From: Melioribacter sp.
GTDB lineage: Bacteria; Bacteroidota; Ignavibacteria; Ignavibacteriales; Melioribacteraceae
Reading direction: 5' to 3'
Length of the DNA stretch: 44,280 nt
NCBI GenBank assembly: GCA_003155655.1
Contig: PMDS01000062.1
Span: 1 to 44,280, forward strand
Shown in pieces: positions 1 to 44,280 of the stretch (the first letter of the stretch is position 1; every line of letters begins with the position of its first letter). Both the position numbers and the translations under genes were made by a program. The notes beneath the pieces are model-generated. The model made no database searches. It was not told the DNA's origin and worked only from the letters and a program-made list of their open reading frames with translations.

Positions 1-76
1 AAATGACTTATTCAGCAACGACTATCTAATTAAAATCCTTCCTTTTTAATTGCTCAACATCACTAAATCAGTTCTT

Positions 77-99
77 ATATATCAAAAAATTTGATATAT
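77..99. other. Perfect AT-rich inverted repeat upstream of the DUF6600-like gene
   Basis: Two perfect 10-base arms (ATATATCAAA and TTTGATATAT) are separated by AAA, and a short T run follows on the + strand. It lies about 80 bases before the first gene. It could be the terminator of a gene left of the window or an operator. The sequence alone does not decide between them. Confidence 0.45.
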
Positions 100-176
100 T
101 TTCTTACCATTAAAAAAGTTGTAAAAAAAATACTCAAAAATTCCGGAAAGGAGTTAAAAAGTCAGGAGGATTAAAA

Positions 177-1538
177 ATGAAGAAGTTATTAAAGATTCTT
201 GCATTTATAGTAACCATTAATGCTGTATTTGCAATTCTTCCTCAACAAATATTTGCACAGCAAGAAGATGAAAGTTCTCAAGAGTTTTATAATCAACTTA
301 GTCCTTATGGCCGCTGGGTCAATGATCCTTCATATGGAAATGTTTGGTATCCATCAGTTGGGCAGGATTTCACTCCATATCTGACAAATGGAAATTGGGT
401 AAATACTGAATTTGGATGGACGTGGGTATCGAATTACGAATGGGGATGGGCTCCATTTCATTATGGACGATGGGATTATGACAATTTGAATAATTGGTTC
501 TGGGTGCCGGATAATGAATGGGCTCCGGCATGGGTTTTATGGAGAAGAGCGGAAGGCTATTATGGTTGGACTGCTATGAGACCCGGTTACACAATAAACG
601 GAAATTATAATTTACCTCATGAAAATTGGATATTTGTTAAAGACAATGATATTGACAGGCGTGATCTTGCCAAAATATTTGTGAGCAGAAGGAATAATTC
701 ATTAATCTATACTAATTCTGCATTTATTGATAGAGTTTACCGTGATAGAACGAGGCAGGAAGCTTATTTTGCAGGACCTAGTGCGGAAGATGTTCGCAGA
801 ACTATCGGCAGAGAAGTCAAAGTAGTAAAAATCTTGGAAAGAGATAAACCCGGACATAATTATGCTAATAACCAGTTTCAATTATACAGACCATTAATGC
901 ACCGCCTTGAAAGTGAACCTGTGAGATCTTCAGCAATCGAAAATTTCAGAGACGAAAGAAGAGCATCTGAACGGGAAATAGAAAGAGATAGGCAACAAAA
1001 AATTCAGCAGCAGCGGGAAAATAAAAATGCAAGAGATCTGACTCATTCAGTGAATAATTTAATAAAAACTATTACCGGGGGAAATACGGATCATAACAAA
1101 CCTGATAACAATACAAACAGAGGTCAGCAGCCATCATCTGGTAATCAAAATAATTCACAAAATTCCGGTCGTCAAAGAAATCCAGGTCAACCGAATACAA
1201 ATACAAATGCAAGTACCGGTCAGCAGCCCTCTTCAGGCAATCAAAATAATTCACAAAATTCCGGTCGTCAAAAGAATCCAGTTCAACCAAATAACAGTAC
1301 AAGCAAAGGTCAACAACCTTCATCAGGTAATCAAAACAGCGCATTAAATTCCGGTCAGCGTAGTAATGCAAATCAGCCAAATAATGCAAATAAACCTCAA
1401 CAGCAACCCGTTAATACTATATTGAAAGGGAATATTAATTCAGCCCCGCCTCAACAGAAAAACCCGAATACATCTAAAAATGATAGTAAGGATAACAAGA
1501 CAAAACAAGATAAAAAGGATGATAAAAAAGAAAAATAG
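177..1538 (+). CDS. Secreted Trp-rich DUF6600-like protein with Gln/Asn-rich repeat tail
   Basis: A 453-residue protein with an N-terminal signal peptide (residues 1 to about 28, ending near IFAQQ). Residues about 35 to 140 are dense in Trp/Gly/Pro repeats such as YGRWVND, FGWTWVSNYEWGWAPFHYGRW and NNWFWVPDNEWAPAWV without the full run being one motif; this pattern is that of the DUF6600 (YXWXW-repeat) family, whose function is not known. A charged, probably helical segment follows (about 250 to 290), then three Gln/Asn/Ser-rich repeats (316 to 406) and a Lys/Asp-rich tail ending KKDDKKEK. The ribosome-binding site AGGAGG at 163-168 sets the ATG. The disordered basic tail suggests an envelope protein with a tethering or sticky end; that is inference. 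Confidence 0.85.
   Translation: MKKLLKILAFIVTINAVFAILPQQIFAQQEDESSQEFYNQLSPYGRWVNDPSYGNVWYPSVGQDFTPYLTNGNWVNTEFGWTWVSNYEWGWAPFHYGRWDYDNLNNWFWVPDNEWAPAWVLWRRAEGYYGWTAMRPGYTINGNYNLPHENWIFVKDNDIDRRDLAKIFVSRRNNSLIYTNSAFIDRVYRDRTRQEAYFAGPSAEDVRRTIGREVKVVKILERDKPGHNYANNQFQLYRPLMHRLESEPVRSSAIENFRDERRASEREIERDRQQKIQQQRENKNARDLTHSVNNLIKTITGGNTDHNKPDNNTNRGQQPSSGNQNNSQNSGRQRNPGQPNTNTNASTGQQPSSGNQNNSQNSGRQKNPVQPNNSTSKGQQPSSGNQNSALNSGQRSNANQPNNANKPQQQPVNTILKGNINSAPPQQKNPNTSKNDSKDNKTKQDKKDDKKEK
1122..1394 (+). repeat. Three in-frame tandem repeats of about 87-96 bases
   Basis: Copies start at 1122, 1218 and 1308, each beginning with codons for GQQPSSGNQN. They encode 32, 30 and 29 residues. The first two are the closest; the third has diverged (NSALNSGQRSN). 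Unit length differs only by whole codons, so the reading frame is kept. Slippage or recombination would change tail length between strains. Confidence 0.8.
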
Positions 1539-1562
1539 GCAGGTATATAAGTTAAATTGCAT

Positions 1563-1614
1563 AAAAAAACCCGCATCCGTCATCCGTTAGCTAACGGAGA
1601 CGGAGCGGGTTTTT
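1563..1614. terminator. Long bidirectional terminator between convergent genes
   Basis: Arms AAACCCGC (1567-1574) and GCGGGTTT (1605-1612), then TCCGTC/GACGGA, then a perfect 16-base palindrome TCCGTTAGCTAACGGA at 1583-1598. The whole forms a stem of about 22 pairs with two single-A bulges and is flanked by an A run on the left and a T run on the right, so it works for transcripts from either side. The left arm contains a seven-base repeat (ATCCGTC, ATCCGTT). Confidence 0.9.
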
Positions 1615-1640
1615 ATGTAATACTAAAAATTCGTGAGTAA

Positions 1641-2000
1641 TTAATGCACACCAACAGCCATCCATTGTCCGCCAATTCCATAAAGTTTTGTATCTGCCCA
1701 GGTCCTTACTTGAACTAAAAATCCATCCCTCGAAACACTGAGGGTTCTAACTTCATAACGAACATTTGTTGTTTTTTCTGCATCAACTAAATCAACACAA
1801 ACTATCACTTCAGGTTTTACGTTAAAAGGTTTATCGAATGCAACTTCTTGCTGGAATACTCTTTCACCGTCATTTTTATCAAGTGTATAATCTTTCATAT
1901 GCCAATCAAATTTAAAAGTACCTGTCTGTACTATTGTTTGAGCAAAAGTTGATGCACTAAGAACAACAAAAAATACAACAAGAATTTTAGATATCTTCAT
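1641..2000 (-). CDS. Small secreted H-type-lectin-like protein
   Basis: 119 residues with a clear signal peptide (MKISKILVVFFVVLSASTFA, cleavage near FAQ). The mature part reads like a single H-type lectin domain: an N-terminal QTGTFKF strand, a central F-x-KPFNVKPEVIV segment, LVDAEKTTNVRY and an end with GFLVQVRTWADTKLYG and a WMAVG close. In that family the domain is a carbohydrate-binding six-stranded sandwich that often trimerises. I chose the ATG at 2000 rather than a TTG 12 bases upstream because GGAGG (2006-2010 on the + map, complement) sits at the right distance. It probably stands alone as a monocistron with its own promoter. Family assignment rests on pattern recognition only. Confidence 0.7.
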   Translation of the reverse strand: MKISKILVVFFVVLSASTFAQTIVQTGTFKFDWHMKDYTLDKNDGERVFQQEVAFDKPFNVKPEVIVCVDLVDAEKTTNVRYEVRTLSVSRDGFLVQVRTWADTKLYGIGGQWMAVGVH

Positions 2001-2051
2001 ATTATCCTCCAAGAAACAATTTAAGATTATTATTAATGTAATGATTAAAGT

Positions 2052-2080
2052 ATAATATTAAACTAATAAATAAGTTTCAA
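2052..2080 (-). promoter_or_regulatory. Sigma-70-like promoter of the lectin-like gene
   Basis: Read on the minus strand: TTGAAA (2075-2080), 17-base spacer, TATTAT (2052-2057). Transcription would start near 2045, about 45 bases before the ATG at 2000. Confidence 0.5.
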
Positions 2081-2123
2081 TACTTCAATTGTTATTAATT
2101 ATTCTCAGTCAAAATCAAATCGG

Positions 2124-2777
2124 TTAAACTTCCAGATTTGCAGCAAGAAATTTCATCAGTTCAGCCACTGTCTCAAAAATATAATCACTATTCATCTTTA
2201 AAACTTTGTCTTTTGCATAGCTGTCCCAAAGTACAGAAGCAATTTTAACACCTGCATTTCTTGCTGCAGTAACATCAGCCGGTGCGTCTCCAATCATAAG
2301 TACCTTTTCCCGGTTTAGATTATATGACTCTACAAACTTATTAATTCCTTCAGGCGATGGTTTGAATCCCTCAATGTCGTCGCCGGTTACTATCATATCA
2401 AAAAGGTCAATCACACCTATCTTTTCTAATGTAATCAATGATGATTTCCTGCCTTTGCCGGTGTAAATGGAAAGGGGGATGTTTTTTGATTTTATATACT
2501 TAAGTATTTCCTTAATTCCCGGGTAAATGTCTGCCAATAAGTGATGTTTTGCTTTATAAAATTCAAGATAATCTTTCCTGGCATCCTCAAAATCATCGTT
2601 CATCCAATCTTTAAGAATTACATCTTCAGTTGGGCCAAACATTGCAATAATTTCTTCGTCAGTTACCTTCTTATTTAGATATTTTTCAGTTACATGTCTG
2701 AATGTAGCAAAGATAAGTTCATTTGTGGATGTTAACGTTCCGTCAATATCAAAAATAAAGCCTTCAAAATTACTCAA
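2124..2777 (-). CDS. HAD-superfamily (phosphoglycolate-phosphatase-like) hydrolase
   Basis: 217 residues, the normal length for subfamily IA HAD phosphatases. Motif I is FDIDGTLT near residue 9 (nucleophile and acid Asp), motif II is the T of IYTGKG, motif III is the Lys of GFKPSPEG, and motif IV is MIGDAPADV with its acidic pair. A helical cap lies between motifs I and II. Such enzymes dephosphorylate small metabolites (phosphoglycolate, sugar phosphates or pyrophosphate); the substrate cannot be told from sequence. The start is 4 bases after the stop of the propeller gene, so the two are probably cotranscribed. Confidence 0.85.
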   Translation of the reverse strand: MSNFEGFIFDIDGTLTSTNELIFATFRHVTEKYLNKKVTDEEIIAMFGPTEDVILKDWMNDDFEDARKDYLEFYKAKHHLLADIYPGIKEILKYIKSKNIPLSIYTGKGRKSSLITLEKIGVIDLFDMIVTGDDIEGFKPSPEGINKFVESYNLNREKVLMIGDAPADVTAARNAGVKIASVLWDSYAKDKVLKMNSDYIFETVAELMKFLAANLEV

Positions 2778-2781
2778 ATAA

Positions 2782-3912
2782 TTACCTCGTCTTAATAATT
2801 AATAATGTTCCGGCTGTCGTTGAAATAATAAACGATTTATTATCAATCTTAATAAATGAATTGATTATTTCTCCGCCAAGATTCAAGAAAACCTTTTCTT
2901 TATATTTTTTATTGAGCGAAAATATAGACCCTTTTTGCACGAAATAAATATTGTTTTCATCTTCAATAACCGGGGGCGAATTTTCATCAAACTCGTCTTC
3001 CTGTTTAATTTCTTTAATCACTTTGCCTTTATCTGAAGAAAGGAGAGTGAATTTTCTATCATAAGATTTTATAAATAGAATTTTTTTATCATTCGATAAA
3101 CTTATATCCTGCAGAGCTTTTAGTTTTTCATTTTTCCAATCAAGCATTCCCAGTAGCAGGTCAATGCAGTAAACTTGGTTATTCTTTGAGACAGCAAATA
3201 CTTTCTTCCCGTCACATAATATTCTCGCATTTGAAAAGTCTGTATCCTCTTTTTCTTTCCACCGCCAAATAAGAAGTCCATTGCTGATATCGAGACAATA
3301 AATAAATCCATCAGGTCTTGTGAATAAGACCTTGTTTTCAATTATTGTAAGCTGGGAACTTATCTTTCCCTTTGTGTCAAAATTGTGCCAGTATTCCTGA
3401 AGTGTTTCAACATCAAAACAATATACTTTTCCTAAGGCTGTTCCAAATATTATTGCAGCTTTGGAATTACTTTGTTTGGGCATCATTAATTCATTGCTGC
3501 CGTTGTATTCTATCATGACAATATTTGTCGTGATTGAATCGTCAATTCCTATTGATTGAATTTGAATCCCGGAATTTACATCTCTAACGATAAGATCCCC
3601 ATTTAATGTCCCATAGACTAGCTGGCTGCCCGAAATTATTGGTTGCGAGACAATTTTACCGGATATATCATGTTTCCACAAAACTTTCCCATCTGGATCA
3701 ATGCAAGAGATTGTATCCTTTTCAATTGCTATAATTTTCCCGTCAGAAAAAACAGGCGCGGTTGTTAACGGCGAATTTAGTTTTAATAATGCAACAAGTT
3801 CATACAAAGAATCCGGCTTATTTTTAGAAATCTCATTTGTATTTTTTTGTTGTAGATATAATTTACTGGTTGAAGCAATTAAAAATATTATAAGCAATTT
3901 TTTTATCATCAT
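2782..3912 (-). CDS. Secreted PQQ-like beta-propeller repeat protein
   Basis: 376 residues with a hydrophobic N-terminus (MMIKKLLIIFLIASTSKLYL), probably a signal peptide or anchor. The body shows repeating propeller blades with phrases such as ISCIDPDGKVLWKHDISG, YCFDVETLQEYWHNF, IYCLDISNGLLIWRWK and YCIDLLLGMLDWKNE, where each blade closes with a Trp as in PQQ-like/BamB-type repeats. No enzyme residues for a PQQ dehydrogenase are seen, so a scaffold or binding role is more likely than catalysis. The start could be either of two adjacent ATGs; no good ribosome-binding site is present. It is first in a two-gene unit with the HAD hydrolase. Confidence 0.75.
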   Translation of the reverse strand: MMIKKLLIIFLIASTSKLYLQQKNTNEISKNKPDSLYELVALLKLNSPLTTAPVFSDGKIIAIEKDTISCIDPDGKVLWKHDISGKIVSQPIISGSQLVYGTLNGDLIVRDVNSGIQIQSIGIDDSITTNIVMIEYNGSNELMMPKQSNSKAAIIFGTALGKVYCFDVETLQEYWHNFDTKGKISSQLTIIENKVLFTRPDGFIYCLDISNGLLIWRWKEKEDTDFSNARILCDGKKVFAVSKNNQVYCIDLLLGMLDWKNEKLKALQDISLSNDKKILFIKSYDRKFTLLSSDKGKVIKEIKQEDEFDENSPPVIEDENNIYFVQKGSIFSLNKKYKEKVFLNLGGEIINSFIKIDNKSFIISTTAGTLLIIKTR

Positions 3913-4024
3913 CTGCCAAACTTTTCTATACCTAAATTAAGCAAATCATGTTACAAACTCATAAATGAATGAATTGTAATACCCTCTTCATTTTCATATA
4001 TTTTCGCACCAAAATTTGAAAAGT

Positions 4025-5818
4025 ATGATAAACATTCGCAATTTTTGCATTATAGCACATATAGATCACGGAAAATCCACGATAGCTGACTGCCTCCTGG
4101 AATTTACTCATACAATTTCACAACGCGAAGCAAAGGAACAATTACTTGATAGTCTTGATCTGGAACGTGAGCGTGGAATTACAATTAAATCGCATGCGAT
4201 CCAGATGAAATATCAGGCAAAGGATAACCAGGTTTATACATTGAATTTGATTGATACGCCCGGACATGTTGACTTTTCTTACGAAGTTTCTCGCTCTCTT
4301 GCTGCATGCGAAGGTGCTATATTGATTGTTGACGCTGCCCAGGGTGTTGAGGCGCAGACTATTAGTAATCTTTATATGGCTATTGATGCAGGGCTCGAAA
4401 TAATCCCGGTAATTAATAAAATTGACCTTCCTAGCGCAATGGCAGATGTTGTTAAGAAACAAATAGTTGATTTGATTGGCTGTAAGGATGAGGATATAAT
4501 ATTAGCCAGTGCAAAACAGAGAATAGGAATTGAACAGATCTTAGAATCAGTGGTTACACGTATTTCACATCCCAAAGGGGATGAAAATGCACCTCTGCAA
4601 GCACTGGTTTTTGACTCCGTTTTTGATTCTTACCGCGGCGCGGTGGCTTACATACGTGTATTTAACGGGGTCATTAAGGAAAAAGATGAAATAAAATTTT
4701 TTATTAATGATCAGAGGCTTCTTGCAGAAGAAGTTGGAACGTTGCGGCTTGCAAGAATTAGGACGGGTGAACTTAAAGCCGGAAATGTCGGTTATTTAAT
4801 TGCCGGGATAAAAGAAATTCATGAAACAAAGGTTGGAGATACAGTAACTCATTTCAGAAATGGAGCAGAAAACCCCTTACCCGGATATAAAGATATAAAG
4901 TCTATGGTTTTCAGCGGCCTTTACCCTACCGATACCGATGAATATGAAAATCTGCGTGAAGCACTTGATAAATTCCGCTTAAATGATTCTGCGCTGAATT
5001 ATACACCGGAAACATCAGTAGCGCTTGGATTTGGTTTCCGCTGCGGGTTTCTTGGAATGCTTCATATGGAAATTGTACAGGAGCGTTTGGAACGCGAGTA
5101 TGATCAATCTATCATTACAACCCTTCCAAACGTTGAATACTGGGTATTCAAGCGTAATGGTGAAAAAATCGTAGTTGATAACCCGGCAGATATGCCTGTA
5201 GTTGGGGATATTGAACATGTAGAAGAACCTTATGTTAAAGCTCAAATAGTTACTCCTAGTGAATATGTTGGGAACTTAATGCAGCTTGCAATTGAAAAAA
5301 GAGGTGTCTATAAAAACACTACGTATATTGACCCAACGCGCGCAGATATTGAATTTGAATTTCCGCTCGCAGAAATTATTTTTGATTTCTATGATAAGTT
5401 AAAATCAATTTCCCGCGGGTATGCTTCATTTGACTATGAATTTATCGGTTACCGGGAATCTGATTTGGTCAAAATTGAAATACTGCTTAATGGTGAAAAA
5501 GTTGACGCTCTTTCAATAATAGTTCATGAAAAGAAATCTTACAGCTGGGGATTAAAAGTTTGTTCCAAGCTGAAAGATTTAATTCCGCGCCAGATGTTTG
5601 AAATTTCAATTCAGGCTGCAATCGGATCTAAGGTAATTTCAAGAACAAATGTTAAGGCATTACGCAAAAATGTTCTTGCCAAATGTTATGGCGGTGATAT
5701 TACTAGAAAGAGAAAACTTCTTGAAAAGCAAAAAGAAGGAAAGAAAAGAATGAAGCAAGTGGGAAATGTTGAAATTCCACAGGAAGCATTCTTAGCTGTA
5801 TTACAAATTGATGATTAA
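4025..5818 (+). CDS. lepA: Elongation factor 4 (LepA), ribosome back-translocase GTPase
   Basis: 597 residues from the ATG at 4025, the family's usual size. G1 is AHIDHGKST near residue 15, switch II region [14 protein letters not shown]3 DTPGHVDF, G4 NKIDLPSA. Elongation-factor domains II, III and V follow, then the LepA-specific C-terminal domain ([19 protein letters not shown]). A TTG nine bases upstream is also open, but the protein start [14 protein letters not shown] matches the family best. LepA binds stalled or mistranslocated ribosomes at the membrane. It is followed by lepB, the classic lepA-lepB order. Confidence 0.97.
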
Positions 5819-5822
5819 TTTT

Positions 5823-5857
5823 TCGTCTTACGTCTAACGTTTGACGTTTCACGATTT
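5823..5857. repeat. Five tandem seven-base units between lepA and lepB
   Basis: TCGTCTT, ACGTCTA, ACGTTTG, ACGTTTC, ACGATTT run head to tail with exact period 7. The middle 18 bases (5830-5847) are also nearly self-complementary. The array fills almost the whole intergenic gap. It resembles the short tandemly repeated heptamers known from cyanobacteria; whether it does anything to the lepB transcript is not known. Confidence 0.7.
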
Positions 5858-5871
5858 AAAGAGAAGGTATT

Positions 5872-6789
5872 ATGTCAATATTTAAAAAAGAAGAAAAAAA
5901 AGGATTAAAAAAACCGGTTATTAAATCTCAAAACCAGAAGTTTTGGGAATTCTGGAAAAATTTGTTGTTTGCAGCGATTGCAGCGTTTTTAATTAAAACT
6001 TTTTTGATTGAAACTTCGCGCGTACCAACCGGTTCAATGGAAAAAACTATTTGGGTAGGAGATTTTCTCTTTGTAAATAAATTTATATACGGTTCATCCT
6101 CACCAAGAAATATTCCGTTTACAAACGTTTCGCTTCCGTATTTCCAGATGCCGGCAATACGTGATCCGCATCGCGGAGATATTGTTGTTTTTGAATATCC
6201 TGGCGACAGGGATGAACTCGTGCCGACAGAATTAAATAACTACGTAAAAAGATGCATTGGTGTACCCGGTGATACAATTGAAGCTGTGGATAAGGTTGTT
6301 TTTGTAAACGGCAAAGAAGCCCCGCGCGCTCCGCAAATTCAATATATTAACAATTATGTTACTCCTAAGGGTATTGCAAATCCTCGCATTTTTCCAAAAG
6401 GTGGCAATTTTAACGAGGATAATTATGGCCCTGTAATTGTTCCTAAAAAGGGAGATGTAATTAATCTTTCACTGGATAACATTGAAGCGTGGAGAACAAT
6501 AATTGACCGCGAGTTTGAAAATCGTGTTGTTACTGTTGAAGGTGATCGAATAATGATTGAAGGTAAACCGGTAAAATCTTATACATTGAAAAAAGATTAT
6601 TATTTTATGATGGGTGATAACCGAGATGACAGTGCAGACAGCCGCTTCTGGGGTTTTGTTTCCCGCGATAAAGTTATTGGCGAGGCATTCATGATTTATT
6701 GGTCGTGGGATCCAAGTATTTCATTCTCGGATTTTTTCAACCTTCTGGGCTCTGTTAGACTTGGCAGAATTGCTAAATTAGTTCATTGA
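5872..6789 (+). CDS. lepB: Signal peptidase I
   Basis: 305 residues. A single N-terminal membrane segment (about 28 to 45, LLFAAIAAFLIKTFLI) is followed by the catalytic Ser55 in ETSRVPTGSMEKTI and Lys126 in NYVKRCIGVPGD, the Ser/Lys dyad of the family. The late motif GDNRDDSADSRFWGFV (about 244) is the conserved box E. It removes N-terminal signal peptides after Sec or Tat export at the outer face of the inner membrane, so it serves the many secreted proteins in this window. An insertion of about 60 residues after the Lys box makes it longer than the smallest family members. ATG has GAGAAGG upstream. Confidence 0.97.
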   Translation: MSIFKKEEKKGLKKPVIKSQNQKFWEFWKNLLFAAIAAFLIKTFLIETSRVPTGSMEKTIWVGDFLFVNKFIYGSSSPRNIPFTNVSLPYFQMPAIRDPHRGDIVVFEYPGDRDELVPTELNNYVKRCIGVPGDTIEAVDKVVFVNGKEAPRAPQIQYINNYVTPKGIANPRIFPKGGNFNEDNYGPVIVPKKGDVINLSLDNIEAWRTIIDREFENRVVTVEGDRIMIEGKPVKSYTLKKDYYFMMGDNRDDSADSRFWGFVSRDKVIGEAFMIYWSWDPSISFSDFFNLLGSVRLGRIAKLVH

Positions 6790-6813
6790 GTTTTTATAAA
6801 ATTATTTTTATTT

Positions 6814-6856
6814 AAGAGTGCGTTTTAAGGGAAGTTATTTCTTAGCGCACTTTTTT
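6814..6856 (+). terminator. Intrinsic terminator after lepB
   Basis: Arms AGTGCG (6817-6822) and CGCACT (6846-6851) with weak inner pairing, followed by a T run (6851-6856). It lies 25 bases after the lepB stop and separates lepA-lepB from the subtilase. Confidence 0.75.
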
Positions 6857-6900
6857 GTTGAATTTATTGTTCTATTGCTGTATTCAATTTTGAGGATATA

Positions 6901-8892
6901 ATGAATAAACTGATTCTTCTTTTTCTTTTTTTAGCTGTAACTTTTTACACTTCTGCTCAAACCAAGTATATGATTTATTTTAAGGATAAAGGAATTACTT
7001 CTTCAACTGCACTTCAGAAATCTTCGTCGCTTTATAAAATAGCCGAGCAGTCTCTAGATCCAAGGGCAATTGAAAGAAGAAAACAAGTAATGGGAGAAAA
7101 TTATATTACTTTTGAAGATTTACCGGTTAATCAGAATTATATTGAACAGTTAACTTCATTAAACATAAAGATTGAAAACCAGCTTAAATGGTTTAATGCT
7201 GTCTCTGCATATCTCACGGATAATCAGGTTAACGCTCTAAATAAACTACCTTTTATTGAAAAAATAGAGCCGGTAAAAATATTTCATTACAAAAATGAAC
7301 CAATTATTCAAGGTGGTTCGCTGTCAGTTCCAAAAGGATCATTGGAGAAAACTACTTCATTAAATTATGGCGGTTCATTTACTGAGAATAATCTGTCAGA
7401 TATCCCGGCAGTTCATGATTTAGGAATTAAAGGAACCGGTGTTTACGTAGGTATTCTTGATGATGGTTTTTCATATCACACTTACAACGCGCTGAAAAAT
7501 CTTAAAGTTGTTCACGAACATGATTACGTGCATAATCTTAGCACAGTTTCCAATCAGAGCGGGCATGGCTCAAGTGTTTTTTGTCTTATGGCGGGTTATG
7601 ATCCCGGTAATGCAATTGGACCGGCTTATGATGCACAATTTTTCCTCGCTGAGACTGAAAATAGCTCCAGTGAAACTCACGTTGAGGAAGACAACTATGC
7701 GGCAGCACTGCAAGATATGGAAGCTGCCGGAGTTCAGATAACAAGCAGTTCATTAGGATATGCAATTTTTGATGCTGGTCAAGTTTCTTATACCTATGCT
7801 GATATAAATGGAAACACTGCAATTTGTACTCAAGCTGCAAATTTAGCTTTTACAAGAGGAGTTCTTTCTTTTACTGCATCAGGGAATGAAGGATCATATT
7901 GGGGAACTGGAAAGGGTGGAATTCAAACACCCGCAGATGCTTTTAATATTATTGCGGTTGGTGCCGTTGATTCTCAAAATAAAATGGCAAGTTTTAGCAG
8001 TCGTGGTCCAACCTCTGATGGCAGAATCAAACCTGAAATTGTTGCAATGGGGCAAAATAATTATATTGCACAAGGAGGGGGTAGTTATAGTTATGGTGAT
8101 GGAACATCATTTGCAACACCAATTGCCGCAGGTATTGGAGCTTTGTTAAAATCATGCTGGCCAAATTTAACAAATCGTCAAATGAGAAAAATAATTATTG
8201 AATGCGGTGATGATACTTTAACGCCAAATAATGATCGAGGTTGGGGATTAATTTCAGCTAAAAGAGTTATTGCATATCCAAATTTAGATTCGGTTAATAA
8301 TTATTATCTTTTAAATAAGATATTTATTGATGCTAATGGAGTAAATTCATCAACTGTCAGATTGAATTATAGAGTAGGTTCTTCTTCATCATTCCAAACA
8401 GTTGCAATGAATTATGATGGCACTTTGAAATACAATTATACTTTGCCAGCTTCCAATAGCGGTGACATAGTTGAATTTTATTTCACATATCAAAATAATA
8501 ATGGCAGTTTGATAAGTGAACCTTCATCTAAAAATTATAATTTTATTTATGGTAATCTTTTAATAGGCGTTATAGAAAGTAATACAAGACAAACAATACC
8601 AACTCAATTTTCGTTGATGCAGAATTTTCCCAATCCTTTTAACCCAAGCACTGTTATAAACTATGAACTTCCGATTGGCACTCATGTTACATTAAAAGTA
8701 TATGATATACTCGGCAGGGAAGTAGCAACTTTGGTTGACGAATATCAGCAAGCCGGAAAATATAATTCTCAATTCTCAACCTTGCCTACCGACAGGAAGG
8801 TTCTCAATTCTAAATTGTCTTCATCGGTTTATTTTTACAGACTGCAGGCTGGTGATTATATGGCTACTAAAAAAATGTTGTTAATTAAATAA
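6901..8892 (+). CDS. Secreted S8 (subtilisin-like) serine peptidase with T9SS type A sorting domain
   Basis: 663 residues. Signal peptide 1 to 20 (ending SAQ), a propeptide-like region to about 130, then the S8 catalytic domain: Asp187 in VGILDDGF, His222 in SGHGSS, oxyanion Asn329 in ASGNEG and Ser403 in DGTSFATP. A beta-rich linker follows, then from about 570 the sorting domain with NFPNPFNPST, LKVYDILGREVATLVDE and a closing MATKKMLLIK. The domain directs export through the type IX system and is removed at the surface. The linker just before the last strands is unusual because it encodes a palindromic DNA insert (see the repeat at 8766). GAGG precedes the ATG. The O-methyltransferase follows 18 bases later. 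Confidence 0.95.
   Translation: MNKLILLFLFLAVTFYTSAQTKYMIYFKDKGITSSTALQKSSSLYKIAEQSLDPRAIERRKQVMGENYITFEDLPVNQNYIEQLTSLNIKIENQLKWFNAVSAYLTDNQVNALNKLPFIEKIEPVKIFHYKNEPIIQGGSLSVPKGSLEKTTSLNYGGSFTENNLSDIPAVHDLGIKGTGVYVGILDDGFSYHTYNALKNLKVVHEHDYVHNLSTVSNQSGHGSSVFCLMAGYDPGNAIGPAYDAQFFLAETENSSSETHVEEDNYAAALQDMEAAGVQITSSSLGYAIFDAGQVSYTYADINGNTAICTQAANLAFTRGVLSFTASGNEGSYWGTGKGGIQTPADAFNIIAVGAVDSQNKMASFSSRGPTSDGRIKPEIVAMGQNNYIAQGGGSYSYGDGTSFATPIAAGIGALLKSCWPNLTNRQMRKIIIECGDDTLTPNNDRGWGLISAKRVIAYPNLDSVNNYYLLNKIFIDANGVNSSTVRLNYRVGSSSSFQTVAMNYDGTLKYNYTLPASNSGDIVEFYFTYQNNNGSLISEPSSKNYNFIYGNLLIGVIESNTRQTIPTQFSLMQNFPNPFNPSTVINYELPIGTHVTLKVYDILGREVATLVDEYQQAGKYNSQFSTLPTDRKVLNSKLSSSVYFYRLQAGDYMATKKMLLIK
8766..8814. 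repeat. Palindrome flanked by heptamer repeats inside the subtilase gene
   Basis: Two TTCTCAA units (8766-8772, 8773-8779) run into a hairpin with arms AACCTTGCCT (8778-8787) and AGGAAGGTT (8794-8802), 9 pairs with one bulged G and loop ACCGAC. TTCTCAA (8801-8807) and TTCTAAA (8808-8814) follow. It encodes NSQFSTLPTDRKVLNSK in the sorting domain, where related domains normally have a shorter loop. Confidence 0.65.
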
Positions 8893-8910
8893 TCTAATTA
8901 AAGAATAAAA

Positions 8911-9552
8911 ATGCCCGGCATAATAAATAAAAAACAACTTGAATATTTAACCTCTTTGAAAGCGCCTTCTGATCCATTGATTCGAGAAATGGAAGAGTTT
9001 GCTGCACAGAAAAGAATTCCAATTTTAAATTCTGCTTCTATTGATTTCCTTGAAAATATTGTTTTAATAAAACGTCCTGCAAATATTTTAGAAATTGGAA
9101 CTGCAATTGCGTATTCTTCAATTAGGATTGCCAGGCTCCTTACAGGTAATGCAACAATTGATACAATAGAAAAAAGCAAGGATAATATTAATCTTGCAAA
9201 CGAGTATATAAAACGTTCAAAATTGGGATCCCGTATTAATTTACTCAAAGGTGATGCATTTACAATAATGCCGGCTCTTGATAAAAAATATGATTTAATA
9301 TTTCTAGATGCCGACAAACAGGATTATGAAAAATTGTTCCACCTCTCACTAATTATCTTGAAAAAAGGCGGATTGCTTTTTGTTGATAATCTATTGTGGT
9401 ATGGATATGCTGCATCAAAATCAGTTCCAAAATCTTTTAAGAAGTCAACAATTTATATCAGGGAGTTTAATCAAATGTTTATTAATTATCCTGATATTCA
9501 TGCTTCAATATTCCCGATTGGTGATGGTATTGGAATTGGAGTGAAGAGATAA
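8911..9552 (+). CDS. SAM-dependent O-methyltransferase (TrmR/caffeoyl-CoA OMT family)
   Basis: 213 residues in a class I Rossmann methyltransferase fold: motif I ILEIGTAIAYSSIRIA near residue 62, post-I acidic DTIEKS, motif IV DLIFLDADKQDYE near 131, and GGLLFVDNLLWYG. The DADK-type metal site is that of cation-dependent O-methyltransferases such as caffeoyl-CoA OMT and the bacterial tRNA hydroxyuridine methyltransferase TrmR (YrrM). The latter role is the likelier one in a bacterium of this kind but is not shown. Encoded directly after the subtilase and directly before the small helical protein, two bases apart from the latter. Confidence 0.88.
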   Translation: MPGIINKKQLEYLTSLKAPSDPLIREMEEFAAQKRIPILNSASIDFLENIVLIKRPANILEIGTAIAYSSIRIARLLTGNATIDTIEKSKDNINLANEYIKRSKLGSRINLLKGDAFTIMPALDKKYDLIFLDADKQDYEKLFHLSLIILKKGGLLFVDNLLWYGYAASKSVPKSFKKSTIYIREFNQMFINYPDIHASIFPIGDGIGIGVKR

Positions 9553-9554
9553 TT

Positions 9555-9986
9555 TTGATTCCAATATCAAATCAAAATACAAAAGATATCATAGCCGCTG
9601 TTGATAAATTGTCTGCCGGTCGTCTTCAGCAGAAAAATGATCTGGAGATATTAATCGAAAAGGCGATCAAGGAAGACAATCTTATAATTCTTGAAGAATT
9701 AGCTTTCAATGCAAAATATGCAGGTTCATTAATTAGAATTATTCAAAAAAAAGAACCTGTAAACGATGAAGCATTTTTAAAAAAAGCTGTTGCTGAATAT
9801 AGCGGGAGCATTCAAAAAATTAAAAATTGTTTAACCGGACTATTAAAAAATGATGTATTCCTTCTTCCAATTTTTTCGGATAAATATTTGCTGTTAAGCC
9901 GGCAATGTTTAACTAACATGAATGGTCTTTGTAATGATCTTGGCTATCTTAAATTGTTCTTTAATGATTTAAAAAGGGGAGAATAA
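9555..9986 (+). CDS. Hypothetical all-helical protein
   Basis: 143 residues that I do not recognise. It is rich in Lys, Leu, Ile and Glu with amphipathic stretches (SAGRLQQKNDLEILIEKAIK, LIRIIQKKEPVNDEAFLKKA, SGSIQKIKNCLTGLLKN), so a helical bundle is likely; there is no signal peptide or membrane segment. The only workable start is TTG at 9555, because no in-frame ATG occurs until well inside the protein. It starts two bases after the methyltransferase stop, so translational coupling is likely, and the pair may act together. A strong terminator follows. Confidence 0.75.
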   Translation: MIPISNQNTKDIIAAVDKLSAGRLQQKNDLEILIEKAIKEDNLIILEELAFNAKYAGSLIRIIQKKEPVNDEAFLKKAVAEYSGSIQKIKNCLTGLLKNDVFLLPIFSDKYLLLSRQCLTNMNGLCNDLGYLKLFFNDLKRGE

Positions 9987-9989
9987 AAA

Positions 9990-10018
9990 AAAGACTTAGG
10001 AAAGATTCCTAAGTCTTT
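9990..10018. terminator. Bidirectional terminator, 13-pair stem
   Basis: Perfect arms AAAGACTTAGGAA (9990-10002) and TTCCTAAGTCTTT (10006-10018) around AGA, with an A run on the left and TTT on the right. It separates the methyltransferase unit from the convergent Rrf2 gene. Confidence 0.93.
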
Positions 10019-10035
10019 ATGATGAGGTATAAATT

Positions 10036-10467
10036 TTATTGCTTAACTTTTCTCAACGTCTGCGAATATTTTTCGGCAACCTCCTGAACCGATTTACTTG
10101 AGATCAAAGTGTAAATTCTATTTCTCAAGTCTGCCCATTCTTCATGCAGAGGACATGGGTTTTCATCAGAACATTCTTTCAAACCTGTTACGCATTTTAG
10201 GTTAATTACCGGTCCTTCAACTCTTTCTACAATTTCTAAAATAGAACTTTTCTTGGCTAACTCGGTAATTTTAAAACCACCGCCGCGTCCTTTGTATGAA
10301 TCGACGTATCCATATTTAGCCATTCTTTGCAGAATTTTAGCTAAATAGTGTGCTGGTATATCTTCATTTTTGGCAATTTCCGAAGACATAATAAGATTAT
10401 CTTTTGATTGCCTGGCCAAAAATAATATGGCTCTGATTGCATATTCACCTGTTTTTGTATAAATCAT
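10036..10467 (-). CDS. Rrf2-family transcriptional regulator with three-Cys cluster site
   Basis: 143 residues. The N-terminal winged helix (MIYTKTGEYAIRAILFLA, then the recognition region IPAHYLAKILQRMAKYGYV and the wing SYKGRGGGFKI) is typical of Rrf2/IscR. Cys92, Cys99 and Cys105 (C-x6-C-x5-C, ending NPCPLHEEW) form the loop that binds an iron-sulfur cluster in IscR, NsrR and RsrR. So it probably senses iron-sulfur status, NO or redox. No isc, suf or NO-detoxifying gene is next to it, so its targets are elsewhere. AAGAGGG is a good ribosome-binding site before the ATG. Confidence 0.93.
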   Translation of the reverse strand: MIYTKTGEYAIRAILFLARQSKDNLIMSSEIAKNEDIPAHYLAKILQRMAKYGYVDSYKGRGGGFKITELAKKSSILEIVERVEGPVINLKCVTGLKECSDENPCPLHEEWADLRNRIYTLISSKSVQEVAEKYSQTLRKVKQ

Positions 10468-10530
10468 TTAAGCCCTCTTTTATTAGATAAAATTTTTAAG
10501 AGACTTATGGGTACTTCTTATCTTAAAATC

Positions 10531-10559
10531 AAATTAAGTAAATGAGAACTCTTTGTCAA
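10531..10559 (-). promoter_or_regulatory. Sigma-70-like promoter of the Rrf2 gene
   Basis: On the minus strand TTGACA (10554-10559), spacer of exactly 17, TAATTT (10531-10536). The start point would be near 10524, leaving a leader of about 55 bases. No clear palindromic operator overlapping it was found. Confidence 0.5.
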
Positions 10560-10592
10560 TGATTATTAGGCTTTGTAATATAGAAATCCTAT

Positions 10593-11216
10593 TTATTTAT
10601 ATAAGGAGTTTCCTAATATTTTGAAATTTACCTCATTTTTACTACCCGAAGTCAAATCCTGGGCAAATTTTTCAATTGATTTGTTTCTTATTGAGCATAT
10701 TAGTTGAGGATGTGTTTCAAACAAATTCTCTTCGATTATAAGTGAATATTTGCTAATTAGATGATGTACTAGCTGCAACCATTCAAAAGAGTAGTTAATT
10801 TCAATGTTTTTATATAATTCAAATTCTTCTTTTTGGGAATTCTCCAGGTTTTGGAACGCTGATTGATAATATGTCTTTCCAAGAGGTCCAACTCCAAGTT
10901 TTACACCCCCAAAAAAACGTATAACAATTGTTATTACGTTTGTAAGATCGAAATGATTTTGTGCGTTAAATATTCTTATACCGGCGGTGCCGGTTGGTTC
11001 ACCGTCATCAGAATATTTGAATGTTCCGTTAACCAATTTGTATGAATAACAATGGTGTGTGGCATCATAATATTTTTTTTTAATTGAATTAAGAAAAGAA
11101 TTTGCCTCTTCTTCCGTTTGGATAGGTCTGGAAATCGAAATAAAGAGAGAACCTTTTTCTTTTAAGCTGAACTCTGCTTCAGAAGTTATCGTTTTAATTT
11201 CATCAGGAAGATTCAT
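10593..11216 (-). CDS. yigZ: IMPACT/YigZ-family protein
   Basis: 207 residues, the usual length. The UPF0029 N-domain shows KEKGSLFISISRPI, then the conserved core DATHHCYSYKL, SDDGEPTGTAGIRI and TIVIRFFGGVKLGVGPLGK. A C-terminal ferredoxin-like half follows (about 130 to 207). Eukaryotic IMPACT acts on translation control through GCN1; the bacterial role is not settled, with ribosome-associated or peptidase-like activities proposed. The gene is on the minus strand upstream of the Rrf2 gene, but a 125-base gap holding a promoter separates them. Confidence 0.92.
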   Translation of the reverse strand: MNLPDEIKTITSEAEFSLKEKGSLFISISRPIQTEEEANSFLNSIKKKYYDATHHCYSYKLVNGTFKYSDDGEPTGTAGIRIFNAQNHFDLTNVITIVIRFFGGVKLGVGPLGKTYYQSAFQNLENSQKEEFELYKNIEINYSFEWLQLVHHLISKYSLIIEENLFETHPQLICSIRNKSIEKFAQDLTSGSKNEVNFKILGNSLYK

Positions 11217-11299
11217 TTTTGATTTTTTACATCATTAAAAATTGCTTTTCATTTTGACAATGTTTACAATAACTATTTAAACTCTGGAAATTTATTTAA

Positions 11300-14143
11300 T
11301 TGGACTATGTAAATAAAATAATAATTAAAGGAGCACGCCAGCATAATCTAAAAAATATTGATTTAGATATTCCGCGTGATTCTTTCGTAGTTATTACCGG
11401 ACTTTCAGGGTCCGGTAAATCATCTCTTGCCTTCGATACAATTTATGCAGAAGGTCAGCGCCGTTATATCGAATCTCTTTCTGCTTACGCAAGACAATTT
11501 CTCGGGGTTCTTGAAAAACCGGATTTTGATTTGATTGAGGGACTGAGTCCTGCAATTTCAATTGAGCAAAAATCCACCCATGGAAATCCGCGTTCAACAG
11601 TTGGTACGGTAACTGAAATATATGATTATCTGCGCCTTCTTTATGCCAGAGTGGGAACCCCTCATTGTTACAACTGCGGCAGGGTTGTGGAAAAACAAAC
11701 TTCAGATCAGATAATTGATACAGTAATAGAAAAATTTAATGATAAAAGAATTATTGTTTTGGCTCCCGTTATAAGGGGAAGGAAAGGGCATTATAAGGAA
11801 TTGTTTGCGGAAATCTTAGCGGATGGATTTATCCGCGTAAGGGTGGATGGAGAAGTGCAGGAATTATCAAGCGATTTAAAAGCTGACAGGTATAAAATTC
11901 ACGATATTGAAATTGTTGTTGATAGAATTAAAGTGAATGAAAAATCGCGTCATAGAATTGCTGAATCAATTGAAGTTGCAATGAATTATGGTAACGGCAT
12001 CGTTATTGTCAATGATGGAACGCAGGATAATGTTTATAGCCGAAATCTTGCCTGCGTCCATTGTGGAATTGGTTTTCAGGAACTGGCGCCAAATTCTTTC
12101 TCATTTAATTCTCCTTATGGTTCATGCCCGGATTGTGACGGACTTGGCGAAAAGAAAGAGCTGGATATCAATCTTATCATTCCGGATTGGGAAAAAACAA
12201 TTAATCAGGAAGGCATAGCCCCGCTTGGAAGACCAAGATCTGTTTGGTTTTTCAACCAACTGGAAATTATTGCACAAAAATTTGGTTTTAATTATGACAC
12301 CCCTCTTAATAAGCTTTCCAAAGAGCAGCTTGATGTTTTAATGAATGGAACTAAGGAAAAAATTCCATTTACCTACACCTACGGAGGAGGCAAAACTGTT
12401 ACCTATCAGCATAAATTTACCGGCGTAATTAATTATATCAAACATTACTATGATAATACTTCTTCAAATAAAATCAGGGAATGGGCGGAATCTTATATGA
12501 ACACTTTAATGTGTTCAACTTGCAAAGGCTGGCGTTTGAAAAAGGAATCATTATCAGTAACAATAAACGATCTGAATATATCTCAAACTACTTCTCTTTC
12601 AATTATCAAAGCAAAAAAGCTTTTTTCTTCTTTAATACTGTCTCAGCGTGATCAAATTATTGCCAAACAAATATTGAAGGAAATTAACTCGCGCATTGAG
12701 TTTTTATTGAATGTTGGACTTGATTACTTAACACTGGATCGTTCTGCACGGACATTATCCGGAGGAGAATCACAAAGAATTAGATTAGCCACCCAGATTG
12801 GTTCACAACTTGCCGGTGTGCTTTATGTACTTGATGAACCTAGTATTGGTCTGCACCAGGCAGATAACATTAAGTTGATTAATTCATTAAAGGATTTACG
12901 CGATCTGGGTAATACAGTGATTGTTGTTGAACATGACCGGGAAACAATTGAGAGTTCTGATTTTATTGTTGATCTTGGTCCCCGCGCTGGTGAACATGGC
13001 GGTGAAGTTTGTGTTTTAGGCGATACTAATAAAATAATTAAAGCTGAAAATGGTAAAGAATCATTAACGCTTGATTACCTTAAAAATAGAAAAAGAATTT
13101 CATTCCCCAGCGAGCGAAGAAAAGGGAATAGAAAATTAATTGAACTGATTGGTGCGAGCGGTAATAATTTAAAAGAAGTTGATTTGAATATTCCTCTCGG
13201 ATGTTTTATTGCAATCGCAGGTGTAAGCGGCTCGGGAAAATCTTCCTTGATAAATGAGACGCTTGTTAAAATTCTAATGCGTAAAATTTATGATTCTAAA
13301 GTTGTTCCTCTACCTTATATAAAAATTAAAGGACTGGAAAATATTGATAAAGTAATTGAGATCGATCAGTCGCCTATTGGAAGAACTCCAAGATCAAACC
13401 CTGCAACATATACCGGCTTATTTACACATATCCGGGATTTATTTGCCATGCTGCCGGAATCAAAAATGAGAGGATACGCCCCGGGAAGATTCAGCTTTAA
13501 TGTTTCCGGCGGCAGATGTGATGGATGTGAAGGGGATGGCTTAAAAAAAATTGAAATGAATTTTCTGCCAAACGTTTATGTGCTATGTGAAGTTTGTAAC
13601 GGCAAAAGGTACAATAGGGAAACTCTTGAAATTCTTTATAAAACAAAGTCAATTTCTGAAGTGCTTGATATGACTGTTGAAGAAGCTGTCGGATTTTTTG
13701 AGGACCTGCCGGCTCTTAACAGGAAGATTAAGGCATTAAATGATGTTGGTCTGGGCTATATAAAACTTGGGCAGCAAGCAACAACACTTTCAGGTGGGGA
13801 AGCGCAGCGTGTAAAATTAGCCACTGAACTTAGTAAGGTTGGTACCGGCAAAACTATTTATATTTTAGATGAGCCCACTACAGGCTTGCACTTTGAAGAT
13901 GTAAATATTTTATTGAAGGTGTTAAATCAGCTTGTTGATAAAGGTAATACTGTAATTGTTGTTGAACATAATCTTGACGTGATTAAAGTTGCAGATTATG
14001 TTTTTGATCTTGGTCCGGGTGGCGGAGAGTATGGCGGCGAAATAATTGCTGAAGGGACACCTGAAGAAATTGCTGAAAATAAAAAAAGTATAACTGGAAA
14101 ATTTTTGAAGAAGGAATTAAATAGGAAACAGGTGAAAAAATGA
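11300..14143 (+). CDS. uvrA: Excinuclease ABC subunit A
   Basis: 947 residues, standard size. Two ABC-type ATPase halves: Walker [13 protein letters not shown] near 34 and [13 protein letters not shown] near 640; signatures [15 protein letters not shown] and [15 protein letters not shown]; Walker [13 protein letters not shown] and [12 protein letters not shown]. Zinc modules are seen at CVHCG...CPDCDG and at [11 protein letters not shown] with CEVCNG. UvrA finds helix-distorting lesions and loads UvrB; uvrC is 19 kb away in this window. Start is TTG at 11300, since an in-frame stop lies immediately upstream and no ATG fits; ribosome-binding site is weak. It overlaps the next gene by 4 bases (ATGA), so it heads an operon. 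Confidence 0.97.
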
Positions 14144-14520
14144 AATCCACTGTAAATGAATTTAGAGCCTATAGAGCAGAAATGAATGAAAGAATTCTGA
14201 AATCCGGGTTCTCCGACTTTAATAAATTTTTTGCTCTGGATAATAAAGCTTACGTAAACGGTGCATTGAATGCAAAGACTAAAGAATTGATGGGACTTGC
14301 TGTTTCAATGGCCTTGAGATGTAATGACTGTATACTATACCATGTGGATCGTGCAATACAGGAAGATGCTACTATGCAGGAATTATATGAAACTTTTAAT
14401 GTTGCTTTGATTGTGGGAGGGTCAATTGTAATTCCTCATTTACGTTACGCTGTTGAAAAAATGGATGAAATTTTCTCAACAAAAGAAACTCAAGAAAGAG
14501 AAAATAAAAATGAAATCTAA
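14140..14520 (+). CDS. Carboxymuconolactone decarboxylase / AhpD-like protein
   Basis: 126 residues in the all-helical CMD fold. LNAKTKELMGLAVSMALRCNDCILYHVDRAIQ contains the C-x2-C-x3-H-type site (CNDCILYH) that in AhpD-like members is redox active; the later helix has the usual VALIVGGSIVIPHL. Members with this site act as alkylhydroperoxidase-like or disulfide exchange proteins. It starts inside the uvrA stop (ATGA) and its end overlaps the amidohydrolase start by 11 bases, so the three are translated as a coupled unit. Confidence 0.9.
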   Translation: MKSTVNEFRAYRAEMNERILKSGFSDFNKFFALDNKAYVNGALNAKTKELMGLAVSMALRCNDCILYHVDRAIQEDATMQELYETFNVALIVGGSIVIPHLRYAVEKMDEIFSTKETQERENKNEI

Positions 14521-15868
14521 ACTCTTACTTGTTCGCGATGTTGTAACTCTCAATGAAAGAAATGATATTTTTCATGACTACGCTGTTGAAATTAATGATG
14601 GCAGGATTGAAAGAATTGCTCCGTCAAAAGATGTTAATATCCGGAACTTTAAAGGAGACGTCCTTGATTTTTCAAATTGCACTTTAATACCGGGATTTGT
14701 TCAAACACATATTCATCTTTGCCAAACACTGTTCCGTGGATTAGCTGATGATCTTGAGCTTTTAGATTGGTTGCAAAAGAGAATTTTTGTTTATGAAAGC
14801 AAGCATACAAAAAACTCGCTTCGTGCTTCGGTCCGGCTTGGGCTGCATGATTTATTAACAGGCGGTACTACGTCCATTTTGGATATGGGTACTCTTCATC
14901 ATCAGGAAGTAATATTTGAAGAATTGATTTCATCTGGTATACGGGCATTTGCCGGCAACTGTATGATGGATCAGAATGATCTTTATCCTGCATTTTGTGA
15001 GCCTGCTGAATGGAATATAAATTCGACTTACAGTTGGGCTAAAGAATTTCATAATTCAAATAACGGGAAAGTAAAATTTGGGTTTGCACCAAGATTTGTA
15101 TTGTCCTGCTCAGAGAATCTGCTCAAAGAAACCAAAGAAATGATGAAAGATTTTCCACTATCAATGTTTCACACGCATTCATCGGAAAATAAATCCGAAG
15201 TCGAAACTGTTAGAAAAATGACAGGTAAGGAAAATGTTGAATACTTTGAGTCAATCGGAATTTTAGACAAGCATACTGTCCTGGCTCATTGTATTCACCT
15301 TAATGATAACGAAATTATTACCCTAAAGAAAAACGATGTGCGTGTTTCTCATTGTCCGTCTTCGAATTTAAAATTGGGCTCAGGTATTGCAAACATTCCA
15401 CGTTATATAAGTGAGGGGATTTCAGTATCGCTTGGGGCTGACGGCGCACCATGCAATAATGGCTTGAGTGCATTTAATGAGATGCGTCTTTCGGCTTTAA
15501 TTCAAAAATCAATTCATGGACCTACTGCAATGGACGCGTTAACTGTATTACGACTTGCAACCATTGAAGGTGCAAAAGCCCTGCATATTCAAGACGAAGT
15601 AGGTAGTGTTGAAGTTGGCAAAATGGCTGATTTAGTCTTACTTAATCTTGAAAAAGCCGACCAGCCTATACAATCAAATATAAATGGAGCAACTTTTATC
15701 GATAGTTCAATTTATTCAAGTATTGTTTATTCTGCTTCAAAGGAAAATGTTAAGCTTGTTTTGATTGACGGGGAAATAGTAGTTAAGGATGGAAGATGTT
15801 TTAAGTATGATGAAGAAGGAATCATTGCTGATGGAAAAGTTGAGTTATCGGGAATATTAAAAACTTAA
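14510..15868 (+). CDS. Amidohydrolase, MtaD/SAH-deaminase-like
   Basis: 452 residues from the ATG at 14510; a longer frame upstream overlaps the previous gene and adds only a Lys-rich stretch, so I rejected it. The metal site is intact: THIHLCQT (His67, His69), FHTHSSE, VLAHCIHL and GADGAPCNN, with substrate-face SHCPSSNLKLGSG. This layout is that of the TRZ/ATZ group, which includes 5-methylthioadenosine and S-adenosylhomocysteine deaminases, guanine deaminase and chlorohydrolases. A role in purine-nucleoside or SAM-by-product salvage is likely; the exact substrate is not decided. It sits between the CMD protein and rdgB. Confidence 0.88.
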   Translation: MKSKLLLVRDVVTLNERNDIFHDYAVEINDGRIERIAPSKDVNIRNFKGDVLDFSNCTLIPGFVQTHIHLCQTLFRGLADDLELLDWLQKRIFVYESKHTKNSLRASVRLGLHDLLTGGTTSILDMGTLHHQEVIFEELISSGIRAFAGNCMMDQNDLYPAFCEPAEWNINSTYSWAKEFHNSNNGKVKFGFAPRFVLSCSENLLKETKEMMKDFPLSMFHTHSSENKSEVETVRKMTGKENVEYFESIGILDKHTVLAHCIHLNDNEIITLKKNDVRVSHCPSSNLKLGSGIANIPRYISEGISVSLGADGAPCNNGLSAFNEMRLSALIQKSIHGPTAMDALTVLRLATIEGAKALHIQDEVGSVEVGKMADLVLLNLEKADQPIQSNINGATFIDSSIYSSIVYSASKENVKLVLIDGEIVVKDGRCFKYDEEGIIADGKVELSGILKT

Positions 15869-15898
15869 TATGAATTTATTTCTCTAAAAAGGAATCGG

Positions 15899-16489
15899 AT
15901 GAAAATAATTTTTGCAACTCAGAACAAAGGTAAAGCAAAAGAAGTCAAAGCGTTATTTGAAAATTCACCTTTTGAAATTATTTCACTATATGATCTTGGG
16001 AATAATATTGATATTGAAGAAAATGGAAACAGTTTCAGCGAAAATGCTTTTATTAAAGCAAAAGCAATCTATAATATTTACAAAGAATCTGTTATAGCTG
16101 ATGATTCGGGACTTGCAATAGAACAATTGGATGAGCGTCCTGGTATTTATTCTGCACGTTACGCAGGGGAAAACTGTACATATGAAGACAACAATCTAAA
16201 AGTTATTGATGAACTGAAAGATTTTCCCACGCCGCACAAAGCAAAGTTTATTAGCTGCGCTGTCTTTTATGATGGCAAAAATGAAATTGAAGCATTTGGT
16301 GAATTGCAGGGTAAAATTATTAATGAGCAGAGAGGGACAAACGGATTTGGTTATGATCCTATTTTTATTCCTGATGGTTTTGAACAGACAATTTCTGAAT
16401 TGGATTTTGATATTAAAAATCAAATTAGCCATCGAGCACAATCATTTAACAAATTAAAAGATAAACTTGTGAATTCATTATTGGGTTAA
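15899..16489 (+). CDS. rdgB: XTP/dITP diphosphatase (RdgB/HAM1)
   Basis: 196 residues, normal length. It opens with the family signature FATQNKGKAKEVKAL, and has ENGNSFSENAFIKA, VIADDSGLAIEQLDERPG with the catalytic Asp, ARYAGE, and GTNGFGYDPIFIP with SHRAQS near the end. It hydrolyses non-canonical purine triphosphates (dITP, XTP) and so keeps deaminated bases out of DNA. AAAAAGGA is a good ribosome-binding site. It follows the deaminase by 30 bases and closes the uvrA-led genome-maintenance run. Confidence 0.97.
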   Translation: MKIIFATQNKGKAKEVKALFENSPFEIISLYDLGNNIDIEENGNSFSENAFIKAKAIYNIYKESVIADDSGLAIEQLDERPGIYSARYAGENCTYEDNNLKVIDELKDFPTPHKAKFISCAVFYDGKNEIEAFGELQGKIINEQRGTNGFGYDPIFIPDGFEQTISELDFDIKNQISHRAQSFNKLKDKLVNSLLG

Positions 16490-16561
16490 TTTTGCGTCAA
16501 TTGATTAGTTTATTGAATGTAGTTATTAAATATATCAAGTAATTAAAGAGGCAGATCATTT

Positions 16562-17758
16562 ATGGAATGGATCTTAATAATTATTTGGTTATCGATTATC
16601 AATGGGGCGCTTGGTGGGCAGTATATTCTTAACTGGATGGGCAACCAGCCTAGATTTGTTGGCAATCAACCGGTAGGCGTTTCTCCTGGTGTAATGACCT
16701 GGTGGAGAGAATTATCTAAGCTGGTTTGGGCTTTAATTGCAGTAGTGATTGAAGTATTACGGGGAAAGAAATTAAAGTTTCTATGGCCTGGTGTTATTTC
16801 GATGGTTACAATTACAATATGTGCTTTTACCGGTGTAATAGAAAATATTGGTTTGTTTTATTTACCTAGATATTATTCTCCCCACCTTTTTGCTCCATAC
16901 GTAAATGTTTATTTAGCATTCCTTCCATTTTTTGGAAAAGTGATGTTTAATGCGCCAATACGTAAAGAGCACTGGATTGGAATTCTTTTAGTAATTGCAG
17001 GCTTATCAATTCCATATATACCGAGAATAATTGGCACAATCACTGATCCTAAAGCTATTCTAGATGGCAGCGCAATCACATGGATTATTATTATTAACTG
17101 CTGTCTTTGTTCACAACAGATACTGAATAATAAAACTGTTCAAACTGCTTTTCCGGGAGTTGGTCCAAATGCATTAGTTGTATGGCGCGAAATCTGGAAA
17201 ATGATTTTTATTTGCTCCGCACTTTTTATTATACCTTTGATTGGCGGGATGATGAAAGTAAATATTCCGGAAAATATTCCCACGGAATCATTTGAAACAA
17301 AAATATTAACTAAAATTGATGATAATCAAAAATCATTCCTGTTAAATCATTATGAGAAATCAAATGATGAATACAAATTGAAAAATAATTTATCTCCTGA
17401 AGATCAAGCAGGTATAAAAAAGATAATTTCAGCTTCAGAGTATCATCGTTTTTTTTCTTTGTTTGAAGGATCAATTTTTCCAAAAAACTGGTGGCCGATT
17501 TTATTTGTAGTACTGGCTGGATTGACCGGCTATATTTATAGCTTTGGATTTTTTAAACTAGCAAGGTTTTCCGCCCACATTTGGGTACCTTACACTAATG
17601 TTTATTTAGCACTGATTCCTTTTGTAATGTTCTTATTTGGTCAGAATGTAAACAGCTATCAAATAGTTGGAGCTGTTATTACAACAATTGGCTTAATGGT
17701 TGGGGTTTCTGATTATAAACGGCACAAAGTTGAGGAGATAGAAAAAAAATATAAATAA
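16562..17758 (+). CDS. Two-repeat membrane transporter, DMT/EamA-like
   Basis: 398 residues, about ten membrane segments in two halves. The halves share phrases: TWWRELSKLVW (46-56) with VVWREIWKMIF (206-216), and APYVNVYLAFLPF (111-123) with VPYTNVYLALIPF (342-354). That internal duplication is the plan of the drug/metabolite transporter superfamily. The second half carries a charged insert of about 75 residues (235-310) that would be soluble, which is unusual. I cannot name the substrate. It stands as a monocistron with AGAGGCAG before the ATG and a shared terminator after it. Confidence 0.75.
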   Translation: MEWILIIIWLSIINGALGGQYILNWMGNQPRFVGNQPVGVSPGVMTWWRELSKLVWALIAVVIEVLRGKKLKFLWPGVISMVTITICAFTGVIENIGLFYLPRYYSPHLFAPYVNVYLAFLPFFGKVMFNAPIRKEHWIGILLVIAGLSIPYIPRIIGTITDPKAILDGSAITWIIIINCCLCSQQILNNKTVQTAFPGVGPNALVVWREIWKMIFICSALFIIPLIGGMMKVNIPENIPTESFETKILTKIDDNQKSFLLNHYEKSNDEYKLKNNLSPEDQAGIKKIISASEYHRFFSLFEGSIFPKNWWPILFVVLAGLTGYIYSFGFFKLARFSAHIWVPYTNVYLALIPFVMFLFGQNVNSYQIVGAVITTIGLMVGVSDYKRHKVEEIEKKYK

Positions 17759-17775
17759 TTATTTGATATTTTATT

Positions 17776-17816
17776 AAAGAGGCTGGCGGAAAAGTGTCCG
17801 ATGAGAAAGCCTCTTT
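17776..17816. terminator. Bidirectional terminator between the transporter and ubiE
   Basis: Arms AAAGAGGCT (17776-17784) and AGCCTCTTT (17808-17816) close a 23-base loop. The right arm overlaps the ubiE stop codon, so the same hairpin serves both convergent genes. Confidence 0.85.
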
Positions 17817-18504
17817 ATTTTTCCGCAATAACAACTTGTGTTAATCCCAATGTTAGTGAGTACTTCTCTACTTTTGAAAACCCGCACTGCTTAAAAATTG
17901 AGATAAGCTCAATTTTCTTATCAAATTCATCTACAGACTCAGGTAAGTATGTGTATGCTTCTTTGTCTTTAGAAACGATCTTGCCGATTAATGGCAAAAT
18001 CTTATTAAAATAGAATAAGTAAAAATTTCTTACCAATCTATTGGTTGGAAGCCTGAATTCAAGAACAGTTACCTTTCCTTTTTCAGAAAGTATTCTATGG
18101 AACGATTTAAATGCTTTTGGGATTTGATAAAAATTACGTACTCCGAATGCAACAGAGATATTTGTAAAAGTTTCATTCTTAAAGGGCAAATCCTCCGCAA
18201 CGCATTCAACTAAATTTCCATTTATCCAATCAACCTTTTTATTGAAGAGGGAGAGCATATTTAACGAGAGATCGGCGCCAAATATTTTATTTACACCATC
18301 TCTTCTCGCTGCTATTGCAAAATCACCGGTTCCGCAAGCAATGTCTAAAAGCTTTGAACTTGGTGACATGCCTGATAACCGGATTGCCTTTTTCCTCCAG
18401 TATAAATCAATCCCTACACTTAAAAAATGATTGAGAAAATCATAATGATTGGAAATTGAATCAAATATTCTTTTTACCTGAAGCTTTTTATTTGCGTCTT
18501 CCAT
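17815..18504 (-). CDS. ubiE: Demethylmenaquinone methyltransferase (UbiE/MenG)
   Basis: 229 residues, family length. Signature RIFDSISNHYDFLNHFLSVG near 14 and the Rossmann motif I LLDIACGTGDFAI, then ISVAFGVRNF and the second UbiE pattern in FHRILSEKGKVTVLEFRLP. It uses SAM to methylate demethylmenaquinol in the last step of menaquinone synthesis; in an organism of this type menaquinone rather than ubiquinone is expected. The gene is divergent from the four-cysteine protein with 49 bases between them. Confidence 0.95.
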   Translation of the reverse strand: MEDANKKLQVKRIFDSISNHYDFLNHFLSVGIDLYWRKKAIRLSGMSPSSKLLDIACGTGDFAIAARRDGVNKIFGADLSLNMLSLFNKKVDWINGNLVECVAEDLPFKNETFTNISVAFGVRNFYQIPKAFKSFHRILSEKGKVTVLEFRLPTNRLVRNFYLFYFNKILPLIGKIVSKDKEAYTYLPESVDEFDKKIELISIFKQCGFSKVEKYSLTLGLTQVVIAEK

Positions 18505-18553
18505 ATTAAAAAACTAAATAGTAATTTTCTGTATAAATTGATAAGGCAAATTT

Positions 18554-18874
18554 ATGGATAAATATCTTAAAGCACTGAAACAAAATGTTTGTTCAATTTG
18601 TGTTGACTCCAGTGAAAAGGGAGCTTGCACATTGAATGATAAAGAAACCTGCGCTGTGGAGTTGTACTTCCCGCAAATTATAGATGTAGTTCATAAAACA
18701 AAGGCTGAAAAGCTATTTGATTTGCAAAAAGAATTAAGAGAAACTATATGTACTCAGTGTCGTGCACAAGAAGCAGGGAATTGTTATCTTCGGGAAGATG
18801 CCAATTGTTCTCTTGACCGTTACTTCCCATTAATTGTGGAGATAATTAGGAAAGTAGATGCGGGGAAATTATGA
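18554..18874 (+). CDS. Small protein with duplicated four-cysteine module
   Basis: 106 residues that I cannot assign to a family. It is an internal duplication. Module 1 has Cys13, 16, 25, 33 (C-x2-C-x8-C-x7-C) followed by VELYFPQIIDVV; module 2 has Cys66, 69, 77, 85 (C-x2-C-x7-C-x7-C) followed by LDRYFPLIVEII. Each ends in the same [YF]FP plus a hydrophobic helix. The spacing suits a metal site (zinc or a [4Fe-4S] cluster) per module. No signal peptide is present, so it is cytosolic. It reads away from ubiE and sits just before the REP array. A role in redox or quinone metabolism from the neighbour is only a guess. Confidence 0.8.
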   Translation: MDKYLKALKQNVCSICVDSSEKGACTLNDKETCAVELYFPQIIDVVHKTKAEKLFDLQKELRETICTQCRAQEAGNCYLREDANCSLDRYFPLIVEIIRKVDAGKL

Positions 18875-18897
18875 GAAATAGAATTTGTATTATACAC

Positions 18898-19007
18898 AAC
18901 CTTTAAAGTCGCTTTTTTTTTAACCTTCAAGGTTGCTTTTTTAACCTTGAAGGTTACTAACATTTGCTAACCTCGAAGGACTTTTTAGCTACCTTCGAGG
19001 TTGCTAT
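18898..19007. repeat. REP-like composite palindrome, copy 1
   Basis: In order: a weak AACCTTTAAAGTC arm, then AACCTTCAAGGTT (18922-18934), T-rich spacer, AACCTTGAAGGTT (18943-18955), spacer with CATTTGC, AACCTCGAAGG (18969-18979) and its complement CCTTCGAGGTT (18992-19002). So two near-palindromes and one hairpin pair lie in about 100 bases. It starts 24 bases after the four-cysteine gene stop and would fold strongly in its mRNA. Confidence 0.85.
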
Positions 19008-19032
19008 TTGAAACAAGTTGCTTTATAGAAAT

Positions 19033-19074
19033 CACCAATTGAAGGTTGCCAAAAGTTGTTGTTTCAAATCTCGA
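19033..19074. repeat. Decayed REP-like copy
   Basis: CCAATTGAAGGTTGCC (from 19034) and CAAATCTCGAAAG (from 19065) match the second and third elements of the intact unit with several changes. I read it as an older, eroded copy between copies 1 and 2. Confidence 0.4.
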
Positions 19075-19086
19075 AAGTCTTTTTTA

Positions 19087-19192
19087 TCCTTTAAAGTTGC
19101 TTTTTTTTAACCTTCAAGGTTGCTTTTTTTAACCTTGAAGGTTACTAACATTTGCAAACCTCGAAAGTCTTATTCGCGACCACCGAGGTTAC
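19087..19192. repeat. REP-like composite palindrome, copy 2
   Basis: Same order and orientation as copy 1: CCTTTAAAGTTGC, AACCTTCAAGGTT (19109-19121), T run, AACCTTGAAGGTT (19131-19143), CATTTGC, AACCTCGAAAG (19157-19167), and an eroded last arm CACCGAGGTT (19181-19190). It ends four bases before the stop codon of the transposase pseudogene. Confidence 0.85.
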
Positions 19193-19196
19193 TCAA

Positions 19197-19754
19197 TCAC
19201 CAAACATCATAAACAGATTTACATTTATCATCTTCAATAAATTCAATAAGCCGCTTTTGAGTGTTAAAATATTCTATTACTTTATTATTTTCACATAGAT
19301 CATTATTCCTAATGCCAAACAAATCTTTAACGTTTGAAAAATCCCATTCAGAAGCATGTTTTACAAACCCGTCTTTTACCGGATTAGTAAGAATGTATTT
19401 AAATATCCATTTAAAATAGGAATCATCATTACAATGTTTTGATTTTGTTCTTCCTTCAAATAGAACACCGCATCTCTTATATTTTTTATTTATGGATTTT
19501 GTATATGAATTTGTTAAAGAAGAAATAAATCCGGATAAAGAATATTCATAGGTAGTTTGCTCTGCAAAAATGTGAAAATGGTTTGGCATTAAACAATAGC
19601 ATAAAATATTGATATGGAATTTCTATTTGTACTCTCTAAGTTTTTTAAGAAAATAAATATAATCGTTATTATCAAAAAATATTCTTTCTTTATTAGCGCC
19701 CCGGTTGTAAATATGGTGAAAAGAATCTTTATAAAAATTCCTGGGCTTATTCAT
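19197..19754 (-). pseudogene. REP-associated tyrosine transposase (RAYT, Y1/IS200-like), broken by an in-frame TAG
   Basis: Reading one minus-strand frame from the ATG at 19754 gives MNKPRNFYKDSFHHIYNRGA, then KERIFFDNNDYIYFLKKL, then REYK, a TAG stop (codon 44, at 19623-19625), and without any frame change KFHINILCYCLMPNHFHIF and so on to the TGA at 19197: 185 codons in all. The HUH pair is His59/His61 in PNHFH and the nucleophile Tyr84 in LTNSYTKSIN; the segment GVLFEGRTKSK is also typical. These proteins cut single-stranded REP hairpins. One base change is all that blocks it, so inactivation looks recent, unless the stop is read through or translation restarts at the ATG of MPNHFH (19589). 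REP-like copies lie on both sides. Confidence 0.88.
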
Positions 19755-19811
19755 ACTATTATGAATTTTAATATGTTATTAACACTTAATCAAAGAATTG
19801 GTAATCCTAAA

Positions 19812-19897
19812 AACCTTCAAGGTTGTTTTTTCAACCTTGAAGGTTACAAACATTTGCTAACCTCGAAGGATTTTTTTGCGACCTTCGAGGTTTCTAT
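19812..19897. repeat. REP-like composite palindrome, copy 3
   Basis: AACCTTCAAGGTT (19812-19824), T run, AACCTTGAAGGTT (19833-19845), CATTTGC, AACCTCGAAGG (19859-19869), and CCTTCGAGGTT (19882-19892). Same orientation as copies 1 and 2. It lies 58 bases beyond the pseudogene start and about 20 bases after the PAP2 stop, where it could also end or stabilise the PAP2 transcript. Confidence 0.85.
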
Positions 19898-19918
19898 TTT
19901 TCGAAGAACCAAAAAAAA

Positions 19919-20851
19919 TTAGTTGATATGTATTTTAAAAATCCTAAAACCTTTATCTATATATTTTCCGCTCCATATTGTAAAAAGCATAAAAACAACA
20001 CCGCCAATTAAATCAGTTACGTAATGATACCTTAAATAAACTGTTGCGAAGATTAAAAGAATTCCATTCGGAATAAAAAACCATTTTAAACGGCTTTTAT
20101 ATTTTATGGATAAAAACATTACAAGTAATGTCATCTGGGTATGCCCGCTTGGGAATGCATCACGCTGAACCAATAATGCCGGGTATAATGTACCGGATGG
20201 AATTGACTCCCCGGCGTTTACAATCTCTCTTAATAGATTTGTTATAAAAATCCCGGGCATTTCAATGTTAGTTGTCTCAAAATTATGAAGTGTAAAACGC
20301 GGACCTATTGCAGGTATTAAAATATAACCTATGAATGACAGGCAGAATCCGTAGACAATTATAAATGTTGAGTAATCAAATTCTTTCACTTTTTTTTGGT
20401 ACATTAAATCAAATCCAAGAATAATTGGCAGAAAGAAAAAAGTCCCGTAAACTATTTGAAGTAATTCAGTTAGAATGGGATTGGCTATTTTATATAATTG
20501 AATTGTTGGGTCAGCTTTGAATATTAGGCGGTCGAAGATAATTAAGACAAAATCATAAACCTTTCCCTGGATCGGATCTATCATAAAGTAAAGTTCTTTA
20601 TAAACGATAAATATAAAAGGTACCAAATACCAGATATGAAGTTGTTTCCAGATAAATTTTTTTGTTGTATCACTTTTTAACGCTGCAGCAAATACAAAAA
20701 AAATTATAATAATGTTTATTGTTATGTTTATTTGCCAGACAGCAACTTTACCGGCATAAATTAAATTAATCATGGAAAGTAAATACAAAAAGATAATAAC
20801 AGTCATATCTGCTGTCGATAGATGTTTGATTAATCTTTTAATTTCAGCCAT
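19919..20851 (-). CDS. PAP2-superfamily integral membrane protein
   Basis: 310 residues with about six to eight membrane segments. Late phosphatase motifs are present: FPSGHTQMTLLVMF (PSGH) and YLRYHYVTDLIGG (Arg and the His-x3-Asp pair). The first motif is represented by the GPRF region only loosely. Proteins of this subtype resemble Aur1/inositolphosphotransferase and undecaprenyl or phosphatidyl-phosphate phosphatases, so lipid-phosphate chemistry at the inner membrane is likely. It starts 15 bases after the rsmA stop and is probably cotranscribed with it. Confidence 0.88.
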   Translation of the reverse strand: MAEIKRLIKHLSTADMTVIIFLYLLSMINLIYAGKVAVWQINITINIIIIFFVFAAALKSDTTKKFIWKQLHIWYLVPFIFIVYKELYFMIDPIQGKVYDFVLIIFDRLIFKADPTIQLYKIANPILTELLQIVYGTFFFLPIILGFDLMYQKKVKEFDYSTFIIVYGFCLSFIGYILIPAIGPRFTLHNFETTNIEMPGIFITNLLREIVNAGESIPSGTLYPALLVQRDAFPSGHTQMTLLVMFLSIKYKSRLKWFFIPNGILLIFATVYLRYHYVTDLIGGVVFMLFTIWSGKYIDKGFRIFKIHIN

Positions 20852-20866
20852 ATTAAATATTTAGCA

Positions 20867-21649
20867 TTAGTTGTTTAGTAGTTTGTTAATTATTCTTGTT
20901 AGCTCAACAAATTCATTTATAGTTAATTCCTCAGCACGGCGTGAAAAATCGAAATCCTCATCTCTGAAATCAATATCCTTAAAAATACTGTTGCTTAAAG
21001 AATTTTTTAATTTTTTCCTTCTGTTCCCGAAGGAAGCTTTAACTACCTTGATGAATAAAGTATCGTCCAGGTCTTGTGGCAAGACTTTTTCAAAATTAAG
21101 GTAGATTATTGCTGATTCAACTTTCGGACGCGGGTAAAATACTGTTGGCGGAATTTTAAAGCATATTTTAGTTTCTGCAAAAAAATTTAACAGTACACCA
21201 AGGATGCCATAATCATCACTTTTTTCTTTGGCAGTAATTCTTTTTGCAACCTCAAGCTGCACCATCAAGATAACATCCTTAACCAATGGTCTGTTTTCTA
21301 TTAGCTTGAATAGAATTGAAGAAGTAATATTGTATGGAATATTTCCAATAAAGCGAAGTGGTTTTTCATTAATAATTTCGTTCAAATCCAGTTTCAGAAA
21401 ATCCTGGTTGATAACGTGAACAGATGGAAAACTAAATGCAAGATTTTCTACAACGCGTCTGTCAATTTCCACTGCGTATAGTTTTTTGACAAGTTTGAAT
21501 AATTCCCCGGTTAAAGCCCCTGTTCCCGGTCCAATTTCTATAACTACATCATCAGGTTGAGGGTTAAATTCATTTAGTATTTTTTGTACAATATTCTTAT
21601 CAATAAGATAATTCTGTCCAAATCTTTTCAGCGGATAGGGGTTAGTCAT
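20867..21649 (-). CDS. rsmA: 16S rRNA dimethyladenosine transferase (RsmA/KsgA)
   Basis: 260 residues from the ATG at 21649. A TTG 36 bases upstream is open too, but MTNPYPLKRFGQNYLID matches the family start better. Motif I VVIEIGPGTGALTGEL, the acidic YAVEIDRR, and the catalytic NIPYNITSSILF (NIPY) are all intact; the C-terminal helical domain starts near 190. It dimethylates two adjacent adenines in the 3' terminal hairpin of 16S rRNA during late small-subunit assembly. Divergent from the GT2 gene. Confidence 0.95.
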   Translation of the reverse strand: MTNPYPLKRFGQNYLIDKNIVQKILNEFNPQPDDVVIEIGPGTGALTGELFKLVKKLYAVEIDRRVVENLAFSFPSVHVINQDFLKLDLNEIINEKPLRFIGNIPYNITSSILFKLIENRPLVKDVILMVQLEVAKRITAKEKSDDYGILGVLLNFFAETKICFKIPPTVFYPRPKVESAIIYLNFEKVLPQDLDDTLFIKVVKASFGNRRKKLKNSLSNSIFKDIDFRDEDFDFSRRAEELTINEFVELTRIINKLLNN

Positions 21650-21746
21650 AAAATTTTTATCAAAAAATGGATTTTCTTTGTGCAATATAATTTTCTTAGC
21701 TTTAACTTGTAGCTGAATTTTTCATTATTTTATTGAATCTGACATA

Positions 21747-22838
21747 ATGTTCGAGATTATATTCTTAGTAGCGCTCTCAATATATTTTATTCACTTGGTT
21801 GTTTTCTCAATTGGTGCAGGGGAAAAATTTCCTAAAATATCCGGTGACCAACTTCCAAACATCACAATTGTAACCGCAGCTCGGAACGAGGAAGAAAATA
21901 TTCTAGACTGTTTGAGGAGCCTGGATAATCTTATTTATCCTATGGGTAAACTTGAAATAATAGTTGTTAACGACAATTCTACCGATTCCACGGGAAAAGT
22001 CATTGAATCGTTCATAAAGGATAAACCAAAATTCAAAACAATAACCCCTACCGGCTCCATTGGCCCATTAAAAGGGAAAACGAATGCGTTAGCTAACGCA
22101 ATCAAGATTTCTTCAGGGGAAATAATTTTAACTACTGATGCAGATTGTGTTGTATCACCAACCTGGGCAAAAACATTAGCTTCTTATTATCAGGATGATG
22201 TCTGTTTTGTCGGAGGATTTACAACTCAGGAAGATAAAAATGTATTTGAGGGTATGCAGGCTATTGATTTTATCTACTTACTTACTGTAGCTGCCGGCAC
22301 TATTAATTTTAAAAAGCCGTTAAGCTGCATTGGCAATAATATGTCGTACAGGAAAAATGCTTATGATGAAATTGGCGGGTATGAAGGATTGCCCTTTTCT
22401 GTAACAGAAGATCTAAATTTATTGATAGCCCTGCACAAATTAAAAAAATATAAAATTATCTTCCCCCTTGATGAAGGTGCGTTGGTTACATCGAAAGCCT
22501 GCCCGGATTGGAAAACTTTATTCTGGCAGAAAAAACGCTGGGGTGTTGGGGGAATGAAGAGTGACTTCATTGGTTATCTTATTATGGCGTGGGGATATAT
22601 ATCCAACGCTGCAATGATTTTGACACCATTCTTTTTTTCTAGTGAAGCTTTATATCTTTGTATATTTAAAATCTTTGTAGATTATTTTTTTGTTTATCAG
22701 GTATTTAAAAAACTGAAGCTAAAAATGAAGGTTTCCAGCTTTATTGCCTTTGAAATTTATTTTATAATTTATGTTTTATTGCTTCCATTTATTGTTCTGC
22801 CTAATAGAAAAGTAAAATGGAAGGGGAGAGACTTTTAA
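21747..22838 (+). CDS. Membrane-bound family 2 glycosyltransferase
   Basis: 363 residues. One N-terminal membrane segment, then a GT-A domain: TIVTAARNEEENILDCL near 41, VVNDNSTDST, TTDADCVVSP (DxD-type metal site), a VTEDLNLLIAL acceptor-side Glu-Asp, and QKKRWGVGG. Three or so membrane segments follow to the C-terminus. This is the layout of processive or lipid-linked transferases. The substrate is unknown. Its stop shares a base with the next ATG (TAATG), so the barrel protein is translationally coupled. Confidence 0.9.
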   Translation: MFEIIFLVALSIYFIHLVVFSIGAGEKFPKISGDQLPNITIVTAARNEEENILDCLRSLDNLIYPMGKLEIIVVNDNSTDSTGKVIESFIKDKPKFKTITPTGSIGPLKGKTNALANAIKISSGEIILTTDADCVVSPTWAKTLASYYQDDVCFVGGFTTQEDKNVFEGMQAIDFIYLLTVAAGTINFKKPLSCIGNNMSYRKNAYDEIGGYEGLPFSVTEDLNLLIALHKLKKYKIIFPLDEGALVTSKACPDWKTLFWQKKRWGVGGMKSDFIGYLIMAWGYISNAAMILTPFFFSSEALYLCIFKIFVDYFFVYQVFKKLKLKMKVSSFIAFEIYFIIYVLLLPFIVLPNRKVKWKGRDF

Positions 22839-23686
22839 TGAGATTCACTATGAAAAATTCTAGTAAATTTTATTTTATTGTTTCGATTCTATTTTTGTGT
22901 TCGATTGTCTACCCGCAAGACAAGGTTGAATTATTCCCGTATGATTTGAACATAAAGCCATTTACTGCAAATACATTGGAACCTAATCTTGGAAGTATGT
23001 TCAAAATTAACAGTAATGAACTAATTCTAAATATTGGAAATTCAATGGACATGGTTCATTATAGAAATGGAAATGAATCAATATCTTTTGGAGCTGATCT
23101 TTTTACATGGACATTATTAAGAAAGGAAGATAATTTCCGGTTTCCGGTTGATGCCGTTGATTATTTATTTGGATTAAATTTTAGTTACAAGCAGACAAAT
23201 ATATACAATGCGTATGGACTTAGAGGAAGAATCAGCCATATAAGCGCACATTTTGCTGATGGGCATTACGATGCAGCAAACCAACAATGGCGCAATTATA
23301 TTAACCCAAGTGTTTACAGCAGGGAATTTGTTGAACTGATTCCTTTTTATGAATTCGACGATTTGAGAGTTTATGGCGGCTTTACATATTTATTCCATGT
23401 TATTCCGTCAATTATTCATAAAGACAATTATCAAATTGGGTTTGATTATTATGTTAAAAACTATGTGGATGAAAAAATTGTTCCTTTTGTAGGTTACAAT
23501 TTGAATATTGACCACATTGATAAGTATACTGGAAATAATTCTTTTGTAGTTGGTCTAAAATTTGGGAAACCGAATGGAAGAGGATTAAGTTTACAATACC
23601 GTTACTATTCTGGTAATAGTCTGCATGGTGAATATTATAATTACTTTGAAAAATATTCTTCAGTTGGATTGAACCTGGATTTATAA
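22838..23686 (+). CDS. Outer-membrane beta-barrel protein, DUF1207-like
   Basis: 282 residues. I chose the ATG at 22838, preceded by AAGGGGAG; a start 21 bases upstream lies inside the GT2 gene. Signal peptide through about residue 31 (LCSIVYPQD). The body is alternating aromatic/Gly beta strands with the phrase LRGRISHISAHFADGHYD, which resembles the conserved His-rich strand of DUF1207 proteins, and it ends with a barrel-type SSVGLNLDL. Two bases separate it from the S2P gene. Function unknown; its position suggests it and the GT2 enzyme belong to one envelope task. Confidence 0.72.
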   Translation: MRFTMKNSSKFYFIVSILFLCSIVYPQDKVELFPYDLNIKPFTANTLEPNLGSMFKINSNELILNIGNSMDMVHYRNGNESISFGADLFTWTLLRKEDNFRFPVDAVDYLFGLNFSYKQTNIYNAYGLRGRISHISAHFADGHYDAANQQWRNYINPSVYSREFVELIPFYEFDDLRVYGGFTYLFHVIPSIIHKDNYQIGFDYYVKNYVDEKIVPFVGYNLNIDHIDKYTGNNSFVVGLKFGKPNGRGLSLQYRYYSGNSLHGEYYNYFEKYSSVGLNLDL

Positions 23687-23687
23687 A

Positions 23688-24683
23688 ATGCCTGAAAAAA
23701 TTTCGCAAATATTTGATAGAGTTTTTGGTTCTAAAAAGTTTAAGCACAATTATATACTTCACATCGGATTGTTTGTTATAACCTTAATAACCACAATAAT
23801 TGCCGGGATTCAATGGACTACAGGTAAAGAAGGACCATATGAGTTCAGCGACGTTATGAAAGGACTGCCGTATGCATTTTCAATTCTTTTCATTCTTGGA
23901 GTCCATGAATTTGGGCATTACTTTGCATCAGTATACCATAAAGTAAAGGCTACTCTTCCATACTTTATTCCTTTCCCGCCAGTCTCCGGATTTTTTAATT
24001 TTGGAACAATAGGTGCTGTCATAAAAACAAAATCACCAATTCCAAACAACAAGGCAATGTTTGATATTGGTGCCGCGGGACCAATTTGCGGATTTATTGC
24101 ATGTCTGGCTGTTTTGATTTTTGGATTTACTCATTTGCCCGGAAAAGAATATTTGTTACAAATCCATCCTAATTATGATACCCCGGAATTTGGAAAAAAT
24201 GCTGTTGGCTTGGAGTTCGGCGGAACGCTTTTATTTACTTTTCTAAAATTTCTCTTTACAAATCCATCTCAGTTTGTTCCGCCTATGAGTGAAGTTTATC
24301 ATTACCCATATTTATGTGTCGGTTGGTTTGGATTGTTTGTAACTGCAATGAATCTTATTCCAGTTGGCCAATTGGATGGCGGGCACATTATTTATAGTAT
24401 GTTCAACGAAAAAAAACATGAAACTATAGCAAGTATATCAATGATTTTTCTTCTTCTTTTCGGTATTCTAGGCATTATAGACACTTTTTTAGATATTAAC
24501 ATTAAAGTTGGCTGGAGCGGATGGTTATTTTGGGCTTTGATACTTTTCTTTGTTATAAAAATAAAACATCCGCCGGTTGATCAATTTGAAGAATTAGGAT
24601 TTGGAAGGAAAGTAGTGGGATATTTTGCAATTTTAGTTTTTATCCTTTCATTTTCACCAACGCCATTCGTTCTTTCACTTTAG
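23688..24683 (+). CDS. Site-2 protease family (M50) membrane metalloprotease
   Basis: 331 residues with about seven membrane segments. The zinc site is GVHEFGHYF (His73, Glu74, His77) and the second ligand box NLIPVGQLDGGH (Asp230). No PDZ domain is seen between them, so it is the minimal S2P type rather than RseP. Such proteases cleave membrane-embedded substrates in regulated proteolysis. It is the third gene of a coupled run with GT2 and the barrel protein. Substrate not known. Confidence 0.93.
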   Translation: MPEKISQIFDRVFGSKKFKHNYILHIGLFVITLITTIIAGIQWTTGKEGPYEFSDVMKGLPYAFSILFILGVHEFGHYFASVYHKVKATLPYFIPFPPVSGFFNFGTIGAVIKTKSPIPNNKAMFDIGAAGPICGFIACLAVLIFGFTHLPGKEYLLQIHPNYDTPEFGKNAVGLEFGGTLLFTFLKFLFTNPSQFVPPMSEVYHYPYLCVGWFGLFVTAMNLIPVGQLDGGHIIYSMFNEKKHETIASISMIFLLLFGILGIIDTFLDINIKVGWSGWLFWALILFFVIKIKHPPVDQFEELGFGRKVVGYFAILVFILSFSPTPFVLSL

Positions 24684-24688
24684 AATAA

Positions 24689-24717
24689 CCGGGGGTTCTG
24701 ATATTATTTGTCCCCGT
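24689..24717 (+). terminator. Weak terminator-like hairpin after the S2P gene
   Basis: CGGGG (24690-24694) pairs with CCCCG (24712-24716), followed by TTTGG rather than a proper T run. It lies just after the S2P stop and may end that operon. The rest of the 24684-24930 gap is AT-rich with no other signal I trust. Confidence 0.35.
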
Positions 24718-24930
24718 TTGGTCTAAATTTCCTCTCCTTTTGGAAATAATACAATCCTGTACAAAAAAATGACTTGACTCTTTTCTCTAACATCCTTTTA
24801 TTTGTTTTAACAAAAATGGAAAGATTATAGAGAACTTTGCTACTTTTGATTTAATTATTTTTGAAAATATAAAACAGCAAATTTCTATATGATTTTATCA
24901 TTTTTTAATCATGCCTTTTTTCAATTCTTA

Positions 24931-25770
24931 ATGAGTAAAAAACTTATAATTAAATTTTCTTATTTAAGTATAATAACGTTATCGCTTCTTGTTTTTGGCT
25001 GTGATAAAATTCAAGACGGCATTGTAGATACTAGGACGATTGATTATAAAGTAGTCTCAATTATAGCTCCGGCTTCTTATTCTACAACTACCTCAGATTC
25101 ATCAATTACTACATCAGTACAGATTCAAAATATTTCGACTGTTGGAAATGTTTGGTGCAGTATTGAATCACTTGATGAAACCCAATCCATTTATAAACGT
25201 ATTGATATGCTGGATGATGGTAATAAACAGACAGATGGAGACCAAACAAAAGGGGACGGTATTTATTCATGCAAATTTGTGATGAGCAAAAAATTATCGA
25301 ACGGGAAATATCAAATCCAATATTTTGTGGAAGATAATATCCGTCTTTCTCCTGATAACCTTGTTAAAATTGGCGCACAAATTTTTATTTACGATAACGG
25401 ACAGACAAATTATCCTCCGGTTATATCGAATCTCATATTACCAAATAGTTCAACACGTGGAACTTCATTTGTTTTCTCAATTAAAGTTGATGATCCAAAT
25501 GGAGCTAGTGATGTCCAAAGTGTAATTTACAGGCTTTACAAACCGGATGGAACAAAGATGGTTAATAGTCAGGGTATTTCGGAGTTCCCATTATCAGATG
25601 ACGGGAACACCTTGGTAGATGGCGATCAGACTGCAAATGATGGAATTTATTCAATGATATTGACAATCCCAACATCATATCCAGCCGGAATTTGGTTATT
25701 CGAATTCCAGGCGAAAGACAAAAGCGGAGTTTTAAGTAATCAATTAACTGCAAATATTACCGTGAATTAA
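24931..25770 (+). CDS. Lipoprotein with two Asp/Gly-rich (choice-of-anchor-X-like) repeats
   Basis: 279 residues from ATG 24931; a start 42 bases upstream is open but would bury the signal. The lipobox is LVFGC with Cys24. Two domains each carry the same Asp/Gly box: DDGNKQTDGDQTKGDGIYS (95-113) and DDGNTLVDGDQTANDGIYS (223-241), a pattern that suits calcium binding in Ig-like surface domains of the choice-of-anchor X type. It is first in a four-gene run and overlaps the next gene by one base (TAATG). I infer a surface or periplasmic partner of the BNR protein. Confidence 0.8.
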   Translation: MSKKLIIKFSYLSIITLSLLVFGCDKIQDGIVDTRTIDYKVVSIIAPASYSTTTSDSSITTSVQIQNISTVGNVWCSIESLDETQSIYKRIDMLDDGNKQTDGDQTKGDGIYSCKFVMSKKLSNGKYQIQYFVEDNIRLSPDNLVKIGAQIFIYDNGQTNYPPVISNLILPNSSTRGTSFVFSIKVDDPNGASDVQSVIYRLYKPDGTKMVNSQGISEFPLSDDGNTLVDGDQTANDGIYSMILTIPTSYPAGIWLFEFQAKDKSGVLSNQLTANITVN

Positions 25771-27359
25771 TGAAAAAGATTTTTGTTGAATTATTATTCG
25801 TAACTGTTTTTAGTGTAATTTCATTAGCACAGCCCCTGCCTGTAAATTATGAATTAGGAACCAGCCGGCTTGCTAAAGTTGCTGACGCGACACCAGCCAG
25901 TAATTCAATTGAAAGGATCCTTATCCGGGATAATACAATTTGGTTGGGAACTGGCAATGGTTTAAGCAAATCTACAGACAACGGAACTACCTGGACTAAC
26001 TATTACAAATCCAGTGTTTTTGGAGAAGAAGGTATTTCCGCATTAGGTTATTACAACGGCACAATTTGGGCGGCTACTTGGCATTCTATTGATCTTGGCG
26101 GTGGACAAATTGATGGACAGGGAAGCGGTTTGAAATACTCGACTGACCAGGGTCTGTCATGGACATCAATAACTCAACCGGTTGATGATCGGGGTGATTC
26201 GAGTGTTGTTTATGGTATTAACAAATTGAGAGCTTTACCAGTTACCGCTACACAACAAAATTTTACTCACAGCATTGGTTTTACAAAAAATGCAATTTGG
26301 ATAGCTAGTAAAGCCGGCGGTTTAAGAAAATCTACAGATAATGGAAAAACCTGGCAAAGGGTTGTTCTCCCACCTGATTATCTTGATTCTATAAAACCTT
26401 CCGATACTCTTCATTTTTCTATGCAGGTAACTGCAGGAAAATTTGGACCCGAAGCATATGACAATTATGAAGCTTTTTCGATTCTTACCGTTGATGATAA
26501 TACAATATACGTTGGAACTGTTGCGGGAATAAATAAAAGTACTGATGGCGGTATCAGCTGGATTAAATTTAATCACACAAATCAATCGAACCCTATTTCG
26601 GGAAATTACATCTGGTCAATGAGTTTGAACGAATATGATAACTCGATATGGGCATCAACATGGAGAGCAAATTCTTCAATGGAATTTAACTGCATAAGCC
26701 GTTCTCAAGACGGTGGTAAAACATGGAGTAATTTTTTAACCGGCGAACAAGCCAGGGAAATTAATTTTAAATATTTAGGAACATCTGGGAGCTACATTGG
26801 AGCAGATATTCTTGCAGCAACTATGAATGGATTATTTAGAAGCAGCAATAACGGAACATCATGGATTGCAGCGCCTCAAATTAAAGACGATAATTCCAAC
26901 TCTACAATTAACACAAGTACCTTTTTATCTGTTAAAACTAATAGAAGATCAGATAACTCAACAGATATTTGGATTGGTACCGATAACGGACTTGCCCGAT
27001 TAAATGAAACTACAGGATTTTGGACTGGCAGCTGGAAAGTTTTTCTTGCATCAACAAATTTAGCTGCTACAACTGATTCTTATGCATTCCCAAATCCTTT
27101 TTCACCAAACAGACAGGTTGTAAAGATTAAATACTCTACAACTGAATCAGCAAGTGTTACAATCAGGATTATGGATTTTGGTATGAACCTGGTTAGGACT
27201 GTAATTCAAAATGCACAGCGGGTTGCAAAGAGTCAGCAGCTTGAAGTATGGGATGGCAAAGATGGTAACGGCAGGATTGTTCCTAATGGTGTTTATTTTT
27301 ACAGAATTGATTTAGGTTCCGGTAATCCTTTATTCGGAAAAATTATGGTGCTAATGTGA
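25770..27359 (+). CDS. Secreted BNR-repeat propeller protein with Por/FlgD-like sorting domain
   Basis: 529 residues. Signal peptide 1 to 20 (ending SLAQ). At least six Asp-box (BNR) loops of the form S-x-D-x-G-x-[TS]-W occur: KSTDNGTTW (67), YSTDQGLSW (122), KSTDNGKTW (186), then KSTDGGISW, RSQDGGKTW and RSSNNGTSW, as in sialidase-type propellers, with no sialidase active-site evidence. The C-terminal 90 residues are a Por/FlgD-like domain (YAFPNPFSPNRQ, VWDGKDGNGRIVPNGVYFYRI, GKIMVLM), the T9SS class of surface anchoring. It overlaps its neighbours by one base on each side. Confidence 0.88.
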   Translation: MKKIFVELLFVTVFSVISLAQPLPVNYELGTSRLAKVADATPASNSIERILIRDNTIWLGTGNGLSKSTDNGTTWTNYYKSSVFGEEGISALGYYNGTIWAATWHSIDLGGGQIDGQGSGLKYSTDQGLSWTSITQPVDDRGDSSVVYGINKLRALPVTATQQNFTHSIGFTKNAIWIASKAGGLRKSTDNGKTWQRVVLPPDYLDSIKPSDTLHFSMQVTAGKFGPEAYDNYEAFSILTVDDNTIYVGTVAGINKSTDGGISWIKFNHTNQSNPISGNYIWSMSLNEYDNSIWASTWRANSSMEFNCISRSQDGGKTWSNFLTGEQAREINFKYLGTSGSYIGADILAATMNGLFRSSNNGTSWIAAPQIKDDNSNSTINTSTFLSVKTNRRSDNSTDIWIGTDNGLARLNETTGFWTGSWKVFLASTNLAATTDSYAFPNPFSPNRQVVKIKYSTTESASVTIRIMDFGMNLVRTVIQNAQRVAKSQQLEVWDGKDGNGRIVPNGVYFYRIDLGSGNPLFGKIMVLM

Positions 27360-28354
27360 TGAAAAAAATATTTCTTATAATTTTGTTTGCTGCCGCAAAT
27401 ATTTTTGCACAAGCGCCAATTACTGAATTGAACAGTATGCCCGGGGCTTTCAGCAGAATGGGCTTTGGAGCACGTGGTATGGGAATGGGCAATGCAATGT
27501 CTGCCGTTAAAGATGGCGCGCTTGTTTCATATTATAATCCGGCATTAATTACATTCCAGGAAGGAAATTCATTTCAAACTTCTTATTCAATTCTTTCTCT
27601 TGATAGATCATTAAATTTTCTAAGTTTTACACGCAAGTTTGAATTCGGTACGAAGACAGATTCGGATGGAAATTCCAAACCGCGTTCTACAGCGGGTATT
27701 AGTGTAGGAATAATTAATTCAGGTGTATCAAACATTGATGAAAGAGATGACTCAGGAAATAAAACAGGTGATTTATCAACTTCTGAAAACCAGTTTTTTA
27801 TCGCGCTTGCAAACCGCTTTTCCGAAAAATTATCAATTGGTATTGCATTCAAATTTTATTACTACAAACTTTACGATAATTTTTCTTCCAGCGGACTTGG
27901 ATTTGATTTAGGTGCGTTATACCTGGTCAATGATGAATTGTCTGTTTCATTTATGTTAAGTGATATAAATAGTAAATACACATGGGATTCATCAAAATTG
28001 TTTGGGCAGGAAGGCATTATCACTAATAATAAATTTCCATTGTTAAAAAAACTTGGTTTTGCATATAAATTCACTGAAGAAAAAATTATTGCTTCCGCAG
28101 AAATTGAAAGTAGTAATGCAGGATCAAATATTATTCGTTTTGGCGGTGAATATAATATTTATGAAAATTTATTTTTGCGTGCAGGGTTAGATCGATTAAA
28201 TCTCAGTAATAAGTATGACCCGGTACATCCTTCATTTGGATTTTCATATCTTTATGCATTGAACTCGGTAAAGCTTGGCATTAATTATGCTTTTGTCATT
28301 GAACCATATTCTTCAAGTGATCAACATATAATAGGTATTAACGTAAACTTCTAA
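27359..28354 (+). CDS. PorV/PorQ-like outer-membrane protein, paralogue 1
   Basis: 331 residues from the ATG that overlaps the previous TGA (TGATG); a GTG one codon earlier is also possible. Signal peptide to about residue 18 (NIFAQ). The family mark is GFGARGMGMGNAMSAVKD then SYYNPALITF. The rest is FadL-type barrel strands ending HIIGINVNF. In T9SS organisms PorV shuttles cargo on the outer face and PorQ-type proteins are related. It is followed by a second paralogue after 9 bases. Confidence 0.88.
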   Translation: MKKIFLIILFAAANIFAQAPITELNSMPGAFSRMGFGARGMGMGNAMSAVKDGALVSYYNPALITFQEGNSFQTSYSILSLDRSLNFLSFTRKFEFGTKTDSDGNSKPRSTAGISVGIINSGVSNIDERDDSGNKTGDLSTSENQFFIALANRFSEKLSIGIAFKFYYYKLYDNFSSSGLGFDLGALYLVNDELSVSFMLSDINSKYTWDSSKLFGQEGIITNNKFPLLKKLGFAYKFTEEKIIASAEIESSNAGSNIIRFGGEYNIYENLFLRAGLDRLNLSNKYDPVHPSFGFSYLYALNSVKLGINYAFVIEPYSSSDQHIIGINVNF

Positions 28355-28363
28355 AAGAATAAA

Positions 28364-29260
28364 ATGAATAGAAAAATAATTTATTTATTATTGGCAGCAA
28401 CAAGTTTATTTGCACAATCAGCTGGCAACTCAGGATTGTCATTTCTCAAATTTGGATTTGGCGCGCGTAATGTTGCAATGAGCGATCTAGGTGTGGTTGC
28501 TGTGAACGATTTAACTGCATTAAATTATAATCCTTCGATGCTTGCGGTTAATAATAAAACCCAGTTGACGTTCAGCCATAATTCACTTTTCCAGGACTTA
28601 AATTCGGAAATGTTCGCAGGAAGTTTTTCTGCTCTTGGATTACCCGTTGCAATTGGTGTAAATGCAACAAACATTGCTGATATCGAAATCCGCACTAAAC
28701 CCGGCGATCCGGATGCAACATTCACAGCCCATTATTTTGCGTCAAGTATTTCTACTGCTTTCAATATTTTTGAAAAATTTTATTTCGGTTTATCTGCTAA
28801 ATATCTTTACGAAAATTTATATAGTGATAATTCTGATGGCTGGGCTTTAGATCTTGGAGCTAACTACCAGGGCTTAATTGATGGTCTTTCTGTCGGAGCC
28901 TCAATCCGAAATCTTGGTTCAATGAATGTTTTAAGAGGTGAATCTACAAAGCTGCCTGCTGATTTACGCTTAGGCGCAGCTTATAATTTTTCTGTTAAAA
29001 GTACAAGGATGGATTTTACTGCTTTAGCCGGATTTCAAAAATACACTTTAGAAGATGGTTCTCATTTGCATATTGGCGGTGAAGTAATTTATGATAAGAT
29101 GTTTTCTTTACGTATTGGATTTGCCAGCGGTTATGATTCAAAAAGTATTTCTACAGGTTTTGGAATTTTATGGAATGGAATCAATCTTGATTATGCATTC
29201 GTTCCGGTAAAATATGGATTGGGTGACTCACACATTATTTCTTTGACATATACTTTTTAA
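28364..29260 (+). CDS. PorV/PorQ-like outer-membrane protein, paralogue 2
   Basis: 298 residues. Signal peptide to about residue 18 (SLFAQ). KFGFGARNVAMSDLGVVAVND and LNYNPSMLAVNNKTQL align with the same N-terminal motif of the preceding gene, but the GxG core is changed to ARNVAMS. It ends HIISLTYTF, a barrel closing strand. Last of the four-gene surface run. One of the pair may act in secretion while the other serves the partner lipoprotein; not testable from sequence. Confidence 0.88.
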   Translation: MNRKIIYLLLAATSLFAQSAGNSGLSFLKFGFGARNVAMSDLGVVAVNDLTALNYNPSMLAVNNKTQLTFSHNSLFQDLNSEMFAGSFSALGLPVAIGVNATNIADIEIRTKPGDPDATFTAHYFASSISTAFNIFEKFYFGLSAKYLYENLYSDNSDGWALDLGANYQGLIDGLSVGASIRNLGSMNVLRGESTKLPADLRLGAAYNFSVKSTRMDFTALAGFQKYTLEDGSHLHIGGEVIYDKMFSLRIGFASGYDSKSISTGFGILWNGINLDYAFVPVKYGLGDSHIISLTYTF

Positions 29261-29282
29261 TTAATTATTAATCATATCGAAA

Positions 29283-29603
29283 TTGAATTCTGAAGTATCA
29301 AAACCGGAGAACAAATTTGTTTTTTTTGCTGTTCCGGAATATTTTCTACTAATAATTTTATTCTCCGCTGCTTTAATAAAAATTATTTTCTTCAACGGAC
29401 TTATCTTTTCTGATGATTCTTATTACAATTGGTTCGCATTTCTTGGAAGTAGTTCATCTCAACAAAACTATCTCGGTTACCCTATATTCTTATTAAGAAG
29501 TTTCTCAACTCTATTTACATATCTTTTTTACCAATTGTTTGGATATAACGAAATAGATGAATTAAAAAGCAGGGTTATCATTTCCCCAAACTGGAGGACA
29601 TGA
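29283..29603 (+). pseudogene. Truncated membrane glycosyltransferase (N-terminal remnant)
   Basis: The frame opens at TTG 29283 and codes for about 106 residues. FFNGLIFSDDSYYNWFAFLG and NYLGYPIFLLRSFSTLFTYL look like the first membrane segment and acidic loop of GT39/ArnT-like integral membrane glycosyltransferases, which run to 450 residues or more. The similarity ends near FGYNEI; the last residues (SRVIISPNWRT) look like random coding. No matching continuation exists downstream, so a deletion is likely. No clear ribosome-binding site. Confidence 0.5.
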
Positions 29604-29668
29604 ATTCTGAAAAATATAAGTTGATTAGTCTAATTGGACAGTTTCAGACTTATGAGAAGACAAAATAA
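29600..29668 (+). pseudogene. 22-codon open frame with strong ribosome-binding site, probable gene remnant
   Basis: GGAGG (29593-29597) sits just before ATG 29600, and the frame codes for MNSEKYKLISLIGQFQTYEK plus TK and stop. It may be the beginning of a longer lost gene (the wording is loosely like the N-terminus of a MarR-type regulator) or a leader peptide. Its first 11 bases after the A (TGAATTCTGAA) repeat those at 29284-29294, the start of the upstream remnant. Confidence 0.3.
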
Positions 29669-29747
29669 GTATTTGTAAAATTATAGTTATTAATCATAAA
29701 TCATTTATTTTTGGATTTAAAATTTATCTTAAAGTTGAGTCTCCTTC

Positions 29748-30707
29748 ATGGAAATTATTGAATACTCTGATGTATGGAAAGAACGATGGGATGATTTCGT
29801 CCTTAATTCTAATAACGGTACAATGTTCCATCTTCAAAAATTTTTCGATTATCACACACCAGGAAAATTTAAATTTAACCATCTAATACTTTTAAAGAAT
29901 AAAAAAATTACTGCATTATTGCCCGGCCGGCTTAAAGATGGAATTTATGAATCCCCAATTGGGGCAAGTTATGGTTCAATAGTTACAAAAGACGTAAAAT
30001 TTGCTGAAGCTATTGAAATAGTCTCTGGTTTGCTCGAGTATGGAAGGGCTAATAGTATAAGGGAATTTGAGTTAACCCCTGCACCAATGATCTATGAAAC
30101 TCATCAGAATCAAAATTTGGAATTTGCTATGAGATGGCTTGGATTTAATTACAAACTTCATTACATCTCAAGCGGCATTAAATTGAACAAAGGTGATGAT
30201 TACCTGTTACGTTTTACACCAACAACGCGTAGAAACGTACGGAAAACTTTCCACATACCTGAAATGCGTGTTGAGGTAAATGAACGTTATGATGAATTCT
30301 ATCCAATTCTTGTTGAAAATAAAGCAAAACATGATGCTAAACCAACTCATTCTTATGAAGATTTACTGCGTTTAAAACAATTAATGCCTAACAATCTTAA
30401 ATTATTCATGGTCTATGTTAGAGAAAAACCAATCGGCGGATCTTTAATGTTTTATGCAAATAAAAATGTTGCTCTTTGTTTTTACAATATGATGCTGTAT
30501 GAATACGCGGAATTTAAACCAATGCATAGAATTATGTATGAAGTTGTTAATGACGCAACTGAACATGATTTTTCTTATGTTGATATAGGGGTCTCACAGG
30601 ATACAAAAGCAGAAAATCCTATGACCCCCAGTATGAGCTTGATTGAATTCAAAGAACAGTTTGATGCAAAAACTATTATGAGAAATACTTTCACAATTAA
30701 ATTGTAA
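29748..30707 (+). CDS. FemAB/GNAT-fold acyltransferase-like protein
   Basis: 319 residues. The pattern is that of FemAB-like tandem GNAT proteins: FHLQKFFDYHTPGKFKFNHL near residue 25, ALLPGRLKDGIYESP, SPIGASYGS, the Arg-rich FTPTTRRNVRK, and the second half with KLFMVYVREKPIGGSLMFY and VDIGVSQDTKA. Members attach amino acids to peptidoglycan or acyl groups to surface glycans. The next two genes are glycosyltransferases, which favours polysaccharide or LPS modification. No signal peptide. No good ribosome-binding site. Confidence 0.82.
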   Translation: MEIIEYSDVWKERWDDFVLNSNNGTMFHLQKFFDYHTPGKFKFNHLILLKNKKITALLPGRLKDGIYESPIGASYGSIVTKDVKFAEAIEIVSGLLEYGRANSIREFELTPAPMIYETHQNQNLEFAMRWLGFNYKLHYISSGIKLNKGDDYLLRFTPTTRRNVRKTFHIPEMRVEVNERYDEFYPILVENKAKHDAKPTHSYEDLLRLKQLMPNNLKLFMVYVREKPIGGSLMFYANKNVALCFYNMMLYEYAEFKPMHRIMYEVVNDATEHDFSYVDIGVSQDTKAENPMTPSMSLIEFKEQFDAKTIMRNTFTIKL

Positions 30708-30719
30708 AAAAATAAAATT

Positions 30720-31847
30720 ATGGTTCATAAAAAAAAAGTCTGTATTTCATTTCTTGGTAACGCTCTTAATGATTCAAGGATCACTAACTTAAGCAATTCC
30801 CTTAAAGGGGATGGCTGTAAGATATCAGTTATTGGGTTTGAGTGGTTCATTTCATCAAAAGATTATTTTGATGACGAGATAAAAATATTCAAGCTTGATA
30901 AAGGGAAAATAAGTTTATTATTTTATCTGAATTTTTCCCTTATCCTTTTGCGGGAACTAATTTTTACTAAGGCGGATATTTATTTTGCAGAGGATATTTA
31001 TACGCTGCCGTTTGTTACAATAATTGCAAGAGCGAGACGTGCAAAAATCTACTATAACAGCCGCGAATTATATCCTTTTATTGGCGGGTTAAGAAATCGT
31101 CCAAAAATCCAATCGCTTGTAGCAAAAATTGAAAAATATTTTATTAAGAAAGTTGATATTGTCTTGACAACAGGGAAATTAGATTCTGAATTTCTTGAAA
31201 AATATTATGGAATTAATAATACTCTTGTTATCAGAAATATCCCTCTATATCAACAGCCTCTCTTAAAAATAAATTTCAGAAAGTTATACAATATAGCCGA
31301 TGATAAAATAATTCTTTTATATCAGGGGGTACTTTTGGAAGGGAGGGGAATACCACTAATATTAAAGACAATGTCGAAATTACCGCAGACATATTTAATC
31401 TTATTGGGAGATGGCGAGAAAAAGAAGAATTTTCAGAAACTGGCAGTTGATTTAGGGATTTCTAACCGTGTAATATTTGCCGGAACTATCCTGCAGAAAG
31501 ATTTAATTAATTATACTGCCGGTGCCGATGTTGGGCTTTCATTAATTGAAAATATTAGCATAAGCTATTACCATGCTTTACCCAATAAGTTATTTGAATA
31601 TATAATGGCAGGACTGCCGGTTCTATGCAGCGATTTACCTCAAATGAAAGTGATTATTGATAATTACAACGTTGGTGAAAGTATAAATATTGAAGCTGAG
31701 GATAATATTCTAATTGTTTTAAAAAAGTGGATTGATGAACCGAATCTTTTATCTGATTTTAGAAAAAATTGTGCCTTAGCTGCAAAGGAATTAAACTGGC
31801 AGAAAGAGTATAAAGATGTGAGAAGGCGACTTTTGGATTTTGCATGA
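30720..31847 (+). CDS. GT4-type (GT-B) glycosyltransferase
   Basis: 375 residues in the GT-B fold. The N-domain has KVCISFLGNALNDSRITNLS and ADIYFAEDIYTLPF with the conserved YYNSRELYPF. The C-domain has LLYQGVLLEGRGIPLIL, YLILLGDGEKK, VIFAGTILQKDLINY and the nucleotide-sugar site NKLFEYIMAGLPVLCSDLPQ (E-x7-type). It transfers a sugar to a lipid-linked or LPS acceptor in the cytosol. Encoded 12 bases after the FemAB-like gene; the heptosyltransferase-like gene begins one base after its stop. Confidence 0.9.
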   Translation: MVHKKKVCISFLGNALNDSRITNLSNSLKGDGCKISVIGFEWFISSKDYFDDEIKIFKLDKGKISLLFYLNFSLILLRELIFTKADIYFAEDIYTLPFVTIIARARRAKIYYNSRELYPFIGGLRNRPKIQSLVAKIEKYFIKKVDIVLTTGKLDSEFLEKYYGINNTLVIRNIPLYQQPLLKINFRKLYNIADDKIILLYQGVLLEGRGIPLILKTMSKLPQTYLILLGDGEKKKNFQKLAVDLGISNRVIFAGTILQKDLINYTAGADVGLSLIENISISYYHALPNKLFEYIMAGLPVLCSDLPQMKVIIDNYNVGESINIEAEDNILIVLKKWIDEPNLLSDFRKNCALAAKELNWQKEYKDVRRRLLDFA

Positions 31848-31848
31848 T

Positions 31849-32862
31849 ATGGAAAAACAAAAGAGAATATTAATTGTTAGACCGGATAGAATTGGAGACG
31901 TCGTACTTTCTACACCTCTTCCACGGGAAATTAAAAAAAAATATCCAAATAGTTTTATTGCTCTTCTTTTAAGGAAATACACCCGGGATATTTATTTCAA
32001 TAATCCCCACGTTGATAAAATTATCTTAATTGATGATTATAATGATAACTCACTCGAATCCTTTTTCAAGAATGCTAATGAAATCAGAAAATATAAATTC
32101 ACCCATTCGCTAACGCTTTTACCAACAGAAAGAATAAACTATCTCTTATTTTTTGCCGGGATTCCTTACCGCATTGGAGTAGGGCATAAGTTTTACCAGT
32201 TTATGACGTTTTCCCGTTATGTAGACCGGAAAAAATACATTCCACTCAGACATGAAGCTGATTATTGTATGGACCTTGCAAGAAAAATTGGGGTGCAAAC
32301 TGATAACCTTGACGCCGAGATATTTTTAACTGATGATGAGAGAAAAAATGTTAGGAATATAAAATCAAGATTATTAGGTGATAAAAAATCATTAATTGGA
32401 GTACATATTACAAGCGGGAACTCCTCACCGAACTGGCAGCTGGATGAATATAAAAAATTAATATTGAAATTAATTCGGCAAAAGGATTTTAAGATTGTGA
32501 TAACTGATAATAAGGTACCGGAACAGCTATCAGGAATTTCTGACATAGAATATCCCAACGTTGGTAAGTCATTGAGGGAGTCAATAGTAAATTTTGCAGC
32601 GCTAGATATGTTAATTTCAGCAAGTACAGGGCCAATGCACTTAGCTGCGGCATTAAAAATAAAAACTATTTCTATGTTTTGCCCCTTAACAGCTTGCTCG
32701 CCTAAACTTTGGGGCCCATTAGGCAACGAAAGTAAGATAATTCTTCCGGATGAGAATTATTGCAGTACGGTCTGCCCCGGTGATCCTAAGAAATGTTCTT
32801 TTTCCGGAAATGGGGGAATTGATTCGGAAAAAGTATTTAATGAAATATTAAAATCATTCTAG
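31849..32862 (+). CDS. GT9 (heptosyltransferase-like) glycosyltransferase
   Basis: 337 residues from the ATG at 31849; an upstream TTG overlaps the previous gene. N-terminal ILIVRPDRIGDVVLSTPLPR is the usual GT9 opening, then the Ser-Pro region IGVHITSGNSSPNWQLDEYK, and SASTGPMHLAAALKIKTISMF with the ADP-heptose site and the final GPLGNESKIILP. It adds heptose or a related sugar to the LPS core. Third gene of the glycan run. The SRP RNA promoter begins 7 bases after its stop. Confidence 0.92.
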   Translation: MEKQKRILIVRPDRIGDVVLSTPLPREIKKKYPNSFIALLLRKYTRDIYFNNPHVDKIILIDDYNDNSLESFFKNANEIRKYKFTHSLTLLPTERINYLLFFAGIPYRIGVGHKFYQFMTFSRYVDRKKYIPLRHEADYCMDLARKIGVQTDNLDAEIFLTDDERKNVRNIKSRLLGDKKSLIGVHITSGNSSPNWQLDEYKKLILKLIRQKDFKIVITDNKVPEQLSGISDIEYPNVGKSLRESIVNFAALDMLISASTGPMHLAAALKIKTISMFCPLTACSPKLWGPLGNESKIILPDENYCSTVCPGDPKKCSFSGNGGIDSEKVFNEILKSF

Positions 32863-32869
32863 CAAGTTT

Positions 32870-32897
32870 TTGCAAGGGCATATAATTTTTCTATATT
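32870..32897 (+). promoter_or_regulatory. Promoter of the SRP RNA
   Basis: TTGCAA (32870-32875), 16-base spacer, TATATT (32892-32897). Transcription would begin near 32903, consistent with the start of the conserved RNA. Confidence 0.6.
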
Positions 32898-32910
32898 AGC
32901 ACCCCAAATT

Positions 32911-33006
32911 TTGCCAGGCCCAGACCGGCGAATTGATACCCAACCCCGTGAGGTCCGGAAGGAAGCAGCGGTCAGTATTTAATTCGGGTGGTTGAAGGCT
33001 TGGCAT
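32911..33006 (+). ncRNA. ffs: Signal recognition particle RNA (4.5S type)
   Basis: The apical domain IV is unmistakable: CCCCGTGAGGTCCGGAAG and GGAAGCAGCGGT, at 32945-32971, contain the Ffh-binding symmetric and asymmetric loops and the tetraloop. The ends TGCCAGGCC (32912-32920) and GGCTTGGCA (32997-33005) pair to close the rod, and a T run (33005-33012) terminates it. Size about 95 bases matches the bacterial small SRP class. It works with Ffh/FtsY in co-translational insertion of membrane proteins. Confidence 0.97.
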
Positions 33007-33026
33007 TTTTTTATTATTTAGAATTT

Positions 33027-33047
33027 GGTATCACAATCTGTGATACC
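33027..33047. terminator. Bidirectional hairpin between ffs and uvrC
   Basis: Perfect arms GGTATCACA (33027-33035) and TGTGATACC (33039-33047) around ATC. It is placed just after the uvrC stop on the minus strand and after the ffs T run. Confidence 0.7.
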
Positions 33048-33053
33048 ATCTAA

Positions 33054-34880
33054 TTAATTTTCTTTAATATTATGATAATATTCTGAAATTAACTTTGCCT
33101 TTGCCTCACCAATTATTTCGGCTAGTTTTGGTACATCAGTCTTTTTAATTTCATCCAAACTGAGTTTTTCCAAAAGTTTCTGTGCAACTTTTTCACCAAT
33201 TCCTTTTATCTCAAGCAGTTCACTTGTAAATGTCCTTTTACTTCTGCGTTCTCTATGGAAAGTAATAGCGAAGCGGTGTGCTTCATCTCTTACATGCTGC
33301 AGAAGCTTTAAGCTGGATGATGTTTTGGGTATTGACTGGGCTTCAGGCTCGTTTGGAACGAAAACCTCTTCCAGTCTTTTTGCCAGGCCTATAATCTCAA
33401 AATTTTTAATCCCTAAATTTTGTAAAGTCTCAATAGCGCTTGAAAGCTGCCCTTTCCCGCCATCGACCATAATTAAATCCGGCATCGGCAGTTTTTCTTC
33501 AAGCACCCTGCTGTAGCGTCTTCCAATTATCTCCTGCATGCTGGCAAAATCATCAGGACCTACAACAGTTTTAATTATATATTTACGGTATAAACTTTTT
33601 TTAGGTTTTCCGTCAACAAAAACAACCATGCTTGCTACAGCATCACTGCCTTGCAGATTGCTGTTATCAAAACATTCAATAACTCTTGGAATTTTTTTCA
33701 AGCGTAAATCCCTTTGCAAGGCAGAAAGTGCATAAGGAACGCTCCCTTCCTTTTTCATTTTTTGCAATTGTATTTCCTTTAATTGGAAAAGTGCATTTTG
33801 CTTGCACATATTCAAAAGTGATTTTGCTTCACTCTGTTTTTGCGGGATTACAAACTTGCATTTTTTTATGGCTTTTGTATTAAGCCATTCCAAAAGTGAA
33901 TCGGAATCTTCAGGCTCAGTATCAATTATAATTTCTTTAGGTACTTCAACAAATTCGGTGTAATAATATTTTATAATCGCTGAGTATATTTGTTTCTCAT
34001 CTTCATTTTCTTCACACGATAGATTGAGCTGCCGTTTGCCAACTAGTTTGCCTGATCTTATGTTAAGAACAGTTGCCGAGACGTCTTTTCCTTCAAATGC
34101 AGCGCTGATTACATCCCGGTCTTCCATATCAGATGATATTATTTTTTGTTTAGAGGAATACACTTGCAGTTGGTCAATTCTATCACGTAACGCTGCCGCT
34201 TCTTCAAATTGAAGATTTGCAGATGCTTTCTCCATTTGAGATTTGAGTTCTTCAATCAGTTCATCAGTTTTACCGCGTAAAACCTTTATAACCTGGTTGA
34301 CCATTCCATTGTAGTGAGCCTGCGATACTAATCCTTCACATGGTCCTTCGCATTTCTTAATATGATAATCCAGGCAGACCTTGAATTTTTTCTTTTCTAC
34401 AGCTTCTTCAGTTATGTCCAACTTGCAGCTTCTGATTTTAAAAATTTTATTCATTAGACTTAAAGAATTTTTCATGTTTTTAACTTCTGTATATGGGCCA
34501 AAATACTTTGATCCATCTTTGATGACATTCCGGGTTGGGAAAATCCTCGGGAAAAGTTCATTGGTAATTCGAATGTAAGGGAATGATTTATCGTCTTTAA
34601 GTAATATGTTGTAACGTGGTTTAAGTTCTTTAATAAGGTTGTTTTCAAGTACCAGCGCTTCAATTTCAGAGTCAGTCATGATAAGCTGCAGATCAAAAAT
34701 CTTTGAAACAAGAATAGCTGTTTTAGGAGAGTCAACATTTTTCTTAAAATATGAGCGAACCCTGCTTCTTAAACTTTTTGCCTTGCCTACATATATAACT
34801 TTGCCTTTCTCGTTAAAAAATTGATAAATGCCGGGCAGGGCAGGCAGAGCTTCAAGTTTATCTTCTAAAATCTGATTCAT
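33054..34880 (-). CDS. uvrC: Excinuclease ABC subunit C
   Basis: 608 residues from the ATG at 34880; a TTG nine bases upstream is also open. GIY-YIG nuclease domain at the start (LPGIYQFFNEKGKVIYVGKA), Cys loop KVCLDYHIKKCEGPCEG, UVR domain NLQFEEAAALRDRIDQLQ, RNase H-like endonuclease domain VIECFDNSNLQGSDAVA with IMVDGGKGQL, and a C-terminal helix-hairpin-helix (LLEIKGIGEKVAQKLLEKL). UvrC makes both cuts around the lesion found by UvrA/UvrB. Stands alone in this window, 39 bases before the glgC terminator. Confidence 0.97.
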   Translation of the reverse strand: MNQILEDKLEALPALPGIYQFFNEKGKVIYVGKAKSLRSRVRSYFKKNVDSPKTAILVSKIFDLQLIMTDSEIEALVLENNLIKELKPRYNILLKDDKSFPYIRITNELFPRIFPTRNVIKDGSKYFGPYTEVKNMKNSLSLMNKIFKIRSCKLDITEEAVEKKKFKVCLDYHIKKCEGPCEGLVSQAHYNGMVNQVIKVLRGKTDELIEELKSQMEKASANLQFEEAAALRDRIDQLQVYSSKQKIISSDMEDRDVISAAFEGKDVSATVLNIRSGKLVGKRQLNLSCEENEDEKQIYSAIIKYYYTEFVEVPKEIIIDTEPEDSDSLLEWLNTKAIKKCKFVIPQKQSEAKSLLNMCKQNALFQLKEIQLQKMKKEGSVPYALSALQRDLRLKKIPRVIECFDNSNLQGSDAVASMVVFVDGKPKKSLYRKYIIKTVVGPDDFASMQEIIGRRYSRVLEEKLPMPDLIMVDGGKGQLSSAIETLQNLGIKNFEIIGLAKRLEEVFVPNEPEAQSIPKTSSSLKLLQHVRDEAHRFAITFHRERRSKRTFTSELLEIKGIGEKVAQKLLEKLSLDEIKKTDVPKLAEIIGEAKAKLISEYYHNIKEN

Positions 34881-34929
34881 GTCATCCAATAAATTGTATT
34901 ACTAATAAATCACTATATAAATTTAAAAC

Positions 34930-34958
34930 AAGAAAGGCTGGCGTTACCAGCCTTTCTT
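34930..34958. terminator. Terminator after glgC, 12-pair stem
   Basis: Arms AAGAAAGGCTGG (34930-34941) and CCAGCCTTTCTT (34947-34958) around CGTTA. On the minus strand it follows the glgC stop at 34974 and is followed by a T-rich run. Confidence 0.92.
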
Positions 34959-34973
34959 AATACAAAATAGCTT

Positions 34974-36212
34974 TTACTGAAATTTATAGTTCTTTGGTAT
35001 TACTACTATTCCTGTTTCAGAAACTGTAAATCTTTTACGATCTGTTTCAGTATCAAAGCCAATTTCTGTTCCTTCGGGTATTGTTACATTTTTATCAATA
35101 ATTGTTCTTCGAATTCTAGCATGTCTTCCAATATTACAATTATCAAAAATTATTGAGTCAGTAATGTAGGAATAGCTATTTACGCGAATATTAAAACCTA
35201 CAATAGAGCGTTCAACAAGACCGCCGGAAATAATAGTACCATCAGAAATCAGTGAGTTAATTGCACGTCCAACCCGTTCACCTTCATGAGACACGGTTTT
35301 TGCGGGTGGATATTGCTGCTGTTGGGTTCTCAACGACCAATCCATATCATATAAATTAAAATGAGGGCTTACGTTAATTAAATCCATACTTGCAGCATAA
35401 TAGCTGTCAATAGTTCCAACGTCCACCCAGTAAGGTTCATCCTTCTTATTCTCATCAACAAACCGGTAAGCCTGAACATGATAGCCATTATGGGTCATAT
35501 ATGGTATAATATTTTTCCCAAAATCATGACTTGAAATTTTTTCCTTATCCATTTTTTCAAATACTTCTTTCAATGCGTGTATGTTGAAAACATAAATTCC
35601 CATGTTGACAAAAGAACATTCCGGATTATCCGGAATTGTCGGAGGATTCTTTGGTTTTTCAACAAATGAGGTTACCTTATAATCAGGGTCAATTCCAATT
35701 ATGCCAAATCGGGATGCCTGCGCTTTAGGCACCTCAATTGCTGCAAGAGTAAGGTGAGCATTTTTATCAATGTGTTCCTGAATCATTTTTAGGTAATCCA
35801 TTTTATAAATATGATCACCGGATAGAATCAGCAGCCATTCATAATTCTCATCTTCTATCAAATTAAAATTTTGATGAATTGCATTGGCGGTGCCCAAATA
35901 CCAATTATTGCTGATTTTAAATTGCGGCGGAATTGAATATATGAATTCTCTCAATTCCGGATTAAAAATGCTCCATGCTTCATAAAGATGTCTATTTAGA
36001 GAATCCGACATGTATTGTGTTAGTACATAAATTTTTCTTAAACCGGAATTCAAGCAGTTGGAAAGAGTAAAATCAATTATTCTGTACTTCCCTCCAAATG
36101 GTACAGATGGTTTTGTCCTAAATTTAGTTAGCGGGAATAATCTTTCTCCTTGTCCGCCTGCCAAAATCATGGTCAATGTTTTTCTTAATATTGTTGAACC
36201 TGCATAAGCCAT
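34974..36212 (-). CDS. glgC: Glucose-1-phosphate adenylyltransferase
   Basis: 412 residues, standard length. The nucleotidyl-transferase core is MILAGGQGERLFPLTKFRTKPSVPFGG without the whole being shown; key pieces are LAGGQGERL, KFRTKPSVPFGG, and IIDFTLSNCLNSG. The catalytic Asp region LILSGDHIYKMDY, VEKP box FVEKPKNPP and the C-terminal left-handed helix (IFDNCNIGRHARIRRTIIDK) are present. It makes ADP-glucose for glycogen. No other glg gene is adjacent. Monocistronic by its terminator; it is divergent from the M1 peptidase gene. Confidence 0.95.
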   Translation of the reverse strand: MAYAGSTILRKTLTMILAGGQGERLFPLTKFRTKPSVPFGGKYRIIDFTLSNCLNSGLRKIYVLTQYMSDSLNRHLYEAWSIFNPELREFIYSIPPQFKISNNWYLGTANAIHQNFNLIEDENYEWLLILSGDHIYKMDYLKMIQEHIDKNAHLTLAAIEVPKAQASRFGIIGIDPDYKVTSFVEKPKNPPTIPDNPECSFVNMGIYVFNIHALKEVFEKMDKEKISSHDFGKNIIPYMTHNGYHVQAYRFVDENKKDEPYWVDVGTIDSYYAASMDLINVSPHFNLYDMDWSLRTQQQQYPPAKTVSHEGERVGRAINSLISDGTIISGGLVERSIVGFNIRVNSYSYITDSIIFDNCNIGRHARIRRTIIDKNVTIPEGTEIGFDTETDRKRFTVSETGIVVIPKNYKFQ

Positions 36213-36325
36213 AAGAGTCTCATAGTAATTAGTTGAAAATATATCTAATTAGAAATTGATTGGCAATTGAAGAAATTATTAACTTTGAAATAAGATTAAA
36301 CAATAAACTTTTCAATTTTCTGCAG

Positions 36326-38041
36326 ATGCAAAGAAAAAAAATATTTCTATTGTTAAGCTGGGGTATTCCATTAATCCTCGTTATTGCCATTGTGTTTTTT
36401 GCTGTAAAATGGGCTATTGTTAATATTGGGTCATTCAAACAGGCAAATCAATATATTAACCTGGCTCTGCAGTTAAAAGATGTTAATGAAGATGCGTTAT
36501 CCAAATATAATACAAAAAATCAGCGTGCAGTTGATGTTCAGCATTATGAAATAAAACTCGATTTATACCCGGTGCAGAAAAAAATATCCGGTGATGCTAC
36601 TATTAAGTTGAAAATAATTAACAAAGATGAAGAGGATATTGATCTCAACTTTTACAAAAATATGGAAGTGAAAAACATTTTATTGAACGGAATAAGAGCT
36701 GATTTTAGCAGAACTGAAAAAATATTGAGCATCAAAAAAAATAATATAAATATTGATACAGCCGAAATTAGAATTTCTTATGAAGGAACACCTCAAAAAA
36801 TGGGATTTGGGTCTTTTGTATTTGAAAATATTGACGGTGTTGATGAAGTATATTCTCTTAACGAGCCGGTGTTCGCATCAACCTGGTTCCCATGCGTTGA
36901 TTTGCCGGATGATAAAGCCTTGCTTGATATGTACATCACAAATGACTCCTCAAATGTATCAATATCTAATGGGAAGTTAATTGATATTAAAACAAATGAT
37001 GCCCGTAGAACTTATCACTGGAAAACATACTATCCTATTTCAACATATTTGGTTGCGTTATATTCCGGCAACTATCGGAAGTATACGGAAAAATACAAAT
37101 CTATCAATGGTGACGTAGTTGATCTTTCATTTTACGCTATTCCAAAAGATTTTGATAATGCAAAAAGAGATTTTTCAGATCATAAAAAATATTTTAGGAC
37201 TTTTGAAGAATTATTCGGTGAATATCCTTTTACGAAAGAGAAATATAGTGTTGCAGAATTTTGGTGGCAAAATGGCGCAATGGAAAACCAGACTGTAACC
37301 GGTATTGGTTCAAATTTTATTTCCGGTCACAAATTTTTCAGTGATATGCTGATTCACGAACTTGCCCACCACTGGTGGGGAGATGCAGTTACGCCTAAAA
37401 CATGGAAGGATATTTGGCTAAATGAAGGGTTTGCAACTTACTCAGAAGCGCTTTACTGGGAAAAGCAAAGTGATGAACATGCACTGCAATCTACAATGAC
37501 GGCAAAATTTGGAACGTTTCCGGATGGTACGCTTTACAATCCGGGCAAGGCTTTGTTCAGCCAGTTAATTTATAATAAAGGCGCCTGGGTACTGCATATG
37601 TTGAGAAAAGAAGTCGGTGATAAAAATTTTTTCATGATTCTTCGAGAATATTATAAATTGTATAAATATGGTAATGCTTCTACAAATGATTTTAAAAATC
37701 TTTGCGAAAAAATCTCAAAAATGAATCTGAATGCTTTTTTTAATCAATGGATATACAAAGGTGAGGGCATTATTGAACTGGAAAGCAGCTGGAAAAGCAA
37801 CCCTATACAGGAAGGATTTAATGTGGAATTTAAAATAAAACAGTTACAAAAAGGCTATGATATTTATAAATTTCCACTTGATATTAAATTTATTTATGAT
37901 AGACCAAATGATTTTGAGATTTCGACTGTGTATGTTTCTTCAAGAGACACCTTGATAAACATATTATCGAAAAAGAAACCCGAGCAGATTGTTTTGGACC
38001 CGAATAAATGGCTGCTCGCAAAGTTCAATATGATTAATTAA
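36326..38041 (+). CDS. Membrane-anchored M1-family aminopeptidase
   Basis: 571 residues from ATG 36326. I preferred this over a TTG 66 bases upstream because it gives a clean N-terminal anchor (about 6 to 29, FLLLSWGIPLILVIAIVFFA). The M1 marks are GAMEN (317-321), the exopeptidase loop, and HELAHHWWGD with zinc ligands His344, His348 and Glu367 in LNEGFATYSE. A short C-terminal helical part replaces the long one of PepN, so the protein is compact. It probably trims peptides at the outer face of the inner membrane. First of a run with lpxH and the PBP. Confidence 0.93.
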   Translation: MQRKKIFLLLSWGIPLILVIAIVFFAVKWAIVNIGSFKQANQYINLALQLKDVNEDALSKYNTKNQRAVDVQHYEIKLDLYPVQKKISGDATIKLKIINKDEEDIDLNFYKNMEVKNILLNGIRADFSRTEKILSIKKNNINIDTAEIRISYEGTPQKMGFGSFVFENIDGVDEVYSLNEPVFASTWFPCVDLPDDKALLDMYITNDSSNVSISNGKLIDIKTNDARRTYHWKTYYPISTYLVALYSGNYRKYTEKYKSINGDVVDLSFYAIPKDFDNAKRDFSDHKKYFRTFEELFGEYPFTKEKYSVAEFWWQNGAMENQTVTGIGSNFISGHKFFSDMLIHELAHHWWGDAVTPKTWKDIWLNEGFATYSEALYWEKQSDEHALQSTMTAKFGTFPDGTLYNPGKALFSQLIYNKGAWVLHMLRKEVGDKNFFMILREYYKLYKYGNASTNDFKNLCEKISKMNLNAFFNQWIYKGEGIIELESSWKSNPIQEGFNVEFKIKQLQKGYDIYKFPLDIKFIYDRPNDFEISTVYVSSRDTLINILSKKKPEQIVLDPNKWLLAKFNMIN

Positions 38042-38053
38042 AAATTTATTTCT

Positions 38054-38776
38054 GTGAACAAAACTTATTTCTTTATATCAGATATTCACTTGGGTTTAGA
38101 CTCCCGGGAAGTTGAGAAGGAAAAAGAAAAACTTCTTATTAAATTCTTGCAGTATGCAAAAACTTCATGCAGCGAGTTATTTATTATTGGTGATTTGTTT
38201 GATTATTGGTTTGAATATAAGCATGTAATACAAAAGGGATTTATCAGAACTTTTGCCGCATTATCTGAATTGACTGAAGCTGGAGTAGTTGTTCATTATA
38301 TTATCGGCAATCATGATTTTTTGCATCGTGATTTTTTTGAAAAAGAAATCGGCGCTAAGCTTTACCATGAAACTATAGATATTGTTTTGAATGGCAAAAG
38401 ATTCTTTCTTGATCATGGAGACGGGATGGTAAAAAATGACGTGGGCTACAAAATTTTGAAGAAAATATTTAGAAATAAATTTTTGCAGAAGCTTTATTCT
38501 TTAGTCCATCCTGACCTGGGTATTATTATTGCCAGTAAGACAAGTAAAACAAGCCGTGGTTATACGGCAAATAAGAATTATGGCACAATAGATGGATTGT
38601 TAGAAACCGCAAAACAAAAAATAGAATCCGGTTATGATTATGTTATGTTTGGTCACTCGCATCAGCGCGCATTTGAAAAATATAAAGATGGTTATTATGT
38701 AAATTTAGGGTCATGGCTGGATAAACCATGTTATGGAAAATTTATCAAAACTTTTAAGATAATTGATTGGAAATGA
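38054..38776 (+). CDS. lpxH: UDP-2,3-diacylglucosamine diphosphatase (LpxH-like)
   Basis: 240 residues. Calcineurin-type metallophosphoesterase: FISDIHLGLDSRE (D-x-H), LFIIGDLFDYWFEY, YIIGNHDFLHR, FLDHGDGMV and VMFGHSHQRAF. The W-F-E-Y and R-G-Y pieces are characteristic of LpxH rather than LpxI. It cuts UDP-diacylglucosamine to lipid X in lipid A synthesis, which confirms an LPS outer membrane. Start is GTG. It is 12 bases after the M1 gene and one base before the PBP ATG. Confidence 0.93.
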   Translation: MNKTYFFISDIHLGLDSREVEKEKEKLLIKFLQYAKTSCSELFIIGDLFDYWFEYKHVIQKGFIRTFAALSELTEAGVVVHYIIGNHDFLHRDFFEKEIGAKLYHETIDIVLNGKRFFLDHGDGMVKNDVGYKILKKIFRNKFLQKLYSLVHPDLGIIIASKTSKTSRGYTANKNYGTIDGLLETAKQKIESGYDYVMFGHSHQRAFEKYKDGYYVNLGSWLDKPCYGKFIKTFKIIDWK

Positions 38777-38777
38777 A

Positions 38778-41087
38778 ATGAATTTAATAAGCAAAATTAA
38801 AATCCACAATAAACTAAAGAAACCAAATAAGAAGAGGCTCAATTATATTTATTGGGCATTCGGTATAATTATTTTTGCCGCAATTTTTCTTTTTACCCGG
38901 TATGTTTTTTCAGGATTGCAGCCTCTCGAAAAAATTGAAAACCCTACAGCACAGCTTGCAAGCAATGTCTGGAGCAAAGATCATCAGCTAATTGGACAAT
39001 TCTTTAAGGAAAACCGCGTTGAAGTCAGTGTTGATAGCATTCCATCTGTTGTTATTAATGCTCTCATAGCAACTGAAGACAAGAATTTCTATCACCATTG
39101 GGGCGTAGACATGCAGCGTTTTGTCAAGGCGATAGTTAAGACTGTATTCTTGTTCAAGAAGGAAGGGGCTAGTACTATTACCCAGCAGCTTGCAAAAAAT
39201 ATGTATTCTTTAAAAGCAAAGAGGGAATCAACTTTTGGCACTATTGTAAGAAAAATACGCGAGTGGATTACAGCTATTCAAATAGAAAAAACTTATACCA
39301 AACGTGAAATACTGGAGATGTATTTTAACACTTCCTACTTTGGGAATGGAGCATATGGTATTAATATGGCTGCACGCGCCTATTTTGATAAGAATGTTAA
39401 ACAGTTAACTGTTACTGAAGCGGGTGTTCTTATTTCACTTCTAAAATCTAACGTTTACTATGATCCATTTGAAAAATATGATAATGCATTTAGAAGAAGA
39501 AACCTTGTTATGTCTATGATGGTAGATGCGGGATACTTAAGTGAAGATGAATATGAGAGATTAAAACTCCAGCCGATTAAATTAAATTACAGAAGAATTG
39601 AAGAGGGTTACAAAGGAACGATTGCGCCTCATTTCCTTGAATATATCCGTCAGCAGATGGAAAAAATCGCCGCAAAGGAAGGTTACGATCTCTATGAGGA
39701 TGGATTAAATATTTATACAACTCTTGATTCCCGTATGCAGAAAATTGCTGTTCACGCTGCCCAGGTACATATCGAAGATTTTCAAAAACAATTTGATAAA
39801 TTCTGGAACTGGAGTAAAAATAAACCATTACTTGATGATATTATTGATAAAGCTGCAAAGAGCAGCATTAGTTATAAAGCGGCTATTGGACAGGAAGAAA
39901 AGCGTAATGTTTATAACAGACTTGTCAACAGTACACACTTTATTGATTCTTTAAAAAATAATGCAAAGAGAATAGAACTTGGTTTTATAGCAATTGATCC
40001 GAAAAATGGCGAAGTACGTGCAATGGTTGGCGGAAGAGATCCAAACATGGGTCGCGGTCTAAACCATGTTACACAAATAAAGCGTCAGCCGGGTTCTGCA
40101 TTCAAGCCAATTGTTTATTCAGTTGCAATTGATAATGGATTATATCCTGCATATCCAATGCTTAACCAGCGGTTTCAATATCCTGACGGTTCTGGAAAAA
40201 TATGGAGTCCGGAAAATTTTGATCACTCAACTGGCGGATTTACAACTCTTAGACATGCATTGGCTGAATCATTAAACATTATTGCTGCCCGTTTAATCAT
40301 AGAAAATAAAGCGCCGCTTTGGCAGATTGGAAGAAACGCTGAAAGGATGGGAATTAAAACTAAACTGGATCTTTTCCCGTCAATTGCTCTTGGCGCTTCC
40401 GTTGTTTCTCCAATAGAATTAACTTCTGCTTACGCCACTCTGGCAAATCATGGAATATATAACGACCCAATCTCAATTCTAAAGATTGAAGATAAAGACG
40501 GAATTCTTATTGACAATTTTACAACTTATTCTAGTGAAGCCCTACCCGAAGAAACAGTTTATATTGTTACCGATATGATGCGCTCTGCAATAGACTATGG
40601 AACAGGCAGCGGTGCAAGGAGAACTTATAATTTCCAGCGGCCGGCTGCCGGTAAAACTGGAACTACGCAGGAATTTGCAGATGCATGGTTTTTAGGATTT
40701 ACCCCACAGCTTTGTGCCGGTACTTGGGTTGGTTTTGACGATCATAGAGTTTCTTTCACCGGTAATTACGGTCAGGGCGCCCAAGCTGCAATGCCAATCT
40801 GGGCTATTTTTATGCATGATGTTTACGAGCAAATGAACTTTCCTCTTGAAGATTTTTCTTCACCTGCAAGCGGAAAAGTTGTTACTGCTAAATTTTGCAG
40901 TGAATCGATTGAATCCGGTGAACCTAAACTTTATTCTAGTGATTGCAGAACTGGCGTTGTTTCAGATATAATAAATGTTAAAGATTTGCCGCAGCCTTAT
41001 AATTCATCAAAAGATGCAAATACAAGGTTTTTTGACCGTTTTCCAATGAAAGATACTGTTAAACATGAGGCTAAAGAAATCAGGTAA
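38778..41087 (+). CDS. Class A penicillin-binding protein (transglycosylase/transpeptidase)
   Basis: 769 residues from ATG 38778, one base after the lpxH stop. Short cytosolic basic tail, one membrane segment (about 24 to 42), then the GT51 domain with catalytic Glu100 in ATEDKNFYHHWGVD and the GASTITQQLAKN box. The transpeptidase domain has SAFK (Ser440, Lys443), SLN near 498 and KTGTT (Lys626). It polymerises lipid II and crosslinks peptidoglycan. PBP1A-like by length and order. Cotranscription with lpxH joins wall and LPS synthesis in one unit. Confidence 0.95.
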   Translation: MNLISKIKIHNKLKKPNKKRLNYIYWAFGIIIFAAIFLFTRYVFSGLQPLEKIENPTAQLASNVWSKDHQLIGQFFKENRVEVSVDSIPSVVINALIATEDKNFYHHWGVDMQRFVKAIVKTVFLFKKEGASTITQQLAKNMYSLKAKRESTFGTIVRKIREWITAIQIEKTYTKREILEMYFNTSYFGNGAYGINMAARAYFDKNVKQLTVTEAGVLISLLKSNVYYDPFEKYDNAFRRRNLVMSMMVDAGYLSEDEYERLKLQPIKLNYRRIEEGYKGTIAPHFLEYIRQQMEKIAAKEGYDLYEDGLNIYTTLDSRMQKIAVHAAQVHIEDFQKQFDKFWNWSKNKPLLDDIIDKAAKSSISYKAAIGQEEKRNVYNRLVNSTHFIDSLKNNAKRIELGFIAIDPKNGEVRAMVGGRDPNMGRGLNHVTQIKRQPGSAFKPIVYSVAIDNGLYPAYPMLNQRFQYPDGSGKIWSPENFDHSTGGFTTLRHALAESLNIIAARLIIENKAPLWQIGRNAERMGIKTKLDLFPSIALGASVVSPIELTSAYATLANHGIYNDPISILKIEDKDGILIDNFTTYSSEALPEETVYIVTDMMRSAIDYGTGSGARRTYNFQRPAAGKTGTTQEFADAWFLGFTPQLCAGTWVGFDDHRVSFTGNYGQGAQAAMPIWAIFMHDVYEQMNFPLEDFSSPASGKVVTAKFCSESIESGEPKLYSSDCRTGVVSDIINVKDLPQPYNSSKDANTRFFDRFPMKDTVKHEAKEIR

Positions 41088-41136
41088 GTTTTTGTAAAAC
41101 TGAACTCTCTTGTTTATTTTTATAAATTATTTATTT

Positions 41137-41220
41137 GCCCGGATGGCGGAATTGGTAGACGCGCTAGCTTCAGGAGCTAGTTGGTGTAAGCCAGTGCAGG
41201 TTCGAGTCCTGTTCCGGGCA
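41137..41220 (+). tRNA. tRNA-Leu (anticodon CAG)
   Basis: Acceptor arms GCCCGGA (41137-41143) and TCCGGGC (41213-41219) with discriminator A at 41220. The anticodon loop TTCAGGA lies between CTAGC and GCTAG, giving CAG for CUG codons. A long variable arm (TTGGTGTAAGCCAG) marks the leucine class, and GGTTCGAGTCC is the T arm. CCA is not encoded. Length 84. Confidence 0.97.
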
Positions 41221-41227
41221 CTATCCA

Positions 41228-41275
41228 AAATAGGGGAGCTTGTCCCGCAGGTTTTTTGCGGGAAGTCCCCTTTTG
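41228..41275 (+). terminator. Nested hairpin terminator after tRNA-Leu
   Basis: Outer arms AGGGGA (41232-41237) and TCCCCT (41266-41271), inner arms CCCGCA (41244-41249) and TGCGGG (41257-41262) around a T-rich loop, then TTTT. It is a likely end of the tRNA transcript. Confidence 0.75.
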
Positions 41276-41793
41276 GGCACTAAGATTTTTAGGGGAAAAT
41301 CAGTATGTTCATTTCTGTAAAAAATAATCCAAAATCATCCATATTCATCCCCAAAATACCATAATAATTCGATAGGGATCGGTCTTAATACAACTCCTAA
41401 ATAATCCATCCTTCCATATTAAAATGTGTAAAATGTTGTCAAAAATATTTTAAGTTTTTCTATTTTGATTAGCTTCGCATATTGTAATAAATCTATTCAA
41501 CATCTTTAAATTTTTTCTTCTGGTATGATTCCTATGCATTAATGATAAACACATTACGATGTCCAAAACTTTTTATGATTTTTTATTTTTAACAGATGTG
41601 AATATTTTTATAATAAATAATTTTTTAAGATTCTGCTGTAAGCATGGTTCACCCAGTTTACCACGTGTCTATCAGCTGTTGAATTGCTGGGCTCAATCTT
41701 TCATTTTTTTTCTACTTACTTCTTTCTCCTTACTCCTATTAAGTTTTAATTCTCAATTCTCCCTTTCATCCCCATAACGCACTAAAAAAGAAA
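41276..41793. other. Gene-poor AT-rich stretch
   Basis: About 520 bases without a gene I trust. The only 70-codon plus frame (41559-41777) is Phe/Leu/Ser-rich and lacks a ribosome-binding site. Within it lie a small less AT-rich island (41634-41695) and a region with seven-base periodicity (41724-41763, for example TTCTCAA then TTCTCCC). No promoter for the minus-strand MFS gene lies here, since that gene ends at 41794. Confidence 0.6.
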
Positions 41794-43020
41794 TCAATAT
41801 TCCGTTTCATCCAGATGCTGTAATCTGTTTTTAGTTGGATTAAACATTACGTTATATATTGTTCCAGCAAAAAGTAATGCAGCAAAGACCGTTGCAAGTA
41901 TAAACCCGTACATAGCTGTATGATTAAACATGTCGCTAACTGCTCCCATCGCAAGTGGACCCAATGCAGCGCCTGTGGCGGAAAAGAACAATATTACACC
42001 AGCAATTGAACCATGTTTTGCTTTTGGAAAACAACTTATCCCTTTTGAATTTATAGTGGGATAAAGAACAGACATAAATAAGCCTGTAAGAGGCAGTAAT
42101 ACAATTGCTGCGCCAATCCCTAAAACAACACTGCCAAGAAAACATAGAAAAATTATAAAACTAAATACACTTAGTATAACCGGCCAGTTGAAGTGAGACA
42201 TCAGCCAAACACCAAGAAACCGTCCGGCCGCTCGTAGAATAAAAAAGATCGTTAAAGCATACGAGGCAATAAAAATCAGGTTGCCTTTATAACCTTCTAT
42301 CAGCGTCGGCATCCATACATAAACAGCACATTCAACCGATACATAAAAGAAGGCGCCAATTGAAAAACCGATTGCGTAAGGATCCTTTAACATAGATAAT
42401 GTGCCTGAAAGGTTTATAGGTTCTTCAACTGTTTTTTTTGTTTTTGGGAATTTGACTAACATCGCCATTATTATCAAAGCAACACATAAGCTGCCTGCAA
42501 TTACATACAACAACCGCCATTCAAATCCTCGGGAAAGGAGATAAGTTACTATTGCAGGACCGATAATTGATCCGACAGCAAAAAAACCTTCAACAGCATT
42601 CATTGTGGATGTATGTTGCTTTGTCGAATTACTTATATCTCCTATAAGAGCTAATGAGCCGGTTTTAAATACACCGATTGCCAAACCCGCAATAGCCATT
42701 AAACTTAAAATAAAACCGTATGTATCTGCTATAATATAGAGATATGAATTAATAGCATAAAATGCCAATCCGAGAATAATGGTTGCCTTCCGGCCTAACT
42801 TATCTGCTAAAAATCCAAGTAACACACCCGATAAAGCTATAGTAATCATAGGCATGTAATGAATTAATCCGGCAACGGTCATTGAAAGCTTAAATTGCTT
42901 CATCACTTCGGGTATAATTACTCCAACAGCATCCGTCGTCATGGCGAACATCATGAATATTAAAAATGTCAGCAGCTTAATTAACACGGGGTTTTGATTT
43001 TCTTTTAATTTAGTATTCAT
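41794..43020 (-). CDS. MFS transporter, probably sugar uptake
   Basis: 408 residues, about 12 membrane segments. The major facilitator motif A is LLGFLADKLGRKATIILG between segments 2 and 3. A central cytosolic loop (about 195 to 215, KFPKTKKTVEEP) joins the two halves. It is the second gene downstream of the GH13 phosphorylase, with 19 bases between stop and start, so cotranscription is likely, and the cargo may be sucrose or a related glucoside; that link is inference from position only. Start ATG 43020. Confidence 0.88.
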   Translation of the reverse strand: MNTKLKENQNPVLIKLLTFLIFMMFAMTTDAVGVIIPEVMKQFKLSMTVAGLIHYMPMITIALSGVLLGFLADKLGRKATIILGLAFYAINSYLYIIADTYGFILSLMAIAGLAIGVFKTGSLALIGDISNSTKQHTSTMNAVEGFFAVGSIIGPAIVTYLLSRGFEWRLLYVIAGSLCVALIIMAMLVKFPKTKKTVEEPINLSGTLSMLKDPYAIGFSIGAFFYVSVECAVYVWMPTLIEGYKGNLIFIASYALTIFFILRAAGRFLGVWLMSHFNWPVILSVFSFIIFLCFLGSVVLGIGAAIVLLPLTGLFMSVLYPTINSKGISCFPKAKHGSIAGVILFFSATGAALGPLAMGAVSDMFNHTAMYGFILATVFAALLFAGTIYNVMFNPTKNRLQHLDETEY

Positions 43021-43039
43021 ATTTTTTTATATAGTTTGG

Positions 43040-44280
43040 TTATACATTATTTTCCATTAGTGCATTATTTTCATCTATGTATGAAATAACCGTATGATAT
43101 GTTTCCAGATTAATTTCCAGCCGGCATTTAAAATTATCCTTTTCCCATCCCATTCTAATTTGTTCTTTATCTTTTTGTTCAACTGAAAATATACCGTCAA
43201 ATGCAGGATATTGGTTTCTAAAGCGGATTAACTTTAGTAATCGTTGTACAACAGGACTTTGCAGAGCTTCATCAATTTCTTCAAATGAATAATTATGACG
43301 GTTAATCTCACGTCCCTCACCGGTTCTTTCCACACTTTCCAAATCATTTTTTCCTGCAAGCAATCCAACATAATAAACTTGAGGAATACCGGGTGTAAAG
43401 AATTGAATTGCTCTGGCAGCTATATATGCATCGTCGTTACAATCCAATGCGGAATAATATGTACTTCTTATTTGATGAACATCGAAACCATCATCTTTAT
43501 ATTTATCTGAAAAAATCCGGCTTAGGTTCGCACCTCGCTGCAGGCAAACTTCAACTATTTTTCGCGCATCGTTTGTACTTACTAATTCGTCAAGATCAGG
43601 TTTAACTGGAATTCCATCGTGACAGTCGAGCATTGTGAACTGCTTATGAGGACGGTTTTTTAAGTATTCTACCAGGCGGGAAGACGAACGGTTGATTAAT
43701 GATTCAAGAATAAAAAAAGGAAGAATAAAATCGTAAATCCAATAGCCTTTTACGGCAAGTTTATATTGCATGCTATAATGCGAATGTACTTCCGGAAGAA
43801 TTTCTATGCCCATAGAATTGGCCAAATCTCCGATCCAATTCATGAACTTATAAATTTCAGGTTCAATGAAAAAACAACTTGTACCCGGTTTTTTGATTAC
43901 ATAGGCAACAGCATCTAACCTGAGCATCTTAATTTTTTGTTTACCAAAACTTGAAACAAATTCAGTTAATAACTTTTTCGCTGTTTCAGAGTTAATGTCC
44001 AGATCGATTTGTCCCGAAGGTGTTTGTTTTCCAAAAGTAGTCCACACTGTTTCCGGTTTGTCTTTGTCCTTTATAAAATAAGTAGAATATGGTTCTGTTC
44101 TGCGGAGGAATATTTTTTCTAAATCTTTTTGCCTGGGTTTACCTTCCGGCCAAATTTTATCAAGTGTAATAAATAAATCGGCATATTCCGACTTTCTTCC
44201 TTTTTTTAAAAAATCCTGGAAATAGACAGATTGACTTGAGATATGATTTACCATCAGATCAAGCATTAAGTCAAAATTTT
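43040..44280 (-). CDS. Sucrose-phosphorylase-like GH13_18 enzyme (5' end outside the window)
   Basis: The frame runs off the right edge; reading continues past the first Met at 44266 without a stop (NFDL before MLDLMVNHIS). Residues below count from that Met. GH13 sites: nucleophile Asp118 in LRLDAVAYVIKKPGTSCFF, acid/base Glu159 in EILPEVHSHY, stabiliser Asp217 in MLDCHDGIP. The late part, FFTPGIPQVYYVGLLAGKND and GREINRHNYS, is very close to the wording of bifidobacterial sucrose phosphorylase. It cleaves a glucoside with phosphate to give glucose-1-phosphate. Relatives act on sucrose 6'-phosphate, glucosylglycerate or glucosylglycerol, so the substrate is open. About 70 to 150 N-terminal residues are missing. 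Confidence 0.93.
   Translation of the reverse strand, partial: NFDLMLDLMVNHISSQSVYFQDFLKKGRKSEYADLFITLDKIWPEGKPRQKDLEKIFLRRTEPYSTYFIKDKDKPETVWTTFGKQTPSGQIDLDINSETAKKLLTEFVSSFGKQKIKMLRLDAVAYVIKKPGTSCFFIEPEIYKFMNWIGDLANSMGIEILPEVHSHYSMQYKLAVKGYWIYDFILPFFILESLINRSSSRLVEYLKNRPHKQFTMLDCHDGIPVKPDLDELVSTNDARKIVEVCLQRGANLSRIFSDKYKDDGFDVHQIRSTYYSALDCNDDAYIAARAIQFFTPGIPQVYYVGLLAGKNDLESVERTGEGREINRHNYSFEEIDEALQSPVVQRLLKLIRFRNQYPAFDGIFSVEQKDKEQIRMGWEKDNFKCRLEINLETYHTVISYIDENNALMENNV

Follow-up and report, generated by a model that had tools for sequence, protein, structure and literature searches.

Does the cluster of composite repeats that brackets a RAYT frame in a Melioribacter sp. contig belong to a family of repetitive extragenic palindromes (REPs), and is the RAYT the enzyme that spreads it? 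The original prediction, made for the window (here, the whole stretch of 44,280 nt from contig PMDS01000062.1 that was analyzed), was that the repeat unit may be a new REP family and the RAYT its mobilizer. Having followed the repeats and the gene through the genome of origin and a set of 96 genomes, we consider the locus very probably a decaying REPtron, one that belongs to the REP family of a particular group of RAYTs, clade A, which is the clade of the window frame.

Anatomy of the locus and its insertion slot

Comparison of direct repeats bore out the predicted arrangement of three good copies and one decayed copy in a single orientation: a unit of ~105 nt occurs three times, with a decayed fourth, and these copies bracket the RAYT frame (Table 1). 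Over 106 nt in register, units 2 and 3 are 81% and 79% identical to unit 1. The unit had been read as three hairpins; it is instead built of two inverted REP pairs, AACCTTCAAGGTT/AACCTTGAAGGTT and AACCTCGAAGG/CCTTCGAGGTT, the second of them decayed in unit 2, and each inverted pair folds into one long hairpin, giving two hairpins per unit. A degenerate palindrome around CCTTTAAAGT precedes the pairs in units 1 and 2. Folded as single-stranded DNA, units 1, 2, and 3 reach z = -7.7, -4.7, and -8.2, respectively, and for each unit 0/200 shuffles were equally stable.

Table 1. Features of the repeat locus and its two neighboring genes (positions are those of the window)
Feature	Position	Strand	Details
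Left neighbor, small Cys-containing protein	18554..18874	+	Syntenic in five congeners without the insert
Unit 1	18898..19002	+	Direct repeat in register 18900-19005; degenerate palindrome AACCTTTAAAGTC, REP pair 18922-18955, CATTTGC-bearing spacer, REP pair 18969-19002
Decayed unit, between units 1 and 2	19039..19084	+	Shorter repeat matches 19039-19058 and 19062-19084
Unit 2, 3' side of RAYT	19086..19190	+	Direct repeat in register 19088-19193; REP pair 19109-19143, decayed pair 19157-19190
RAYT (Y1 HUH transposase) frame, broken	19197..19754	-	Still encodes the HFH motif and the KYILTNP tyrosine region
In-frame TAG, codon 44 of RAYT frame	19623..19625	-
Unit 3, 5' side of RAYT	19812..19892	+	Direct repeat in register 19790-19895; REP pairs 19812-19845 and 19859-19892
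Right neighbor, 310-aa protein	19919..20851	-	Syntenic in five congeners without the insert

Units 2 and 3 do flank a RAYT frame, as had been proposed, and the Pfam Y1_Tnp model (PF01797) matches this frame at 35.7 bits (cut-off 23) when read across the premature stop. The original prediction was right that a Y1/RAYT frame is present and lacked the TAG that interrupts it; restricted to its 130-aa open part, the match reaches 18.4 bits, below the cut-off.

The order of the genes around the insert (ubiE-like, small Cys protein, PAP2-like, ksgA-like) is conserved in five congeners; we take the right neighbor to be the PAP2-like gene and, from their translations, the outer flanking genes to be presumably ubiE-like and ksgA-like. 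The aligned ends of the two neighbors lie ~50-140 nt apart in these congeners versus 1044 nt in the window, and both the RAYT and the insert are missing from the slot in 5/5 congeners in which it is readable, so that the element at 19087-19897, whose absence from relatives had been put forward as a check, is indeed absent there. The comparison covers the five of 11 congeners with a match to the right neighbor (six of 12 with the genome of origin included), the other six having no such match. Because the congeners are just 66-70% identical in the right neighbor, the exact junction of the insert is not readable. Nor was a target-site signature discernible at this locus. The insert was most likely gained at this slot rather than lost; loss in all five congeners would be possible, and is less simple. 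In three congeners (L108, L109, and L110), inspection by eye found the same slot to hold another palindromic repeat, of the GATCATGATC type. The small Cys protein, which adjoins the ubiE-like gene in the five congeners, has no Pfam match above cut-off.

Dispersal of the REP pairs and linkage to one RAYT clade

The composite unit is not itself the repeat family: in BLAST searches of the genome of origin and the 96 genomes the whole composite was found in the window only, everything outside being partial matches, and we rejected it as the family on that ground. What disperses is the palindrome pair. A first pattern, AACCTNNNNAGGTT, had the wrong spacing (6 matches vs. 12 in its control) and was dropped. 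The strict pair pattern, ACCTNNNAGGT-N1-30-ACCTNNNAGGT (ACCTnnnAGGT-N-ACCTnnnAGGT), occurs 15 times in the genome of origin and 442 times in the 96 genomes, 47 of which hold at least one pair, and the reversed pattern that served as control occurs in none of them and not in the genome of origin. The single palindrome AACCTNNNAGGTT is found 1284 times in the 96 genomes versus 445 times for its reversed control. Three of the 15 pairs in the genome of origin are in the window, two stand beside RAYT copies on contig C75, and 10 are spread over eight contigs.

The prediction had asked for many dispersed copies of the unit in the genome and its relatives as support, and had named confinement to this locus as evidence of a merely local repeat. 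Taken literally, the composite is found only here, whereas the pair within it is widespread. Since the composite is local, the original interpretation is supported only in part: a pair that is dispersed, lies mostly outside open reading frames, and tracks a RAYT clade agrees with a REP family and its mobilizer, and the locality of the composite and the broken state of the local RAYT do not.

Among the matches listed, 50 of 55 pairs in four genomes lie outside ORFs, with nine of 10 in the genome of origin; ORFs were called simply and cover 60-81% of the DNA sampled for this count, and six of the 55 pairs flank a single RAYT. Such positions, and the finding that REP palindromes can end transcription (PMC6006769, as excerpted), would also suit hairpins that act as intrinsic terminators or other RNA structures near gene ends and whose link to a RAYT is incidental; the hairpin sequences, taken up below, make this very unlikely. 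Another explanation is that recombination or replication slippage multiplied the repeats and the RAYT played no part. The tandem arrays in the window and in genome G069, where six pairs surround one RAYT, fit slippage or unequal exchange, and some genomes have pairs with no RAYT match, yet dispersal over separate contigs and hairpins that track RAYT lineage are left unexplained, and we regard this account as extremely improbable.

Around the hairpins themselves, a GT[AG]G at the 5' foot, counted on both strands, accompanies 1/122 pairs, so the canonical foot is absent, and no conserved tetranucleotide was seen outside the hairpins when the surroundings of REPs were searched for one. A possible shared CTAACAT word near clade-A REPs (seven occurrences in 16.7 kb vs. 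three in 47.0 kb) was set aside, since by eye it stems largely from a single array. REP-like pairs with a ~25-nt loop also occur within long open frames at L197, L210, and L220 (genomes G075 and G069).

Linkage to clade A was measured as the presence of a strict pair within 220 nt of a RAYT gene. In a first set, divided by protein score alone, 16/18 loci scoring at least 150 bits carry a flanking pair versus 1/49 other RAYTs; in a second set, again split by a protein-score cut-off, the figures are 12/14 versus 7/52. This second, named set comprises the best 80 of 185 loci, mostly from Ignavibacteria and Bacteroidota, from which 14 copies of loci already used were removed, and two of its seven positive "other" loci (L281 and L282) group inside clade A in the stem-triplet analysis described below. 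For comparison, 43/6122 stretches of 225 nt lying >250 nt from the gene hold a strict pair. Two of the 18 and two of the 14 clade loci (L035, L086, L237, and L255) have hairpins that the strict pattern misses, and no hairpin was detected for L091 and L094, two members of the supported set of 21 rows to which the window RAYT belongs. The RAYT DNA of L243 (Melioribacteraceae) and L249 (Melioribacter roseus) is identical to that of loci already in the first set, which position and hairpins show to be those of genomes G054 and G039 in the family of the window RAYT; this lends support to the original reading of the genome as of Ignavibacteria type.

At the level of whole genomes, each of the 15 that carry a clade-A RAYT holds at least one pair (309 in total) versus 32 of the 81 others (133 in total); these counts include pairs that flank a RAYT, and G025 is assigned to the clade from a fragment of the gene. 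For the genome counts, for the stem-triplet analysis, and for placement in the named set, membership of clade A was decided while the hairpins were visible, the gene-flank test resting on score cut-offs instead, and among related genomes such as these Fisher and rank tests overstate independence. An intact RAYT of this subgroup is present in the genome of origin itself (C75:2228-2779), as the original prediction would have it. It had also treated copies in genomes without a RAYT as a sign against a RAYT-driven family, and at least one pair is indeed present in 17/55 genomes that lack a RAYT match at E ≤ 1e-10 (18 in G084 and 11 in G034), which counts against our reading. Pairs are likewise held by 15 of the 26 genomes with only other RAYTs. 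Because 5/50 RAYTs placed outside clade A (named set, best 80 of 185) carry a similar pair, the motif is not exclusive to the clade. Another family, REP-G, serves as a replicate with a mixed outcome: 3/3 genomes with its RAYT have 5-7 pairs, flanking ones included, and G023 has 11 pairs without that RAYT type among its matches, seven further genomes having one or two.

Parallel change, protein fold, and possible movement of whole units

Hairpin and RAYT change in parallel, and each RAYT type has its own REP type, though not exclusively. When 14 hairpin types (seven with several members) were mapped on the RAYT tree, 13 changes, the minimum, were needed versus a mean of 31.8 after shuffling; the types were labeled by eye after the hairpins had been viewed, and the count uses the 53/66 rows labeled, the other 13 being left out. 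Counted singly, types C, G, and T need three, two, and two changes. A label-free Mantel comparison of hairpin and protein similarity gave r = 0.69 over 55 loci (0/2000 permutations) and, without clade A, r = 0.58 over 36 loci (0/2000). Within clade A the central stem triplet clusters as well, with nine changes versus 15.7 when shuffled (0/200), its labels also being assigned by eye. The loci compared are a part of all RAYT matches: certain fragments are excluded, L076 is a duplicate of L034, and the trees omit L030.

These results bear directly on the terminator explanation, in that the hairpin sequence tracks RAYT lineage and the 5' and 3' hairpins of one gene resemble each other (similarity 11.5 vs. 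4.9; 44 loci, 0/5000). A hairpin stands upstream of the start in 47/66 RAYT loci, with 52/66 having one on the 3' side, 44 on both, and 55 on either. A further point comes from a second RAYT clade in the genome of origin, clade B (L031 at G000:C34:141798, L144 on G000:C110, and L030 on G000:C65), which has its own hairpin, CCGTCAGGGAATGGTCCCTGACGG: the core of this hairpin, REP-B, occurs 15 times in the genome of origin, twice in G002, and in 0/94 others, the control occurring once, in G056. No clade-B RAYT was found within 3 kb around the G002 copies.

Other hairpins were seen at more distant loci. Many Mucilaginibacter and Pedobacter RAYTs among the best 80 of 185 carry AAACTTACGAAGTTT-3nt-AAACTTCGTAAGTTT or close forms, in which the layout is shared and the stem bases differ, and 10 distant RAYT-like loci (L122, L123, L126, L129, L132, L105, L131, L135, L142, and L143) have GCACAGATT..AATCTGTGC-type hairpins or similar ones.

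Intact clade-A proteins are predicted to have a Y1 HUH fold with a catalytic Tyr, nearest to TnpAREP. The only PDB match of the clade-A profile at E ≤ 0.1 is the TnpArep structure 4ER8 (E = 8e-6), and with the AlphaFold model of the intact C75 copy (pLDDT 90.3) Foldseek ranked 4ER8 first (E = 6.3e-9), followed by IS608 and other IS200-type enzymes. Both His residues of the HUH motif, Tyr120, Asn124, and Pro125 are invariant in 16/16 clade-A proteins (HFH in 15, HYH in one), and the clade alignment gives the motifs NHFH, LF[EQ] (LLE in one), and YI[LV]xNP. The NCBIfam family REP_Tyr_transpos (NF047646, cut-off 80) matches clade A at 72.6 and 67.4 bits, below its cut-off and yet the best family match; the open part of the window frame scores 44.9, and clade B from the genome of origin reaches 113.6. 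Against the NCBIfam IS200 model, with its cut-off of 55, three intact proteins score 15.2, 18.8, and 28 bits.

The limits of homology between copies suggest that REP-RAYT-REP may move as a unit. The three clade-B copies have dissimilar surroundings; BLAST homology of L031 to L144 covers 1268-2018 of L031, ~10 nt past each hairpin, and the letters common to all three copies number three before the 5' hairpin and six after the 3' hairpin. The broken copy L030 is less alike between the 5' hairpin and the gene, its BLAST homology to L031 beginning near the gene. In the clade-A copies on C75 and C41, common sequence begins at most one base from the 5' pair's outer boundary. Genome G070 has two inverted 783-nt copies, 99.1% identical and ~58 kb apart, with homology that continues for 41-52 nt beyond the hairpins, into other repeats, and both carry the same in-frame TAA, so that one broken copy was duplicated, which recombination or help supplied in trans would also explain. 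At L078 (G090:C40), ~50 nt of the upstream gene's end appear by eye to recur past the 3' REP pair, as if by insertion duplication.

Homology that runs roughly from hairpin to hairpin in clades A and B, and the near-identical G070 copies, could also be taken to mean that the locus is an ordinary IS200/IS605 insertion sequence with REP-like subterminal hairpins, the dispersed pairs being MITE-like remnants. We think this unlikely given that the IS200 model falls far short of its cut-off, that REP_Tyr_transpos does better though also below cut-off, that among solved structures TnpArep comes closest, with IS608 behind it, and that symmetric inverted pairs occur alone at many sites. The stop shared by the G070 copies makes both whole-unit movement and the insertion-sequence reading less likely.

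For the decaying REPtron that we favor, the most likely course is that a RAYT gene, with REP pairs on either side, inserted between two conserved genes once the lineage had separated from its congeners, that the local REP pairs then multiplied into the array of three to four units, and that the window RAYT took its premature stop. Intact clade-A RAYTs would bind the paired palindromes as single-stranded hairpins and use the HUH/Tyr active site to cleave and religate them; most likely it is they, rather than another enzyme, that would spread REP pairs into intergenic sites, sometimes moving their own gene between its flanking pairs.

A wider generalization is possible, if doubtful: the RAYTs of Ignavibacteria may form many lineages, each with its own REP stem and no GT[AG]G guide, some of which move REP-RAYT-REP as an IS-like unit and shed REP pairs as non-autonomous passengers. 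Were it true, autonomous REP-RAYT-REP units would link IS200-type elements to proteobacterial RAYTs, which are not known to transpose as whole units, and the matched changes in stem and RAYT might amount to a recognition code. A group without GTAG that has many co-changing RAYT/REP pairs, sometimes two per genome, would be a natural set for matching protein changes to stem changes, and movement of whole units would bear on transposase domestication.

Relation to known systems

The kind of system is known, and within the main texts searched the clade-A REP family and its clade appear new. In published main texts, six 13-base words of the clade-A and Sphingobacteriales REP families matched unrelated work only, and literature on Ignavibacteria with repetitive extragenic palindromes, in the portions of text searched, yielded Caldithrix only. 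One survey, as excerpted, found qualifying RAYTs only in gammaproteobacteria (PMC2817692), and "Ignavibacterium" has no mention in the main text of a 2013 survey (PMC3733652). The original statement was that no described family was known in a genome of this type; RAYTs whose flanking structures lack GTAG have been published for Bacteroidetes (PMC6006769, as excerpted).

The excerpted text of that work (Quentin et al. 2018) describes TnpAY1 subclass 2.6, Bacteroidetes-centered and with the motifs NH[LIV]H, WQ, and YIH[QN]NP. It resembles clade A in that unusual secondary structures lacking GT[AG]G border its genes and recur elsewhere in the genome, and in a length of about 180 aa; the clade-A motifs differ, LF[EQ] (LLE in one) standing in place of the WQ of the canonical subclasses, a comparison made by protein motifs and description. 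The TIRtrons (TIRYT) of the 2013 survey, as its excerpts have them, are similar in being RAYT-like genes with non-GTAG flanking repeats, some of which are self-complementary and recur across the genome; they are set apart by their common motif, GGGGWSAS, which differs from the one described here. With IS200/IS605 elements (IS608 and ISDra2), clade A shares the Y1 fold, hairpins near both ends, and some whole-unit copies, and differs in scoring far under the IS200 model and in having inverted REP pairs dispersed without the gene.

In the parts of PMC8266576 drawn on here, two TnpAREP groups have co-evolved with their REPs, and it is on GTAG-type systems that the way RAYTs recognize REPs was elucidated. 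The REPtron of E. coli (TnpAREP/RAYT, REP/REPIN, 4ER8) is alike in its HUH/Y1 protein, 4ER8 being the nearest structure, in the several inverted REP pairs that flank the gene, and, according to the excerpts of PMC6006769, in dispersed intergenic copies and a repeat type of its own for each gene type. Unlike it, clade A has short, symmetric palindromes whose hairpins go without the GT[AG]G guide (1/122), and several cases here resemble the copying of a whole unit.
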